Of a DNA stretch of 64,000 nt, positions 1 through 64,000 are shown in pieces; the first letter of the stretch is position 1, and each line of letters begins with the position of its first letter. The DNA comes from Gemmatimonadota bacterium. GTDB taxonomy: Bacteria; Gemmatimonadota; Gemmatimonadetes; Gemmatimonadales; Gemmatimonadaceae. Position numbers and translations under genes: made by a program. The notes under the pieces are model-generated. The model saw only the letters and a program-made list of their open reading frames with translations. It made no database searches and was not told where the DNA came from. The DNA lies in the NCBI GenBank assembly GCA_028287305.1, contig JAQBPX010000032.1:186001-250000 (forward strand), written 5' to 3'.

Positions 1-1
1 C

Positions 2-751
2 GGCCGGTACATCACCGCCGAGGACGTCGGCACCAGCACCGCCGACATGGACTTCGTGCACATGGAGACGGATTACGTCTCCGGGCTCGCGGGACGCTCG
101 GGCGACCCGAGCCCCGTCACCGCGCACGGCGTGTTTCGCGCCATCCAGGCGAGCGCCAAGGAAGTGTGGGGCTCCGACGACGTCACCAATCGCACCATCG
201 CGGTGCAGGGCTGCGGGCACGTGGGCTACTACCTGGCCAAGGAGCTGCACGAGGCGGGCGCCAAGCTGGTCGTCACCGACATCGACGCCGAGCGCGTGAA
301 GCGCGTGGTGAGCGAGTTCGGCGCTCGCGCGGTGGGCACGGACGAGATCTACGGCGCGGAGGCAGACGTCTTCGCCCCCTGCGCACTCGGCGCCATCATC
401 AACGACAAGACGCTGCCGCAGCTCAAGGTCGAGATCGTGGCCGGCGCCGCGAACAACCAGCTCCACGAGGAGCGCCACGGGAACGAGCTGGAGGAGAAGG
501 GAATCCTCTACGCGCCCGACTACGTGGCGAACGCGGGCGGCGTGATCAACGTGTACAGCGAGCTGGCCGGCTGGACCTCGGCGCGCTCGTTCCGCAAGGC
601 GGACGAGATCTACGACACGATCCTCAAGGTGTTCGCGATCGCCAAGGCCGATCATGTGCCGAGCTACGTGGCCGCCGATCGCCTGGCCGAGCAGCGCATC
701 CGCACCGTGGGTGCAATGGTGAAGACCTGGCCGCAGTGGCCGAACAAGTGA
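2..751 (+). CDS. Leucine/branched-chain amino acid dehydrogenase (Glu/Leu/Phe/Val dehydrogenase family), 5' partial
   Basis: The reading frame is open from the left edge (first codons read [19 protein letters not shown]), so the N-terminal catalytic part with the substrate lysines is outside the window. The visible part holds the Rossmann NAD-binding half, with [17 protein letters not shown] followed by [10 protein letters not shown], where the acidic residue after the second strand favours NAD over NADP. It also has the family block [15 protein letters not shown] and the C-terminal [18 protein letters not shown]. Family enzymes reversibly deaminate leucine, valine or isoleucine, or phenylalanine, to the 2-oxo acid. 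The match is closest to leucine dehydrogenases in my judgement, but substrate cannot be fixed without the missing half. It is followed 22 nt later by glyA, another amino-acid enzyme. Confidence 0.88.
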
Positions 752-773
752 GCCCGATGAGGGGGAGCGAGGG

Positions 774-2057
774 ATGACGCAGAGAAAGTGGGCTACGTGG
801 GACCGCTGTCCGCCCGGAAAGGCGCTCGCCGCCGCCGATCCGGAGATCGCCGCGCTGATCCGTGAGGAGATCACGCGGCAGAACGACGGCATCGAGCTCA
901 TTGCGAGCGAGAATTTCGTGTCGCCCGCGGTGATGGAGGCCATGGGCTCGCCGCTCACCAACAAGTACGCCGAGGGACTGCCGGGCAAGCGCTACTACGG
1001 TGGTTGCGAGGTGGTGGATCGCGTCGAGCAACTGGCGATCGATCGCGCGAAGGAGCTCTTTGGCGCGGAGCACGCGAACGTGCAGCCGCACTCCGGCGCG
1101 CAGGCGAACGCCGCGGCGTTCCTCGCGTTCCTCAAGCCGGGGGAGACCTTCCTCGGCATGGACCTGTCGAACGGCGGGCACCTGACGCACGGGTCGCCGG
1201 TGAACTTTTCCGGTATCCTCTACAAGGCCGTGTCGTACGGCGTCACCGATGAAGGGCTGATCGACTACGACGACGTGCGACGCAAGGCGCTCGAGCACCG
1301 GCCGAAGATGATCATTGCCGGCTACAGCGCCTACAGTCGCGTGGTGGACTTCGCGTTCTTCGCGAACGTGGCGCACGAGGTGAACGCCACGTTCATGGTG
1401 GACATGGCGCACTTTGCGGGCCTCGTCGCGACCGGGTTCTATCCGTCGCCGGTGCCGCATGCGGACGTTGTCACCACCACCACGCACAAGACGCTGCGCG
1501 GGCCGCGCGGTGGCCTGATCCTCTGCAAGGCCGAGCATGCGAAGGCGGTGGACAAGGCGATGTTTCCCGGCACGCAGGGCGGCCCGCTGGAGCACGTGAT
1601 CGCCGCGAAGGCCGTGAGCTTCCGCGAGGCGCTGGAGCCGCAGTTCAAGGATTACTGCTCGCGCGTGGTGGCGAACGCCAAGGCGCTCTCCGACGCGATG
1701 ATGAGCCACGACTTCAAGGTGGTGTCGGGGGGGACGGACAATCACCTGATGCTCATCGACCTGCGCAACAAGGGCGACACGCTCACCGGCAAGGTGGCGG
1801 AGAAGGCGCTCGATCGCGCCGGGATCACGGTGAACAAGAACACCGTGCCCGGCGAGACGCAGTCGCCCTTCGTCACGAGCGGCATTCGCATCGGCACGCC
1901 CGCCGTCACCACGCGCGGCATGGGCGAGAGCGAGATGCTCGAGATCGCGGGACTGATCAACGAGGTGCTCCAGGCACCGGACGATTCGGTGGTTACTGCC
2001 AGCGTCAAGGAGCGCGTGCACGCACTGGCGGCGAGGTTTCCCTTGTATCCGGGCTGA
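774..2057 (+). CDS. glyA: Serine hydroxymethyltransferase
   Basis: 427-residue PLP enzyme that interconverts serine plus tetrahydrofolate with glycine plus 5,10-methylene-THF, the main one-carbon source. Visible family signatures are [17 protein letters not shown] near the N-terminus, [15 protein letters not shown], and the PLP-lysine block [16 protein letters not shown] (Lys at about residue 239). The C-terminal region has [17 protein letters not shown]. Length is normal for the family. The ATG is preceded by a purine-rich stretch with a GGGGGAG ribosome site, which supports this start. It sits between the amino-acid dehydrogenase and a run of small plus-strand genes, probably one transcript. 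Confidence 0.97.
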
Positions 2058-2124
2058 CCGCGCACCATCTTTTTCACTCGGCGGGGCCACGTGGGTCCCG
2101 CCGTTGTCGTACGGGAGGAGCCGA

Positions 2125-2511
2125 GTGGCCGAGCTGGCGTTTCGCGATGGGATCATGGACCGGATTCGCCTGCGCGAGTCCCGGTTTGGGGAGGGCGCGT
2201 ACCTCTTCATCCTCGCCGCGCTCGAGTTCTGCCAGCAGCGCCTTCCCGAGCGTCGCCACATCACCGGCAAGGAGCTCGCGCTCGCCTGTCGCGACCTGGC
2301 GCTGGAGCGCTACGGCGTGATGGCGCGGATGGTCCTGGAGCACTGGGGCGTTCGCTGCAGCTCCGACCTCGGCGACGTGGTGTTCACGCTCGTGGACCTG
2401 CAACTCCTCATGAGCCAGCCCACCGATACGCGTGACGAGTTCCAGGATGCCTTCGACTTCAGCGAGGCGTTCGACCGCGAGTATCCCTGGATCGGCGCGC
2501 GGCACGCCTAG
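2125..2511 (+). CDS. Minf_1886-type conserved hypothetical protein
   Basis: Predicted 128-residue soluble protein starting at GTG. The strong ribosome site GGGAGGAG (2113-2120) ends 4 nt before that GTG, so I prefer it over an upstream TTG at 2104. The sequence resembles a small conserved bacterial family I know as Minf_1886-like. Its visible features are an acidic helical start, AYLFILAALEFCQQRLPE, HITGKELALACRDLALERYG, and MVLEHWGVRCSSDLGDVVFTL. The C-terminus is acidic and aromatic (FDFSEAFDREYPW). No catalytic motif is evident and the molecular function is unknown. It lies in the amino-acid/one-carbon run of genes, 6 nt before the next small gene. Confidence 0.75.
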   Translation: MAELAFRDGIMDRIRLRESRFGEGAYLFILAALEFCQQRLPERRHITGKELALACRDLALERYGVMARMVLEHWGVRCSSDLGDVVFTLVDLQLLMSQPTDTRDEFQDAFDFSEAFDREYPWIGARHA

Positions 2512-2517
2512 GCGCGC

Positions 2518-2715
2518 ATGGCTGACATCCCGCCGCTTCCCGCGTGCCAGAAGTGCGGCACGGGCACGCTCCTCCCGCTGAGCGACTATGGCCGAGACGG
2601 CGCGCCGATCACGTACAAGGCGTGGGCGTGCAGCGACCCGGCGTGCGGATTCAACCTGCGGATCGACAACGGCGAGCTGAGCTACGGACGGACGGTCTCG
2701 GCTTCCACCAAGTAG
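2518..2715 (+). CDS. Small zinc-ribbon-like protein
   Basis: 65-residue protein with two cysteine pairs, CQKCG near residue 10 and CSDPAC near residue 38, which would form a four-cysteine zinc ribbon. Between them are short polar strands. No other domain is visible and I cannot name a family. It starts 6 nt after the Minf_1886-like gene and its stop almost touches the TTG start of the NAD(P)HX repair gene, so it is likely translated from the same mRNA. It could be a nucleic-acid-binding or assembly accessory protein; that is inference from the fold only. Confidence 0.65.
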   Translation: MADIPPLPACQKCGTGTLLPLSDYGRDGAPITYKAWACSDPACGFNLRIDNGELSYGRTVSASTK

Positions 2716-2716
2716 C

Positions 2717-4195
2717 TTGGTCGCGCTCACGACGGCCGGGCAGGCCGCGCAGCGCGACGCCGCCGCCATCGCGGCAGGCGTGCCCCAGCAGGCGCTGATG
2801 CAGCGAGCCGGTGCACTCGCGGCCGCGGAGATTGCGCTTCGATTCCCGCGGCGGTTGAAGTCCGGTGCACTCGTTCTCGCCGGCCCCGGCAACAACGGTG
2901 GCGACGCGCGCATCGTGGCCGCGGCGCTCGCCGCCACCGGGGTGCGAGTGCGCATCAATGAGCCGTGGGACGGCGAGCGCCTCGTGGTGGACGGCCTGCT
3001 CGGGACCGGCGCACACGGCGCGCCGCGAGGAGTGATTGCCGAGCGCATGGAGGTCGCACGTCATGCGCGTGAGCGCGGCGCGGCGATCGTGTCGCTCGAC
3101 CTGCCGAGCGGCCTTGATGCGACCAGTGGCGATGCGGCGCATGCGTTGCGCGCACAGCTCACGCTGGCGTTCGGCACCCTCAAGCGGGGCCAGTTGGTTG
3201 CGCGCGATCACTGCGGGCGCATCGTGGTGCTCGACATCGGTCTCGGCTCGCACGGCGACCCGGGTGCGGATGCGCCGGGCGTGGTGGACGAACGATGGGT
3301 CGCGAGCCGCATTCCCCGCGTTGCGGCGGATGCGCACAAGGGGACGCGGCGGAAGGTGATCATCGTGGGCGGCGCGAGTGGGATGACGGGAGCTGCGATA
3401 CTTGCGGCGCGTGCAGCGCTGCAGAGTGGCGTGGGGATGGTCAAGCTCGCGGTGGACCAGGCGTCCCTCGCCGTGGTGCAGCGCGCCGAGCCGCTCGCGC
3501 TGGCGTCGGTGTGGCCGGCCAGTGCAAAGGATGCGAGTGCGGCGGCAGGGTGGTGCGACGCGATCGCCATCGGGCCCGGGCTCGGTGCGTCTGCCGTGAG
3601 TCGGGAACTGGTGGAGCGGCTGCTCGAGGGCGGCGCGATGCCCGTGGTGCTCGATGCGGATGCGCTGAACGTGTTCGCTGGAGACCTCGATGCGCTGCGG
3701 ATGCTGCTGAAGGGAAGGGCGGCGGTGATCACGCCGCATCCGCTCGAGGCGGCGCGATTGCTCGGCGTTGGTGTTGACGACGTGCTCGCGCGCCGCTTCG
3801 AGATCGGGGAGGAGCTCGCAGCGCGCGCGGGCGCGGTGGTCGTGCTCAAGGGAGTGCCGACGGTCATCACGCATCCGGATGGGCGGTGTGTGGTGAGCCC
3901 GCGCGGCACGCCGCTGCTCGCGGCTGCGGGGAGTGGCGACGTGCTCACCGGCGTTGCAGTCACGCTGCTCGCGCAGATGGATGATGCGTTCGAGGCAGCG
4001 GCGTGCGCTGCGTGGGTGCATGGCCGGGCGGCGGAGGTTGCAGCACGTCGTCATCCTGGGCGCAGCGAGGGATCTGCCGTTTCACTTCGCGGCCTCACCC
4101 TGAGCGACGTGCTCGACGCACTTCCCGCCGCCTGGCAGCTGAGCGACGCCCTCACCCGGTCGCCCGTGCTGCTCGAGCTTCCACCGGTCTCATGA
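2717..4195 (+). CDS. nnrD: Bifunctional NAD(P)H-hydrate epimerase / ADP-dependent NAD(P)H-hydrate dehydratase
   Basis: 492-residue two-domain metabolite-repair enzyme that restores hydrated NADH/NADPH. The N-terminal epimerase half (about 1-205) shows GPGNNGGDARIVAAAL, VVDGLLGTG and SLDLPSGLDATSGD. The C-terminal ribokinase-fold dehydratase half (about 207-480) shows KGTRRKVIIVGGASGMTGA, AIGPGLG, VLDADALNVF, ITPHPLEAARLLG and the nucleotide-binding AAAGSGDVLTGV. The start is TTG, only 1 nt after the preceding stop. The epimerase half looks compact compared with typical NnrE. The stop overlaps the thiL ATG (ATGA), which indicates translational coupling. Confidence 0.93.
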   Translation: MVALTTAGQAAQRDAAAIAAGVPQQALMQRAGALAAAEIALRFPRRLKSGALVLAGPGNNGGDARIVAAALAATGVRVRINEPWDGERLVVDGLLGTGAHGAPRGVIAERMEVARHARERGAAIVSLDLPSGLDATSGDAAHALRAQLTLAFGTLKRGQLVARDHCGRIVVLDIGLGSHGDPGADAPGVVDERWVASRIPRVAADAHKGTRRKVIIVGGASGMTGAAILAARAALQSGVGMVKLAVDQASLAVVQRAEPLALASVWPASAKDASAAAGWCDAIAIGPGLGASAVSRELVERLLEGGAMPVVLDADALNVFAGDLDALRMLLKGRAAVITPHPLEAARLLGVGVDDVLARRFEIGEELAARAGAVVVLKGVPTVITHPDGRCVVSPRGTPLLAAAGSGDVLTGVAVTLLAQMDDAFEAAACAAWVHGRAAEVAARRHPGRSEGSAVSLRGLTLSDVLDALPAAWQLSDALTRSPVLLELPPVS

Positions 4196-5130
4196 CCGAC
4201 GACGCGCTCCCCCTCGGACCGGGCGCCGAGTTCGACGCGATCCGCGCGATGCTGGCCGGGATGGGCGACGCCGCGCACGGCATCGGTGACGACGCGGCCG
4301 TGATGAGCGTGCCGCGCGGTGAGCAGCTCCTCACGAGCGTGGACGCGATGGTGGAGCACGTCCACTTCCGCCGCGAGTGGCTCGATCCCGCGGAGCTCGG
4401 CTGGCGAGCCACGATGGCGGCACTCAGCGACCTGGCGGCCATGGGCGCGTCACCGCTCGGGATACTGGTGGCGCTGGAGGTGTCCGCCGACTGGACGTCG
4501 TCGCTCGGCGAGCTCGCGAGCGGGATTGCCGAGGCCGCGCGAGCAGCCGGCACCACGATCCGCGGCGGCAACCTCTCGCGCGGCGAGCAGCTCTCAATCA
4601 CGACCACGGTGCTCGGTTCCGCGTTCGCATCGCTGCCGCGCAATGGCGCGCAGGCGGGCGACAGCATCTACGTCACGGGCGTGCTGGGCGGCCCCGGCGC
4701 GGCGCTCGCGCGGCTGGTCGGGATGCGCCGACCCGACCCCGCGCATCGGGAGCGATTCGCCCATCCCGTGGCGCGGTTGCGGGAGGGCCGCTGGCTCGCG
4801 CGAGCGGGCGCGACGGCGGCGATAGACGTGTCCGACGGGCTCGCCGCAGACCTGGCCCACCTGGCGGCCGCGAGCGCGGTGCGACTCGAGGTTCACCTGG
4901 ATCGCGTCCCGCTGGTCGAGGGCGTCACGGCCATGCAGGCCATGGCGAGCGGGGAGGAATTCGAGCTGGTCGTGACCGGCCGCGGCCTGGACGCGGCGGC
5001 GTTCACCGGGCAATTCGGCGTGCCCCTCACCGCGATCGGAACGGTCTCGCCGGGCCCGGCCGAGGTGGTGCTGGTGGAGAACGGCGCACGCGTTGCGCCC
5101 CCCGGCGGGCACGATCACCTTTCGCGGTAA
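4192..5130 (+). CDS. thiL: Thiamine-monophosphate kinase
   Basis: 312-residue enzyme that phosphorylates thiamine monophosphate to the active cofactor thiamine diphosphate. PurM/AIR-synthase-like fold signatures visible are GIGDDAAVM near the N-terminus, TSVDAMVEHVHFRREW, AMGASPLGILVALEV, RGGNLSRGEQLSITTTVLG and AIDVSDGLAADLAHL. The ATG overlaps the nnrD stop and the TAA stop overlaps the plsC ATG (TAATG), so the three genes are tightly coupled. TDP is needed by phosphoketolase, which is also encoded in this window, but no thiamine riboswitch is visible upstream. Confidence 0.95.
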   Translation: MTDDALPLGPGAEFDAIRAMLAGMGDAAHGIGDDAAVMSVPRGEQLLTSVDAMVEHVHFRREWLDPAELGWRATMAALSDLAAMGASPLGILVALEVSADWTSSLGELASGIAEAARAAGTTIRGGNLSRGEQLSITTTVLGSAFASLPRNGAQAGDSIYVTGVLGGPGAALARLVGMRRPDPAHRERFAHPVARLREGRWLARAGATAAIDVSDGLAADLAHLAAASAVRLEVHLDRVPLVEGVTAMQAMASGEEFELVVTGRGLDAAAFTGQFGVPLTAIGTVSPGPAEVVLVENGARVAPPGGHDHLSR

Positions 5131-5891
5131 TGATCCGCACACTCTTCACGCTGCTCACCGGGGTCGCGATGACCATCTGGTGGGGTGGGGCTGCCCTTCT
5201 GGGGGCGCTCGTTGGCGCGCGCGAGAAGCCCGGCGGCATCTATCACAAGGCGATGAGCGGGTTCGCGAAGGGAATGAACTTCGCGGCGGGCATCGAGCTC
5301 GAGCTGCACCACGATGAGCGGATCGTGCGCGATCGCGGGGCGGTCTACGTGACGAACCATGTGAGCTGGTTCGACGTGTTCACCATGGCGGCGATCCTCC
5401 CGCGCTTCACGTGGGTCGCCAAGTCGGAGCTGAAGAAGATCCCGATGTTCGGCCGCGCGGCCGACGCCGCGGGGATCATCTTCCTCGAGCGCGACAACCG
5501 GAAGTCGGCATTCGGCACCTATGAGCTGGCCGCGAAGGAAGTCCAGCGCGGCGTCTCGATCGTGGTGGCGCCCGAGGGAACGCGCGGCACCGAGTACGCG
5601 CTGCGGCCATTCAAGAAGGGGCCGTTCGTGCTTGCGATCGCCGCGCAGGCGCCCGTGGTGCCAGTGGTCGTGTATGGCGCGCGTGAAGTGATGGGCAAGC
5701 CGGGCTGGCGCGTGAAGGCCGGCCGCGTGCACGTGCACTTCCTGGAGCAGGTCGAGACGAAGGGCATGACGTACGATGACCGCGGCGCGCTGGTGGACGA
5801 AGTCTGGCGCCGCATGGCCGTTGCGCTGGAAGAGCTGTATGGGGTCAAGAGCCCTCAAGGTGGCGCCAATCCGGCCCGCCGTTCCGCGTAG
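5130..5891 (+). CDS. plsC: 1-acyl-sn-glycerol-3-phosphate acyltransferase
   Basis: 253-residue membrane-associated acyltransferase that makes phosphatidic acid from lysophosphatidic acid. It has an N-terminal hydrophobic helix (TLFTLLTGVAMTIWWGGAAL). The family motif I, NHVSWFD (the HxxxxD catalytic pair), lies near residue 77, and motif III, APEGTRG, near residue 150. A further motif with VPVVVYGARE binds the acyl chain region. The start ATG overlaps the thiL stop. About 45 nt separate it from eno, so eno may have its own promoter. Confidence 0.93.
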   Translation: MIRTLFTLLTGVAMTIWWGGAALLGALVGAREKPGGIYHKAMSGFAKGMNFAAGIELELHHDERIVRDRGAVYVTNHVSWFDVFTMAAILPRFTWVAKSELKKIPMFGRAADAAGIIFLERDNRKSAFGTYELAAKEVQRGVSIVVAPEGTRGTEYALRPFKKGPFVLAIAAQAPVVPVVVYGAREVMGKPGWRVKAGRVHVHFLEQVETKGMTYDDRGALVDEVWRRMAVALEELYGVKSPQGGANPARRSA

Positions 5892-7528
<1,637 letters not shown>

Positions 7529-7898
7529 CCTGCACGCTGTCGCGGACGATGCCGCCAGTGGAGCCGGTCGTCGAGCCCTTGATGTATGTGCTGCCGGCCT
7601 TGATGCCGGACACCTTGCCGGTGCCGTCCACGGTCGCGACGGTCGCGTCGTTGGAGGACCAGGTGGGGTTGGCAACGACCGCGAGCAGTGCGCCGCTCGC
7701 GCTGTAGCTGCGGAGCGTGACGGTGGTGGTGCTGCCCACGTTGATGTTGGTGAGCACGGCGCTGACCTTGACGCTGGCGATGCCGTTGCCGGTGGCGTCG
7801 GTGGTGGCGCTGCTGCTGCTGCCGCACGCGGCCGAGGCCAGGAGGGAGGTGGCGGCCGCGAGGGCGAGGGTGGTGCGAGAGGGAGTGCGCATGTCCCC

Positions 7899-7927
7899 AA
7901 GGTACGGCGCGGAGCCTTGACCCTCAA
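7899..7927 (-). promoter_or_regulatory. Leaderless sigma70-type promoter of the Ig-like lipoprotein gene
   Basis: On the minus strand TTGAGG (7922-7927) and TACCTT (7899-7904) are separated by exactly 17 nt. The -10 box ends 6 nt before the ATG, so transcription should begin at or next to the start codon. The -35 box abuts and shares one base with the -35 of the opposing tRNA promoter. Confidence 0.65.
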
Positions 7928-7945
7928 CGGGTGACCCCCTAGTAT
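7917..7945 (+). promoter_or_regulatory. Sigma70-type promoter of tRNA-fMet
   Basis: TTGACC (7917-7922) and TAGTAT (7940-7945) have a 17-nt spacer. The predicted start is about 5 nt before the mature tRNA 5' end at 7957. This is one of the best promoter matches in the window. Confidence 0.75.
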
Positions 7946-7956
7946 TCACGTACTGA

Positions 7957-8030
<74 letters not shown>

Positions 8031-8051
8031 TGGATGGAAATGTGTGAAGTG

Positions 8052-8088
8052 AACAATCGGCCGGTCCGAAAGGGCCGGCTGAATTGTT
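8052..8088 (+). terminator. Long GNRA-capped hairpin between the two tRNA-Met genes
   Basis: AACAAT (8052-8057) pairs with ATTGTT (8083-8088). Inside it an 8-bp GC-rich stem (8060-8067 with 8072-8079) closes a GAAA tetraloop. No clean T tract follows, so it may be a weak terminator or an RNA-processing signal in a shared tRNA transcript. Confidence 0.5.
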
Positions 8089-8102
8089 TGTGAGGGGAGT
8101 GT

Positions 8103-8176
8103 GGCTGGGTAGCTCAGCCGGTTAGAGCACGGCACTCATAATGCCGGGGTCGCGGGTTCGAGTCCCGCCCCAGCTA
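8103..8176 (+). tRNA. Elongator tRNA-Met (CAT)
   Basis: The 74-nt cloverleaf has anticodon CAT at 8137-8139. The acceptor is GGCTGGG paired with CCCAGCT, which includes a G1-T72 wobble. The D loop has AGCTCAGCCGGTTAGAGC and the T arm is GCGGG/CCCGC around TTCGAGT. The body resembles elongator tRNA-Met rather than tRNA-Ile2, although the two cannot be fully separated without knowing whether C34 is lysidinylated. CCA is not encoded. Confidence 0.93.
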
Positions 8177-8189
8177 TAAAGTTCACGAG

Positions 8190-8220
8190 GCCCGCGAGCA
8201 TGATGCTCGCGGGCTTCGTT
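8190..8220 (+). terminator. Rho-independent terminator after the tRNA-Met genes
   Basis: A perfect 11-bp stem (8190-8200 with 8204-8214, GCCCGCGAGCA) closes a 3-nt loop and is followed by TTCGTT. The position right after the second tRNA supports the call. Confidence 0.8.
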
Positions 8221-8408
8221 GCGTTCGGAATGGTCACGGCCTCCTCGCGCGACGAGGATCGATTTCGAGGTGCCATTCCCATGTCAGGAGTATCCCTCGC
8301 CCGTGGGGGACATACCTGACGCCCCGCCGCGGCCGGAAGCGCGATCCTTGTGATACTGGTACCTGCGCCCGTAAGGGTCGCCGCGCTCGCCATCCACCTG
8401 GTGTCGCC

Positions 8409-9446
8409 ATGATCATGGTCGAATCACGCTTTCGCGTTGCCAACGGGATGGCGGACGACGTGCGGAACGCCTTCCTGCACCGCCCGGGGCTGGTCGATGA
8501 CGTCACCGGTTTTCTCGGCATGGAGGTGTACGTCGCCAGCGACGACCACTGCGTCTTTCACCTCGTCACGCGATGGACGGACGCCGCGGCGTACACCGCC
8601 TGGCACCGGAGCGATGCGCATCACAACTCGCACGCCTTCATTCCGCGCGGCCTCAAGCTCGAGGCCGCATTCACGCGGCTGACGACGCTCGAACGCCTCG
8701 CGCCGAAGGATCACACCCCGACCGTGGCCGAGGCGCTCGCGGATGCAGCCCCTGCGGTCGCCACATGGCTCGACCAGGGGTACGGCATGTACGTCTTGCT
8801 GGTGGGCGCGGACGGCCAGGCGATCGCCCTCAACCGCGCCCTGGCCGAGCGCCTCGAGGTACCATTCCCTGCTGGCTCACCCGCGCTCACGACGCTCCTC
8901 GCCAACGACGAGGCGACCGAGCTGTCCGACCGGATCGCCCGGCTTCGCGGCGCCGGCACCCGGGGCATCACTGAGGCGTTCCTGCTCAACCCGGTCAACG
9001 CATCGGGATCGCTATTCACGCTGCACTGCCGGATGGACGTCCAGCCCACGTACGCCGTGATCCTTGCCGAGGGTGCCGACGGTGCGGACGATCGCCTGCG
9101 CGACGAGCTCCTGACAACGAACAACCTGCTCGCGGTATTGGCCCGCGAGCGGGAGGCAGCGCGGCAAGCGCTCGAGGGCGCGCGGAGCGAACTGGCCCGC
9201 GTGAACGCGGAGCAGGCCGCCACGCTCGAGGCCCTCCATGCCTCGTACTGGCACATCCAGCGCATCCAGGAGTTGCTGCCCATCTGCATGGACTGCGGCG
9301 AGGTGAAGTCCGCGGACGGCGGCTGGCAGCCCGTGCGCGAGTTCATGACGGCGAACGCCATGACCCCGTTTCTCAGTCACGGCTACTGTCCTGCCTGCGC
9401 GGCACGGCAGCTGGCCGAGGTTGCACGAGAGGACGCGGTGACATGA
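8409..9446 (+). CDS. Heme-oxygenase-like (ABM/IsdG-fold) + PAS-like + zinc-ribbon sensor protein
   Basis: 345 residues, soluble, with an unusual domain order. Residues 1-97 match the antibiotic-biosynthesis-monooxygenase/IsdG fold (GFLGMEVYVASDD, LVTRWTDAAAYTAWHRSD). Trp65 and His75 have the ten-residue spacing of the Trp-His pair that holds heme in IsdG enzymes, while the IsdG Asn aligns with Ser6. A PAS-like stretch follows (about 115-222). Next is a signalling coiled coil (about 228-285) and a C-terminal four-cysteine module (C293, C296, C327, C330) in the LPICMDCGEVK...SHGYCPAC context seen in bacterial sensory proteins. There is no output domain. The stop overlaps the next ATG (ATGA), so it is coupled to the B12-binding gene. 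Heme binding is inference. Confidence 0.75.
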   Translation: MIMVESRFRVANGMADDVRNAFLHRPGLVDDVTGFLGMEVYVASDDHCVFHLVTRWTDAAAYTAWHRSDAHHNSHAFIPRGLKLEAAFTRLTTLERLAPKDHTPTVAEALADAAPAVATWLDQGYGMYVLLVGADGQAIALNRALAERLEVPFPAGSPALTTLLANDEATELSDRIARLRGAGTRGITEAFLLNPVNASGSLFTLHCRMDVQPTYAVILAEGADGADDRLRDELLTTNNLLAVLAREREAARQALEGARSELARVNAEQAATLEALHASYWHIQRIQELLPICMDCGEVKSADGGWQPVREFMTANAMTPFLSHGYCPACAARQLAEVAREDAVT

Positions 9447-10531
9447 GCGCGCCCGAGCGAGGGCGCGTCGCGCTGCGAGAGCGTCGCGCCGGCGCACGAC
9501 AGCTGCGGGCTCGGAAGCTGCAGATCGCCACGCGCGCGAATGACGCCTTCCTCGCACGTCACCAGGACTGGTCCGACCGGTACGGCGACGTCGCGAGGAC
9601 GCGTGGCACGGAGGACGCCGCGTACCACCTGGAGTTCCTGGCGGGCGCCCTGGAGACAGGAGAGGCCGCCGTGTTCGTCGACTACGTCGCATGGTTGCTG
9701 GAGGTGCTGGGGTCGCGCGGCATCCGCTCCGAATCCGTGGTCGAGAGCCTGGAGCTGGTGGGTCATGGGGCGCTCCTGCTGCTCGACGGCGATGCGCGCG
9801 AGTCGCTCCAGGAGATGCTCGACGCAGGTGTCGCGCGTGCGCGGGCGGGCACCACGCCCGCCGCTGGCGCCGACCAGCCGACGGACGAATCGCCGCTGGC
9901 GAACGCCTCGCGAGCATTCCTGCACGCACTGCTGCAGGGAGAGCGGCAGGGCGCACTCGGCATCGCGCGCGAGGCGTTGCGCGTCGCCGCGCATCCGACT
10001 GATGTGTACGTGGAGCTCTTCCAGCGCTCACTCACCGAGATCGGGCGGCAATGGCAACTCAACCGCATCACGGTGGCGCAGGAGCACATGGCCACCGCCA
10101 TCGTGCAGTTCGTGCTCGCGCAGCTCTATTCGGCGCTCGACCGCTCCGCCCCGACTCGCGGCAGCGCGCTCATCACCGGCGTCGAGGGCGAACTTCACCA
10201 GGTCGGCGCCAACCTCGTCGCGGACGCGCTGGAGCTCGACGGCTGGCGCGTCCACTTCCTCGGCACCAACGTGCCGCATGACGGCATCGTCGAGGCGGCG
10301 GCTGCGATGAAGGCGGACGTCGTGGGCATTTCGGCCACCATGATCTTCAACCTCGATCCCGTCGCGCGGCTCGTCGAGAGCGTCCGCGGGATGAAGGGGG
10401 CGGCGCCGCACATCCTCGTCGGCGGCGGGGCATTTCGCACTGCGCCGAACCTGTGGAAGGACGTGGGCGCCGACGGATCGGCGAGCGACGTGCGCGGTGC
10501 GTGCGCGATCGCACGAGCGGTGCAGCGGTGA
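9443..10531 (+). CDS. CarH-like cobalamin-binding sensor lacking a DNA-binding domain
   Basis: 362 residues, soluble. Residues 1-130 form a helical domain of unknown type (FVDYVAWLLEVLGSRGI). Residues about 150-235 match the four-helix cap found before B12-binding domains in CarH/LitR and MetH, with IGRQWQLNRITVAQEHMAT giving the cap Trp204 and the Glu214-His215 pair. Residues 240-362 are the Rossmann B12-binding domain with GELHQVG (His252 as probable lower cobalt ligand), VHFLGTNVPHDGIV, ISATM and ILVGGGAF. There is no MerR-type HTH. In CarH the cap Trp is followed by His; here it is Gln205. The gene is ATGA-coupled to the upstream gene and GTGA-coupled to the kinase, so the probable output is that kinase. 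Confidence 0.8.
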   Translation: MSAPERGRVALRERRAGARQLRARKLQIATRANDAFLARHQDWSDRYGDVARTRGTEDAAYHLEFLAGALETGEAAVFVDYVAWLLEVLGSRGIRSESVVESLELVGHGALLLLDGDARESLQEMLDAGVARARAGTTPAAGADQPTDESPLANASRAFLHALLQGERQGALGIAREALRVAAHPTDVYVELFQRSLTEIGRQWQLNRITVAQEHMATAIVQFVLAQLYSALDRSAPTRGSALITGVEGELHQVGANLVADALELDGWRVHFLGTNVPHDGIVEAAAAMKADVVGISATMIFNLDPVARLVESVRGMKGAAPHILVGGGAFRTAPNLWKDVGADGSASDVRGACAIARAVQR

Positions 10532-11355
10532 CGCCGTCGACGACGCTCGCCGTCGACGCGATGGACGATGACAGCGTCAAGCACCTCTTCGAGCAGCTCA
10601 CGGCGACGAACAACGAGCTGGCCGTGCTCCACCGCGACCTCACCCGGAAGACGCGTGACCTGGAAGAGGCGAGGACGCTGAACAACCAGTTCCTCGGCAT
10701 GGCGGCGCACGACCTGCGCAATCCACTGCACGTGATCGGCGGCATGAGCAGGGTGCTCCTGCGCAGCAGGAACGTGAGCGAGATGGAGCGCAAGCTGATC
10801 CAGAGCATCTTCGACTCCAGCGACTTCATGCGGCGGCTGGTCGATGACCTGCTCCAGGTCAGCGAGCTGGATGCCGGCATGCTGCGACTGCACCGCGAAC
10901 CCTGCGCCCTCCGGGAGCTGGTGGCGGAGCGAGTCGAGTTGCAGCGACCGATGGCCGAGGGCAAGGGCATCGCCATCACCCTGCGGTGCCTCGAACCGCT
11001 CCCCCCCGTCAACGGCGACCGCATGCGGCTGGCGCAGGTGCTCGACAACCTGCTGAGCAACGCCATCAAGTATTCCCGTCCGGGCACGCGTGTCACCGTG
11101 ACGACGCGCGCCACTCGCGGCGGGACCCGTGTCTCGGTCGGCGACGAGGGACAGGGCATCGCGCGGGATGAGCTGGGCAAGCTGTTCCTGCCCTTCGGCG
11201 TCACGAGCAGCCACGCGACCGGTGGCGAGAAGAGCACGGGGCTGGGCTTGCTCATCGTGAAGCGGATCGCCGAGGCACACGGTGGATCCGTGCTCGTGCG
11301 CTCGCGTGTGGGCGTCGGCACCACATTCCACCTCCTCCTCCCGGCAGGCGAATAG
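10528..11355 (+). CDS. Soluble histidine kinase coupled to the B12/ABM sensors
   Basis: 275-residue kinase with no membrane segment. An N-terminal coiled coil (about 16-52) is followed by the DHp helix with His61 (GMAAHDLRNPLHVI) and the HATPase domain with the N box [12 protein letters not shown]1 GDEGQGIA and G2 STGLGLLIVKRI. There is no PAS, GAF or receiver domain, so sensing must come from partners. The coiled coil LTATNNELAVLHRD resembles LTTNNLLAVLARE in the ABM protein two genes upstream. I chose the GTG that overlaps the preceding stop (GTGA) rather than a longer frame reaching into the B12 gene. No response regulator is adjacent. Confidence 0.88.
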   Translation: MTPSTTLAVDAMDDDSVKHLFEQLTATNNELAVLHRDLTRKTRDLEEARTLNNQFLGMAAHDLRNPLHVIGGMSRVLLRSRNVSEMERKLIQSIFDSSDFMRRLVDDLLQVSELDAGMLRLHREPCALRELVAERVELQRPMAEGKGIAITLRCLEPLPPVNGDRMRLAQVLDNLLSNAIKYSRPGTRVTVTTRATRGGTRVSVGDEGQGIARDELGKLFLPFGVTSSHATGGEKSTGLGLLIVKRIAEAHGGSVLVRSRVGVGTTFHLLLPAGE

Positions 11356-11422
11356 GCGACGACGGGTGCGACGCAGTTCCCTGGAGACTGTCGCTTTGGG
11401 CGTTCTCGATCGTCATCACCGG

Positions 11423-11803
11423 ATGAAACCTTCTTCCTGGCCCAGCCGGATCCTCTTCGGCATCGTAGTCCTCTTCCTGGCCTTCGACTCCATCTCCCAC
11501 ATCATGGCCCCAGCGCCGGTCGTGGAAGCGTTCACGCGGCTCGGCATCCCCATGTCGCGCGCGATCGCGCTCGGCGTGATCCAGCTGGCCTGCCTGGCGG
11601 TCTACGCGGTGCCGCAGACCGCCATCCTCGGCGCGATCCTGCTCACCGGGTGGCTCGGCGGCGCCACGGCGATCCACATGCGGGCGGGAAGCACCCCCTT
11701 CGAGATGATCTTCCCCGAGATCATTGGCGTGATGATGTGGGGAGCGCTCTACCTGCGGGACGCTCGCCTCCGCGCCCTCATCCCCGTGCAACGCGCGCCG
11801 TAG
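11423..11803 (+). CDS. DoxX-like integral membrane protein
   Basis: 126-residue protein of four predicted membrane helices: ILFGIVVLFLAFDSISHI, AIALGVIQLACLAVYAVP, AILGAILLTGWLGGAT, and MIFPEIIGVMMWGALYL. The loop AIHMRAGS is typical of the DoxX_2-like family. The biochemical role of this subfamily is not established. I chose the ATG giving MKPSSWPSRILFG because the upstream in-frame stretch is the end of the kinase gene and a non-coding gap. A MocR regulator follows 44 nt downstream and may control it. Confidence 0.8.
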   Translation: MKPSSWPSRILFGIVVLFLAFDSISHIMAPAPVVEAFTRLGIPMSRAIALGVIQLACLAVYAVPQTAILGAILLTGWLGGATAIHMRAGSTPFEMIFPEIIGVMMWGALYLRDARLRALIPVQRAP

Positions 11804-11847
11804 CGGATGGGTGGCCACGGCACCCCCGCGTCACGGAGCGAGCCGCA

Positions 11848-13365
11848 ATGAGGCAGACGACGAGCCCGCTGATCCTCGCGCTCATTCCCCTCGACCGGGC
11901 CGGCGCGGCGTCGCTTCATCGGCAGGTCTATGACGGGATCCGGAAGGCGATCCTCGAGGGGCTCCTGCGAGCAGGTGAGCGAGTACCTGCAACGCGACAG
12001 TTCGCGCTCGATCTCGAAGTGTCGCGGCTGACGGTGCTCACCGCATACGAGCAGTTGCTGCACGAGGGCTACCTGGAGGCGCGCGTCGGCTCCGGTACTT
12101 TCGTGAGTGCCTCGCTTCCCGACCATTCCCTGCATGTGGGCGCGCCCGCGCGCGAGCCGCAGAAGGTGCGGACGATCCCCGCGCGACCGGCCCGCTCGGT
12201 TGTCACGGACAGTCCGGACGGCTCCTCGAGCTATGCGTCCGACGGCGGGGGAGGGCTGCGTCCATTCCGCGTGGGCCTTCCCGCGGTCGATGCCTTTCCG
12301 CAGCAGCTGTGGTCACGCCTGGTGGCGCGACGGGCGCGCGGCCTGACTGCGTCTCACATGGCCTATGGCTCCCCGGCGGGCCTTCGCGACCTGCGTGCCG
12401 CCATCGCGGCCCACCTCCGCAGCGCGCGACGCGTCCGATGCGAGGAAGATGACGTGATCATCGTGTCGGGATCCCAGACGGCGCTCAGGCTCTGCGCTGC
12501 AGTGTTGCTGCCGGCCGGCAGCCATGGCGCAATGGAGGATCCAGGCTATGCGGGTGCTCGCGCCGCGCTGACCGCAAGCGGCGCGCAGATGCTTCCCGTC
12601 CCGGTGGACGCGGAGGGAATCATGGTCAGCAAGCTCGATGGACTGGGCCAGCTGGTACGCGCCGCATACGTCACGCCTTCGCACCAGTACCCGCTGGGCA
12701 TGTCGATGTCGGCCACCCGCCGCCTGGCGCTGCTCGAATGGGCGAGGAGGCGCAGCGCCTGGATCATCGAGGATGACTACGACAGCGAGTATCGCTACGT
12801 GAGCCGGCCGCTGGGCGCCCTGCAGGGCATGGAGACCGACGCGGACGTGAATCGCACGCGTCGCGTGATCTACATCGGCACGTTCAGCAAGGTGATGTTT
12901 CCCGCGCTCCGGGTCGGTTATCTCGTGGTGCCGCCTTCGCTGCGGCAGGCCTTTCTCGACGCGCGCGAGGCGAGTGACCTGTTTCCCTCCACGCTCTACC
13001 AGCTGGCCCTCTCGGACTTCCTCACCGAGGGACATTTCGCGCGACACCTTCGCCGGATGCGCGGCATTTATGTGGGGCGGCGCCAGGCAATCCTCGATGG
13101 GCTCGCGACCCACTGCGCGGGGCTCCTCGAACTGGAGAACGCCGACGCCGGCCTGCATGTCACGACGCGCCTTCCGAAGGGACGGAACGACATGGCCCTG
13201 GTGAAGGCACTGAGCGCGCGCGGCCTTTCCGCAACAGCACTCTCACCGTGCTATGCAGGGCGTGGCGCGCAGCCCGGACTCCTGCTGGGCTTCGGGGGCT
13301 CGCGCGAACCCACGCTGCGACGCGCGACACGAATCCTCGCCGACGTAATGCTCGCCGGCTCCTAG
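11848..13365 (+). CDS. MocR/PdxR-family transcriptional regulator (GntR HTH + aminotransferase-like domain)
   Basis: 505 residues. The N-terminal GntR winged helix (about 20-90) shows LHRQVYDGIRKAILEGLL, RVPATRQFALDLEVSRLTV and YLEARVGSGTFV. A linker leads to a fold-type I aminotransferase domain with IVSGSQTALRLCA, MEDPGYAGARAAL, TPSHQYPLGMSMS, EDDYDSEYRY and the PLP lysine in IGTFSKVMFPALRVGYLV (Lys at about 348). MocR proteins sense PLP or amino compounds and often activate neighbouring genes. No PLP-synthesis genes are adjacent, so the target is unclear; DoxX is the nearest candidate. The 3' end overlaps the AraC-type gene by 4 nt, convergently. Confidence 0.92.
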   Translation: MRQTTSPLILALIPLDRAGAASLHRQVYDGIRKAILEGLLRAGERVPATRQFALDLEVSRLTVLTAYEQLLHEGYLEARVGSGTFVSASLPDHSLHVGAPAREPQKVRTIPARPARSVVTDSPDGSSSYASDGGGGLRPFRVGLPAVDAFPQQLWSRLVARRARGLTASHMAYGSPAGLRDLRAAIAAHLRSARRVRCEEDDVIIVSGSQTALRLCAAVLLPAGSHGAMEDPGYAGARAALTASGAQMLPVPVDAEGIMVSKLDGLGQLVRAAYVTPSHQYPLGMSMSATRRLALLEWARRRSAWIIEDDYDSEYRYVSRPLGALQGMETDADVNRTRRVIYIGTFSKVMFPALRVGYLVVPPSLRQAFLDAREASDLFPSTLYQLALSDFLTEGHFARHLRRMRGIYVGRRQAILDGLATHCAGLLELENADAGLHVTTRLPKGRNDMALVKALSARGLSATALSPCYAGRGAQPGLLLGFGGSREPTLRRATRILADVMLAGS

Positions 13366-14207
13366 GCGCAGGACAGCTGTCGCGGAGCGAGCCCGCTCCC
13401 CGCTTTCGCCGTCAGCGAGTGGCGGATGTCCCGTGGCGAGCAACCCACCGCCCGCAGGAACTGCGAGGAGAAGTGGCTGTGGTGCGAGAAGCCGAGGTCG
13501 AGTGCCAGCTTGCTCAGGTCGGGCTCGCCCTCTGCAAGCCGCTCGAGCGCCGCGACGATCCGAAGCTGCAATCGGTATTGCTGCAGCGAGATCCCGATCT
13601 GTGAACGAAAGACGTGTGCGAGATGAAAGGGGGATATCTCGAGCGTTGCCGCCAGCTCCTGCATGGTGTGCCGCGCCGAGGGCTCGGAGGACATCATCGC
13701 CTGCGCCTCGAACGCAAGGGACCGATGGCGAGCCTGGCGCGCGCTGGACGCGGGGGTGCGCGACTGGCCGCACGGCCAGGCACGGAAGAGGACGTGACGA
13801 AGGAGCGCGAGCGCCTCGTCCTCGAAGGCCGATCCATGAAGGTGGATTCCGAGGCGCATGTTCCTCCGCTGGCAGAGGAGCCGAAAGAGGGCGACGGGGT
13901 GTAGCTGGACGACCAGCGCGGCTCCGTGCTGCGGCACCATCGTGGCATCGACGCCGGCAGCGAATCGCAGCACCGTGCACGTGAGCGCGCGCGCGACACG
14001 ACCGCCAGCCGAATGAGGATGACGCCGGGGCGTGCACGCGCTCCTGACCTGCTCCGAGAAGGAGCCGACGCCGCGTGATGCGCTCAGGATGGCCTTGCCG
14101 CCGGTAAGCACGACGAGGGTAGGGCCGGTGGTGGCCCACGAGTCCAGTTGCACGCCCAGCGCAGCGGACCAGGGATGCGAGCTGACCTGCACTGCAGGCG
14201 CCGTCAT
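13362..14207 (-). CDS. AraC-family transcriptional regulator
   Basis: 281 residues. The C-terminal 95 residues form the AraC double helix-turn-helix: TMQELAATLEISPFHLAHVFRSQIG, with recognition positions and the conserved second-HTH block DLSKLALDLGFSHHSHFSSQFLRAVGCSP. The N-terminal 170 residues are an unassigned ligand or dimer domain without cupin signatures that I can name. The ATG overlaps the stop of the upstream DUF1579-like gene (ATGA), so it is the last gene of a minus-strand operon of small secreted or DinB-fold proteins. Its targets cannot be deduced. Confidence 0.88.
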   Translation of the reverse strand: MTAPAVQVSSHPWSAALGVQLDSWATTGPTLVVLTGGKAILSASRGVGSFSEQVRSACTPRRHPHSAGGRVARALTCTVLRFAAGVDATMVPQHGAALVVQLHPVALFRLLCQRRNMRLGIHLHGSAFEDEALALLRHVLFRAWPCGQSRTPASSARQARHRSLAFEAQAMMSSEPSARHTMQELAATLEISPFHLAHVFRSQIGISLQQYRLQLRIVAALERLAEGEPDLSKLALDLGFSHHSHFSSQFLRAVGCSPRDIRHSLTAKAGSGLAPRQLSCA

Positions 14208-14746
14208 GGAGCGGCGGAAGCGATCCGGGTGTCATCTGCCACCCAGTTCACCTCCCAGCTCTTCCCCCCGTCCTCCGAGTAGGCCTGCTCGAAGTGACAC
14301 GAGCCGGGCGTGACGCCTGAGATCACGAATCGCACGAGGATCGCGCGGCCATCCAGCAGTTCCTGGTCGTAGAACTCACCGCGTCCATCCTTGAACCCAC
14401 CTACGGTTGGCTGCGCGAGCTGCCCAGTCGCGGCGTTGGCGAAGTTGAGCGTCCACTGGCGCGACTCGGGGTTGTAGAGGCGCAGGCTGAGGCCCTCGAA
14501 GTGACCCGCCGGCCCGTCCATCACGAGTTCCACGAGGTTCGCGCGTCCTCCCCACACCTTGCGCACGACCGTAGTGCCATCGTAATCCGCCCAGCTGTCG
14601 GAGCCAGTGAGGGGATGCAACCGGCGCCTGACGTGCGTCTTCCAGCTGCCGATCTCGAAGTCGAAGTCGTGCGGGCCGCCGCGCGGCGGTGAGAGCGTCG
14701 CGACGGCGCACAGGATACAGAGCGCGACCCCGCCGGGAATCCTCAT
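14204..14746 (-). CDS. Secreted DUF1579-like protein
   Basis: 180 residues with a signal peptide (about 1-24, MRIPGGVALCILCAVATLSPP). The mature part begins HDFDFEIGSWKTHVRRRLHPL and contains GSDSWADYDGTTVV, GGRANLVELVMDGPAGHFEG and LRLYNPESRQWTLNFANA. It ends with HFEQAYSEDGGKSWEVNWVAD. These blocks match the lipocalin-like DUF1579 family, in which the HDFDF-G-W start is typical. Function is unknown. It lies 7 nt after the DinB-like gene and overlaps the AraC gene start, so the three are probably co-transcribed. Confidence 0.75.
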   Translation of the reverse strand: MRIPGGVALCILCAVATLSPPRGGPHDFDFEIGSWKTHVRRRLHPLTGSDSWADYDGTTVVRKVWGGRANLVELVMDGPAGHFEGLSLRLYNPESRQWTLNFANAATGQLAQPTVGGFKDGRGEFYDQELLDGRAILVRFVISGVTPGSCHFEQAYSEDGGKSWEVNWVADDTRIASAAP

Positions 14747-14753
14747 GGCGCGA

Positions 14754-15314
14754 TCACGGCCTGGGCTGGCTCGACGGAGGCACCATGCCGCGCAGCCGCA
14801 TGTACGTCACGATGTTCCCGTAATGCTCGTTGTCATGCCACGCGTTCATCATCAACGCATAGAGTCGCGAGCGCGGCGTGCCGAACCCGTTCGCCGCCCA
14901 CGCCTTCTGGGCCGTCGCGTTCAGCGGCTTCGTGGCATCCGCGTCGGCCAACGCGTAGGCGCCGGCGCAGAGTGCGTTCGATTCCTTCAACGCCGCCAGC
15001 AGCTCGGCTTTCGACGTGGGCCCGGTCTCGACCGGTGACTGGCCCAGCGCCATGCCGCAGAGCAGTTGCTGTCCGTTCGCGACGTGCCCGATGAGCTGCC
15101 CAAAGCTGCGCACCTCGGGCGCAGGCTTGAAGGCGTAGGCGGAGTCGGGCATCGCCTCGGCCGCGGCGAGCACGTATCCGCTGGCGATGACCCAGAGTTG
15201 CCGGATGTCGGCCACGGCGCTCGAGCTGTCGGCGCCGGATCGCCGCGCGGGGCCGGGCGATTGAGCCGCGGCAGGGAGCGCGAGCAGGACTGCGAGGAAC
15301 GCGAACTTCTTCAT
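14754..15314 (-). CDS. Exported DinB-superfamily protein
   Basis: 186 residues. The signal peptide MKKFAFLAVLLALPAAAQ is followed by a four-helix DinB-like domain with the metal-ligand histidines in SFGQLIGHVANGQQLL and NAWHDNEHYGNIVTYMRLRG. The conserved EAMPDSAYAFKPAPEVRSF motif is typical of the DinB_2 group. The fold resembles bacillithiol transferases, but the exported Gemmatimonadota-type members have no known reaction. I used the ATG that begins the signal peptide rather than the longer open frame. It follows the DUF1569 gene by 122 nt and precedes the DUF1579-like gene by 7 nt. Confidence 0.82.
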   Translation of the reverse strand: MKKFAFLAVLLALPAAAQSPGPARRSGADSSSAVADIRQLWVIASGYVLAAAEAMPDSAYAFKPAPEVRSFGQLIGHVANGQQLLCGMALGQSPVETGPTSKAELLAALKESNALCAGAYALADADATKPLNATAQKAWAANGFGTPRSRLYALMMNAWHDNEHYGNIVTYMRLRGMVPPSSQPRP

Positions 15315-15436
15315 CGAGCGGCGGGGCGTGGGTGGGCGTGCTGGGCTCACGGGCGCCCCTGCATTGTGAGCACAGGGAAGCTCCGGGGCCATGTCCACTT
15401 GGCGCGGCGGAGGCATGGCCACTTGCGCTTCGGACG

Positions 15437-15886
15437 TCACGCCTGGAACTGCCGAAGGTGATGATCGAGGTGGACGTACATGAAGCTTGCCCATTCGTGC
15501 GGCGTCATGTGCCCGAAGAAGAAGTGAGGGAACGTCGTGCATTGGGCCGGCCCGCTCGCGAACCGGTCGATCGTCCGCAGCAGCCGCTGCCGCTCGACGT
15601 CGAAGTCCCTCTCGTCCCGCACGAGGACGCTCGGGTGCGTCTTCGCATTCCGCGCCATCGGCTTGCCATGGACGAGCATCGAACGCTTGACCCAGCCGCC
15701 GATGAGGCGCCCCAGCGGGTGGCGAGGCAGCGCGGTCATGCCCAGCGCGTTCTCCATCGCCATCGCCAGGTGCGCGAACGCCTGCGCGACGTTCATGCGA
15801 CCCCACAGCGGCTTCGTGTCCGGCCAGAGCCGGTCGATCCGCTCACGGATTTCTTCGACCACGGCCGGATCGTACAGATTCTTCAT
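15437..15886 (-). CDS. DUF1569 (DinB-fold) protein
   Basis: 149-residue cytoplasmic protein of the DUF1569 family, a DinB-fold group. Visible blocks are LYDPAVVEEIRERIDRLWPD, WGRMNVAQAFAHLAMAMENALG, the HPSVLVRDERDF region, and the C-terminal FPHFFFGHMTPHEWASF and HLDHHLRQF, whose histidines would bind metal. It has a Shine-Dalgarno (GGGGAG) about 9 nt upstream. It is the first gene of the minus-strand group running to the AraC gene and is divergent from the alpha/beta hydrolase at 16052. No function is known. Confidence 0.82.
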   Translation of the reverse strand: MKNLYDPAVVEEIRERIDRLWPDTKPLWGRMNVAQAFAHLAMAMENALGMTALPRHPLGRLIGGWVKRSMLVHGKPMARNAKTHPSVLVRDERDFDVERQRLLRTIDRFASGPAQCTTFPHFFFGHMTPHEWASFMYVHLDHHLRQFQA

Positions 15887-16039
15887 CGTTGATGTCTCCC
15901 CTTCATGATGGTGCCTGAATGTCGATGGCCAGGCTAACGCGCGCGCAGGATCGCGATAGCCGCATGATTCCCGCGCGCCTAAGGTGAACGGTCGTGCGCT
16001 TCATTCCCCACGCAATCACTCCTGCGTCGAACACATCCC

Positions 16040-16045
16040 TATCCT
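16040..16045 (+). promoter_or_regulatory. Leaderless-type -10 box (TATCCT)
   Basis: TATCCT ends 6 nt before the ATG at 16052, with no Shine-Dalgarno between. This is the same geometry as at five other starts in the window. Confidence 0.5.
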
Positions 16046-16051
16046 GATTCA

Positions 16052-16864
16052 ATGTCCACCATCTCGCTTCGCGGCATCACGCTCGGACTCGACGACCATG
16101 GTGGCGGTGCGAATGCACTGCTGCTCGTCCACGGGCACCCCTTCGACCGTTCGATGTGGTTGCCCCAGGTCGAGCCCGCGAAGCGGGCGGGATGGCGCGT
16201 GATCGCTCCGGACCTCAGGGGGTATGGCGAGACCACGGTGGTGGAAGGACGCACTCCATTCGCCGAATTCGCCGCCGACCTGGCGGCGCTGCTCGACCAT
16301 CTCGAGGTGCAGCAGGTGGTGCTCGCCGGCCTGTCGATGGGTGGGCAGGTCGTGATGGAGTTCGCTCGGCTGTATCCATCGCGTGTCCGCGGCCTCGTGC
16401 TCGCAGCCACCTTCCCGCAGGCGGAAACCGAGGACGGTCGACGCAACAGGAACGCCGCCGCCGACCGGCTCCTTCGCGAAGGAATGGATCCCTACGCCGA
16501 GGAGGTGCTCCCCCGGATGCTGGCCAGCCGCAGCATCGAGACCCTGCCGACGGTGGCGCATCACGTGATGCGCATGATGCGCGCGACCGATCCAGAGGGC
16601 GCGGCGGCGGCGCTTCGCGGCCGGGCCGAGCGCCCGTCGTACGACGCGACGCTCGCCGCGCTCCGGGTTCCGGCGCTGGTGGTCGTTGGCAGCGAGGACG
16701 CCTTCACCACTCGCCATGATGCCGAGCGAATGCGGGACCTCATCACCGGCTCCGAGTTGCTGTGGATGGAAGGGTCCGGCCACATGCCGAACCTGGAACA
16801 GCCGGACGTGTTCAACGCGGGGTTGCTCCGCCTGCTCGAGCGTGTGGGCCGACTGGAGCAGTAG
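16052..16864 (+). CDS. Alpha/beta hydrolase
   Basis: 270-residue cytoplasmic hydrolase. The oxyanion motif is LLVHGHPFDRSMW, the nucleophile elbow is LAGLSMGGQVV (Ser at about 94), the acid is Asp in VVVGSEDAFTT, and the His is in EGSGHMPNLEQP. The complete triad suggests an active esterase, lactonase or C-C hydrolase of the large AB-hydrolase_1 group; substrate is unknown. A -10-like TATCCT sits 6 nt upstream and there is no ribosome site. The last 53 nt overlap the 3' end of the isochorismatase-like gene, convergently. Confidence 0.88.
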   Translation: MSTISLRGITLGLDDHGGGANALLLVHGHPFDRSMWLPQVEPAKRAGWRVIAPDLRGYGETTVVEGRTPFAEFAADLAALLDHLEVQQVVLAGLSMGGQVVMEFARLYPSRVRGLVLAATFPQAETEDGRRNRNAAADRLLREGMDPYAEEVLPRMLASRSIETLPTVAHHVMRMMRATDPEGAAAALRGRAERPSYDATLAALRVPALVVVGSEDAFTTRHDAERMRDLITGSELLWMEGSGHMPNLEQPDVFNAGLLRLLERVGRLEQ

Positions 16865-17423
16865 GTGGCGACGTCGGGGTGTCGGTGCCGCTGTCCACGA
16901 GTCGTGCGCCCATGTTGACGACCTGGAGCAGCGCCGTCCGTCGCACCTCGTCGGCGCTCTGCCTGCCCAGCACCTCGTCGTCGAGCGCGCGCGCTCCGGT
17001 GGCCCGAGGATCCACGACGACGTCGAACCCGCGCACGAGCGCTTCACGAACGGAGGTCGACAGGCACATGTGTGCGTAGAAGCCGACGATCAACAGCTGC
17101 GTGACGGAGTGGGCACGCAGCCACTCCTCCACCCCGGTGCCGCTGAACGCACCGTACACGTCCTTCCCGAACAACTGCTCGGGACCGGCGCTTCCTTCCG
17201 GTCCGAGGCCCGGCGAGAGCTCGGCGCCCCACGTTCCGGGAACGAATGCGCGCGACTCCGCGGGCTTGTTGAAGTGCCTGATCCAGGCAATGGGTCGGCG
17301 TTCCTCCCGTGCTCGCGCGACGTGCGCGCGAATGACCTCGAGCGCCAGGTCGTGACCCGGAACCGGGCGCAACCCCGCCGACGAGAACTCGTTCTGTGCA
17401 TCGACTACAAGCAGTGCCTGCAT
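16812..17423 (-). CDS. Isochorismatase-family (cysteine) hydrolase
   Basis: 203 residues. The family triad is visible: Asp8 in LLVVDAQNEF, a Lys near 88 in LFGKDVYGAF, and the nucleophile Cys in GFYAHMCLSTSVREA. Members hydrolyse isochorismate, nicotinamide or N-carbamoyl compounds; I cannot pick one. The Shine-Dalgarno GGAGG lies 6 nt before ATG. It is divergent from an Lrp/AsnC regulator across 104 nt containing a palindrome, which suggests the regulator controls it. The C-terminal tail (TDTPTSPPTAPVGPHARAGG) is low-complexity and is the part that overlaps the hydrolase gene. Confidence 0.87.
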   Translation of the reverse strand: MQALLVVDAQNEFSSAGLRPVPGHDLALEVIRAHVARAREERRPIAWIRHFNKPAESRAFVPGTWGAELSPGLGPEGSAGPEQLFGKDVYGAFSGTGVEEWLRAHSVTQLLIVGFYAHMCLSTSVREALVRGFDVVVDPRATGARALDDEVLGRQSADEVRRTALLQVVNMGARLVDSGTDTPTSPPTAPVGPHARAGGATPR

Positions 17424-17498
17424 CGCGAACCTCCAGTATTGGATTCACTCACCCTCGGGCAGGCACGATATCGGGGCCGAGTGGAGCAACGCAAACTC

Positions 17499-17515
17499 AC
17501 CGAATATTCTTCGGT
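17499..17515. promoter_or_regulatory. Palindromic candidate operator for the Lrp/AsnC regulator
   Basis: ACCGAATATTCTTCGGT is a 17-bp near-perfect palindrome (7 of 8 paired positions) with an A/T-rich centre. It lies 12 nt before the Lrp-type gene and in the shared upstream region of the divergent isochorismatase-like gene, the usual place for an autoregulated Lrp-family site. Confidence 0.5.
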
Positions 17516-17527
17516 CACCGGAGCCTC

Positions 17528-18010
17528 ATGGAACTCGACTGGATCGATCACGCGCTCGTCACGGCGCTGCTGGGAAACGCCGACACGCGACTCGACGACC
17601 TGTCCTCACTCGTGAAGCTCGCTCCCTCGTCGGTCCACGATCGACTGGAACGGCTGGAACGCGGCGGGATCATCCGGCGCTGGACGATCCAGGCGGACGT
17701 GTCGGCGTTCGGACTGCAGATTCTCGCATACGTCCAGCTTCGCGCGTCGGTCCCGTGCTCGACGCTCGTCCGCAGGCTCGAGCCGTTTGATTCGGTCGAG
17801 GAATGTCACTCGGTCGCGGGAAGCAACAGCCTGTTGCTCAAGGTTCGCGTGGCCAACACGCAGGCCCTGCTCGACCTCGTCGAGGCGCTGCGCACCATCC
17901 CCGGCATCGAGGGAACCGAAACTGCGATCGTGCTGAAGACGCTGATCGAGCGCCCGGTCGTCCTGCCCGCGCCAGCGCGGCCGGGCCGGTCCCGGGACCG
18001 GTCGTCGTGA
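17528..18010 (+). CDS. Lrp/AsnC-family transcriptional regulator
   Basis: 160 residues. The N-terminal HTH (about 5-55) shows HALVTALLGNADTRLDDLSSL, then LAPSSVHDRLERLERGGIIRRW as turn and recognition helix. The RAM/ligand-binding domain follows (about 68-140) with ILAYVQLRAS, VEECHSVAGSNSLLLKVRV and LLDLVEALRTIPGI. The family usually binds amino acids and acts as octamers. I chose the ATG giving MELDWIDHAL; an upstream frame would overlap the divergent gene. A palindrome directly upstream suggests autoregulation together with control of the divergent isochorismatase-like gene. Confidence 0.9.
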   Translation: MELDWIDHALVTALLGNADTRLDDLSSLVKLAPSSVHDRLERLERGGIIRRWTIQADVSAFGLQILAYVQLRASVPCSTLVRRLEPFDSVEECHSVAGSNSLLLKVRVANTQALLDLVEALRTIPGIEGTETAIVLKTLIERPVVLPAPARPGRSRDRSS

Positions 18011-18111
18011 TCGCCGAGCACGATGTTGATAGCAGCCGCGGCGCTGTCGTCGCAGGCTTAAGGCAGTCCTCCTGTGACACGGCGTCACGCAGCCTCTCGA
18101 CGGAACCATCC

Positions 18112-18891
18112 ATGCTCCCGCGCTTCGCTGTCCGCATCACCCGCTCCGGCGTAATGCATTCCGCACTGGTGGCGACGTCGATCGTCGCGTGTGCCATCGC
18201 CCCTGCAGCTGCAGCCAGGGCGCAGGCCAGCCCGGCTTCCCGAACGCAGGTCGAGCGGATGCCTGCCGACCTCGAGACCCGGCTTGCCCTGAGTGCCTTG
18301 CCACCAACCATGCGCGACAAGGCGAGCGTGTACCTCCTCGACCCAGCCGTGGGGTATCAGCTGTCCCACGAGGGCACGAGCGGCGTCTCATGCCTGGTCC
18401 AGCGAACGGCGTGGGAGCAGTCGGAGTACCGCGGCGACGTCTACGTGCCTCGCTGCTACGATGCGGGAGGCTCGAAAACCTTCCTGCTCGTCCTGCTGGA
18501 CGCCGCGAAATTGCGTGCGGGCGGGATGAGTGCCGCCGCGCTCAAGGCGGAGATCGCGGGGCGGTTTGTGCGAAAGCAATACACCACCCCCGTGAAGGCT
18601 GGCCTGTCATACATGGTCGCACCCGTCATGCGAACCTGGAGCGACCACGATGGGATAGTGCACACGATGGCGGCGCCGCACGTGATGTTCTACGCGCCCG
18701 GCGTCACGAATTCGGACATCGGTGCGGATCCGTCCTCGCGCCCTTCGTTTCCGTTCGCGCTTCAGGAGGGCAACGCCGAGCAGACCTTCCTGGTGCAGTT
18801 GCTGGGCGAGGCGGAACGGGCCAGGATTGCCAGGGACGAAAAGGCGCTGCTGGCCGCGCTTTGCAGCTACCGCGCCTTGCTCTGCCTCTGA
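18112..18891 (+). CDS. Exported protein of unknown function
   Basis: 259 residues if it begins at 18112; an alternative in-frame ATG at 18154 gives a tighter signal peptide (MHSALVATSIVACAIAPAAA). Cleavage would be near ARAQA. The mature part has SALPPTMRDKASVYLLDPAVGY, SGVSCLVQRTAWEQ and HVMFYAPGVTNSDIGAD. It ends NAEQTFLVQLLGEAE followed by a Cys-containing tail. The PTMRD...YLL...GY and APH.MFYAPG pattern recurs in secreted proteins I have seen only as hypothetical. No enzymatic motif is recognised. It is followed 45 nt later by a DinB-like gene. Confidence 0.7.
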   Translation: MLPRFAVRITRSGVMHSALVATSIVACAIAPAAAARAQASPASRTQVERMPADLETRLALSALPPTMRDKASVYLLDPAVGYQLSHEGTSGVSCLVQRTAWEQSEYRGDVYVPRCYDAGGSKTFLLVLLDAAKLRAGGMSAAALKAEIAGRFVRKQYTTPVKAGLSYMVAPVMRTWSDHDGIVHTMAAPHVMFYAPGVTNSDIGADPSSRPSFPFALQEGNAEQTFLVQLLGEAERARIARDEKALLAALCSYRALLCL

Positions 18892-18936
18892 CGTTCCAGC
18901 CGCGCATCCCCCAACCGCCCACCACTGAGTCGACAG

Positions 18937-19425
18937 ATGAACACGCTGGAGATCGTCCGGACCCTGGCTACGCTGATGCGCGAGTTGCTCGAGGGCGCTA
19001 AGGCGTCGGAAAGCTCCTACATGCTGAATGGCGGTGATGTCGGCCTGCTTGCCTCGCTCGATCACCTTTCGGCCGAGGCGGCATCTACGTCGCGCGACGG
19101 CGGCGCTTCGATCGCCGCCCACACCGATCACCTCCGCTACGGCCTGTCGCTGATGAACCGCTGGGCGGCGGGTGAGAAGCCCTTCGGCGACGCGGAGTGG
19201 AGCACGAGTTGGCGCACGAGAACGGTGTCAGACGACGAGTGGAGTCGCCTTCGCGCGGAGCTGCGCCGCGAGGGGCAGCAATGGATCGAGGTCCTCGGGC
19301 AACCGCGAGACGTGAGCGAAGTGGAGCTCAACGGCATGGTGTCCAGCATCGCGCATCTCGCGTATCACCTTGGTGCGATCCGCCAGATAGACCGTGACGC
19401 GCGCGGCCCCGGCGCGAACGATTGA
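18937..19425 (+). CDS. DinB-superfamily protein
   Basis: 162-residue cytoplasmic four-helix protein. Probable metal-binding histidines are in IAAHTDHLRYGLSLMNRW and in SIAHLAYHLGAIRQID, the spacing expected for the DinB fold. The middle block DAEWSTSWRTRTVSDDEW is typical of small DinB-like proteins related to bacillithiol or mycothiol S-transferases. The reaction is unknown. It sits just after the exported hypothetical gene and is convergent with the NIPSNAP gene. Confidence 0.75.
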   Translation: MNTLEIVRTLATLMRELLEGAKASESSYMLNGGDVGLLASLDHLSAEAASTSRDGGASIAAHTDHLRYGLSLMNRWAAGEKPFGDAEWSTSWRTRTVSDDEWSRLRAELRREGQQWIEVLGQPRDVSEVELNGMVSSIAHLAYHLGAIRQIDRDARGPGAND

Positions 19426-19430
19426 GCAGT

Positions 19431-19453
19431 CCTCCTGCGACGTACGCAGGCGG
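19431..19453. terminator. Hairpin between convergent genes
   Basis: CCTCCTGCG (19431-19439) pairs with CGCAGGCGG (19445-19453), 8 of 9 positions, around a 5-nt loop. It lies in the 39-nt gap between the DinB-like and NIPSNAP genes. There is no T tract, so it is a possible bidirectional terminator only. Confidence 0.4.
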
Positions 19454-19464
19454 GCCCGCACGGC

Positions 19465-20313
19465 TCACTCGTGCAGGCGGGAGCGCACGGTGGGCGCGAG
19501 CCTGAGGACCTGCGGCTCCCGGACCATGGAGCTGAGTTCCACTTCGACGGAGTCACGCCAGCCGGGCGTCGTGGCGAGCGTACGCTGGAACTGCTCGTAT
19601 GCGCCCAGGTCCGGGAAGCGCGTGAACCAGACGAACACGTGCTCGCCCTCGCGCACCGGAAGCCGGGGAAAGTTGTTGCTGCTCCGTTCAGGGAGGAAAG
19701 TGGCGATGACGGGCGCTCCGGCGCCGGTGAGCAGCGGCGTTACGGATCGCTCGAAGAACTCCACGAACGCCTGCTCCTTCTGCTCCGTTGGATCGAGGTG
19801 ATAAATGGTGGCGACCACGAGCCCGCGCCGGGAACCCACGGCGCCCGCCGGCGGCCGGGGATTCGGGTCAAGGACGAATCCCGTGCCGGGATGCACGGGT
19901 CGGAGCAGCAGCACGTTGTCGTTGTCGATGATGGTGGCGTTGGCGGCGTCGCGACGCGATCGCCATGCAGTCCCACCGTAGAACTCCGTGAGGCCGCGAG
20001 CGCGATCCTCCATGGTGGGGAAGCCCCTCAGCCAGACGAACTTGTTCGGGTCGTCGATGTTGCGGAACTGGCCGATCACCGTGATGCCGGCGGATTCCTG
20101 CGGCTCGACGAAGGCGGCATCGAACATCGAAATCAGGTCGTCACGCCTCCGGAGCTGCGTGGTGTACTGGCGGAGCTCCACGATCGGTGACGGATCAGTG
20201 CCTGGCAGCGTGTCGCGCATGGGGGTTTTCGAAGGCGATGGGGCGAGCGTCACGCCGACAGCGACGCTGAGGAACGTGAACACTCGTACGGCGCTGCTGG
20301 GCGCAGGGGACAC
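19465..20313 (-). CDS. NIPSNAP-family protein with N-terminal export-like segment
   Basis: 282 residues, starting at GTG with a GAGG ribosome site 6 nt upstream. The N-terminal hydrophobic stretch VFTFLSVAVGVTLAP may be a signal peptide. NIPSNAP domain (ferredoxin-like, duplicated) blocks are IVELRQYTTQLRRRDDLISMF, FVEPQESAGITVIGQF, DDPNKFVWLRGFPTMEDRARGL, AWRSRRDAANATI and DNVLLLRPVHPG. A second repeat begins ATIYHLDPTEQKEQAFVEFF. Function of bacterial NIPSNAP proteins is not defined. It is convergent with the DinB-like gene and divergent from the DUF2911 gene. Confidence 0.82.
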   Translation of the reverse strand: MSPAPSSAVRVFTFLSVAVGVTLAPSPSKTPMRDTLPGTDPSPIVELRQYTTQLRRRDDLISMFDAAFVEPQESAGITVIGQFRNIDDPNKFVWLRGFPTMEDRARGLTEFYGGTAWRSRRDAANATIIDNDNVLLLRPVHPGTGFVLDPNPRPPAGAVGSRRGLVVATIYHLDPTEQKEQAFVEFFERSVTPLLTGAGAPVIATFLPERSSNNFPRLPVREGEHVFVWFTRFPDLGAYEQFQRTLATTPGWRDSVEVELSSMVREPQVLRLAPTVRSRLHE

Positions 20314-20452
20314 GGGATTCCTCGGTCATGTTTGGGGGGCCTTGGCGAATTGCTCCCATAGTCTGGAATGGCTGCGCAGTCGCGCCAGTGCCGCTTCGAT
20401 GCACCGGGAACGGACCACTTCTGCTGGGCCGCGCGCCGTGGCAGCTTTCGGC

Positions 20453-20992
20453 ATGACGCGCTCACGCATCCTGTCGCTGGCCGCACTCGTACTCGGGTTG
20501 GCCCACCCAGCTTCGGGGCAGGGCTATCCCTTCAGCCAGCGCGGCAGCGTGACGCAGGACATCGCGCTCACGAAGATCAGCATCAGCTACGGCCGGCCCG
20601 TCGCCCGCGGCCGCGCGCTGTTCGGCGCGCTCGTGCCGTGGGACAGCATCTGGCATCCCGGCGCCGACTCCGCCACGCGCATCGTGATCGACCGCGACAT
20701 CGTGATCGAGGACAACGCGCTCCAGGCGGGCGAGTACTCGCTCTGGCTGGTGCCCCGAGAGCACGCGAGATGGACGGTGATCTTCCATCGCGCCGCGCAC
20801 ACCTTCCACAAGCCGTATCCCGGCGCGAGCGGTGAGGTGCTGCGGCTCGACGTCTCGCCGGAGCAGCTCTCGAACGTCGAGTCGCTGGTGATCTACTTCC
20901 CGCGCGTCATTCGGGACGAGGGTGACCTGCGCATTCACTGGGGCACGACCGGCGTGACGATGCACATCAGGGCACCGTACAAGGGTGAGTGA
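20453..20992 (+). CDS. Secreted DUF2911 protein
   Basis: 179 residues with the signal peptide MTRSRILSLAALVLGLAHPASG. DUF2911 blocks are ISISYGRPVARGRALFG, VPWDSIWHPGADSATRIVI, ALQAGEYSLWLVPREH, WTVIFHRAAHTFHKPYP and VIYFPRVIRDEGDLRIHWG. The family is abundant in Bacteroidota and Gemmatimonadota and has no known function. I used the ATG that begins the signal peptide. Its stop overlaps the start of the following lipase-like gene by 8 nt, so the two are coupled. Confidence 0.85.
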   Translation: MTRSRILSLAALVLGLAHPASGQGYPFSQRGSVTQDIALTKISISYGRPVARGRALFGALVPWDSIWHPGADSATRIVIDRDIVIEDNALQAGEYSLWLVPREHARWTVIFHRAAHTFHKPYPGASGEVLRLDVSPEQLSNVESLVIYFPRVIRDEGDLRIHWGTTGVTMHIRAPYKGE

Positions 20993-21785
20993 GCCTGCAC
21001 TGTACGAGCGCGACTGGGCGCCGCCCGCCAGCGCCGCGCCGCGCGGCGCGATCATGCTGGTGCACGGACTGGGCGAGCACTCCGGACGCTACGCGCACGT
21101 GGCCACCGCCCTCGCCGCCGCAGGCTTCACCGTGCGCGCCTACGACCAGCGCGGCTTCGGGAGATCCCCCGGGCCGCGCGGCACCATCCCAGGCAACGAC
21201 GCGCTGCTGGATGACCTCAAGGTGGAGTTCGAGCGTTTCTCGCAGGTCCATGAGGATCCCTTCCTCTTCGGGCACAGTCTCGGCGGGTTGGTGGTGGCGC
21301 GAGCCGTGACCGCGGGCGTGGTGACGCCGCGCGCCATGGTGCTGTCGTCACCCGCCTTCACGCCCCGGATGAACGCGTTCGATCGTGTGGCCACCCGCAT
21401 TGGCATGCGACTCGCACCCAACCTGCGCGTGCCCCACCCCCTGAGGCTCGACAAGCTCTCCCACGATCCCGTGAATGCCGTCGCGATCGCTTCCGACCCG
21501 CTCTGCCACGACCGGGTGACGCCGCGCCTCGCGGCGTTCCTCCGCGACGCCGGCGAGCAGGCGATCAGCGACGCGTCGCGCTGTCACGTGCCCACGCTGC
21601 TGCTCGTGTCGGGTGACGACATGCTCGTGGATCCGGAAGGCTCGCGCCGCTTTCGCGAATCGCTCCCGCCGGGCGTCGGCAGCATGAAGGTGTATCCCAC
21701 GCTCTGGCACGAGATCCTGAACGAGCTCCCCGCCGATCGCGACGCGATCATGGCGACCATGATCGACTGGCTGGCCATCACATGA
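20985..21785 (+). CDS. Monoacylglycerol-lipase-like alpha/beta hydrolase (Hydrolase_4)
   Basis: 266 residues, GTG start inside the end of the DUF2911 gene. It has IMLVHGLGEHSGRYAHVA, the AYDQRGFGRSPGPRG cap entry, the nucleophile elbow LFGHSLGGLVVAR (Ser at about 97), an Asp in LLVSGDDMLVDPEG and a His in LWHEILNE. These are the hallmarks of lysophospholipase/monoacylglycerol lipase-like enzymes that cleave acyl esters. It has no signal peptide. The stop overlaps the RNB-gene ATG (ATGA). Confidence 0.9.
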   Translation: MSEPALYERDWAPPASAAPRGAIMLVHGLGEHSGRYAHVATALAAAGFTVRAYDQRGFGRSPGPRGTIPGNDALLDDLKVEFERFSQVHEDPFLFGHSLGGLVVARAVTAGVVTPRAMVLSSPAFTPRMNAFDRVATRIGMRLAPNLRVPHPLRLDKLSHDPVNAVAIASDPLCHDRVTPRLAAFLRDAGEQAISDASRCHVPTLLLVSGDDMLVDPEGSRRFRESLPPGVGSMKVYPTLWHEILNELPADRDAIMATMIDWLAIT

Positions 21786-23827
21786 CTCCGCAGGGACGCA
21801 CTTCACCACTTCGCGCGGCCGCTGCCGCCGCCATGCGCGCCAACGGCTTCGAGCCGGAGTTCGCGCCCGACGTGATGCGGGAGGTGGGCGCGATCGCACT
21901 GCCCGACAGCGCCCACCTCACGAAGGGGACGCTCGACCTCCGTGCGCTGCCGTGGTCATCGATCGACAATCGCGAATCGCGCGACCTCGACCAGATCGAG
22001 GCCTCGGAGCGCCTTCCCGACGGCGCGATCCTCGTGCGGATCGGTGTGGCCGACGTGGAGTCACTCGTGCCGCTCGGCTCGCATGCGGACGTGCACGCAG
22101 CCGCGAATGCGACCTCCGTCTACACGGGCGTCGCGACGTTCCCGATGCTCCCGGAGCGGCTCTCCACCGACCTGACCTCGCTCAACGAGGCGGAGGATCG
22201 CCTGGCGGTCGTCATCGGGTTCGTGGTCGCGACGGACGGGGCGCTGCGCGACGTGACGGTGAGTCGCGCGCTCGTGCGCAACACGGCGAAGCTCGTGTAC
22301 GAGGACGTCGGCGCCTGGCTCGACGGCAAGGGCGCGATGCCGCGCGCGATCGAGCGGCAGCCGGTGCTCCGCGAACAGCTCCTGATGCAGGACGAGGCAG
22401 CCCAGCGACTGCGCTCCGCGCGCAACCTGGCGGGCGCCCTCAACTTCGAGAGCGTGGAGGCGTCGCCCGTGGTGGTGAACGGCAAGGTGATCGACCTTGC
22501 CATCGCGAAGCGCAATCGCGCGCGCGACCTGATCGAGGACTTCATGGTGGCCGCGAATCGTGCGGTGGCGATGTTCCTCGTCGATCGCGGATCCGCCTCG
22601 CTGCGGCGCGTGGTGCGCGAGCCCAAGCGGTGGGATCGCATCGTGGCGCTGGCCGAGGAGATCGGCGACACGCTGCCGGATGCGCCGGACAACCGCGCGC
22701 TCGCGCAGTTCCTCGAGCGCCGCCGCGCCGCGGACCCGGCGCACTTCGCGGACCTGTCGCTGTCGGTGGTGAAGCTGCTCGGTCCGGGCGTGTACGTGCT
22801 CGAGCGCCGGCTCGGCGACCGGAAGGGCGCTGGCCACTTCGGCCTCGCCGTCGCGGACTACGTGCACTCCACCGCGCCCAACCGCAGGTTCGCGGACCTC
22901 GTGACGCAGCGGATGTTGCGCGCGGCGGGAGAGGGCGGCGCTCCCCCCTACACCGACGACGAACTGATCGCCATCGCCGCGCGCTGCACCGAGCGCGGCG
23001 AGGCCGCGCGCAAGGTGGAGCGCACCATGCGCAAGGTGATCGGCGCCTCGATGCTGGCCGAGCGCGTGGGGGAGAGCTTCGCGGCGATCGTCACCGCGTC
23101 GTCGCCGAAGGGCGTGTACGCGCGCGTGCTCAGTCCGCCCGTGGAGGGGCGCGTGGTGCGGGGCGGTCGCGGGCTCGACGTGGGCGACACGGTGCGCCTC
23201 AAGCTGCTGGTGGCCGACGCCCAGAAGGGCTACATCGACTTCGCGCACGAGGGCGGGGAAGCGGATCGCAAGCGGGAGCGCAGTTCCCGCAAGAAGGCCG
23301 CGGCCGATCGCATGCACGCGCGGATCGGGGAGACCTTCGACGCGACGGTCACCGGCGTCTCGGCCAGCGGCACGTACGTGCGCCTGGCTGACGGATCGGC
23401 CGAGGGGCGCGTGGTCCGTGGCTTCAAGTCACTGTCGGCGGGGATGGTCGTGAAGGTGAAGCTCGTGGACACCGACAGCGTGCACGGCTTCATCGACTTC
23501 GAGCATGCAGCAGGCGTCGCGCCCGAGAAGGAGGCACGGCTGGCGCGCAAGCGCGCCGCCGCCCTGGCGCTGCAGGGCCGGGTGGGTGAGCACTTCCAGG
23601 CGGTGGTCACTGGCGTGTTCGCGGGCGCAACCTGGATTCGCATCGAGCCAGCGGACCCATCATCCGAGGTCATCGAGGGACGCCTGGTGCGCGGGCGGCG
23701 TGGGCTGGCGGTGGGCGATGCGATCGGCGCACTGCTGCTCACGGCCGATCCCGAGCGCGGGTTCATCGACTTCGCGCGCGAAGACGAGTTCGGCCTGCTC
23801 CATGACTCGGACTCGCCCTACAAGTGA
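21782..23827 (+). CDS. RNase II/R-family exoribonuclease with three C-terminal OB/S1-like repeats
   Basis: 681 residues. The RNB catalytic domain (about 40-400) carries SSIDNRESRDLDQIE, where three of the four canonical metal aspartates are kept and the fourth is Gln. It also carries VADYVHSTAPNRRFADLVTQR, the RNA-binding arginine block. There are no N-terminal cold-shock domains. The C-terminal third holds three tandem units (about 430-500, 515-585 and 600-670), each starting R(I/V)GE.F.A.VTG and ending G.IDF. They look like S1/OB modules. 3'-to-5' RNA decay is the expected activity. The ATG overlaps the lipase stop. Confidence 0.9.
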   Translation: MTPQGRTSPLRAAAAAAMRANGFEPEFAPDVMREVGAIALPDSAHLTKGTLDLRALPWSSIDNRESRDLDQIEASERLPDGAILVRIGVADVESLVPLGSHADVHAAANATSVYTGVATFPMLPERLSTDLTSLNEAEDRLAVVIGFVVATDGALRDVTVSRALVRNTAKLVYEDVGAWLDGKGAMPRAIERQPVLREQLLMQDEAAQRLRSARNLAGALNFESVEASPVVVNGKVIDLAIAKRNRARDLIEDFMVAANRAVAMFLVDRGSASLRRVVREPKRWDRIVALAEEIGDTLPDAPDNRALAQFLERRRAADPAHFADLSLSVVKLLGPGVYVLERRLGDRKGAGHFGLAVADYVHSTAPNRRFADLVTQRMLRAAGEGGAPPYTDDELIAIAARCTERGEAARKVERTMRKVIGASMLAERVGESFAAIVTASSPKGVYARVLSPPVEGRVVRGGRGLDVGDTVRLKLLVADAQKGYIDFAHEGGEADRKRERSSRKKAAADRMHARIGETFDATVTGVSASGTYVRLADGSAEGRVVRGFKSLSAGMVVKVKLVDTDSVHGFIDFEHAAGVAPEKEARLARKRAAALALQGRVGEHFQAVVTGVFAGATWIRIEPADPSSEVIEGRLVRGRRGLAVGDAIGALLLTADPERGFIDFAREDEFGLLHDSDSPYK

Positions 23828-23840
23828 CGCGCGGGACGTC

Positions 23841-24539
23841 CTACGCGCGCTGTAGCGTGGTCGAGCGCTCCCGCGTGAGCGTCCGCACGCGCTCATAGAC
23901 CACTGCGCTCATCGCGGCCACCAGCGTGCCCACGCTCCAGCCGCCGATCACGTCGGTGGCCCAGTGCACGTCCAGGTACACCCGGCTCGTGCCGATGAGC
24001 GCCGGGGGGACGATCGCGAGGGCGGCAGCGACTTCCTTCGGGATCATCTCCTCGCGCCAGAGCACGTAGGCGAGCGTGCCGAAGACCGCTGCACTCGTGG
24101 CGGAATGGCCGCTGGGAAAGGAGTAGTGTGCCACCTTGCGACGCGTCGCGCCCTCGGGGCGCTGCCGCCGGAACAGTTGCTTGACCAGGCTGAACACCGA
24201 CAGCGCGACCGCCGGCGCGAGCATCACCGCCCCGGCGATCGGCAGGTTGCGCTGCTTCCGGAGCCAGATGCCGATCACCACGCTCATCGGGATCACCACC
24301 GAGGGCCCGCCCGAGTTCGTGACGAACAGGAAGAAGCGCTCGCCGAGCGCGGTCTGGCGCGCGAGGAACCAGGCGCGAATGGGCTCGTCGAACGGCGCCG
24401 TCTCCTTCGAGAACACGTCCTCTCCCACCTTGAGGCAGCCCGCGAGTGCGGCAGTCGAAAGTGTCGCGAGCAGGATGACGTGCGACTGCAGTCCCTCGGG
24501 CTTGCGACGGATGCGGGGCGCGCGAGCGGCCACGCTCAT
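23841..24539 (-). CDS. PAP2-superfamily membrane phosphatase
   Basis: 232 residues with about five membrane helices. The three phosphatase motifs are KQLFRRQRPEG (C1, K-x6-RP), SFPSGHSATS (C2) and SRVYLDVHWATDVIGG (C3), all with catalytic residues intact. Likely substrates are lipid phosphates such as undecaprenyl pyrophosphate or phosphatidylglycerophosphate. It is preceded 15 nt upstream by a second, more divergent PAP2 gene on the same strand, so the two probably share a transcript. Confidence 0.9.
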   Translation of the reverse strand: MSVAARAPRIRRKPEGLQSHVILLATLSTAALAGCLKVGEDVFSKETAPFDEPIRAWFLARQTALGERFFLFVTNSGGPSVVIPMSVVIGIWLRKQRNLPIAGAVMLAPAVALSVFSLVKQLFRRQRPEGATRRKVAHYSFPSGHSATSAAVFGTLAYVLWREEMIPKEVAAALAIVPPALIGTSRVYLDVHWATDVIGGWSVGTLVAAMSAVVYERVRTLTRERSTTLQRA

Positions 24540-24554
24540 GCGCTCATCCGCACG

Positions 24555-25400
24555 TCAGCGAACCTGGAAGGACCACGCCATCACGCCGCCCCCCTGCGCA
24601 TTCGGCATCACGCTGGTGCTGAGGAGGATGCGGTCCACGAAGTTGTCCGGGTGCGCATGCGAGTAGCGAACCACCTTCAACCCGCTGAACGTGCCGATGC
24701 CGGCGCCGAGCGCCACGTCACTGGCCCAGTGCCGGTTGTGATACATGCGGGACAGCCCCACGAGGGCGGCGCCGCCGTAGAGCACGGGCGCCACGATGTT
24801 CGTGTGTCCGGGCCAGATGCGGCGCGCCTCGCTGGTCACGGACGACGCCACCGCGAACGCGACAGTCGTATGACCGGAGGGGAATGAAGCCCGGTCAGTG
24901 CCGGAGAAGCCCCCGCCGAACTTGAAGTCGCGAGGGTTGGTGTCATTGCTCACGTAGGGGCGCGCGCGACCGAGCGCGCCCTTGAGGATGCCCGTGATCC
25001 CCGTGGCGAGGATGGCCGCCTCGGTGCCGTGCCAGCCCAGGTCCGCGACGTCCGGATGGTGCGCGAGCTTGCCGTACGCGTACAGTGCGGGGCCAATGAT
25101 GTACGCACCCGGCGACGCGATCAGCTCGACACCGGTGGCGGTATGGTCGAAGAACTTGTTGGCCTTCGAGTTCTCGTTCTGCAGGCGTCGTGCGATCGAC
25201 TTGTCCGCGGGAAACATCGCGAAGGTGAGCCCCACGAATCCTCCCGCCAGCGCAAGATCCTTCATGGTGAAGAGCGTCTGGTTCTTCCGCGTGGTGTCGG
25301 TGGCGACCGGTGCCTGCGCGGCAAGCGAGAGCATGGGCAGGATGCCGACGATCAACTGCATCGCGGCGCGACGGGCATGAGATGTCGTGAGAGGGCGCAT
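24555..25400 (-). CDS. Exported/outer-membrane-type PAP2-superfamily phosphatase
   Basis: 281 residues from ATG 25400; an ATG at 25361 (MQLIVGILPMLSLAAQA) would give a cleaner signal peptide. The mature part shows GALGRARPYVSND (C1), ASFPSGHTTVAFAVAS (C2) and LSRMYHNRHWASDVALG (C3), so the catalytic set is complete. Unlike its neighbour it begins with a signal-peptide-like segment and ends with a beta-like tail (GGGVMAWSFQVR), which suggests a periplasmic location. No clear ribosome site is seen for either start. Divergent from the lipoprotein gene at 25555. Confidence 0.82.
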   Translation of the reverse strand: MRPLTTSHARRAAMQLIVGILPMLSLAAQAPVATDTTRKNQTLFTMKDLALAGGFVGLTFAMFPADKSIARRLQNENSKANKFFDHTATGVELIASPGAYIIGPALYAYGKLAHHPDVADLGWHGTEAAILATGITGILKGALGRARPYVSNDTNPRDFKFGGGFSGTDRASFPSGHTTVAFAVASSVTSEARRIWPGHTNIVAPVLYGGAALVGLSRMYHNRHWASDVALGAGIGTFSGLKVVRYSHAHPDNFVDRILLSTSVMPNAQGGGVMAWSFQVR

Positions 25401-25541
25401 GCGGCGAGGACTTGCACGATTCGCGCTCACGCATGACCCTGTTATCCCCCTGTCAGCAACGCTTGCGAGCTGTACCATTCGCAAGGCCGAGTTCGCTTCG
25501 CGCCGCAACTATTGACTGTAGGGAACGACTCGCGGAAGTGC

Positions 25542-25547
25542 TAGCGT
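25542..25547 (+). promoter_or_regulatory. Leaderless-type -10 box (TAGCGT)
   Basis: TAGCGT ends 7 nt before ATG 25555 and no Shine-Dalgarno is present. A TTGACT lies further upstream at 25512-25517, but the 24-nt spacing is too long for a normal pair. Confidence 0.35.
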
Positions 25548-25554
25548 GTAATCC

Positions 25555-26718
25555 ATGATCACTCTCGCGCCCCGCTCCAGTGCCTCCCTCGTCCTGGCGC
25601 TCGCCGTTCTTGCCGCATGTGGCAGCGCCAGCACCGACAGCACGACCACCAGGCCCAAGGTCACGTCGGTCACCGGCACCATGAGCTTCGTGCTGGCCGG
25701 CAGCGCGACCGGGGCGGCGGCGCAGGTGGTGCCGCGAGCGACGCAGTCGCTCGCGGCGAATGACGAGTACATCGTGAGCCCGTCGAAGGCGAAGATCACC
25801 TTCACCTCCGTGGACTTTCGCGGGAAGAGCGGCGAGACGCTCGCGAGCTCCGCATTCAGTGGCTGCGCCGTGACCTATGACCGCGCGCTGAGCACCGGCG
25901 CGACGCTGCTCGACTGTCCCTTCACCGTGCCGGTGGGCGACATCTACCAGGTGGCTGTCTACTTCGACAAGGCCATGCAGCTGCTGGTGAGCGATCCGGT
26001 CGCCGGCATCTATACCAGCCCGGGCTCCGCGACCGGCTTCGTGACGTCGGCGCCCGCCGGCGGTGCCAACTACGTGCCGTACACGGTGTTGATCGGCACG
26101 GGCACGTCGCGCGCGACTCCGATCGTCTTCACCGCGCCGATCACGGTGACCGAAACGTCGTCGCCGAAGCTGTACATCACCACCGACATGCTGCACACCG
26201 TGCAGTTGAAGGTGGACGCAGGCGGCACCACGCTGAGCCCGAACGTCACCAGCGATCCGGTGGCGCTCTTCGGCGGACCCACGAAGGGCACCTCCAGCTA
26301 CTACAGCAACGCCAACACCACGGCGTCGTACAAGGTCGGGAGCGTGAACGACTATCGATCGCTGAGGATCTACTACGACCAGGCCGGGGCGCCGCTGTTC
26401 GTGATGTCGCCCAGCACCTGCGGCATCGAGGGGGGCAAGGCGGCGTGGGCCTCACCGGTAGTCAACGACGTGGGTGGCTGGCTCGGGCGTGACGCGAGCG
26501 GCGTGCTGGCATGGGCGCTCCCGACCGGCGCGGTATTCTCCACGTACTCGGCGTTCTACACGATGCAGGAGCAGACGGTCATCGGCCAGTCCACGGTGCT
26601 GCGTTGCAAGGCAACGGCCACTCCACCGGCACCCGCAGACGGAAAGACCTACGCGTCCGGCGCACCGGCGATGCCCGCACCGGACAAGACCACCACGCTC
26701 GTGCTCGTGGCCAGGTAG
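25555..26718 (+). CDS. Lipoprotein of unknown function
   Basis: 387 residues. The signal peptide has the clear lipobox LAVLAACG (Cys at about 22), followed by a Ser/Thr-rich linker. The mature part is beta-rich. It contains SVTGTMSFVLAGSATGAA, VYFDKAMQLLVSDPVAGIYT, VTETSSPKLYITTDMLHTVQLKVD and a late block LPTGAVFSTYSAFYTMQEQTVIGQSTVLRC. I recognise no family. It may be a surface or outer-membrane-anchored protein. Its stop is 1 nt from the stop of the giant opposing glucan synthase gene, so no separate terminator can fit. Confidence 0.72.
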   Translation: MITLAPRSSASLVLALAVLAACGSASTDSTTTRPKVTSVTGTMSFVLAGSATGAAAQVVPRATQSLAANDEYIVSPSKAKITFTSVDFRGKSGETLASSAFSGCAVTYDRALSTGATLLDCPFTVPVGDIYQVAVYFDKAMQLLVSDPVAGIYTSPGSATGFVTSAPAGGANYVPYTVLIGTGTSRATPIVFTAPITVTETSSPKLYITTDMLHTVQLKVDAGGTTLSPNVTSDPVALFGGPTKGTSSYYSNANTTASYKVGSVNDYRSLRIYYDQAGAPLFVMSPSTCGIEGGKAAWASPVVNDVGGWLGRDASGVLAWALPTGAVFSTYSAFYTMQEQTVIGQSTVLRCKATATPPAPADGKTYASGAPAMPAPDKTTTLVLVAR

Positions 26719-26719
26719 C

Positions 26720-29700
26720 CTACCCCAGCGTCACGATGACTTCGCGACGCTTCCCGTCATCCACCAGCGCAATGCTCCCATCCGCAGCAGCCACTCCATC
26801 CACGAGCACCTCGCGCACTCCGCGTGAAACGCCCGCCGGGTTCTTCACCGCGATCGCATACACGCTCTTGCCCACGCGATAGTCGATCGAGAACTCCTTC
26901 CATGCCCTCGGAATGCATGGGTCGAGTCGCAGGCGGTCACCGCGCTTGTCGAAGCCCAGCACGCCCTCCAGCGCCACGCGATAGCTCCAGCTGGCCGAGC
27001 CGGTATACCACGTCCAGCCGCCGCGCCCCTCCTGGCCCGCCACCGCGTACACGTCCGCCGCGATCACGTACGGCTCGACCTTGTACCGCTCCACATCCTC
27101 GGCCGTTCGCGAATGGGAGAACGGATTGAGCATGCTCACCAGCTCGCCGGCGCGATCGCCATCGCCAAGCCGGATGGTCGCGAGCGCCGTCCAGAGGGCG
27201 GCATGGGTGTACTGCGCCCCATTCTCGCGCACGCCGGGCAGGTAGCCCTTGATGTAACCAGGGTCGTGCGTGGTCTTGTCGAAGGGCGGCGTGAGCAGCA
27301 TGAGGATGCGCGCGTCGTCGAGAATGAGCCGCTCGTTCACGCTCGCCATTGCCTGCCGCGAGCGCGCCGGATCGCCGGCGCCCGAGAGCACGGACCAGCT
27401 CTGCGCGAGCGCGTCGATCTGGCACTCCTCGCTCGACGCCGAGCCGAGCGGAGCCCCATCATCGAAGTAGGCGCGACGATACCACTTGCCGTCCCAGCTC
27501 GTGCCCTCGATGGCCGCGACGTACGCGTCGGCGCGCTCCCGACAGCGCGTGGCGGTCTCGACATCCCGTCGCGCCTCCGCGTGCTCCGCGAAGCGACGAA
27601 GGGTTGCGCAGAGGAACCATGCGAGCCACACGCTCTCGCCCTTGCCGTCCACGCCCACGCGATTCATTCCGTCATTCCAGTCGCCCGCGCCCATCAACGG
27701 CAGCCCATGCGCGCCCACCGTGCACGCATGCTCGAGCGCGCGCACGCAATGCTGGTAGAGCGTGCCCTTCTCCTCGCTCACCCTCGGCTGGTCGTAGGTC
27801 TCCTGTTCCCCCGGGGAGAGCACGCGCATCTCGAGGAAGGGAACGACCTCGTCCCAGATTGCCGTGTCGCCGGAGATGTTGACGTAGTGCTCCGCGACGT
27901 ACGGCAGCCATGCCAGGTCGTCGGAGAAGCGCGTGCGCACGCCGCGCCCCGACGGCTCGTGCCACCAGTGCTGCACGTCGCCCTCGCGGAACTGTCGCGA
28001 CGCCGCGCGCAGGATGTGCTCGCGGGCGATGGACGGTTCCGCATGCACGAAGGCCATCGTGTCCTGCAGCTGGTCGCGGAAGCCGTACGCGCCGCCGGAC
28101 TGGTACAATGCCGACCGGCCCCACATGCGGCATGAGAGTGCCTGGTACAGCGACCATCGATTGAACAGCGCGTCGAACTCGGCGTCCGGCGTGCGCGCGG
28201 TGATCACGGACAGTCGCGCGTCCCAGGCGTTCGTGGCGCTGGCGATGGAGGCGCTGGCCTGGGCAGGCGCACCGTGCAGGCCAATCAGCCGACGCACGGC
28301 ATCATCACCCACGGCGGCACCCAGCAGCACCACGACCTCACGCACCTCGCCCGGGGCAAGCGTGATGCTCGTGCGCAGCGCGGCGCACGGGTCGAACCCC
28401 GCTCCAGCTTCGCCGGAGAGCGGCTCCGGGCCGAGCGCCGCCGGGGCGATGAGGTCTCCGTTGCGCCCGATGAAGTGGTCGCGACGCGCGGTGAAGCTCT
28501 CCACGGGCTCGCTGATCCACGAGAAGCCTACATGCCCGCCGAAGTCCGCCCCGTAGAAGTTCTGTGCGAGGATCGCGCCGGTCGCGTCGTCGTGCCTGGT
28601 GTGCAGGTGATGGCGCGTCTGCTCGCGATCGGCGCCGAGCGCCCACTCCACGTAGCTGGTGAGCGAGAGCGTGCGCTCGACCGTCCCGGTGTTCGTGATC
28701 CGCAGCGTGGTGATCTTGACCGGGTCGCTCGGCGGCACGGCCATGCTGAGCAGCGTGGCGATGCCGTCGCGCTCATGCGCAAAGGTCGTGATGCCAGGAG
28801 CGTGCGTCACGTCGTAGCCGGGGGCATCGCGCGCGTCGCCAACCGCCGCGGCCGGACCTGGCGTGGGGGTCCATGTACTGCCCGTCGCGACATCCTGCAG
28901 GTACAGCACCTCGCCCGCGGGGTCGGATACGGGATCGTTGAACCAGGGGGTGAGCCGGAAGAAGTAGCTGTTCTCCGCCCACGCGAATCCGCCACCGCGC
29001 TCCGTGACGCAGAAGCCGGCGACCGGGTTCGCGATCACGTTCGCCCATGGGGCAGGCGGCACGCGCCCACCAGCGACAGCAATCGAGTAATCGTTCTTCG
29101 CCGTGAGCGAACCGTAGCCGTTGGCGTGCACCGACTCCGCGGCGGGCGTGCCGCGCGCGATGGAAGTCAGTGCCGGCGTGGACGGCGCGCGCGGCGCCGC
29201 GGGGCGCTGCGCGGTATGCTCCTCGAAGTCCTGGATGTTGGCGGCCACGATACCGCCGAGCCCAACGCCATCACAGATGATGTGGACGCGAGCCACGGCG
29301 CGCAGCTGCGCGATGTCCTCGGGAGAGATGACGTCGGCGCGACGAATGAAGACGCCGCCGGGCTGCTCGAGTGCCGCACCCTCGCTCGATGCCATCGCCA
29401 TCGCCACGAGCTGGTCGTGCAGCTCCTGCGCGTACGAGTGCGGCTTGGCGTTGAGGATCACCAGGTCCGACCGGATGCCCTTCGTGCGCCAGTAGCGGTG
29501 CGCCAGCAGCAACTGCCGGATGCTGGGGATTCCCGCCGGCGTGCGAATGGTGGCGAGCACGATCGGCAGGTCGCCCGAGATGCCCTGAGACCAGAGGTCG
29601 GACTGGGCGCGCTTCACCAGCGCGCGCTCGGCCTCGGGGGCTCGGAGCGCCTCGTGCGGGAAGAGCAGGGCGCCCGCAAGCTCCTGGTAGAGCGCGACAT

Positions 29701-32700
29701 CCTCGGCGGCGACGTCCAGGTCGCGGAGCTCCACCTCCGCCTCCGTGCGCGCGATACGCATCGCGCGCTCGGCCGAGGCCACGTCGCAATAGCGGTCGCC
29801 AAGCTCGATGGCGGCGGCGCGCGTCGGCGCCACGGCGGTGGTGAATGCAACAATGGCCGAGCGTCCGGCCTCGATGCGGACCTTCACGCGAAGCGCGACG
29901 ATGGGATCGAGCACCGCTCCTACGGTACCCGAGAGCTCCACGCCGTCATCGAGCGCGTGCGGCGCGCGACTGGTGCGCCCGCGTCCGATGAAGCGGGCGC
30001 GGTCGGTCTCGCAACCCACGTCTCCAACTCGCTCGGCGCCAGTCGCGACCACGTGCGCGCACCACGCGCGCGCCTCGGTGCTGGCGCGCGGCCTCCGGCT
30101 GGCCAGCAGGGTGTTGCCCTTTACCCATTCCGTCTCGATGAAGAGCTTCTGGAACGACTGATGCGCGCGGTCCGCATCGGGCGACGTGAGCACCACCTCG
30201 CCGTAGCTCGTGAGCTCGATCTCGCGCGCCACGCTCGAGCGATTGACGAGCGTCACCCGGCGCACCTCGGCCTGCTCGCTGGCGATGACGACGACTTCCG
30301 TGCGGGTTTCCACGGCACCGTCGCGGCGCGAGTACACCACGCGGTCGGTGGCGAAGGTGACCTGGTAGGAGCTGCCTTCCGCACGCACTGGCTGGTAGCC
30401 TGCGGACCACACGGTGCCCGCGGTGAGGTCCTTGATGTAGATCCACTGCCCGGTGTCGTCGCGCGTGCCGTCGGCGCGCCAGCGCAGCACGTCGATGCCG
30501 TGCGCACGGCTGCGCCCGGAGCCCGCATTCGTGAGGAGCACGCTGTAGGCGTTGCCGCCGAGCAGCGCGACGTGCGGCTCCGGGGTATTGGGGGTGTCCA
30601 CCTCGTGCACGGAAATCTGCGCGCGCGTGGAGGCCGGCACTTCCTCGGGGATGTCGGATTGCGCGGGGCGCGGCACGTAGTGGCGGGGCACTCGCTCGTC
30701 GAGCAGCAGGGCGGCCGCGCGCACCGCGGCGTCGGCCATGAAGCGCCTCTGCCAGGTGCCGTCGCTCTCGCCGGGATCGCGGCTGAGCGCATTGTCCAGC
30801 GCCACGAGCGTCATGCCCACGTGATGCGCCATGTAGTTGCGCACGACGCTCACGGCCTTGCCGGGCTCCACGCGGGTGTAGTCGAGCGCGTCGTAGAAGC
30901 CGTAGGCGCCAAGGGCACCCTGGTGCTCGAGCTCCGCGAAGTTGCGCATGGCGGACTGCGGGTCCACGGTGCTGGCGAGTGCCGTGGCGTACGGCGCCAC
31001 GACGAGCTCACTGGCGAGCCCGCGCTTGAGGCCGAGGTCGGGCACGCCGAACGCCCGATACTGGTACGTATCGTGGCGGTCGCGCACGTTGTAGGCCGAC
31101 TCGGAGATGCCCCACGGCACCCCCCGCGCGCGACCGTACGCCACCTGCCGCTGCACCGCGGCCTGGCAGGTCTGGTCGAGCAGCGAGAAGGGGCGTGCCG
31201 GCATCACGAGGAGCGGCATGAGGTACTCGAACATGCTGCCGCTCCAGGACACGAGCGCCGTGGCTCCGTCGGAGACGGTGAGCGACCGACTGAGGCGGAA
31301 CCAGTGCTCCGCGCTCGCGTCGCCCTTGGCGATCGCGATGAAGCTCGCGAGCCGGGCCTCGGAGGCGAGCAGGTCGTAGGACGATTCGTCCAGGCGACCG
31401 GAGCGCGCATCGTAGCCAATCGCGAAGAGCCGGCGCTTCGGCTCGTACAGCAACCGGAAGTCCATGGCCATCGCGAAGGTCCGCGCGCGCTGCGCCACTG
31501 CGTCGAGGCGCGCCACCAGCGCCGCTGCGTTGGGGGAGTGCGACGCGACCTCGCGCAGCGAGCATCGGGCTTCCTCCTCGGCGTCGAGCTGGAGGTGCGC
31601 GAGCTCCTCGGCTGCGGCGTCGAGTCGCTGGCGCGCCCACACTGCGGTTGCCGCCTCCTCGGCCGACCGCTCACCCGGGCCTGCGCGGCGGCGGACCTCG
31701 AGCACGGCGGACTGGTACGCCACGATGCGCTCACCCACCCAGGGCACGTTGCTATTTACGGGCGTGCCTCGCGCGGGTCGCGACACGCCCACGGTATCGA
31801 GCACCGTCCATGTGCGGTCGTCGTCGAGGGGATCGTCGGCGATGGCCAGGCACCCCTGTGCAAGCGCCAGGAGGTGGCCGGCAAGGTTGCCCGAGTCCAC
31901 CGTGGAGACGTATGGGGGGTCGAGCACGCGCAACTCGTCGAGCGCATACCAGTTGTAGAAGTGCCCCTGCAGGCGCGGCATGCGGTCCATGGCGTCGAGC
32001 GCGCGCTCCAGGCGGCCAAGCATCTCCCCGCGCGAGAGGAAGCCGAGGTCCCATGCGGACATCGTCGCGAGCAGCTGCAACCCGATGTTCGTGGGCGAGG
32101 TGCGCTGCGCGATGATGGGCTCGGGAGTCTCCTGGAAGTTGTCGGCGACGAGCCCCTGCGATTCTGCCGTCACGAACCGGTCGAAGTAGCGCCAGTGCCG
32201 GAGCGCATAGCGGAGCACGGCGGCGCGCTGCTCGGGCCGCAACTCGTGCGTGCGGCGCACCAGCGGCGCGCTGAGCACGATGGCCACTTCGGGCGCGAGC
32301 AGCCATGCGAGCGCAATCAGCGCGAACGCCCCCGCGCCCGGCAGCGTGACGGCGCGGCCGGCGTGTGCGGTGGTGTACCACGAGACGACTGCGAGGATCG
32401 CCAGGCCCAGCAGCACGCCCTCCCACATGCGCTGCCACACGGAACCGCGACTGTGCCCGGTGGTGCCCTCCGCCTGTGAGGCGGTCTGCCATTCCAGCAT
32501 CCGCCTGCGGCCCCGCAGCAGTCGCGCGATCGTGCGCCCCGCGGCGTCGGCGACGAGCAGCACCTGGTCGGGGAGGAACACCACCGAGAGCGCGAACTGC
32601 AGCGCTGCGCGTGAGGCATCGTGGCCGAGCGCGGTGTAGTACGCCCGCCAATCCTGCCCGCGCGGCGGGCGCGCCGCCGCGAACAGCAAGGGCACGAGCC

Positions 32701-35239
32701 ACGGCGCGCTGGACGCAATGAGGGCGACCAGCGTCCACACGTACCAGTGTCCCGGCAGCACGGTCCAGCCCGCAAGGAGCAGCGCGAGCAGCGCAAGGGG
32801 GTTCAGGCTCCGGCGCAGGTTGTCGGCGATCTTCCAGCGCGAGAGCGCGGAAAGGGGCGCCGGCGCCGCGCCCGCGTTGCCCGGCGCCGCGCTCGACGCC
32901 AGCCATCGCAGCAGCTGCCAGTCACCGCGGATCCAGCGATGCGCGCGGCGGGTGGACGTCAGGTAGCGCGTGGGGTAGTCGTCGAACACCTCGACGTCGG
33001 TCACGAGCCCGGCGCGGGCGAACGCGCCCTCGATCAGGTCGTGGCTGAGGAGCGTGTTCTCGGGAAAGCGGCCCGCCGTCGCCTGGCGAAACACCTCCAC
33101 GTCGTAGATGCCCTTGCCGGTGAAGGTTCCCTCGCCGAACAGGTCCTGGTAGACGTCGGACACCGCGGTGGTGTACGGGTCCACGCCCGGATGGCCGGAG
33201 TACACGGCCGCGAAGCGGGACTCGCTGGCGCTCGCGAGCGAGACGCTGACACGCGGTTGCAGGATGCCGTAGCCGCGCACCACGCGCCCCACCGCGGGAT
33301 CGAACTCCGCGCGGTTGAGCGGATGCGCGATGGTGCCGATCAGCGCGGCAGCGGCGCCGCGCGGCAGCACCGTGTCGCTGTCGAGCGTGATGACGAAGCG
33401 CACGGTGCGCAGCCACTCCATCTCGCCCTCCACCACCGAGAAGGCGTGCGGCTCGGCCCCCGCGACCAGCGCGTTGAACTCCACGAGCTTGCCGCGCTTG
33501 CGCTCCCAGCCCATCCAGCTGTCGTCGGCGGCGTTCCAGCGACGCGCGCGATGCAGCAGGCAGAAGGGACGATCGCCCGTCTCGGGGTCGAGGTACTCCG
33601 CGTTGAGCGCCTCGATCCCCGCGCGGGCCGCCTCGACGATTGCCGCGTCGCCCTCGGTGGTCTCGGTGGCGGCATCCAGCAGGTCGGTGAGGAGCGCGAA
33701 GCGAACCTGCCGATCGCGGTTCGCCAGGTACTGCACCTCGATGTGCTCGAGCGCGTGCTGCACCGACTCCACGCTCGGCACGAGCAGCGGCACCACCACC
33801 GCGGTGCGGCTCTCGCGCGGCACGTATCGCTCGAAGTTGAGGCGTGGCAGCCGCGCCGGGGGCAGCACGAGGGGAACGAGCTGGTGCACGATCGCGATCG
33901 CGACGTCGATGGCGGGAAGCAGCACGACGAGTACGGCCACCACCCATGCGGCGGTGACAGCGCGCTGGTCGTCCAGCGGTGAGAGCAGCGCCGCGAGCGA
34001 GGCAACCGCGAGCGCGAAGAGGGCGCCGAAATACGAGCGGCTCGGGTGCGCCTGGATCCACTTGCGCGCACGCTCGCCCACGCGAGGATGGAAGCCGAGC
34101 GCCTGCTCGAGCGCCGGGGTTCCCTCGTCGACCAGGTGGTATCCGACATGTCCTTCCCGCGCAGCCGGCCCGTGCGCGGCGGCTGCGGCCTTCGCGAGGG
34201 CAATCGCGTCGCGCGCGACGTGGGTCTCCTCGCGATTTGCGCCCCGCGCGATTCGCTCCACTGCGTGGCGATACCGGTCGCGCGTGGCGCGCGTCATCCT
34301 GCCGTACGTGCCCGATGGATCCCTGCGCAGGATCGCCTCGGTCGCACTGGCGCGCTCCACGAAGCCTACCCAGTCGATGGTCGTGAGGGCGCGGAGGCTC
34401 GCGATGGAGTTCGCCATCACGTGCTGCGTGAGCGCCGACTGCTGCAGCGACCGCTGGGCGGCCTCCTCTGCGCTCATGCCGTGCTCGGCCACCACCTGCT
34501 CGAGCCAGAGCAGCGGGGTGAAGTCGGAGCGTCGGCGGCGCACCTGCTGCAGGAATCGCGTGAGGAACGCCGGCGTGAGCTTCGGTCCCTCGTGCACGAA
34601 GGCGAACAGTCCCTCCGCCTCCGCCTCCGGCGTCGGGCCGTCGACCAGCCGCGTGACCCATTCGTCAGCGAGCTTCCGGTCGGCCACGTCGCGCGAGGCA
34701 CGACGCGCCATGCGTCGCACGTTCTCCAGGTATCCGAGCCGCAGCATGGCCGGGATCGCCCAGAGCTCGCCCATGGTGAGCTCCGTAACGCTCTGGTACT
34801 CACCGATCATCAGCCCCACGCTCTGCTCGTCGAGGCGGCCGTCAGTGTGCGCGATCAGCTCGATGACGATCGCGTAGATGCGTGGGTGGCCCGCAAAGGT
34901 GCCGTCGCCGGCAAGCTTTGGAAGCTCGTGGTAGTAGTCGGCCGGAAGGGTGGCGCGGATCTCGGGGACCTGCTCGAGGACCACGAAGAAGTTGTCGAGC
35001 AGCCAGGCGCCGGCGGGGCTGACCTCGATCCCACTGGCGGCCGCCGCGAGCAGCGTCTTGCGCGCGTCGATGAGGGCCTGCTCCGTCTCGGAGAGGCGGG
35101 AGAGCAGGGGACCCCGGTCGCGTCGTGCGAACCAGCCGGGCTGGCTGGCCGGAGAGAGCACGTGCTGCGTCGCGAGCGTCCTGGCGTGCTCGGCCAGGCG
35201 AGTGGCGCCAAATACCGGTCCAGCCACGTGCGTCGGCAT
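26720..35239 (-). CDS. Cyclic beta-1,2-glucan synthase-like protein (GT84 + glycoamylase-like + GH94)
   Basis: 2839-residue inner-membrane enzyme. The N-terminal helical domain (1-390) is followed by membrane helices (about 400-470) and the GT84 glycosyltransferase with LDSDTVLPRG (Asp620/Asp622) and RWIRGDWQLLRW (near 773). More helices span about 830-1020. Next come a glycoamylase-like domain (RLFAIGYDARSGRLDESSYD, near 1267), two carbohydrate-binding-like blocks and a C-terminal GH94 phosphorylase domain with MGAGDWNDGMNRVG (Asp2520). NdvB-type proteins make and cyclise periplasmic beta-1,2-glucans, with GH94 trimming chain length. I start at MPTHVAGPVF; the longer frame runs into the divergent phosphoketolase gene. 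Confidence 0.93.
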   Translation of the reverse strand: MPTHVAGPVFGATRLAEHARTLATQHVLSPASQPGWFARRDRGPLLSRLSETEQALIDARKTLLAAAASGIEVSPAGAWLLDNFFVVLEQVPEIRATLPADYYHELPKLAGDGTFAGHPRIYAIVIELIAHTDGRLDEQSVGLMIGEYQSVTELTMGELWAIPAMLRLGYLENVRRMARRASRDVADRKLADEWVTRLVDGPTPEAEAEGLFAFVHEGPKLTPAFLTRFLQQVRRRRSDFTPLLWLEQVVAEHGMSAEEAAQRSLQQSALTQHVMANSIASLRALTTIDWVGFVERASATEAILRRDPSGTYGRMTRATRDRYRHAVERIARGANREETHVARDAIALAKAAAAAHGPAAREGHVGYHLVDEGTPALEQALGFHPRVGERARKWIQAHPSRSYFGALFALAVASLAALLSPLDDQRAVTAAWVVAVLVVLLPAIDVAIAIVHQLVPLVLPPARLPRLNFERYVPRESRTAVVVPLLVPSVESVQHALEHIEVQYLANRDRQVRFALLTDLLDAATETTEGDAAIVEAARAGIEALNAEYLDPETGDRPFCLLHRARRWNAADDSWMGWERKRGKLVEFNALVAGAEPHAFSVVEGEMEWLRTVRFVITLDSDTVLPRGAAAALIGTIAHPLNRAEFDPAVGRVVRGYGILQPRVSVSLASASESRFAAVYSGHPGVDPYTTAVSDVYQDLFGEGTFTGKGIYDVEVFRQATAGRFPENTLLSHDLIEGAFARAGLVTDVEVFDDYPTRYLTSTRRAHRWIRGDWQLLRWLASSAAPGNAGAAPAPLSALSRWKIADNLRRSLNPLALLALLLAGWTVLPGHWYVWTLVALIASSAPWLVPLLFAAARPPRGQDWRAYYTALGHDASRAALQFALSVVFLPDQVLLVADAAGRTIARLLRGRRRMLEWQTASQAEGTTGHSRGSVWQRMWEGVLLGLAILAVVSWYTTAHAGRAVTLPGAGAFALIALAWLLAPEVAIVLSAPLVRRTHELRPEQRAAVLRYALRHWRYFDRFVTAESQGLVADNFQETPEPIIAQRTSPTNIGLQLLATMSAWDLGFLSRGEMLGRLERALDAMDRMPRLQGHFYNWYALDELRVLDPPYVSTVDSGNLAGHLLALAQGCLAIADDPLDDDRTWTVLDTVGVSRPARGTPVNSNVPWVGERIVAYQSAVLEVRRRAGPGERSAEEAATAVWARQRLDAAAEELAHLQLDAEEEARCSLREVASHSPNAAALVARLDAVAQRARTFAMAMDFRLLYEPKRRLFAIGYDARSGRLDESSYDLLASEARLASFIAIAKGDASAEHWFRLSRSLTVSDGATALVSWSGSMFEYLMPLLVMPARPFSLLDQTCQAAVQRQVAYGRARGVPWGISESAYNVRDRHDTYQYRAFGVPDLGLKRGLASELVVAPYATALASTVDPQSAMRNFAELEHQGALGAYGFYDALDYTRVEPGKAVSVVRNYMAHHVGMTLVALDNALSRDPGESDGTWQRRFMADAAVRAAALLLDERVPRHYVPRPAQSDIPEEVPASTRAQISVHEVDTPNTPEPHVALLGGNAYSVLLTNAGSGRSRAHGIDVLRWRADGTRDDTGQWIYIKDLTAGTVWSAGYQPVRAEGSSYQVTFATDRVVYSRRDGAVETRTEVVVIASEQAEVRRVTLVNRSSVAREIELTSYGEVVLTSPDADRAHQSFQKLFIETEWVKGNTLLASRRPRASTEARAWCAHVVATGAERVGDVGCETDRARFIGRGRTSRAPHALDDGVELSGTVGAVLDPIVALRVKVRIEAGRSAIVAFTTAVAPTRAAAIELGDRYCDVASAERAMRIARTEAEVELRDLDVAAEDVALYQELAGALLFPHEALRAPEAERALVKRAQSDLWSQGISGDLPIVLATIRTPAGIPSIRQLLLAHRYWRTKGIRSDLVILNAKPHSYAQELHDQLVAMAMASSEGAALEQPGGVFIRRADVISPEDIAQLRAVARVHIICDGVGLGGIVAANIQDFEEHTAQRPAAPRAPSTPALTSIARGTPAAESVHANGYGSLTAKNDYSIAVAGGRVPPAPWANVIANPVAGFCVTERGGGFAWAENSYFFRLTPWFNDPVSDPAGEVLYLQDVATGSTWTPTPGPAAAVGDARDAPGYDVTHAPGITTFAHERDGIATLLSMAVPPSDPVKITTLRITNTGTVERTLSLTSYVEWALGADREQTRHHLHTRHDDATGAILAQNFYGADFGGHVGFSWISEPVESFTARRDHFIGRNGDLIAPAALGPEPLSGEAGAGFDPCAALRTSITLAPGEVREVVVLLGAAVGDDAVRRLIGLHGAPAQASASIASATNAWDARLSVITARTPDAEFDALFNRWSLYQALSCRMWGRSALYQSGGAYGFRDQLQDTMAFVHAEPSIAREHILRAASRQFREGDVQHWWHEPSGRGVRTRFSDDLAWLPYVAEHYVNISGDTAIWDEVVPFLEMRVLSPGEQETYDQPRVSEEKGTLYQHCVRALEHACTVGAHGLPLMGAGDWNDGMNRVGVDGKGESVWLAWFLCATLRRFAEHAEARRDVETATRCRERADAYVAAIEGTSWDGKWYRRAYFDDGAPLGSASSEECQIDALAQSWSVLSGAGDPARSRQAMASVNERLILDDARILMLLTPPFDKTTHDPGYIKGYLPGVRENGAQYTHAALWTALATIRLGDGDRAGELVSMLNPFSHSRTAEDVERYKVEPYVIAADVYAVAGQEGRGGWTWYTGSASWSYRVALEGVLGFDKRGDRLRLDPCIPRAWKEFSIDYRVGKSVYAIAVKNPAGVSRGVREVLVDGVAAADGSIALVDDGKRREVIVTLG

Positions 35240-35369
35240 CGTTGCAGCTGGGCAGCTTGGGGGAAAAGGTGCTCGTGCTCGTGGAAGGTAACGTACGGGA
35301 AGTGGCACAAGCAGTGCCTCATGGAGGGTGTCGCCCTCGCGACTCCCCTCCCGAAGTCTGGAGCACACA

Positions 35370-37724
35370 ATGGAAGCACTCGACGCCTGGTGGCGCGCGG
35401 CCAACTACCTCTCGGTTGGCCAGATCTACCTGCGCGGCAATGCCCTGCTTCGCGAGCGGCTGAGCCCTGCGCACGTGAAGACCCGGCTGCTGGGGCACTG
35501 GGGCACCACGCCCGGGCTCAACTTCGTCTACGCCCACATGAACCGGGTGATTCGCGAGCGCCAGGTGAATGCGATCTTCATCGCCGGCCCGGGGCATGGC
35601 GGTCCCGGAGTGGTGGCGAACAGCTACCTCGAGGGCACCTACAGCGAGGTGTATCCGGAAGTGTCGCGCGATGCCGAGGGGCTGAAGCGGCTCTTCACGC
35701 AATTCTCCTGGCCGGGAGGCATTCCCAGTCACGTGGCGGCAGAGACTCCCGGCTCGATTCACGAGGGTGGCGAGCTTGGGTACGCGCTGGTGCACGCATT
35801 CGGCGCCGTGTTCGACAACCCGGGGTTGATCGCCTGCTGCGTGGTGGGTGACGGGGAAGCGGAGACGGGCCCGCTGGCCGCGAGCTGGCACTCGAACAAG
35901 TTCCTGAACGCGGCGCGCGACGGCGCCGTGCTGCCCGTGCTGCACCTGAACGGCTACAAGATCGCGGGCCCCACGGTGCTCGCGCGCATCCCGAATGAGG
36001 AGCTCGTGGCGCTCATGCACGGCTACGGCTACGAGCCGCACTTCGTGGAGGGCCACGAGCCGTGGGCGATGCACGAGCTGATGGCCGCGACGCTCGACAG
36101 CTGCGTGGACCGGATACGCGAAATCCAGGAGGCGGCGCGCAGTGGCCGGCGCGTCTCGCGCGAGCGATGGCCGATGATCGTGCTGCGCTCGCCCAAGGGA
36201 TGGACCGGCCCGAAGGTCGTGGACGGCAAGGCCGCCGAGGGATCGTTCCGCTCGCACCAGGTTCCGCTCGCCAACGTGGCGAGCAACCCTGAGCACCTCG
36301 CGCAGCTGGAAGCATGGATGCGCAGCTACCGTCCCGAGGAACTGTTCGACGAGCGAGGCGCCCTGCGAGGCGTCATCGCCGCGCTTGCGCCGCATGGCGA
36401 CGCGCGGATGAGCGCCAACCCGCACGCGAATGGCGGGATGCTGCTTCGCGACCTGGTGATGCCCGACTATCGCTCCTACGCGGTGGCGGTGACGTCCCCG
36501 GGCGCTGCCGATGGCGAGGCCACGCGCGTGTTCGGGCAACTGCTGCGCGACGTGATGGCCCTGAACGCCGACGCCGCCAACTTCCGCGTGGTGGGCCCCG
36601 ACGAGACGAGCTCCAACCGCCTCGACGCGCTCTTCGACGTGACGAATCGCATGTCTGCCGCCGAGGTCGAGCCGTCCGATGAGCACGTGGCCGCGGATGG
36701 CCGCGTGATGGAAGTGTTGAGCGAGCACCTCTGCCAGGGCTGGCTGGAGGGATACCTGCTCACCGGGCGCCACGGCCTGTTCTCCTGCTACGAGGCGTTC
36801 ATCCACATCGTGGACTCGATGTTCAACCAGCACGCCAAGTGGCTCAACGCCTGCGCGAAGCTGCCCTGGCGCCGTGACATCGCATCGCTGAACTACCTGC
36901 TCACGTCACACGTGTGGCGCCAGGATCACAACGGCGCGAGCCACCAGGATCCGGGCTTCCTCGATCACGTGGTGAACAAGAAGGCGGGAGTCGTGCGCGT
37001 GTACCTGCCGCCGGACGCGAACACGCTGCTCTCCGTGGGAGACCACTGCCTGCGCAGCCGCAACTACGTGAACGTGATCGTCGCGGGCAAGCAGCCCGCT
37101 CCACAGTGGCTCGACATCGCGGCCGCCGAGGCACACTGCGCCGCGGGCCTGGGCGTGTGGGAGTGGGCGAGCACCGATGCCGGACGCAATCCCGACGTGG
37201 TGATGGCATGCGCCGGCGACGTGCCGACGCTGGAGTTGATGGCCGCCGTGGACCTGCTGCGCGCCAGGCTGCCATCGTTGCGCGTGCGCGTGGTGAACGT
37301 GGTGGACCTCATGGCGCTGCAGCCGGAGATCGAGCACTCACATGGGCTCAGTGACGACGCGTTCGACGAGATCTTCACGAGTGACCGCCCGATCATCTTC
37401 GCGTTTCACGGCTATCCCACGCTCATCCACCGGCTCACGTATCGCAGGCGCGGTCATGCGAACCTGCACGTCCGCGGCTTCAAGGAGGAGGGAACCACCA
37501 CGACTCCCTTCGACATGACCGTGCGCAACACGATGGACCGGTTCAGCCTGGTGCTCGACGTGATCGCCCGCGTGCCCGGCCTGGATGCTGACGAAGGGGC
37601 CACGGCCCTCAAGTCGTACTGCGACGGGCGACTGGCCGAGCACGAGGACTTCATTCGCGAGACCGACGACGACATGCCGGACGTCCGCGACTGGCGCTGG
37701 GGCGTCAGTCCCTCGGCAGCGTGA
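35370..37724 (+). CDS. xfp: Xylulose-5-phosphate/fructose-6-phosphate phosphoketolase
   Basis: 784-residue TPP enzyme that cleaves xylulose-5-P or fructose-6-P with phosphate to acetyl phosphate plus glyceraldehyde-3-P or erythrose-4-P. Signatures are [36 protein letters not shown], the TPP motif [59 protein letters not shown] and [11 protein letters not shown]. Length matches the family. The ATG at 35370 has a GGAG site with 6-nt spacing, so the 14-codon upstream extension is rejected. Acetate kinase downstream completes the route to acetate and ATP. Confidence 0.97.
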
Positions 37725-39405
37725 GCGTGAACGTCGAGCCCACCCCGGGCTTGCTGTGCACCGACAGCTCGCCACCCATGCCCCGGGCCAGCTCTCGGCT
37801 GATGGCGAGTCCGAGCCCGGTGCCTTCCTGGGAGCGCGCCAGGTCCGCGCTCACCTGCACGAACGCCTCGAACACCCGCTCGAGCTCCTCGGGGGCGATG
37901 CCGATGCCGCTGTCGCGCACCACGAAGCTGGTGGTGCGCGGGTCTGTGGTGCAGAAGAAGTCGATGCGGCCGCCGCGATCGGTGAACTTGATCGCATTGG
38001 AGAGGAGGTTCGCCAGCACCTGGCGCAGCTTCGAGCCATCGGCGAGCACCGAGACGTCCACGCTTGGCGTGTCCGACGTCAGCGACACGCCCTTTGCACG
38101 CGCTTGCGTGGCGAGCAGGGTTTCGGCGGCGGACATCGCGTCGCGAGCCGACACCCGCTGGGTGTCGAACGCCACGCCGCCGTTCTCGAGCTTCGCGTAA
38201 TCGAGCACCTCGTTGATCAGGCCGAGGAGGTGACGCTGGCTCACCGTGATGCGACGCAGGTCCTCGAGCTGCGCGGCCGTCACGGGGCCGCGGATGCCGA
38301 GGGAGAGCAGCTCGGCATAGCCACCGATGGCGTTGAGGGGCGTGCGCAGCTCGTGCGACATCACGTTGAGGAACTGGCCCTTGGTGCGACTCGCGGCCTC
38401 CGCTTCCCGCCGCGCCAGCACGGCGTCGGCTCGGGCGCGCTCGCTCTCGACGAGCAGCAACTCGATCGCGTGCCGGGCCAGCACGCGTTCGGTGACATCG
38501 GAGCCATGCGCCACCACTCCGTAACGCAACCCGCCAGCGTCCAGCATCGCGTGAAACACCACGTCCAGGTACCGCGCCTCCGGGGGCTTTCCGGCCTCGC
38601 GCTGGAGCAATGCCTCTACCTCATGACCGACCCAGGGCTCACCGCTTTCCATGACGAGCTCGATTTCCCTTACGAATCGCTGTCCCGCTCCCTCGGGCAA
38701 CGCTCCGAGCAGGGAACAGCCGATGAGCTCACGGCGCCCCACCAGGTCCTGGAACGCCTCGTTGGCCGACTCGAATCGGAGGCTTGGCCCCACCATGATG
38801 GCGATGAAGCTCGGGGCGTGCTGAAACACGTCCACGATCCGGATTCGCTCGACGCTCAGCTCGGCGAGTAGCTGCTCGCGCTCGAGCCCACTTCGAACGC
38901 GGGAGGTAGTCTCCTGCACGTGCACCAGCATGCCGCCGACGCTTCCCGCCTCGTCTCGCACGCAGGTGTAGGACACGGAGAACCACGCATCCTCGACCTG
39001 GCCCGACCGCGCCACCGGAAAGAGCGCATCCTCGATGAATACCGTGTCTTCCCGGTACACCTGCTCGTAGATGGGCGCGTTGATGTGCCAGACTTCGGGC
39101 CAGCATTCGCGAGTGGGCTGCCCAAGGCCTGCCGGGTGCTTGAGCCCCATCAGTTCGCGATAGCCGTCGTTGTATACCTGGATGTGCTCGGCTCCCCAGA
39201 GCACGATTGCGGGCCTGGGGCTGGCGAGCGCGATCTGTACCGAGGTGCGGAGGCTCTGCGGCCAATCGCTGATCCGTCCGAGCGGAGTGTCGCTCCAGTC
39301 GAACGAGCGGCAGCGCTCCCGCATCTCGCCCGCCCCGTCAAAGAGCGAGTCGCGGTGCGTGACGCGGTACTGCTCGATGGCGCCAGTCGCGTGCCTGCTG
39401 GACAT
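37705..39405 (-). CDS. PAS-domain sensor histidine kinase
   Basis: 566-residue soluble kinase. The first PAS domain (about 20-145) starts [20 protein letters not shown], a block common before PAS domains in such kinases, and contains [19 protein letters not shown] second PAS is at about 165-290. The DHp domain has His351 ([16 protein letters not shown]), and the HATPase has [24 protein letters not shown] and [13 protein letters not shown]. No receiver domain. The ATG at 39405 has AAGG upstream and fits better than two earlier in-frame ATGs. It lies between xfp and ackA on the opposite strand. The last 20 nt overlap the end of xfp. Confidence 0.9.
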
Positions 39406-39510
39406 GCTTTCGCCTTGCGACGCGGGAGTGCCCGAGGTCTCGGGCCGCATTCGTACACAAGCAATATTGCACATGTACGCTTGCGCGCACAGTACGGAAT
39501 CGCACCGAAT

Positions 39511-39523
39511 CGTACTAAGTACG
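39511..39523. promoter_or_regulatory. 13-bp palindrome in the kinase/ackA intergenic region
   Basis: CGTACT-A-AGTACG is a perfect 6+1+6 inverted repeat, 73 nt before ackA and 105 nt before the divergent kinase. It may be an operator for either gene; no binder is known. Confidence 0.35.
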
Positions 39524-39545
39524 AAACGCACGTTCTTTCGGGCTG

Positions 39546-39582
39546 CCTGGAGGGCGCAAGCCTCCCCTTCCGCCCCTCCAGG
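39546..39582 (+). promoter_or_regulatory. Alternative hairpins in the ackA leader
   Basis: CCTGGAGGG (39546-39554) pairs perfectly with CCCTCCAGG (39574-39582). The inner GGAGG (39549-39553) can instead pair with CCTCC (39561-39565), so the two stems exclude each other. The structure ends 14 nt before the GTG start of ackA. Confidence 0.4.
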
Positions 39583-39596
39583 GTTACCATCCAACC

Positions 39597-40841
39597 GTGA
39601 ACATCCTCGTACTGAACGCCGGGTCGTCGTCCCTCAAGTTCCAGCTGATCGCCACCGACGAGGCGGCCATCGCCGGCGCGAGCGACCGCCGCCTGGCCAA
39701 GGGCATCGTGGAGCGCATCGGCGGCGAGGCGGTGATCTCGCTCTCGGCCGGCAGCGCCCGGGCCGAGACGCGCACGGCGGGCCTGAGGGACCACGCGGCA
39801 GCGGTCAGCTACGTGATCCACTGGCTTACGTCCAGCGAGTCCGGGGACGGTGCGCCGATCGCCCGGCTGGCCGACATCGAGGCGGTGGGGCACCGCATCG
39901 TGCATGGGGGTGAGAAGTTCACGCGCTCCACGCTCGTGACCGACGACGTGCGGCTGCAGATCGAGCGGTTGATCGAGCTCGCGCCGCTCCACAACCCGCA
40001 CAACCTGCGCGGCATCGCGGCCGCGAAGGCCGCGCTTGGCGATGGGGTGCCGCAGGTCGCGGTGTTCGACACCGCGTTCCACCAGTCCATTCCCGAGCGC
40101 GCGCACCTGTATGCGGTGCCCTACCAGTTCTATCGTCGATACGGCGTGCGTCGCTATGGCTTTCACGGCACCAGCCATCGCTACATCTCGTATCGCTATC
40201 GGCAGTTGACGGGCACGGCGCGCGCGGACACGCGCCTGATCACGCTGCACCTGGGGAACGGGGCGTCGGCCTGTGCCATCAGCGCGGGTGACTCGGTGGA
40301 CACCTCGATGGGCTTCACGCCCCTCGAGGGGCTCGTGATGGGCACGCGCTCCGGCGACCTGGACCCGGCGATCCTCGACTTCATCGCCACCAAGGAGGGG
40401 ATGACCCTGCACGAGGTGGACTCGCTCCTCAACAAGCAGTCGGGGCTGCTCGGCGTGTCCGGCCTCACCGCGGACATGCGCGAGCTCCTGGCCGAAGCGA
40501 AGGAGAACGGCGATCGCCGCGCGCGGCTGGCCGTGGAGCTGTTCTGCTATCGCGTGAAGAAGTACATCGGGTCGTACATCGCCGCGATGAATGGGGTGAC
40601 GGCAATCGCGTTCGCCGGCGGGATCGGTGAGAATTCGCCCGAGGTCCGGGCCATGGTGTGCGAGGGGCTCGACTGGCTCGGCATCAGCATGGACGTGGCG
40701 AAGAACGATGCAGCAGTGGGAACCGAGGTTCGCTTCGATGCGGATGGCGCGCGCGTGCAGCTCTGGGTGATTCCCACCGACGAGGAACTGCTGATCGCGC
40801 GTGACACGTGGCGCGTGGTGACGGGGGCCGAGCTGCAGTGA
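39597..40841 (+). CDS. ackA: Acetate kinase
   Basis: 414 residues. It interconverts acetyl phosphate plus ADP with acetate plus ATP. Signatures are [14 protein letters not shown] (N-terminal phosphate-binding), [70 protein letters not shown] and [14 protein letters not shown]. The GTG start gives the conserved [11 protein letters not shown]-terminus. There is no clear Shine-Dalgarno; two mutually exclusive hairpins lie just upstream. With phosphoketolase 1.9 kb upstream it forms a phosphoketolase-acetate ATP-yielding pathway. It is flanked on both sides by opposite-strand histidine kinases. Confidence 0.97.
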
Positions 40842-40869
40842 GGCAGTGACTGGGTGCTGCCCCGGGTGG

Positions 40870-42135
40870 CTACCCCGCGGGAAGCGTGACGGTGAACGCG
40901 GAGCCGTGTCCGAGCGAACTGCGCACGGTGATGTCCCCGCCCATGCCGCGTGCCAGGTCTCGGCTGATCGCAAGTCCGAGCCCCGTGCCCTCCTCCGAGC
41001 GCGTGTGTGTCGCGTTCACCTGCGTGAACGGCTCGAAGATGAAGTCGAGCTTGTCGGGGGGGATGCCGCGACCCGTGTCGACGATAATGATCTGGACCTG
41101 CGACGGGTCGTCGGCGCTCAGGGTGGCGCCGGCCCAGACCAGCCCCCCTCGCTCGGTGAACTTCGCGGCGTTGGCGAGAAGGTTCAGCAGCACCTGGCGA
41201 AGCTTCTCACCATCGGCGCAGACGCTCGGCAGCGTGTCGTCGTTGCGCAACTCGAATCGCACGCCACGCGTGGCGAATTGGGACTCGATCATCGGCGTGA
41301 CCGCGCTGAACGTGTCGGCGAGTGGAATGGACGCCAGCTGGTACTCCACGTGCCCGGCCTCGATGCGCGAGAAGTTCAGCACGTCGTTGATGAGCCCGAG
41401 CAGGTGCCGCTGGCTCAGCTTGATGCGAAGGAGCGCATTGCGCTGTTCCGCGGTCACGGCGCCGTGGAGGCCCATCTCGAGCAGCTGCACGTGTCCGGCG
41501 ATGGCGTTGAGCGGCGTGCGCAGTTCGTGACTCATGGTCGCGAGGAAGTCGCTCTTCGCGCGGCTCGCGTCGCGTGCCTGGGCCAGCGCCGCCTCCAGCT
41601 GCAGGCGCGCCTGGTCGAGGGTGCGCGCCAGCGTGGAGGCGCGCGTGGCCGAGGCGCGCGAGCTGCGAACCTGCATCGCAGCGTAGTCCGCGGCGCGCTC
41701 GCCCTCGAAGGCGCGGGTGAGCAGGGGAAGCATGGTGAGCACCACGGAAATCCCCGCGGGGGAGTCGGTCGCGCCGAGCAGCACGATCACCGCGTCCGGG
41801 CCGGGTGCGAAGCCGATCGCCGGCCCCAGCTCGTCCGCGGCGCGCAACCGCAGCAGCTCCCGATGCTCGCCCCGCTCCACGCAGGTCGAGAGGAATTCGC
41901 GCCAGGCGCGCCCATCCGGCAGCGTCTGCGGGAATCCCGGGGCGGTGAGCAGCGCGCCCGTCTCGGCATCCCGAAGGAAGATCACCAGCCGTCGCGCCCC
42001 GAGATCCTCCGCGAGCTCCTGCGCCGCCTCGGCGCGCCGCTCGCGGTCCGCGAGTGCGGAGACGAGCTCCACCACCCGCGCGCCTGCGTCACTCAAGGGC
42101 GGCGCCTCGGCGGCCGCGGGATCTGCCCCAGCCAT
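40870..42135 (-). CDS. Soluble sensor histidine kinase coupled to a FIST protein
   Basis: 421 residues. The N-terminal segment (about 15-150) is a GAF-like or unassigned sensor (RRLVIFLRDAETGALLTAPG). A coiled coil follows (about 155-195), then DHp with His203 ([16 protein letters not shown]) and an HATPase with NLLANAAKFTERGG, DTGRGIPPDKL and [19 protein letters not shown]. The core is clearly paralogous to the kinase at 37705-39405. The ATG overlaps the FIST stop (ATGA), so FIST and kinase are co-translated. I rejected a start 33 nt upstream because it lies inside the FIST gene. No receiver domain or regulator gene is adjacent. Confidence 0.9.
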   Translation of the reverse strand: MAGADPAAAEAPPLSDAGARVVELVSALADRERRAEAAQELAEDLGARRLVIFLRDAETGALLTAPGFPQTLPDGRAWREFLSTCVERGEHRELLRLRAADELGPAIGFAPGPDAVIVLLGATDSPAGISVVLTMLPLLTRAFEGERAADYAAMQVRSSRASATRASTLARTLDQARLQLEAALAQARDASRAKSDFLATMSHELRTPLNAIAGHVQLLEMGLHGAVTAEQRNALLRIKLSQRHLLGLINDVLNFSRIEAGHVEYQLASIPLADTFSAVTPMIESQFATRGVRFELRNDDTLPSVCADGEKLRQVLLNLLANAAKFTERGGLVWAGATLSADDPSQVQIIIVDTGRGIPPDKLDFIFEPFTQVNATHTRSEEGTGLGLAISRDLARGMGGDITVRSSLGHGSAFTVTLPAG

Positions 42136-43304
42136 CAGTCGGGGATGACGACCACCACGGCCGTGCAATTGTGAAAACCGCTGAACTGTCCCTCGGCGCG
42201 CACGATCTGCCCGTAGGAGTTGAACCCGGCGAAGGGAACGTCGCCGAGCTCGCGATGCACCGCGTCGAGCTCATTCGTGAACGCCTGTCCGAGCCTCAGC
42301 CGGGTCGCCACGCAATCGAGGAAGATCGCCGCGCCGGGCACGAAGCCTTCGCTCGTCACCTGGTCCAGCGCGTCGCGCGTCGCACTCGCCGCCGCCTCGG
42401 CTGCCGCCTCGGATTTCGTCCACATGATCTGGGCCGTGGCGCCGGTGGCGATCTCCGCGGCGTACATCACGCCGCCCTCCGGCGCGATGCCCAGCGGGAC
42501 GCGCAGCTTGTATCCCTCCTCCGTCTTCACCCCGGCGATGTTGTGCAGGAAGAAGGGCAGGGGATTGGCATGGTCGAAGGCCTGTCCGGTGGCGGAGGCA
42601 TGTTCATCGTATGCCTCCACGGCGGGGGCCACGTTGAAGCTCACCACGCAGGCGTTGGCCGACTCCGTGACGCGCAGTGGCCCTCCCGACGCTGACCATC
42701 CATGCCGCGCGCCGATCCCGATCGGCTTGTTGGAGAGGATCTCGAGCGCGACGGCGGCATTGGTGTGCGCCTCGTTGCCCATGAAGACGTGGGTGGTGCT
42801 GAAGCGGCCGTCATCACCCGCGCCGCCGCCCGCCAGGCGGTACATGCCACCGGTGGCCTGGGTGAGCTCGTCCACGAAGTCCTCGGCGTGACCAGCCAGC
42901 GCATCGACCAGCACGAACGCCGTGCGATAGCGATACTCGGCGTTCGCCATGCCGCCGAACCCGGACAGGATCTCCGTGACCGCGCGTGGCCGGTCAGCGG
43001 AGAGGTCGCGCGCGAGGGCGCCGCGAAACTCCATCTCGTCCGAGCGAAAGGCGATTGCGGAGGTCCGGCCGGTGCCATCGCTCTCGCCGGTGAATTCCCC
43101 CGCCGACGAGCAGCCGATCATGACCCGGGGTGAGCAGCCCGCCTGCAGCGAGGCCAGCAGGGCCGCGTAGTCGTTCTGCGCCGAGGCGAAGACCAGCAGC
43201 GCATGCGGCGGATAGCCGCCAAGGGCGTCACGAATCTGGCCGGCGAGGTCGGAGCCGGCATCGGCGTTCACCCGCCCGGTCGAGGCTACGGCGACGTGCG
43301 TCAT
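42135..43304 (-). CDS. FIST-domain sensory protein
   Basis: 389 residues, soluble. The FIST N domain (about 25-215) shows ALLVFASAQNDYAALLASL, RVMIGCSSAGEFTGE, FVLVDALAGHAEDFVDEL and LAGGGAGDDGRFSTTHVF. The FIST_C domain (about 220-370) shows NPLPFFLHNIAGVKTEEGYKLR and ends PFAGFNSYGQIVRAEGQFSGFHNCTAVV. FIST domains are proposed small-ligand (amino acid) sensors feeding histidine kinases or chemotaxis. I use ATG 43304 rather than the TTG at 43349. It overlaps the kinase start, so it probably supplies the input for that kinase. The upstream region is shared with the divergent padR gene. Confidence 0.9.
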   Translation of the reverse strand: MTHVAVASTGRVNADAGSDLAGQIRDALGGYPPHALLVFASAQNDYAALLASLQAGCSPRVMIGCSSAGEFTGESDGTGRTSAIAFRSDEMEFRGALARDLSADRPRAVTEILSGFGGMANAEYRYRTAFVLVDALAGHAEDFVDELTQATGGMYRLAGGGAGDDGRFSTTHVFMGNEAHTNAAVALEILSNKPIGIGARHGWSASGGPLRVTESANACVVSFNVAPAVEAYDEHASATGQAFDHANPLPFFLHNIAGVKTEEGYKLRVPLGIAPEGGVMYAAEIATGATAQIMWTKSEAAAEAAASATRDALDQVTSEGFVPGAAIFLDCVATRLRLGQAFTNELDAVHRELGDVPFAGFNSYGQIVRAEGQFSGFHNCTAVVVVIPD

Positions 43305-43385
43305 GGAGGCTCGTGGAAGGTGGAATGAGGACAGGGCAATACTAGCCAAGAAGTCGAAAGCAAGTAGCCTGCCGCGCCACCCTCC

Positions 43386-43437
43386 TATTGACAGTCTGTA
43401 GGAAGGGCCGCAGCTTGTGCCCTATAGACAGTCAATA
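43386..43437. promoter_or_regulatory. Inverted repeat, candidate PadR operator
   Basis: TATTGACAGTCTGTAGG (43386-43402) and CCTATAGACAGTCAATA (43421-43437) are inverted copies with 15 of 17 positions matching, separated by 18 nt. Each half itself contains the short palindrome GACAGTC. The site ends 10 nt before the padR ATG. Confidence 0.6.
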
Positions 43438-43447
43438 CGAGAGCCCG

Positions 43448-43780
43448 ATGACCAACACGCAGACCAACCTCCTCGTCGGCACGCTCGACGTGCTCATTCT
43501 CAAGGCGCTCGCGCTCCAGCCCCTCCACGGGCTCGGGGTTTCGCGCCGGATCGAGCAGGTCACGGGGGGGACCTTCGTCGTGAAGCCGGGCTCGTTGTTT
43601 CCAGCCCTGCACCGAATGGAGGAGGCCGGATGGCTCGCAGCCGAGTGGGGCGCGTCGGAGAACAATCGCAAGGCGAAATTCTACACGCTCACGGCCGCCG
43701 GGCGCCGGCAGCTTCACGCCGAGGTCAGTGAGTGGCAGCGCATCGCGGCCGCCATGACGCTCGCCCTGCAGGCCACCTGA
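43448..43780 (+). CDS. PadR-family transcriptional regulator
   Basis: 110 residues. The winged helix is LLVGTLDVLILKALALQPLHGLGVSRRIEQVTGG, with the PadR signature VKPGSLFPALHRMEEAGWLAAEWG, the wing NNRKAKFYTLTAAGRRQL, and a C-terminal dimer helix EVSEWQRIAAAMTLAL. The LDVLILKAL...HG..V..RI and GSLFPALHRME pattern is the subtype usually found directly before ADOP permeases. I chose the ATG giving MTNTQTNLLVG. A strong inverted repeat lies just upstream. It probably represses itself and the following permease gene 10 nt downstream. Confidence 0.93.
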   Translation: MTNTQTNLLVGTLDVLILKALALQPLHGLGVSRRIEQVTGGTFVVKPGSLFPALHRMEEAGWLAAEWGASENNRKAKFYTLTAAGRRQLHAEVSEWQRIAAAMTLALQAT

Positions 43781-43790
43781 GGCGCGCGCG

Positions 43791-46430
43791 ATGCCGATAC
43801 TCAGCTGGATGCGCAGCCTCGTGCGTAACCTCGCGGCGCCTCGCCGCGTGGACGAGCACCTCGACGACGAGCTCGAGTCGTACGTCGCGCTGGTCACGGC
43901 GGAGAAGGTGCGAAGCGGCATGACGGAGCCGGCCGCGCGCCGTGCCGCGCTCCTGGAGTGTGGCGGCGTGCAGCAGCTGCGCGAGGAGGTGCGGGACGTC
44001 CGCGCCGGCGCGCGCGTGTCCGCCCTGCTGCAGGACGTGCGCATCGCGTGGCGCGGCCTGCGTCGCGCTCCCGGCTTCACGCTCACCACCACCTTCACCC
44101 TCGCGCTGGGCATCGGTGCCGCCACGGTGGTGCTCGCGGTGGTGGACCGCACGATCCTGCGACCGCTCTCCTACGCGGACAGCGACGCGCTGGTGACGGT
44201 GCTCCAGGGCGGCACCGACCCCGTGGCGCCGGCCAACTTCCTCGACTGGCGGCGCGCGCTCCGGAGCTTCTCGGCACTCGAGGCGGCGGAATACTGGACG
44301 CCGACGCTGGCCGAGGGAGACGCCGAGCGCATCACCGCGCTGCACGTCACGCCCGGCATGATGGCGATGCTCGGCGTGAAGCCCATGCTCGGCCGCGGCT
44401 ATTCGTCGCGCGAGGTGCTGGATGCTCCGCGCGAAGTGATCATCTCGCACGCGCTCTGGCAGCGGCGCTTCGGCGCCGACTCGCAGGTGGTGGGCCGCCT
44501 GGTGACGCTCGATGCGCAGCCGTTCACGGTGGTGGGCGTCATGCCGCCAGCGTTTCACTTTGCGCCATTCTGGGCGACACGCGCCGAGCTCTGGGCGCCG
44601 CTGCCCCTGGCCGGCGCCTCCACGGACCGCGACGCCAGCAGCCTGCGAGTATTCGGCCGGCTCGCACCGGGGGTCACGCGCGCGCGCGCGCAGGCCGAGC
44701 TCACGGCGCTCGCATCGACGCTCAATGCGCAGTTCCCGGGCTCGAGTGCCGACATGCGCGTCACCTCGCTGCGCGAGAAGGCGATCGGCAACGTAGCGCC
44801 CGTGCTCTACACCCTGCTGGGCGCGGTGGCGTTCGTGCTGCTGATCACCTGCGTGAACGTGGCGCACATGCTGCTCACGCGCGGCGCCGCGCGCCAGAAG
44901 GAGGTCGCGCTGCGCATCGTGCTCGGTGCCAGCCGAGGCCGCGTGGTGGGGCAGGCAGTGATCGAGGCGACGCTGCTCGCCGTGTGCGGTGCCGCGGGTG
45001 GCGTAGCGATCGCGATGGCCGGCATTCGGGCGCTCGTGATGCGTGGGCCGGCTGACCTTCCCCAACTCCAGCTGCTGGCGTTCGATGCGCGCGTGGCACT
45101 CATTGCCGTTGCGATAGCGCTGTTCACCGCGCTCGTGCTCGGCGTGCTGCCGGCGCTGCTCGCGCGACAGGCGGCACTTGCGGCCTCGCTGCGCGATGGG
45201 TCGCGAGGAACCACGGGCGGCCGGTCGCGATTACGCCAGTTGCTCATCGCATCAGAGGTTGCCTTCGCCATCGTGCTGCTGGTCGGCACGAGCCTCATGG
45301 TGCGCACGTACCAGGCGATGCGGACGATCGACCCCGGGTTCGAGCCGCGCGGCGTGATGACCATGCAGCTTCCGCTCGTGAAGTCGGCCCAGCCGAGCGC
45401 CGAGCAGCGGCTCGAATGGTTCCGGGGAACGCTGGACGTCGCGCGGGGTGCCGGGGCAGACGTCGCGCTGGTCAATCACCTGCCGCTCGCGGGAGATGAA
45501 TGGGGCGCGCCTACCTTCGGGGGCACCACCGAGAATGCCACCAAGGGGAAGGGCCAGCGCTCGATATTTCGCGTCGTGACCCCGGGCTACTTCCACGTGA
45601 TGCACACGCCGATCCTGCGTGGGCGCGACGTGAGCGCCAGCGACGATCGCCAGCACCCCGGTGTAGTCGTGATCAACGCGCGGCTTGCGGCCACGCTCTG
45701 GCCAGCCGGGGACGCGCTCGGAAAGCGCCTGACCTTCGACGCCGCCGACGCGCCTTCGCGCGAATGGCTCACCGTGGTGGGAGTGGCGCACGACGTGAAG
45801 CAGTCGCAGTGGACCGCGCCCAGCGACGCCGAGCTCTACATCCCGTACGCACAGGCGAAGGCCTACCTCGAGGGCCCAACGCGCGGCACGAGCTACATGA
45901 CGCTCGTGGCGCGAGTGCAAGGTGATCCCGCGCGGCTCGTGTCGAGGCTGCGCCGCTACCTGCATGACGCGGATCCCATGGCGCCGCTCACCGAGGTGCA
46001 GTCCATGGACAGCGTGGTGGCGCAGGTGATGGTGCGCGCCACCTTCGTGATGTCGGTGCTGCTCGCGCTCGGCGCGATCGCGCTCGTGCTGGCAGCCGTG
46101 GGGATCCACGGCATCATGAGCTACAGCGTGGCACAGCGCCGCCAGGAGATCGGCATTCGCATGGCGCTTGGGGCCGGGGCGGGGCAGGTGGTGCGCGCAG
46201 TGGTGCGGCAGGCGCTCTCGGTGGCCGGCGTGGGAGCCGTGGCCGGCCTCGTCATGTCCCTTGCGCTGTCGCGCTTCCTGCAGTCGCAACTGTACGGGGT
46301 GTCGCCAGCCGACATCGTGAGCTACGTGGCGGCGGCCGGCGTGCTGGGAGTGGCGGTGCTGGTGGCCACGGCGGTGCCGGCGCGGCGCGCCGCGCTGGTG
46401 GATCCCATGACGGCCATGCGCAGCGAGTGA
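43791..46430 (+). CDS. ADOP-type (FtsX/MacB-like duplicated) ABC transporter permease
   Basis: 879 residues. The N-terminal prefix (about 1-80) has the ADOP pattern LRNL...VDEHLDDELESYVALVTAEK and REEVRDVR. Next is RRAPGFTLTTTFTLALGIGAAT, the first TM and a MacB-type periplasmic domain (about 110-330). A first FtsX permease unit follows (LLITCVNVAHMLLTRGAARQKE), then a second periplasmic domain and a second FtsX unit (RRQEIGIRMALGAGAGQVV). No ATPase gene is adjacent, as is normal for these orphan permeases. Substrate unknown; such proteins may export macrolide-like compounds, peptides or lipoproteins. It is controlled by the PadR gene 10 nt upstream. Confidence 0.93.
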   Translation: MPILSWMRSLVRNLAAPRRVDEHLDDELESYVALVTAEKVRSGMTEPAARRAALLECGGVQQLREEVRDVRAGARVSALLQDVRIAWRGLRRAPGFTLTTTFTLALGIGAATVVLAVVDRTILRPLSYADSDALVTVLQGGTDPVAPANFLDWRRALRSFSALEAAEYWTPTLAEGDAERITALHVTPGMMAMLGVKPMLGRGYSSREVLDAPREVIISHALWQRRFGADSQVVGRLVTLDAQPFTVVGVMPPAFHFAPFWATRAELWAPLPLAGASTDRDASSLRVFGRLAPGVTRARAQAELTALASTLNAQFPGSSADMRVTSLREKAIGNVAPVLYTLLGAVAFVLLITCVNVAHMLLTRGAARQKEVALRIVLGASRGRVVGQAVIEATLLAVCGAAGGVAIAMAGIRALVMRGPADLPQLQLLAFDARVALIAVAIALFTALVLGVLPALLARQAALAASLRDGSRGTTGGRSRLRQLLIASEVAFAIVLLVGTSLMVRTYQAMRTIDPGFEPRGVMTMQLPLVKSAQPSAEQRLEWFRGTLDVARGAGADVALVNHLPLAGDEWGAPTFGGTTENATKGKGQRSIFRVVTPGYFHVMHTPILRGRDVSASDDRQHPGVVVINARLAATLWPAGDALGKRLTFDAADAPSREWLTVVGVAHDVKQSQWTAPSDAELYIPYAQAKAYLEGPTRGTSYMTLVARVQGDPARLVSRLRRYLHDADPMAPLTEVQSMDSVVAQVMVRATFVMSVLLALGAIALVLAAVGIHGIMSYSVAQRRQEIGIRMALGAGAGQVVRAVVRQALSVAGVGAVAGLVMSLALSRFLQSQLYGVSPADIVSYVAAAGVLGVAVLVATAVPARRAALVDPMTAMRSE

Positions 46431-46459
46431 GGGTGGTCGCGAGGATCGTGCACGCGGGG

Positions 46460-46465
46460 TAAGAT
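46460..46465 (+). promoter_or_regulatory. Leaderless-type -10 box (TAAGAT)
   Basis: TAAGAT ends 6 nt before ATG 46472 and lies inside GGGG-N8-CCCC. There is no Shine-Dalgarno, and no good -35 is visible at 17 nt. Confidence 0.5.
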
Positions 46466-46471
46466 TTCCCC

Positions 46472-47533
46472 ATGCGATCAACCCTCCGACTGGCCCTCGC
46501 CCTGCTCGCAGCCGCGCCGCTGCAGGCGCAGCGCGTCGATACCAGCTACGTGGTGCGCGACTTCCACTTCGCGACCGGCGAAACGCTCGCCGCTCTGCGC
46601 ATTCACTACGTGACGCTCGGCCATCCGCGACGCGACGCGCGGGGCGCGGTGCGGAACGCCGTGCTCATGCTGCACGGCACCGTGGGATCGGGCACGGCCA
46701 TGCTCGCACCCATGTCACCCCTGTTCGCGCCCGGTGAGCCCCTCGACACCGCCACGCACTATGTGATCCTTCCGGACGGCATCGGGCACGGCCTGTCGAG
46801 CAGGCCGGGCGACGGGATGCGGATGCGATTCCCGAAGTACGACTACGACGACATGGTCCTTGCGCAGCGCCGCCTGCTGGAGGAAGGGCTGGGGGTGACC
46901 CACCTGCGCCTGATCCTCGGCACCTCGATGGGCTGCATGCACGCATGGGTGTGGGGAGAGCGCTACCCCGCGTTCGCGGATGGCCTGGTGCCGCTCGCCT
47001 GCGCGCCCACGGCGATCGTCGGCCGGAATCGCATGATCCGCAAGATGATCATCGATGACATCGAGAGCGACCCGGAGTGGAAGGGCGGCGAGTATGCCGC
47101 GCAGCCGCGTGCCGGCTTGCGCGCCGGCATGGGCGGGCTCTTCATCATGACGTCGGCGCCGCTGGTGCAGCAGCGACAGGCGCCGACGCGCGCAGCGGCC
47201 GATTCGGCGATGATGGCGTACGAGGAGCAGCGGTCGCGCGCGCTCGATGCGAACGACGTGATCTACGCGTTCGACGCGTCGCGCAACTACGATCCCTCCG
47301 CATTGCTCGAACGCGTCACCGTGCCCGTCCTGGCCATCAACTCCGCCGATGACTTCGTGAACCCGCCGGAGCTTGGGCTCATGGAGAAGCTGGTGCCGAG
47401 GGTCCGCAACGCCCGGTTCGTGCTGATTCCCATCAGCGAGCAGACGCGTGGGCATGGGACGCACTCCGCGCCGGCGGTGTGGCGATCGTACCTGGCGGAG
47501 TTCCTGGCGACGTTGCCGGAGCTACAGCCGTGA
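46472..47533 (+). CDS. Exported MetX-like alpha/beta hydrolase
   Basis: 353 residues. The signal peptide MRSTLRLALALLAAAPLQA is followed by a homoserine-O-acetyltransferase-like alpha/beta domain. Blocks are FATGETLAALRIHYVTLG, VLMLHGTVGSGTAML, VILPDGIGHGLSS, the nucleophile motif LILGTSMGCMHAWVWGERYP (Ser at about 153), AINSADDFVNPPEL (acid), and TRGHGTHSAPAVW (His). A signal peptide and the lack of nearby methionine genes argue against a cytoplasmic MetX role, so this is probably a secreted esterase-type relative. The ATG follows a -10-like TAAGAT by 6 nt. Its stop overlaps the next GTG. Confidence 0.87.
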   Translation: MRSTLRLALALLAAAPLQAQRVDTSYVVRDFHFATGETLAALRIHYVTLGHPRRDARGAVRNAVLMLHGTVGSGTAMLAPMSPLFAPGEPLDTATHYVILPDGIGHGLSSRPGDGMRMRFPKYDYDDMVLAQRRLLEEGLGVTHLRLILGTSMGCMHAWVWGERYPAFADGLVPLACAPTAIVGRNRMIRKMIIDDIESDPEWKGGEYAAQPRAGLRAGMGGLFIMTSAPLVQQRQAPTRAAADSAMMAYEEQRSRALDANDVIYAFDASRNYDPSALLERVTVPVLAINSADDFVNPPELGLMEKLVPRVRNARFVLIPISEQTRGHGTHSAPAVWRSYLAEFLATLPELQP

Positions 47534-48129
47534 AGAGCCTCTGGTCATCCAGCGCGCTCCGGGACTGGGATGCCGCGCTCGCCGCCTATCCCGGTGTCGT
47601 GGGCGGCCAGGGCGTCGCGAAGCTCGCGTCGCTCGACAGCTGGTATCGTGATGAGCTTCCAGCGCTGATCGCGGCGCGCCGCCAGCCGCACGTCACGCTG
47701 CCGGAGCTGGTGAAGCTCACCGAGTGGAAGATGGCGCGCGGCGTGTGGCGCGCGCCGAACCTGGTCCTCGTGAAGGGCAACGAACCTCACGCGGTCATCG
47801 AGGCGAGCACGGCAGCGCTGGCCGCGGTGCCGCACCCCACGGTGCCCATCGCCACGCTCGCGAAGCTCCACGGGATCGGCCCCGCCACCGCATCAGCCGC
47901 CATTTCGGCATTCTGCCCCGAGTCGTATCCCTTCTTCGACGAACTGGTCGCTGCGCAGGTCCCCGGCCTCGGCGAGGTGAAGTGGACCATGGGATACTAC
48001 CGCAAGTATGCGGAGGCGCTCCGTGCGCGCGCCGCGGAGCTCGGGCATGGATGGACGCCCGCCGCCGTGGAGCGGGCGCTCTGGGCTCACTTCGGAGGGA
48101 AGGCCTCGACGCGCGCCGACCTGACGTAG
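47530..48129 (+). CDS. Conserved hypothetical protein with helix-hairpin-helix-like segment
   Basis: 199 residues, starting at GTG in overlap with the previous stop. N-terminal W-x-x-A-L-x-x-Y pattern (WDAALAAYPGVV), then LPALIAARRQPHVTLPELVKLTEWKMARGVWRA. The middle block ATLAKLHGIGPATASAAISAFCPESYPFFDEL looks like the HhH motif of DNA glycosylases, but the catalytic lysine-aspartate arrangement is not evident. Related proteins occur in bacteria, fungi and animals without assigned function. The coupling to the MetX-like gene may be incidental. The last 43 nt overlap the cyclophilin lipoprotein gene, convergently. Confidence 0.75.
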   Translation: MKSLWSSSALRDWDAALAAYPGVVGGQGVAKLASLDSWYRDELPALIAARRQPHVTLPELVKLTEWKMARGVWRAPNLVLVKGNEPHAVIEASTAALAAVPHPTVPIATLAKLHGIGPATASAAISAFCPESYPFFDELVAAQVPGLGEVKWTMGYYRKYAEALRARAAELGHGWTPAAVERALWAHFGGKASTRADLT

Positions 48130-48704
48130 TCCAGCTTCGGGAACATGCGCGCCAGGTACGAATTGCCGAGGGTGCGGATCAGGTGCTGGTCCGGTCGCTC
48201 CTCGTACGCGCTGTAGATCGAGTCCATCGCGTTCGCGCCGCTCACCACGCGCCCCACCGGCGTGAACTTCTGCGCATCGAGCCGCTGGTTCGCGCCGATG
48301 TTGAAGAAGAGCTGGTGCGATCGCGTGTTCGGCCCATTCTGCGCGAACACCAGGGTGCCATGCTCGTTCGAGTGCGAGAAGGGATCGTCCTCGATGGAGC
48401 GGGCGTCCCACGCTTCGTTCGTCGCCCTGTCGTCGTTCAGGCCGAACTGCGCGATGAACCCGGGCACCACGCGAAAGAAGCGATTCTCGGAAAGGAATCC
48501 GCTCGTCACGAGGTCATGGAGGCGGTCGGCGCCGTGGGGCGCCCAGGCGCGGTTCACCTTCACGGTGACCGGACCGCGCGACGTCTCGAGCACAACGAGG
48601 AAGCTGTCGGGTGCGGGCGTGCTCGATGCGGGCACGTTCACCGCGGGCTTGCTCGAGCAGGCGAGCGCGATGAAGGCAACGGCGAACAGCCAGGCCGCTC
48701 TCAC
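48087..48704 (-). CDS. Cyclophilin-type peptidyl-prolyl isomerase, lipoprotein
   Basis: 205 residues starting at GTG, which overlaps the MATE stop (GTGA). The signal segment RAAWLFAVAFIALACSS has a lipobox ending at Cys (about 16). The cyclophilin domain (about 35-180) shows VLETSRGPVTVKVNRAWAPHGADRL, FFRVVPGFIAQFGL, GTLVFAQNGPNTRSHQLFFNIG, and LDAQKFTPVGRVVSGANAM. Key residues of the active site (Arg in FFRV, Phe/Gln in FIAQFG, Phe/Ile in FFNIG) are present. It probably assists folding in the periplasm, anchored to a membrane. Coupled to the MATE exporter upstream. Confidence 0.92.
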   Translation of the reverse strand: MRAAWLFAVAFIALACSSKPAVNVPASSTPAPDSFLVVLETSRGPVTVKVNRAWAPHGADRLHDLVTSGFLSENRFFRVVPGFIAQFGLNDDRATNEAWDARSIEDDPFSHSNEHGTLVFAQNGPNTRSHQLFFNIGANQRLDAQKFTPVGRVVSGANAMDSIYSAYEERPDQHLIRTLGNSYLARMFPKLDYVRSARVEAFPPK

Positions 48705-50134
48705 GAAACCTTCAGCGCCCGCACCGGCGTGGACGTGTCCACCACGATGCTCCGCCACTTTCCCTGGTTGAACCGGTACATGCTCAACAGGCATCGCGTC
48801 GCGTGTCCCACGAGGATCGCGCTCCAGATGTGAATCGGGCGCAGCTCGCCCATGGAACGAATCACGAAGCAGATGCCGAGCGGCACCGCGACCTGCGACA
48901 CCACCGAGATGAACAACGGGCTCTTCGTGTCGCCGGTGCCTTGTAGGCCGCCGGTGTACGTGAGCGCGGTGGCGATGAACAATCCGGACACGCCCAGCAC
49001 GCGCAGTAGCTGCGTGCCGATGGCGACCACCGCCGGTTCGTGCATGCCGAACACCGCGAGCAGCTGCGCGGGGAGGAAGAAGAAGCAGAGGCCGAGTACC
49101 GCCGCCCCCGAGAGCGCGATCTGCGCGGCCACGTGCACCGCGTCCTTCGCGCGTTCCGGCTTGCCGGCGCCGAGGTTCTGGCCGGCGACCGCCGCCGCCG
49201 CGCCCATCAGTCCCACGCTCGTCCAGGTGATCAGCGAGAAGAGCTGCCCGTAGGAGATGGCGAACGCCGCCTGCGCGGCAGCGCTCTGCGCCAGCGAGCC
49301 GATGAACGAGAGCATCAGCACGCCGCCGACATTCATCGCGATCCCCTGGATGCCCGTGGGCAGCCCGAACTTGAACAGCTGGCGAATGATCACCCAGTCC
49401 GGGCGCATCGCGCGCCCGCGGGGGAACGACACCACCCATCCACCGCCCCACAACTTGATCATCGCATAGACCGCGACGAGCCCGGACGCGATCGACGTCC
49501 CCATGGCCGAGCCCCTGGTGCCGAACGCGGGGATCGGCCCGAGCCCGCGGATCAGCACGATGTTCAGCGCGATGTTGAGGATGGTCAGCGACAGGCCGAG
49601 CACCATGGGCGTTCGCGCATCACCGGCGGATCGCAGGGCGCCGCCGAGCATGTAGAAGACCAGCATCCCCGAGCTGAACATGAACATGATGCGCAGGAAG
49701 GGGAGCGCTTCGGCCTTCACCAGGGGAGCGGCGTGCACGAAGTCGAGCAGCGTGGGCGCCAGGAAGTAGCCGATCGGCGCCATGATCCCGAGCGCGATGA
49801 ACACCGCGGTGAGGAAGGCCTGGTAGACGGTGGCGTCGACCTTCTCCTCCTGTCCGGCGCCCGCGAAGCGCGCCACCAGCACGCTCATCCCCGTGAACAA
49901 CGACGTGATGAACACGATCACCACGATGAAGATCTGGTTGGAGACACCGATCGCCGCGTTGCCCCGGAACCCCACGAGATGCCCCACGAGGACGTGGTCG
50001 ATGATCCCCTGCATGCCGCCCACGATGTTCGTGAGCATCGTGGGCCACGCGATCTTCCAGACGGCGCTGCGCAGCGGCCCCTCGGTGATCGAGCGGTCGT
50101 AGCGACTGGGGGCGGGGGCGGCGGTCGTGCTCAC
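48701..50134 (-). CDS. MATE-family efflux transporter
   Basis: 477 residues with about 12 membrane helices in two halves. MATE features are RSAVWKIAWPTMLTNIVGGM in helix 1, LVGFRGNAAIGVSNQIF, GMSVLVARFAGAGQEEKVD, and LFKFGLPTGIQGIAMNVGGV at the start of the second half. The paired block is AAAAVAGQNLGAGKPERAKDAV. These proteins export cationic drugs or metabolites against Na+ or H+. It starts at GTG with TAGCTT 6 nt upstream and no ribosome site, so a leaderless mRNA is likely. The stop overlaps the cyclophilin start. Confidence 0.94.
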   Translation of the reverse strand: MSTTAAPAPSRYDRSITEGPLRSAVWKIAWPTMLTNIVGGMQGIIDHVLVGHLVGFRGNAAIGVSNQIFIVVIVFITSLFTGMSVLVARFAGAGQEEKVDATVYQAFLTAVFIALGIMAPIGYFLAPTLLDFVHAAPLVKAEALPFLRIMFMFSSGMLVFYMLGGALRSAGDARTPMVLGLSLTILNIALNIVLIRGLGPIPAFGTRGSAMGTSIASGLVAVYAMIKLWGGGWVVSFPRGRAMRPDWVIIRQLFKFGLPTGIQGIAMNVGGVLMLSFIGSLAQSAAAQAAFAISYGQLFSLITWTSVGLMGAAAAVAGQNLGAGKPERAKDAVHVAAQIALSGAAVLGLCFFFLPAQLLAVFGMHEPAVVAIGTQLLRVLGVSGLFIATALTYTGGLQGTGDTKSPLFISVVSQVAVPLGICFVIRSMGELRPIHIWSAILVGHATRCLLSMYRFNQGKWRSIVVDTSTPVRALKVS

Positions 50135-50140
50135 GGGCCA

Positions 50141-50146
50141 AAGCTA
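50141..50146 (-). promoter_or_regulatory. Leaderless-type -10 box (TAGCTT, minus strand)
   Basis: On the minus strand TAGCTT ends 6 nt before the GTG start of the MATE gene at 50134. There is no Shine-Dalgarno. Confidence 0.45.
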
Positions 50147-50213
50147 ACGCGCCGGAGCCGGGCTCGCCCACGCCCTGTACATCATCCGGACACGCCCTGG
50201 TGCGAGGCTGGCG

Positions 50214-50588
50214 CTAGGCCACCGGCTGCGACAGCCGCGTGGCAATCGTCGCGAGGAATTCCTTGTAGGCCAGCGGCTTTGCGATGTAGCCATCGCAGCC
50301 CGCGGCGCGAATGCGCTCCTCGTCACCCTTCATGGCCAGCGCGGTGAGCGCGATCACCGGGATGCCGCGCGTCTCGGGGTCCGCCTTGAGCAGGCCAGTG
50401 GCGGTGAGCCCGTCCATTCCCGGCAGCTGGATGTCCATGAGGATGAGGTCCGGATGGTCGCTGCGCGCGATGGTGAGCCCCGCCTCCGCATCGGTGGCCG
50501 AGAGCACAACGTGCCCAGCAGACTGGAGGAGGAACGTCGCCAGCGTCATGTTGGCGGCGTTGTCCTCCACGACGAGCACTGTAGCCAT
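50214..50588 (-). CDS. Single-domain response regulator (CheY/DivK-like)
   Basis: 124 residues, receiver domain only. The acidic pair is in VLVVEDNAANM, the phospho-acceptor is Asp52 (LILMDIQLPGMDG), the Thr is in ALTALAMKGDE and the Lys is Lys104 (GYIAKPL). There is no output domain, so it acts by protein interaction or phosphorelay. It begins 1 nt after the stop of the large hybrid kinase, which points to that kinase as its phosphodonor. Confidence 0.93.
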   Translation of the reverse strand: MATVLVVEDNAANMTLATFLLQSAGHVVLSATDAEAGLTIARSDHPDLILMDIQLPGMDGLTATGLLKADPETRGIPVIALTALAMKGDEERIRAAGCDGYIAKPLAYKEFLATIATRLSQPVA

Positions 50589-50589
50589 G

Positions 50590-53500
50590 TCAGGAAACCT
50601 GGTGGTGACGGCCCGACATCGCGCGCCGAACCTCGGAGGTGAATACGTCCTGGTCGAAGTCGGCCTTCTCCATCACCGTCGTCACGAAGCCGTTGAGCTT
50701 CGAGCGATCCTTCGCGGTGATGCGCTTGGCGGTGACGACGACGATCGGAATCTTCATGGTGCGCGGATCTTCGTGCAAGGCGTGCACCACGTCGAAGCCG
50801 CTGACGTCCGGCATCATCAGGTCCAGCACGATGAGGTCCGGGCACTCGCTCTTGGCGATCGCGATGGCGTCGAGGCCACCGTACGCGCGCAGGATCGTGC
50901 TTGCCATGTCCTGCAGTCGCACGGCCGTGAGGTCCACGGCCTGCACGTCGTCATCGACGATCAGCACCTTGAGCAACTGCCCCTTGGCGAGCGGCGAGAG
51001 GCCAAGCTCCATGAGCGACTCGTGCAGGTCGCGCCGCGAGATCGGCTTCTGCATCACGGCCGCCGCGCCGAGCGCGAAGCCGCGCTTGCGGTCGGCCATG
51101 ATGGACACGATCACGATGGGAATGCGTCGCAGGGCCGGCACCTGCTTCAGGCGATTGAGGAATGCCCAGCCGTCCACGTCCGGGAGCATGATGTCCAGCG
51201 TGATCAGCGCGAGCGGCGCGCCGGAGGCCATGATCAGCGCCTCCTCCGCCGTCGCCGCGTGCACCACGTTGAAGCCCTCGCTCTCGAGCTGGACCCGGAT
51301 CAGCTCCGCGGCGATCTCGTCATGCTCGATCACGAGCGCCACGTTCGAGCCCACGCGCTGTTCCGCGCGCTTCTCCAGCGGGCCGCCCGGCGCCGGCGCG
51401 GGCGTGGTTGCCGGCACGTGGCGCTCCGTGTATACGTCACCCGGCGCGACTGCCACCAGGCCCACGTCGTCGGCCGAGCGGAAGGGAAGCCAGACGGTGA
51501 AGCGCGAGCCCTCGTTCACCGCACTCTCCACGGCCACCGCGCCGCCGTGAAGCTCGGCCAGCAGCTTCACCATCACCAGGCCGAGGCCCGTGCCCTCGAA
51601 CTTGCGACCGAGGCCGCTGTCCACCTGGCTGAACGGCTTGAAGAGGTGCTCCAGTCCATCCGGCGGGATCCCGATGCCGCTGTCGGTGACACTGATCTCC
51701 AGGAACTCCGTGAACTCGCTCGGCGCGAGCGGCAGGCTGCGGCCGATCCACGCGCCGTCCAGTACGCCGACTTCCTCACGCGTCACGCATCCCGCATGCA
51801 GCGTGACCTCTCCGCCCTCGCTCGTGAACTTCACCGCGTTGGCAAGCAGGTTGTAGACGATCTGCTTGATCTTTCGCGAGTCGGCACGAATGGAGCCGAG
51901 CTCCTCGGCGATCACCATGTCGAGGTGGATGTGGCGCGTCGCCGCCTTCCCCTTGATGATCGACAGGCTATTCCCGAGGAAGCTCGAGATCTGCACCGAC
52001 TCGAGGTCGAGCAGCATCTTGCCCGCTTCCACCTTGGACAGGTCCAGGATGTCGTTGATCAGCGACAGGAGGTGCTTGCCGCTCTTGAAGATGTCCGCGA
52101 TGAAGCCACGCTGCTGCTCGGTCATCTCGCCGAGCAGCCCATCCGCGAGCACCTCGGAGAAGCCGATGATCGCGTTGAGTGGCGTGCGCAGCTCGTGCGA
52201 CATGTTCGCGAGGAACTCCGACTTCATGCGGCTCGCGTCCTCCAGTTCCACGTTCTTCAGCTGGAGCGTGCGCTCGAACGCCTTGAGCTCGGTCATGTCG
52301 CGCGCCGATGCGAACACGCCCTGCAGGCGGCGGTCGCGGTCGTGGAAGGTCGTGGCGTTGTAGGACACCACCGTGAGCGTGCCGTCGCGATCGCGCGCGG
52401 TGAGCTCGTAGTTGGTGACCTTCCCCTCGTTCAGCACGCGGTTGATCCCCGCCTCGGCGCGGTCCGGGTCCGTGAAGTAGTTCTTGAAGGGCGCGCCGAT
52501 CAGCTCATCGCGCGTGCAGCCGGTGAGCGCCTCCATCTGCTTGTTCACGTCCGTGATGATGCCGCGCGGGTCGGTGGTCATCAGCGCATCGATGTTCGAC
52601 TCGAGCAGCGAGCGCGTATAGAAGTGCTGGTCGCGGAGGCGCTGGTCCAGCTTCATGCGCTCCTCTTCCACCTGCTTGCGCGCCGTATTGTCCGTGCCGA
52701 TCAGCAGGTAGCCGATGATGGCCTCCGCGTCGTCGCGCAGGGCCGTCACCGAGACGACCGCCGGAAAGCGCGTGCCGTCCTTGCGGAAGTACGTCAGCTC
52801 GTAGATGTCCTCGATCCCGCGGCTCGCCTTGAACACGAGCGCCTCGAAGCCCGGCGTGATCTCCGTGCCGAACTCCACGCTCAGCGACTTGGCGCGCGCG
52901 ATCACTTCCTGCGGATCCGAGATGTCCGCGGGCGTGTTCTTGTTCATGACGTCGGCGGCGGTGTAGCCGAGCATGCGCTCGGCGCCCACGTTGAAGATCT
53001 GGATGACGCCCTTGGCGTCGGTCGCGATGCTCGAGAAGTTGGCGCTGTTGAAGATGGCGTTCTGGAGCGCACCCGCCTTGACGAGCGCTTCCTCGGCCAT
53101 CTTGCGCGCCGTGTTGTCCGTGCCGATCAGCAGGTAGCCGATGATGGTGTCCTGGTCATCGCGCAGCGCGGTGACGGACACGACCGCCGGGAAGCGGCTG
53201 CCATCCTTGCGGAAGTAGGTCAGCTCGTAGATGTCCTCGATCCCGCGCGCCGCCTTGAACACCAGCGCCTCGAAGCCCGGCGTGATGTCACTCCCGAACT
53301 CGAGGCTCAGCGCCGAGGCGCGCGCGATCAGCTCCTGCGGATCCGAGATGTCCGCCGGCGTGTTCTTGTTCATGACGTCGGCGGCGGTGTAGCCGAGCAT
53401 GCGCTCGGCGCCGACGTTGAAGATCTGGATGACGCCCTTGGCGTCCGTCGCAATGCTGGAGAAGTTGGCGCTGTTGAAAATCGCGTTCTGCAGGGCGCCG

Positions 53501-54432
53501 GCCTTCACCAGCGCTTCCTCGGCCATCTTGCGCGCCGTGTTGTCGGTGCCGATGAGGAGGTAGCCGATGATCGCATCCTGGTCATCGCGCAGGGCGGTGA
53601 CCGACACGACGGCCGGGAAGCGCGTGCCGTCCTTCCGGAAGTACGTCAGCTCGTAAATGTCCTCGATACCGCGGCTCGCCTTGAAGACCAGCGCCTCGAA
53701 GCCCGGCGTGATCTCCGTGCCGAACTCCACGCTCAGCGACTTGGCGCGCGCGATCACTTCCTGCGGATCCGAGATGTCCGCGGGCGTATTCTTGTTCATG
53801 ACGTCGGCGGCGGTGTAGCCGAGCATGCGCTCGGCGCCGACGTTGAAGATCTGGATGACGCCCTTGGCGTCGGTCGCGATGCTGGAGAAGTTGGCGCTGT
53901 TGAAGATCGCGTTCTGGAGCGCGCCAGCCTTGACGAGCGCTTCCTCGGCCATCTTGCGCGCCGTGTTGTCGGTACCGATGAGCAGGTACCCGATGATCGT
54001 CTCGGCGTCGTCGCGCAGGGCGGTCACGGACACGACCGCCGGAAAGCGGCTGCCATCCTTGAGCGTGTAGGTCAGCTCGTAGATGTCCTCGATGCCGCGC
54101 GCGGCCTTGAAGACGAGCGCCTCGAAGCCCGGCGTGATGTCGGTGCCGAACTCCACGCTCAGTGCCTTGGCGCGCGCAATGAGCTCCTGCGGATCGGAGA
54201 GCTCGGCCGGCGTCACCTTGTTCACCACTTCGGCGGCCGTGTAGCCGAGCATGCGCTCGGCGCCCACGTTGAAGATCTGGATGACACCCTTGGCGTCGGT
54301 GGCGATGCTGGAGAAGTTCGCGCTGTTGAAGATCGCGCTCTGCAGGGCGCCGGTCGTGAGCAGCGCCTCCGCGTGACGCACGTCGGTGATCGCGTCGAGC
54401 GAGGCAGGCGTGCGAATCGGGGACTTCAGCAT
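50590..54432 (-). CDS. Hybrid histidine kinase with five PAS domains and two receivers
   Basis: 1280 residues, soluble. Four near-identical PAS units of 142 residues (28-169, 170-311, 312-453, 454-590) are followed by a different PAS (about 605-720). DHp His746 lies in [15 protein letters not shown]. The HATPase has NLLANAVKFTSEGGE, DSGIGIPPDG and GTGLGLVMVKLL. Receiver 1 has Asp1080 (LITLDIMLPDVDG) and receiver 2 has Asp1204 (LIVLDLMMPDVSG). There is no membrane segment, so it senses a cytoplasmic signal. The partner response regulator follows after 1 nt. The start at MLKSPIRTPASL is the first ATG, and no longer open frame exists. Confidence 0.94.
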   Translation of the reverse strand: MLKSPIRTPASLDAITDVRHAEALLTTGALQSAIFNSANFSSIATDAKGVIQIFNVGAERMLGYTAAEVVNKVTPAELSDPQELIARAKALSVEFGTDITPGFEALVFKAARGIEDIYELTYTLKDGSRFPAVVSVTALRDDAETIIGYLLIGTDNTARKMAEEALVKAGALQNAIFNSANFSSIATDAKGVIQIFNVGAERMLGYTAADVMNKNTPADISDPQEVIARAKSLSVEFGTEITPGFEALVFKASRGIEDIYELTYFRKDGTRFPAVVSVTALRDDQDAIIGYLLIGTDNTARKMAEEALVKAGALQNAIFNSANFSSIATDAKGVIQIFNVGAERMLGYTAADVMNKNTPADISDPQELIARASALSLEFGSDITPGFEALVFKAARGIEDIYELTYFRKDGSRFPAVVSVTALRDDQDTIIGYLLIGTDNTARKMAEEALVKAGALQNAIFNSANFSSIATDAKGVIQIFNVGAERMLGYTAADVMNKNTPADISDPQEVIARAKSLSVEFGTEITPGFEALVFKASRGIEDIYELTYFRKDGTRFPAVVSVTALRDDAEAIIGYLLIGTDNTARKQVEEERMKLDQRLRDQHFYTRSLLESNIDALMTTDPRGIITDVNKQMEALTGCTRDELIGAPFKNYFTDPDRAEAGINRVLNEGKVTNYELTARDRDGTLTVVSYNATTFHDRDRRLQGVFASARDMTELKAFERTLQLKNVELEDASRMKSEFLANMSHELRTPLNAIIGFSEVLADGLLGEMTEQQRGFIADIFKSGKHLLSLINDILDLSKVEAGKMLLDLESVQISSFLGNSLSIIKGKAATRHIHLDMVIAEELGSIRADSRKIKQIVYNLLANAVKFTSEGGEVTLHAGCVTREEVGVLDGAWIGRSLPLAPSEFTEFLEISVTDSGIGIPPDGLEHLFKPFSQVDSGLGRKFEGTGLGLVMVKLLAELHGGAVAVESAVNEGSRFTVWLPFRSADDVGLVAVAPGDVYTERHVPATTPAPAPGGPLEKRAEQRVGSNVALVIEHDEIAAELIRVQLESEGFNVVHAATAEEALIMASGAPLALITLDIMLPDVDGWAFLNRLKQVPALRRIPIVIVSIMADRKRGFALGAAAVMQKPISRRDLHESLMELGLSPLAKGQLLKVLIVDDDVQAVDLTAVRLQDMASTILRAYGGLDAIAIAKSECPDLIVLDLMMPDVSGFDVVHALHEDPRTMKIPIVVVTAKRITAKDRSKLNGFVTTVMEKADFDQDVFTSEVRRAMSGRHHQVS
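52648..54351 (-). repeat. Four tandem 426-bp PAS-coding repeats
   Basis: Units on the minus strand are 54351-53926, 53925-53500, 53499-53074 and 53073-52648 (the last diverges in its final ten codons). Each begins with codons for GAL and encodes IFNSANFSSIATDAKG and GTDNTARK. Units 1 and 3 share one set of variants (DITPG, KAARG, KDGSRF) and units 2 and 4 another (EITPG, KASRG, KDGTRF). Confidence 0.93.
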
Positions 54433-54575
54433 GTATGACGCTCAGCGTCGCCGGGGGCGCGTGGTGCGCTGCCGGTGGATGTGGAAGGGCGTTTCTGTAC
54501 CGTAAGCTAGGCAAGAAACGCTCCGAACCGAACGCGACCGGGCGTCGTGGGCGCGAATTCTGCCCGCAAGGCCGC

Positions 54576-55163
54576 GTGGAGCATGCCCAGCTCGGTTTCT
54601 TCGACGCAGGCCCCGTATTGCCGGGTGGCTTTCGCTACCGGGCTGAAGCGATCACGCCCGAGCACGAGCGTGAACTCGTGGCCGGGATTCGCGCGCTCCC
54701 GCTCCGCGAATTCGACTTCCATGGACACACCGGCAAGCGACGGATCGTTTCGTACGGATGGCGTTATGACTTTACCGCCAGGCGGCTCGATCCTGTGGAC
54801 GACATTCCGTCCTTACTCCTTCCGCTGCGCGACGTGGCCGCTGCGTTCGCCGGGGTGGCGCCTGCGTCGCTGCAGCAGGCGCTCGTCACGGAATACGAGT
54901 CCGGCGCTGGCATCGGCTGGCACCGCGACAAGCCGCAGTTCGGGGACGTGATCGGCGTCTCGCTCGCGTCGCCCTGCACCTTTCGGCTGCGCAGGAAGCG
55001 TGGCGACGGCACGTGGGAGCGCGTGAACATCGAGGCCGCGGCGCGCTCCGCCTACCTGATGCGCGGCCCGTCGCGCGACGAGTGGGAGCACAGCATTCCC
55101 GGCGTGGACGCGCTGCGCTACTCGGTGACGTTCAGGAACTTCCTGGGAACGCCTACGGGGTGA
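54576..55163 (+). CDS. AlkB-like 2-oxoglutarate/Fe(II) dioxygenase
   Basis: 195 residues from GTG with AAGG just upstream; the longer open frame lacks similarity and is rejected. The family core is RIVSYGWRYDF, YESGAGIGWHRDKPQFG (iron ligands His116 and Asp118), GVSLASPCTFRLRRK, then AYLMRGPSRDEWEHSIPG (third ligand His172) and LRYSVTFRNF (2-oxoglutarate Arg181 and substrate Arg187). Such enzymes oxidatively remove alkyl groups from nucleic-acid bases. It is adjacent to the hybrid kinase (divergent). The end overlaps the GlcG-like gene by 11 nt, convergently. Confidence 0.9.
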   Translation: MEHAQLGFFDAGPVLPGGFRYRAEAITPEHERELVAGIRALPLREFDFHGHTGKRRIVSYGWRYDFTARRLDPVDDIPSLLLPLRDVAAAFAGVAPASLQQALVTEYESGAGIGWHRDKPQFGDVIGVSLASPCTFRLRRKRGDGTWERVNIEAAARSAYLMRGPSRDEWEHSIPGVDALRYSVTFRNFLGTPTG

Positions 55164-55626
55164 GCGAGGCGATGCCGGCCTTGGCGACCTGCGCGTCCTG
55201 CGGGCTGGTGCCGCCGCTGCACCCCACGGCGCCCACGATGCCACCGTTGATCACGACCGGCACGCCGCCCTCCACGAGCACCACGCCCTCGAAGCTGAGG
55301 AGTGCGTTGCGACCGCCGGCCACGGCGTCCTCGAGCAGCTTTGTCTCACGCTTGAACCGCGCGGCGGTGCGCGCCTTGGCGCGTGAGATGTCGATGGAGC
55401 CGGGCGACGCATCGTCCATGCGAATGAAGGCGATGAGCTCGCCGGACGGATCGACCACCGCGCACGACATGTTCCACCCGTTCCGGCGCGCTTCCGCCTG
55501 CGCGCCCACGAGGATCCGCTGCGCGGCCTCGGCAGTGATGACCTTGGTATCGCGAACCTGGGCGGAGGCGGGGGCGGAAGCGGCGGTCATGAGCGTGGCG
55601 ATGGCGATTAGGGATGAGAGGCGCAT
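55153..55626 (-). CDS. Secreted GlcG/HbpS-like protein
   Basis: 157 residues. The signal peptide MRLSSLIAIATLMTAASAPASA is followed by a GlcG/HbpS-fold domain with ITAEAAQRILVGAQAEARRNGWNMSCAVVDPSGEL, FIRMDDASPGSIDISRAKARTA, and VVLVEGGVPVVINGGIVGAVGCSGGTSPQDA. HbpS-type relatives bind heme or iron; GlcG members are of unknown role. I start at ATG 55626, where TATCCT lies 6 nt upstream (leaderless-type). The 3' end overlaps the AlkB gene. Confidence 0.88.
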   Translation of the reverse strand: MRLSSLIAIATLMTAASAPASAQVRDTKVITAEAAQRILVGAQAEARRNGWNMSCAVVDPSGELIAFIRMDDASPGSIDISRAKARTAARFKRETKLLEDAVAGGRNALLSFEGVVLVEGGVPVVINGGIVGAVGCSGGTSPQDAQVAKAGIASLTP

Positions 55627-55632
55627 GGGGGG

Positions 55633-55638
55633 AGGATA
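55633..55638 (-). promoter_or_regulatory. Leaderless-type -10 box (TATCCT, minus strand)
   Basis: On the minus strand TATCCT is followed by six C and then the ATG at 55626. A weak TTTCAC lies 17 nt further upstream. Confidence 0.5.
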
Positions 55639-55914
55639 TCGCAACGGCGTTCGAAGTGAAAGGATTCGGTGCTGGTTGGCAGCTCGCGTGGTCGTGGTAA
55701 CTGACATGGACACGATCGGCCACGAAGCCCGAGTTCGAGCTCGTCATTCGCGTTAGTTCGTGTTCCGAGCGAAGCGAGGTTCGTGTCGTTCGTGTGCGTA
55801 GTGTCGTTGTCCTTGTTGTGTCGTGGATTTCATGCTGTCGCTCACCCTTCCTTAATCCCGCACTCACGATCTCGTCATTCGCCCGCCACGGGTTGGTAAT
55901 GCGGCGACTCTATC
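55639..55914. other. Non-coding divergent intergenic region
   Basis: This is most of the 316-bp gap between the GlcG-like and exbD genes. It is lower in GC than its surroundings and has a run of GT/CG-rich near-repeats (GTTCGTGT, GTGTCGTT) around 55757-55828. I see no gene with family similarity and no tRNA. It presumably holds the exbD promoter. Confidence 0.5.
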
Positions 55915-55936
55915 CTCCAGTCACCCCTGACTGGAG
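55915..55936 (+). promoter_or_regulatory. Hairpin that contains the exbD ribosome-binding site
   Basis: CTCCAGTC (55915-55922) pairs perfectly with GACTGGAG (55929-55936) around a 6-nt loop. The last four bases, GGAG, are the only Shine-Dalgarno for the ATG at 55943 (6-nt spacing), so folding would hide it. Confidence 0.55.
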
Positions 55937-55942
55937 CAGCAA

Positions 55943-56353
55943 ATGGCCCCGAGCGCGCGACCCCTCTCGAACGACATCAACGTCACCCCAATGCTCGACG
56001 TCATGCTGGTCCTGCTCGTGATCTTCCTGGCCGCCATCTCGAAGTACGGTTCGATGGACGTGTCGCTTCCCGAGCCGTGCACCGGCGCGTGCAGGGAGGG
56101 CGCGGCCCAGATCGTACTCGAGGTCCTGCCGGGGCATGCCTATCGGCTGAACAGCGAACCGCTGACGCCGGCGCAGCTGCGGAGCCGGATCTTCCAGGTG
56201 TATTCCGGCCGGCCGATGAAAGTGCTGCAGGTCGCGGGCTACCCCGGCGCGACGTACGACGACGTGGTGCAGGCCATGGACGTCGCGAAGGGAGCCGGCG
56301 TCCGGGTCATCGGGATTCCGCCGAGGGAGAGCTACCTGCCTGTCACGCGGTAG
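55943..56353 (+). CDS. ExbD/TolR-family biopolymer transport protein
   Basis: 136 residues. A short cytoplasmic tail (MAPSARPLSNDINVTPMLDVMLVLLVIFLAAI when read to the end of the TM) carries the conserved INVTPMLDVMLVLLVIF, including the proton-path Asp in LDV. A periplasmic domain follows (about 40-136) with LNSEPLTPAQLRSRIFQVY and VVQAMDVAKGAGVRVIGIPP. ExbD works with ExbB and TonB, or as TolQR, to use proton motive force. No exbB, tonB or tolQ is adjacent, so it is an orphan here and its partner must be elsewhere. Confidence 0.9.
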   Translation: MAPSARPLSNDINVTPMLDVMLVLLVIFLAAISKYGSMDVSLPEPCTGACREGAAQIVLEVLPGHAYRLNSEPLTPAQLRSRIFQVYSGRPMKVLQVAGYPGATYDDVVQAMDVAKGAGVRVIGIPPRESYLPVTR

Positions 56354-56359
56354 GAGCGA

Positions 56360-56575
56360 GGGCTCGGGTAACAGCGAGGCCTGAGGCGTGTGGCTGGGGC
56401 GTGAGTCCTCGGGCCTGGGTAACGACGGCGTGGGGCGGATGGCCTGCACGGCGAGGCGTGGGAGCATATTCTCACGCCTCGTCGTTCAAGCCCGTGGCCT
56501 CACGCCGTCCTTACCGCAGCCCGAAGACCGCAGCCCCAGCCACACGCCTCACGCCACGCTGTTACCGAAGCCCCA
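56360..56575. repeat. 216-bp nested imperfect palindrome, non-coding
   Basis: The outer arms 56360-56400 and 56533-56573 are imperfect inverted copies (about 40 nt, sharing GGTAACAGCG, GAGGCGTGTGGCTGGGGC in the right orientation). Inside, 56406-56433 and the sequence before 56533 are a second inverted pair (TCGGGC...GGTAA...GACGGCGTG). The core CGAGGCGTGGGA/TCTCACGCCTCG closes a short loop. It fills the gap between convergent exbD and the VPS10-like gene, so it may also act as a bidirectional terminator. Confidence 0.7.
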
Positions 56576-56586
56576 AGCCCCCGCAG

Positions 56587-59500
56587 TTACGGCCGGATGG
56601 GCCCTGACGACGGCAACCGGGGAAATCTCCCCGGCGTCCATGGAACTCCCGCCACCTCGGCATCCTGCTCCAGCTTCGCGAGGTCCACCTCGAGCAACGT
56701 CCGCAGCTGCTCGAGCACCTTGCCGAAGCCGGCATTCACGATCTCCACCTGCTGGCGGTCCGCCGCGCTCGGCGGCTCGAGCGAGCTGCTCCATCCATTG
56801 CCCACCGCGCTGTAGAGGCGGTTGAGCAATGACGTCGGCGCCGCCTCCTGGCGGCGCGCGCGCGTGGGGTCGCCAGTGAGCGCTTCCTGCGCATCCTTCA
56901 GCTTGTTCTCGATCACGCGTACCCGCTGCACCAGCCCGGCGTCGGCGTTCGCGGTCTCGTCGATCGCGCGCTTGAGGAAGCCGATGCGTCGCGCCGTCTC
57001 ACCCATCAGCGCCGACGTTCCGAGCACGTCACGCTCGAGCTCCGCGACACCCTGCTGCTCGGCGAGCGTGGCCATCGTCCGCACACTCGGTCCGTCCACG
57101 CCCACCACCTCGAACCGTCGTGGATCGCCGAGTGGCGTGAGCACGCCATCGATGCGCGTGGAGAGCGCGACCTGGTACGTGCCCGGCACGACATAGGGTG
57201 CGGCCGGCGGCGATGAGAACGGGAACTCGGGGTCCGCCTGGTACGCCGGACCGTTGATCGGGTCGGTGGGCTGCAACTGCAGGTCCCACGACGCGCGGTT
57301 GATGCCAGGTGCTCCGCTCACGACGAAGCGCCGCAGCGCCTTGCCGTTCGCGGTGCTGATCGTCGCCACGATCACGGGGTCCTCCGAGCGATCCTCGGCC
57401 TTGAGCGAGTCCCAGCTCGGATAGAAGATGTCCTCGCCCTTCTTCATCGCCGCCTTCTCCGCGGTCTGGCGCACCGACTTCCGCGACTTGAGCGCGTCCT
57501 TGAGGAAGTACGTGAACACCGCGCCATTCGGCGGGTTCGGGGCGGAGAAGTAGTTGGCGCCCTGGAACGCGACGCCGGGCAGTCCCAGCGGCGCGCTCGC
57601 GATGAACAGCGGGGCGGGGCGCACCGGGAAGATCACGGCCGGCTTCGCGAGGTTCGCGTCCGTCAGCTCGCGCAGCGCGCTGTAGTCGTCGAGGATGAAG
57701 AACCCACGGCCGAACGTCGCCAGCACGAGGTCGCTCTCGCGCTTCTGGATGGCGATGTCGCGCACCTGGATGGTGGGCATCCCCGCCTTGACGCGAATCC
57801 ACCTGGCGCCGCCGTTCTTCGTGAAGAACAATCCGAACTCGGTGCCCACGAAGAGCAGGTTGCGATCGACGAAATCCTCCGCCATCGAAAATACCGAGCC
57901 GCGAGCCGGAAGGTCGGCGGTGATGTTGGTCCAGGTCCGGCCGAGGTCCGTGCTCTTGAGCACGTACGGGTGGAAGTCGCCCGATTGATGATTGTTGAAG
58001 GTGGCGTAGACGGTGTTCGCGTCGAACTGCGAGGGCACCACGCGCGATACGAACGTCGTCTCCGGCACGCCAGGGAAGCGATCGATCGAGCGCCACGACG
58101 CGCCACCGTTCTCGCTGATCGACACGCGTCCGTCGTCCGTGCCGGTGAACAGCAGCCCTTCCTTGATCGGCGATTCTGCCACCGTCACGATGTCGCCGAA
58201 GAGCGTGGTCGACTGGTTCTTGGCAAGTGCATCGACGCTTTGCACCCGGTCCATCATCTTGAGGCGGTTGCGGTCGATCTGGCGCGACAGATCCGGGCTC
58301 ACGGCCTTCCACGAGTCACCGCGATCATCGGAACGGAACAGGCGATTCGCCGCGAAGTAGAGGCGGTTGTGGTTATGCGGGCTGATCATCAGCGGCGAGT
58401 CCCAGTTCCACCTGAGTCCACTGCCCGTCACCTCGTCGGATGGCTGGATCCCCATCACGTCGCCCGTCTTCAGGTTGAAGCGCGACAGGTTTCCGAACTG
58501 CGACTGCGCATACACCGTATTCGGGTCGACCGGGTCGATCACGCTGCCGAACCCGTCGCCGCCGCTCGTGATGAACCAGTCGGCGTTCGTGATGCCGTGA
58601 ATCGTGCGCGTGCGACTCGGGCCGCCGACCGAGAAGTTGTCCTGCGCGCCGCCATACACCTTGTAGAACGGCTTTGAGTCGTCCGTCGCGACCTTGTAGT
58701 ACTGCGTGACGGGAAGGTCGGCCGAGAACTTCCAGGTCTTGCCGAGGTCCCAGGACTCGTAGAGACCGCCGTCGCACCCCACCACGAGGTGCGTGTTCTC
58801 GTCGGGGTCGATCCACACGACGTGGTTGTCGACGTGCTTCAGCAGCTCGCCCACTCGATGGAAGGTCTTTCCGCCGTCGTCCGTCACCTGGAGAATGACG
58901 TCGGCTGCGTACACGCGGTCGAGGATCTTCGGATCGGCGAAGATCTTGTTGTAATAGTTACCGCCGGTCTGGTAGCTGTTCATCTTCTCCCAGCTCGCGC
59001 CGAAATCCTTCGAGCGGAAGAACCCGCCCTTGCCGTTCGCGATGTCGGCGATCGCGTACACGATGCTGGAATTCACCGGTGAGACGGTGAGGCCGATGCG
59101 CCCCATCTCCTCGTCGGGAAATCCGCTCTGCGCCTTGTTCCAGCTCTTGCCTCCGTCCATCGAGCGATAGATCCCCGAGCCAGGGCCGCCACCGAGGAAC
59201 CCGAACACGCGACGGCTTCGCTGCCACATCGTTGCGATGAGGTGGTCGGGATTCTTGGGGTCGAGCTGGATATCGTTGGCGCCCGTCCAGTCATCCACGT
59301 GGAGGACCCGCTCCCACGTCTTGCCGCCATCGGTCGTCTTGTAGACCCCACGGTCGCCGCCCTTTCGCCAGAGTGGACCCTGCGAAGCGACGTACACCAC
59401 GTCGGAGTTGCGCGGGTCGACGATGATGCGCCCGATGTGCTCGGACTCCTTGAGTCCCATGTTGGTCCATGAGCGCCCGCCGTCGAGCGACTTGTAGACG

Positions 59501-59901
59501 CCGTCTCCGTACGCGACCACACGCTGCGCGTTGTTCTCTCCTGTGCCCACCCACACGGTGCTCGGCGCGCGTTCGTCCACGGTGATGGTGCCGATCGAGA
59601 ACGATCCCTCTCCGTCGAAGATCGGGCTGAACGAGACGCCATTGTTCGTCGACTTCCACACGCCGCCCGCGGCCGTCGCCACGTACCAGGTGCGCTTGTC
59701 GCGCGGGTCCATCGCGACGTCGGCGATGCGCCCCGAGGTGAGCGCGGGCCCGATCGAGCGCAGGCGGAGGCCCGCCGAGGCGCTGGCGACCTTGGCCTGC
59801 GCCGCGGAGTCAGGCGCGGCGGGCGCGCCACGGTTGGGAAGGGCCTGCTGCGCGGCAAGCGGAGCCGCGAGGATCGCAAGAATGGCGACGGAGGATCGCA
59901 T
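56587..59901 (-). CDS. Secreted VPS10/sortilin-like Asp-box protein (A)
   Basis: 1104 residues. The signal peptide MRSSVAILAILAAPLAAQQ is followed by a ten-bladed-type beta-propeller region (about 40-760). I count at least eleven Asp-box motifs, for example STNNGVSF, SLDGGRSW, TTDGGKTW, SMDGGKSW, SKDFGASW, TDDGGKTF, SWDLGKTW, SDDRGDSW, SENGGASW and STDLGRTW. A C-terminal region (about 800-1104) has beta blocks then helical segments. This family is greatly expanded in Gemmatimonadota and related phyla; the bacterial members have no proven role. The longer open frame upstream of the signal peptide is rejected. Divergent from a paralogue across a repeat-bearing 459-bp region. Confidence 0.92.
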   Translation of the reverse strand: MRSSVAILAILAAPLAAQQALPNRGAPAAPDSAAQAKVASASAGLRLRSIGPALTSGRIADVAMDPRDKRTWYVATAAGGVWKSTNNGVSFSPIFDGEGSFSIGTITVDERAPSTVWVGTGENNAQRVVAYGDGVYKSLDGGRSWTNMGLKESEHIGRIIVDPRNSDVVYVASQGPLWRKGGDRGVYKTTDGGKTWERVLHVDDWTGANDIQLDPKNPDHLIATMWQRSRRVFGFLGGGPGSGIYRSMDGGKSWNKAQSGFPDEEMGRIGLTVSPVNSSIVYAIADIANGKGGFFRSKDFGASWEKMNSYQTGGNYYNKIFADPKILDRVYAADVILQVTDDGGKTFHRVGELLKHVDNHVVWIDPDENTHLVVGCDGGLYESWDLGKTWKFSADLPVTQYYKVATDDSKPFYKVYGGAQDNFSVGGPSRTRTIHGITNADWFITSGGDGFGSVIDPVDPNTVYAQSQFGNLSRFNLKTGDVMGIQPSDEVTGSGLRWNWDSPLMISPHNHNRLYFAANRLFRSDDRGDSWKAVSPDLSRQIDRNRLKMMDRVQSVDALAKNQSTTLFGDIVTVAESPIKEGLLFTGTDDGRVSISENGGASWRSIDRFPGVPETTFVSRVVPSQFDANTVYATFNNHQSGDFHPYVLKSTDLGRTWTNITADLPARGSVFSMAEDFVDRNLLFVGTEFGLFFTKNGGARWIRVKAGMPTIQVRDIAIQKRESDLVLATFGRGFFILDDYSALRELTDANLAKPAVIFPVRPAPLFIASAPLGLPGVAFQGANYFSAPNPPNGAVFTYFLKDALKSRKSVRQTAEKAAMKKGEDIFYPSWDSLKAEDRSEDPVIVATISTANGKALRRFVVSGAPGINRASWDLQLQPTDPINGPAYQADPEFPFSSPPAAPYVVPGTYQVALSTRIDGVLTPLGDPRRFEVVGVDGPSVRTMATLAEQQGVAELERDVLGTSALMGETARRIGFLKRAIDETANADAGLVQRVRVIENKLKDAQEALTGDPTRARRQEAAPTSLLNRLYSAVGNGWSSSLEPPSAADRQQVEIVNAGFGKVLEQLRTLLEVDLAKLEQDAEVAGVPWTPGRFPRLPSSGPIRP

Positions 59902-60360
59902 GGTCTCGAGTGGGGTGGGGAGTCGCCACGAAAGTACGCCTCGTGACGGGGCGAGGTAACCGAGTGGGGAAACTCTTACATCGTTCCGGGTGGGGGGACT
60001 ACGCGCCCGGATGGCCGCCGAACGGCAACGGCAGATGGCCGCTGCTCGGTCGGGTACAATGGGCCGGCGGGCACTCCAAACGCGTGAGCGCTTGTCATCG
60101 CTTGCCGCCGAGCCCGCGTCGCGGCTCCGAAGAGGCAGCACGTGAAGGCGGTTTCCGCCGGTCAAAGGGAAAAATGTGGACTGGAATGGATGCCTGTCCT
60201 GGTGCATCCAGGCCTGAACGCTCCGCGGCCATCTGCAGTTGCAGTGCAGCGGCCATCCGCGTGCGTAGTTCAGCGCGCGCATCGTTGTCCCCTCTTGCCG
60301 CAGCCCGCGCCAGCCGGGCAATTTCACGCAAGAGTCCTCCCCCACGACCGAGGCCCCACC
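59902..60360. other. 459-bp divergent intergenic control region
   Basis: This region separates the start codons of two VPS10-like paralogues. It contains a symmetric inverted repeat (listed separately). Both leaders next to the start codons are C-rich (CTCCCCACCCCA and CCTCCCCCACGACC types) without Shine-Dalgarno, and they look related to each other. Open frames across it lack similarity and are taken as non-coding. Confidence 0.6.
59998..60269. repeat. Symmetric inverted repeat upstream of both VPS10-like genes
   Basis: The arms 59998-60042 and 60225-60269 are 45-nt imperfect inverted copies (about eight mismatches). Each arm holds two copies of GATGGCCGC spaced 24 nt apart (60010 and 60034 plus strand; 60225 and 60249 as the complement GCGGCCATC). 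Each arm begins about 95 bp from its nearest start codon. Confidence 0.75.
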
Positions 60361-63300
60361 GTGCGCACGTCCCTCCCCGTAGCTCTTCGCGCGACCCTCG
60401 CGGCCTGCCTCCTGGCCGTGCCGCTTTCCGCACAGCAGAACGCCACGACAGAATTCATGCACTGGCGCCAGATCGGGCCCGGTCGCGCCGGCCGCGCGCG
60501 CGCTCTATCGGGCGTGCCGAGCCAGCCGAATGTCTTCTACATCGGCTTCGACAACGGCGGCGTGTGGCGCTCCACGGACTACGGGTCCACCTGGCAGCCC
60601 CTCTTCGATTCGCAGCCCACTGGCTCCATCGGCGCGATCGCGGTGGCGCCCTCGGACCCGAACATCATCTATGTGGGCAGCGGCGCGGGCATCATCCGCC
60701 CTGACCTCGCGACCGGCAACGGCGTCTACAAGTCGATCGACGCGGGCAAGACATGGACGCACCTCGGCCTCGATGACACGCAGATGATCGCGATGATCGA
60801 CGTCGACCCCCGCGATGCCAACAAGCTCTTCGTCGCCGCGCTAGGTCATCCCTACGGGCCCAACGCGACGCGCGGTGTGTTCCGCTCCACCGACGGCGGC
60901 GCCTCGTTCCAGAAGGTGCTCTACAAGGACGAATACACGAGCGCGAACGACGTGCGCATCGATCCCAGCGATCCCAACACGGTGTACGCGACGCTCTGGC
61001 AGCAGCAGCAGAGCTTCATCGAGGGACAGGGCTTCGGCGGGGCGGGGAACGGCATCTTCAAGTCATCCGACGGCGGCGCCACGTGGAAGCAGCTCACCGA
61101 CGGGCTTCCGCCGGTGATCCAGGCGAACCTCGCGATCGCGCCGAGCAATTCGAAGGTGCTGTACGCGACCGTCGCGGGTGTCGGTGCGAATGGCAACGTC
61201 ACCACGGGAACCGTCGGCTTCTACAAGTCGAGTGACGCCGGCGAGCACTGGACCACGGCTGTCGCCGCCGCGGGCAGCACGCGTGCGCAGGACCCGCGCC
61301 CCATGGTGCGCATCGGCGGTGGCGACCTGCCGACGATCGTTGTGGACCCGAAGAATGAGAAGGTGGTCTACAGCGCCTCCACCGTGTTCTGGCGCACCGA
61401 GGACGCGGGCCTCACCTGGACCGCCGTTCGCGGCGCACCGGGCGGCGACGACTACCAGAAGGCGTGGGTGAACCCGGTGAATCCCGACATCCTGCTGGTG
61501 GTGGCGGACCAGGGCGGCGTGGTGTCAGCGAACCGCGGCGTGAGCTGGAGCAACTGGTACAACCAGCCCACCGCCGCGATGTATCACGTCAGCACCGACA
61601 ACGCATTCCCGTATCGCGTCTGCGGCGGGCAGCAGGATTCCGGCTCGGCGTGCGTGGACAGCCGCTCGTCGGATGGGGAGATCACCTTCCACGACTGGCA
61701 CCCGATCAACGTCCAGGAGTACGGCGTCGCCGCTCCCGATCCGAAGGACCCCGACCTGGTCTTCGGCAGCGCGCGCACCAACGTCTCGCTCTGGAATCGC
61801 CGCACCGCGCAGGTCACGCAGGTCGGCCCCGACGCGAGCGCACGCGGCGCGGAGTTCGGGCGCAACGTGCGGACGATGCCCATCCAGTGGTCACCCACGG
61901 AGGCGGGCGTCCTCTATTACACGAGCAACGTCGTCTGGCGCTCGGCCGACCACGCGCACAGCTGGACGCGCATCAGCCCCGACCTCACGCGCGCCACGTG
62001 GGAAGTGCCGGCGAGCGCGGGCAAGTACGCGAGCGGCGTGACGCCCGCGCCGGCGGGCAGCCTCACGGCCATGTCGGTGTCACCGAAGAAGGCAGGCGTC
62101 ATCTGGACCGGCTCTGACGATGGCACCATCCAGGTCACCACGAATGGCGGCAAGACCTGGACGAACGTGACGCCCGCGGCGATCAAGCCGTGGACGCGCA
62201 TCTTCAACATCGAGGCGGGTCACTTCGACGCCGGCACCGCGTACGCCGCGGCGAACACGATGCGCATCGATGACATGAACCCGCACTTCTGGCGCACGCA
62301 CGACGGGGGAAAGAGCTGGACCGAGATCAACAACGAGATCGCGCCGGGCTCCGTGTCCAACTCCATTCGCGAGGACCCGCGCAAGCCGGGCATCCTCTTC
62401 GCCTCGACCGACGCGCAGGTGTGGTTCAGCCTGGATGACGGCGACCACTGGAAGTCACTGCGCAACGACATGCCGGCCATCTCCGTGCGCGACCTGCAGG
62501 TGAAGGACGACAGCACCTGCCTCTGCTCCGACCTCATTGCCGGCACACACGGGCGCGGCTTCTGGATCCTGGACGACATCACGCCCTTCCGGGAGCACGC
62601 AGAGGCAGAGGCGGCGACGTCGGCGTACCTGTTCAAGCCGGCGACCGCGGTGCGCGTGCGCTTCGCGACAAATGACCCGACACCATGGCCGCCCGAGCTT
62701 CCCGCCGGCGAGAATCCCCCCGATGGCGCGATCATCGACTACCTGCTCAAGACGGCGCCCGCCGGCGCGGTGAAGCTCGAGATCCTGGACAAGTCCGGCA
62801 AGGTCGTGCGCAGCTACGCGAGCACCGACCTCTTCCCCGATCCCGATCCGGCGCGCGACCCTGCGGCGTACAACAAGATCTGCCAGGAGACGCCGAGCGC
62901 GCCTGACTGCGACCTGCCGCTCTACTGGCCCGCGCCGGTAAATCACCTCGGGGCGCAGGTCGGCATGCACCGCTTCCTCTGGGACATGCGATTCGATCCG
63001 CTCGAGCCCCCGACCGCGACGCCCGCCGGCGAGGATGCCCAGGGCGCAGTGCCACATCGCACCACGCCGAGTGACAACGCGCCGTGGGCCCCCCCAGGCA
63101 GCTACACCGTGCGCCTCAGCGTGGACGGCAAGCAGTTCGACCAGCCCATCACCCTCAGGCTCGACCCGCGCGTGCGAATCGCGCCCGCGACGCTGGCGCA
63201 GGTCAACACGCTCACGCGTGACCTCTACGACAAGGCGATCGCGCTGCGCGGTGAGCTGCACTCGGCGCGCGCGATGTCGGCGACGCTCAATTCCATGAAT

Positions 63301-63609
63301 CGCGGCGACGCGCCCGCAATGAAGGCGCAGGTGGATTCCATCGCGCCGCCGGCGTCGGCTGCGCGCGGCCGGCGCGGTGGGTTCGGTGGACCGCCGCAGG
63401 CACGCGCGGCCGGCGCGCCCGTTCCGCCGCCTTCGATCGAGGCAGTGATGAACTCGGCGTTCGCCGCGGCGATGAGCATGCAGAACGCCGAGACGGCCCC
63501 CACCGCCGGCCAGCTCGCGGCCGCCGCGAAGGCCCAGGCCGACTACGCCGATGTCATGAAGCGCTGGAGCGCGTTGAAGCAGCGGCTGCCGAGCGGGGTG
63601 GCGAAGTGA
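60361..63609 (+). CDS. Secreted VPS10/sortilin-like Asp-box protein (B)
   Basis: 1082 residues from GTG with the signal peptide MRTSLPVALRATLAACLLAVPLSAQ. The beta-propeller region (about 30-720) has at least ten Asp-box-like motifs, including STDYGSTW, SIDAGKTW, STDGGASF, SSDGGATW, TEDAGLTW, SANRGVSW, TTNGGKTW and THDGGKSW. The C-terminal part (about 790-1082) has a beta domain with DLPLYWPAPVNHLGAQVG and helical segments. It also has a Gly/Ala/Pro/Arg-rich stretch (RGRRGGFGGPPQARAAG). It is a paralogue of the divergent gene. I reject a frame extending 73 codons upstream, which lacks a signal peptide and crosses the repeat. The stop overlaps the AIM24-like GTG. Confidence 0.9.
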   Translation: MRTSLPVALRATLAACLLAVPLSAQQNATTEFMHWRQIGPGRAGRARALSGVPSQPNVFYIGFDNGGVWRSTDYGSTWQPLFDSQPTGSIGAIAVAPSDPNIIYVGSGAGIIRPDLATGNGVYKSIDAGKTWTHLGLDDTQMIAMIDVDPRDANKLFVAALGHPYGPNATRGVFRSTDGGASFQKVLYKDEYTSANDVRIDPSDPNTVYATLWQQQQSFIEGQGFGGAGNGIFKSSDGGATWKQLTDGLPPVIQANLAIAPSNSKVLYATVAGVGANGNVTTGTVGFYKSSDAGEHWTTAVAAAGSTRAQDPRPMVRIGGGDLPTIVVDPKNEKVVYSASTVFWRTEDAGLTWTAVRGAPGGDDYQKAWVNPVNPDILLVVADQGGVVSANRGVSWSNWYNQPTAAMYHVSTDNAFPYRVCGGQQDSGSACVDSRSSDGEITFHDWHPINVQEYGVAAPDPKDPDLVFGSARTNVSLWNRRTAQVTQVGPDASARGAEFGRNVRTMPIQWSPTEAGVLYYTSNVVWRSADHAHSWTRISPDLTRATWEVPASAGKYASGVTPAPAGSLTAMSVSPKKAGVIWTGSDDGTIQVTTNGGKTWTNVTPAAIKPWTRIFNIEAGHFDAGTAYAAANTMRIDDMNPHFWRTHDGGKSWTEINNEIAPGSVSNSIREDPRKPGILFASTDAQVWFSLDDGDHWKSLRNDMPAISVRDLQVKDDSTCLCSDLIAGTHGRGFWILDDITPFREHAEAEAATSAYLFKPATAVRVRFATNDPTPWPPELPAGENPPDGAIIDYLLKTAPAGAVKLEILDKSGKVVRSYASTDLFPDPDPARDPAAYNKICQETPSAPDCDLPLYWPAPVNHLGAQVGMHRFLWDMRFDPLEPPTATPAGEDAQGAVPHRTTPSDNAPWAPPGSYTVRLSVDGKQFDQPITLRLDPRVRIAPATLAQVNTLTRDLYDKAIALRGELHSARAMSATLNSMNRGDAPAMKAQVDSIAPPASAARGRRGGFGGPPQARAAGAPVPPPSIEAVMNSAFAAAMSMQNAETAPTAGQLAAAAKAQADYADVMKRWSALKQRLPSGVAK

Positions 63610-64000
63610 GGATCACGCCGAAGCTCATCCGGGATGAGGTGCGCGACGAGACGTACGCGGGCCTCACGTATCACATCGAGGGCGATACGGTCCCGACGCT
63701 CCACATCGAGCTGGGTCGCAGGCCCGTGTACTTCGAGCATCACGTGCTGCTCTGGAAGCACTCGGACGTCGAGATCGAGGTGAAGTCGCTGCAGGGCGCC
63801 TTCAAGCGCGCGATCGCCGGGATGTCGATCTTCGTGACGCAGGCGGCGGGGCCCGGGCACATCGCATTCAGCCGAGATGGCCCCGGACAGCTGATCGCCA
63901 TTCACATGAAGAAGGGGGACCGCCTGGACGTGCGCGAACACCAGTTCCTCGCGGCGACTGATGGCGTGGACTACACCTTCCAGCGCGTGAAGGGCGCCGC
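63606..64000 (+). CDS. AIM24-family protein, 3' partial
   Basis: The 131 visible residues start at GTG, overlapping the preceding stop (GTGA), and the right edge cuts the gene. The sequence has the beta-roll pattern of the AIM24/TIGR00266 group. Blocks are TYHIEGDTVPTLHIELG, VYFEHHVLLWKHSDVEIEVKS, LQGAFKRAIAGMSIFVTQAAGPGHIAFSRDGPGQLIAIHM and GDRLDVREHQFLAA. Bacterial members are of unknown function; yeast Aim24 acts in mitochondrial membrane organisation. It is translationally coupled to the VPS10-like gene. Confidence 0.85.
   Translation, partial: MRITPKLIRDEVRDETYAGLTYHIEGDTVPTLHIELGRRPVYFEHHVLLWKHSDVEIEVKSLQGAFKRAIAGMSIFVTQAAGPGHIAFSRDGPGQLIAIHMKKGDRLDVREHQFLAATDGVDYTFQRVKGA

Follow-up and report, generated by a model that had tools for sequence, protein, structure and literature searches.

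In a window of 64,000 nucleotides from a Gemmatimonadota contig, three overlapping genes end in a histidine kinase that carries no sensor domain of its own, which raises the question of what this kinase responds to and through which proteins. The ORFs of gene 1 (8409-9446), gene 2 (9443-10531) and gene 3 (10528-11355) lie on the forward (+) strand, as do all their features given below. A first-pass annotation had described them as overlapping stop-to-start and as one co-translated signalling unit; both four-base overlaps, ATGA at 9443..9446 and GTGA at 10528..10531, are confirmed in the DNA, and we uphold the unit. Gene 3 also has an alternative in-frame start (ATG 10561). An ABM protein, a B12 protein and a kinase co-occur in other genomes as well, and because this recurs in several phyla, the association is not due to chance. 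The reading that we favour, and that we hold to be fairly probable, is that one light sensor containing bilin and B12 drives the kinase and that the ABM makes or loads the bilin.

No response regulator adjoins the operon, and a promoter scan gave nothing useful. Two tRNA-Met genes lie just upstream (7957-8177) and mark a possible insertion spot; in most of the genomes sampled from this family, the cassette was not found. A DoxX-like small protein gene (11423-11803) starts about 70 bases after the kinase, and a DoxX-like ORF is also found near the cassette in L036.

Domain composition of the operon

Gene 1 has the domain order ABM–PAS–long helix–CxxC…CxxC. Its IsdG/MhuD/HmuQ-like ABM domain (residues 1-95, 8409..8693) was identified by Pfam PF03992 (score 53.7 bits, cut-off 23.1), a profile search and alignments; it carries Ser6, Trp65 and His75 together with the motif SHxxIPxGLKL. 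The Trp65/His75 pair, which the earlier annotation had already pointed out, aligns with IsdG Trp67/His77. The predicted PAS domain (residues ~124-222, 8778..9074) was recognized in the AlphaFold2 (AF2) model and by Foldseek matches to the PAS domains of FixL/DosH; this stretch has no Pfam match in the window, and its homologue at L050 scores above Pfam PAS cut-offs. It is followed by a long signalling helix, predicted by AF2 (residues 225-287, 9081..9269), and a small CxxC...CxxC domain (residues 288-345, 9270..9443) with the sequence CMDCGEVK...SHGYCPAC. This domain, conserved across homologues in four phyla and without a matching Pfam family, is probably a metal or redox site. We disregarded a phmmer match between gene 1 and pantothenate kinase, as it begins within a His-tag-like stretch.

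Gene 2 had been read as a CarH-like B12 protein. The B12 part of this claim stands: both the four-helix cap with W204-x9-E214-H215 (residues 153-229, 9899..10129, PF02607) and the Rossmann B12-binding domain with the lower ligand E250-x-H252 (residues 240-362, 10160..10528, PF02310 and Foldseek) score above cut-off. The plain CarH-like reading is ruled out, because a photocobilin/phycobiliprotein-type globin precedes the B12 module (residues 11-135, 9473..9847, assigned from a PDB profile and invariant residues). Only B12-binding domains pass Pfam cut-offs in gene 2, with no MerR-type DNA-binding domain among them, and its score against NCBIfam CarH is 71 bits, compared with a cut-off of 400. 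The first pass had thus overlooked this globin and, in gene 1, the PAS domain, the 63-residue helix and the CxxC...CxxC tail.

Gene 3 (10528..11355, Pfam) encodes a soluble kinase with the features of a two-component histidine kinase: a HisKA domain (10681-10878) with the phospho-acceptor His61 (codon 10708-10710) and a HATPase_c domain (11014-11346), both above the Pfam cut-off. Since no Pfam sensor domain was found, the description as a kinase core without its own sensor is borne out. A helix with the sequence motif TNNELAVLHR (10594-10674) precedes HisKA; the corresponding motif of gene 1, TTNNxLAVLxR, recurs here, with 13 of 27 residues identical to residues 23-49 of gene 3. Because the motif is common to both proteins, gene 3 may represent a PAS-HK with its PAS partner encoded separately, in gene 1. 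Its closest relatives among the B12 loci examined adjoin B12 genes, as do two of the six best relatives from Gemmatimonadota.

Occurrence and possible role of the ABM partner

Five globin-B12 proteins were used as queries across GTDB, which yielded 59 loci. At 29 of the 33 loci with a fused globin-B12 gene, an ABM is present in or beside that gene, alone or fused to a neighbour, and these cassettes occur in Gemmatimonadota, Acidobacteriota, Myxococcota, Nitrospirota and Pseudomonadota. No ABM was found at loci whose B12 gene has no globin (0/14) or at Myxococcaceae-type loci in which globin and B12 are encoded separately (0/6). At most loci, the ABM stands alone as a protein of ~100 residues, located just upstream of the globin-B12 gene in Pseudomonadota and Nitrospirota and just downstream in Gemmatimonadota; in Acidobacteriota, Myxococcota and the window it is fused in front of PAS-CxxC. 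The globin-B12 protein tree has two deep clades, and as the ABM occurs in both at different positions, the association has been kept through rearrangement. Four tandem genes for ABM, globin, B12 and HK are found in another family of the same class (L137, L138, L152), ABM with globin-B12 and PAS-HK at L065, L073 and L077, and the fused ABM form with globin and B12 in separate frames in a MAG named Chthoniobacterales (L059). The outputs after PAS differ (HK, GGDEF or hybrid HK), and CxxC is also an output form. No globin was detectable at the ABM loci L139, L153 and L155, and at some globin loci both the ABM and PF01126 are missing (G230, G065, G303, G325, G083). As side observations, in an Acidobacteria MAG the globin-B12 protein carries a response-regulator receiver domain in the same chain (L055:1834-3252), and three MAGs titled Bordetella parapertussis or Klebsiella pneumoniae (L078, L079, L083) group with betaproteobacterial cassettes, so that their names look wrong.

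Among 298 Gemmatimonadota genomes, the ABM subfamily has 10 strong matches (E<=5e-33), all within ~1 kb of a globin or B12 gene; the next-best ABMs score ~1e-18, about 15 orders of magnitude weaker. The catalytic Asn is retained in the five unlinked Gemmatimonadota ABMs that were read, and the cassette subfamily has Ser. In IsdG, the triad is Asn/Trp/His, including Asn7 (PMC6018153); our alignments place Ser6 of gene 1 at Asn7, which leaves the triad incomplete. The heme-ruffling Trp65 position is Trp in the fused and proteobacterial ABMs and Tyr in the stand-alone Gemmatimonadota forms (L050, L052, L058, L137-L140). In a PDB profile search, the matches of the ABM were led by heme-degrading proteins (TT1380, MhuD, HmoB, IsdG/I), and the NCBIfam HmuQ model was matched by 23/23 subfamily members, with the window ABM below its cut-off. 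Judged by its sequence, the ABM appears to be a cassette-specific branch close to the IsdG/MhuD-like proteins. Because the catalytic Asn is replaced by Ser, the ABM may no longer cleave heme or may do so differently, and with this Asn missing we do not claim a full IsdG-type heme oxygenase.

The genome of the window has neither a canonical heme oxygenase (PF01126) nor a PHY domain, and PF01126 occurs in only 4 of 36 ABM-cassette genomes; the cassette-specific IsdG-like protein, kept close to the globin, is a candidate for the bilin step that is missing from the other 32. This absence alone proves little, since the Gemmatimonadota baseline for the canonical enzyme is only 30/298 (10%). Compared with a globin-bearing set of genomes (21/36), the difference is significant when all genomes are counted (p ~5e-5) and is not significant once Myxococcaceae are removed from that set (p ~0.13), and in genus g63, a small sample, one weak heme oxygenase among six ABM-positive genomes compares with four in four ABM-negative ones (p ~0.05), one of which adjoins a phytochrome gene. 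The presence of heme oxygenase in ABM-free genomes is partly phylogenetic. We therefore dropped the exclusion pattern as proof of the ABM role, given the loss of significance and the small g63 sample; that it fits replacement of the canonical enzyme by the ABM is suggestive only.

Physical linkage is more direct. ORFs of ~420-500 aa in which a canonical heme oxygenase is followed by this kind of globin were found in seven loci (L151:5506-6777, L157:4808-6121, L158:4258-5571, L159:142-1455, L160:3937-5436, L162:580-1851, L097:2153-3550), with E-values from 1e-4 to 6e-7 against a home-made globin profile. A B12 gene lies directly downstream of this ORF in L151 and divergently beside it in L159, and B12 and kinase genes are in the same run in L097. 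The L151 B12-binding protein (6771-7556) opens with a CxxC...CxxC motif resembling the gene 1 tail. At the level of predicted proteins, a heme-opening type is thus often physically tied to the globin; one set of loci has the canonical form, the other an IsdG-like one. This leads us to favour production or loading of bilin by the ABM, a role for which the support is moderate. A more specific version, in which the canonical enzyme gives way to a Ser-type IsdG-like heme oxygenase that serves solely to make the photoreceptor chromophore, with a product that may not be biliverdin (staphylobilin- or mycobilin-like), we regard as tentative.

A less likely alternative, along the lines of the first pass, is that the ABM binds heme without degrading it and acts as a sensor or redox domain, so that heme, oxygen or redox state would be combined with the B12/bilin light signal. 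The change of Asn7 to Ser in a heme-degrading fold that keeps His75 would suit such a function, as would the serial fusion with PAS and CxxC domains, which resembles a sensory protein, and a structure of IsdG-N7A with hemin bound exists (2zdo). However, the ABM is mostly a separate protein outside the signalling protein, its Trp65 has become Tyr in the stand-alone Gemmatimonadota forms, and canonical heme oxygenase is found fused to the same globin. Because heme-degrading relatives lead the matches and the ABM tracks globin rather than B12, a role in making or handling bilin would suit the ABM better than one as a heme sensor in its own right, with the missing Asn as a reservation.

Predicted chromophores and signal path

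In a PDB search, the photocobilins 8J2W/8J2X came out nearest to gene 2, and the bilin-binding globin at their C-terminus aligned with its N-terminus. When 20 N-terminal domains of this kind were combined into a profile, it matched SasPcob (8e-8) and AbPcob (4e-6), followed by phycocyanins and allophycocyanins from 2.7e-5. The AF2 model of gene 2 (pLDDT 93.6, pTM 0.89) likewise has SasPcob as its nearest PDB fold in Foldseek, with CarH among the best matches; Foldseek aligns the B12 part only, because the domain order differs from that of SasPcob. With SasPcob residues mapped at a constant offset of +5 (chain Trp56 = Trp61, Glu66-His67 = Glu71-His72, His103 = His108), W204 corresponds to Trp61, E214-H215 to Glu71-His72 and H252 to His108 in the B12 site, and D58 and W84 to Asp270 and Trp296 in the biliverdin site. 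All six residues are invariant in 34 aligned proteins, and H62, Y81 and R92 of the globin are invariant in the family alignment along with D58 and W84; SasPcob His137 is not kept. Gene 2 hence looks like a photocobilin, a type of photoreceptor with B12 and biliverdin as its chromophores, except that the two parts come in the opposite order; the main chromophore residues are retained. The support is strong for the B12 part and good for the bilin part. The first pass had two tetrapyrrole-type folds, one each from genes 1 and 2, feeding one kinase. Since gene 2 itself holds the second chromophore-type domain, we place a two-pigment sensor entirely within it.

We consider it improbable that the globin no longer binds bilin and only shapes the B12 site, which would make gene 2 a B12-only light sensor and have the ABM act on something unrelated. 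The genome has no canonical heme oxygenase, and AbPcob binds biliverdin poorly, but AbPcob has His at its Asp270 position (PMC10979010), a position that together with Trp296 is unchanged throughout the gene 2 family. Nor is the lack of Cys in the window globin decisive, as SasPcob needs no linking Cys to bind biliverdin (PMC10979010). That gene 2 senses no light at all, its B12 domain reporting cobalamin or redox status and its globin being a structural relic, is still less probable: some B12-type domains do bind heme instead, and the AppA SCHIC family matches weakly, but light-dependent CarH-like domains have W-x9-EH and E/DxH-type motifs, both of which gene 2 contains, and W204, E214, H215 and H252 are invariant across the aligned family.

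On the favoured reading of a bilin and B12 light sensor, genes 1-3 would form one light-responsive signalling complex. In gene 2, adenosylcobalamin would occupy the CarH-type site, and the adjacent phycobiliprotein-type globin would take up a linear tetrapyrrole (biliverdin or a related bilin), which the gene 1 ABM would either make from heme or hold and load at the sensor. With both B12 and bilin bound, green light via the former and red light via the latter might each break the Co-C bond and change the assembly of gene 2. The signal would then travel through gene 1, by way of its helix/PAS/CxxC scaffold, and reach the kinase via the corresponding helix in gene 3; the kinase would in turn phosphorylate an unlinked response regulator. 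The domains, motifs, conserved linkage and re-fusions are observed, and we infer the chromophore identity, the light response, the ABM chemistry, the protein contacts and the direction of kinase control. The fate of bilins from bacterial heme catabolism is largely unknown, according to a review (PMC6018153). If the Ser-type ABM indeed made the chromophore and its product were a bilin other than biliverdin, photoreceptors would gain a new pigment and IsdG-family bilins a function. The exchangeable outputs (kinase, diguanylate cyclase) are of optogenetic interest as well.

Comparison with known systems

The arrangement had initially been taken as undescribed, which we narrow to the constant ABM partner, the part that we did not find described; the rest is close to photoglobin/photocobilin systems. 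The Schneider 2022 photoglobin study reportedly deals with coupling of photoglobins to B12 and signalling domains. In the literature searched, the scope of which ended short of that paper, no report was found of an ABM protein linked to such photosensors. Coupling of photoglobins and photocobilins with B12 and signalling domains is already known (PMC10979010, PMC10151467). In the available portion of Rockwell 2023 (PMC10151467), photoglobin/BBAG-2 clusters contain a canonical heme oxygenase, plus a pre-PcyA reductase in BBAG-2, and no ABM/IsdG-type partner is mentioned there, whereas the window has an ABM.

The recently described photocobilins, which use biliverdin (SasPcob and AbDPcob; PDB 8J2W, 8J2X, 8J2Y; PMC10979010), likewise combine a B12 domain and a phycobiliprotein-like globin in one chain and share the AdoCbl residues and the key biliverdin residues with gene 2. 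In both characterised proteins, however, B12 is N-terminal and the globin C-terminal, whereas the globin comes first in the window and its homologues, and the window system has separate PAS/CxxC and kinase proteins and a constant ABM partner. CarH/LitR have the same W-x9-EH cap, E/DxH lower ligand and CarH-type fold as gene 2, which lacks their DNA-binding domain and has a kinase as output. The cassette ABM shares with IsdG/MhuD/HmuQ the fold and the position of the His ligand, and a Trp in its fused and proteobacterial forms; it differs from them in the Ser that replaces the catalytic Asn, the C-terminal IPxGLKL motif and the linkage to a photosensor.
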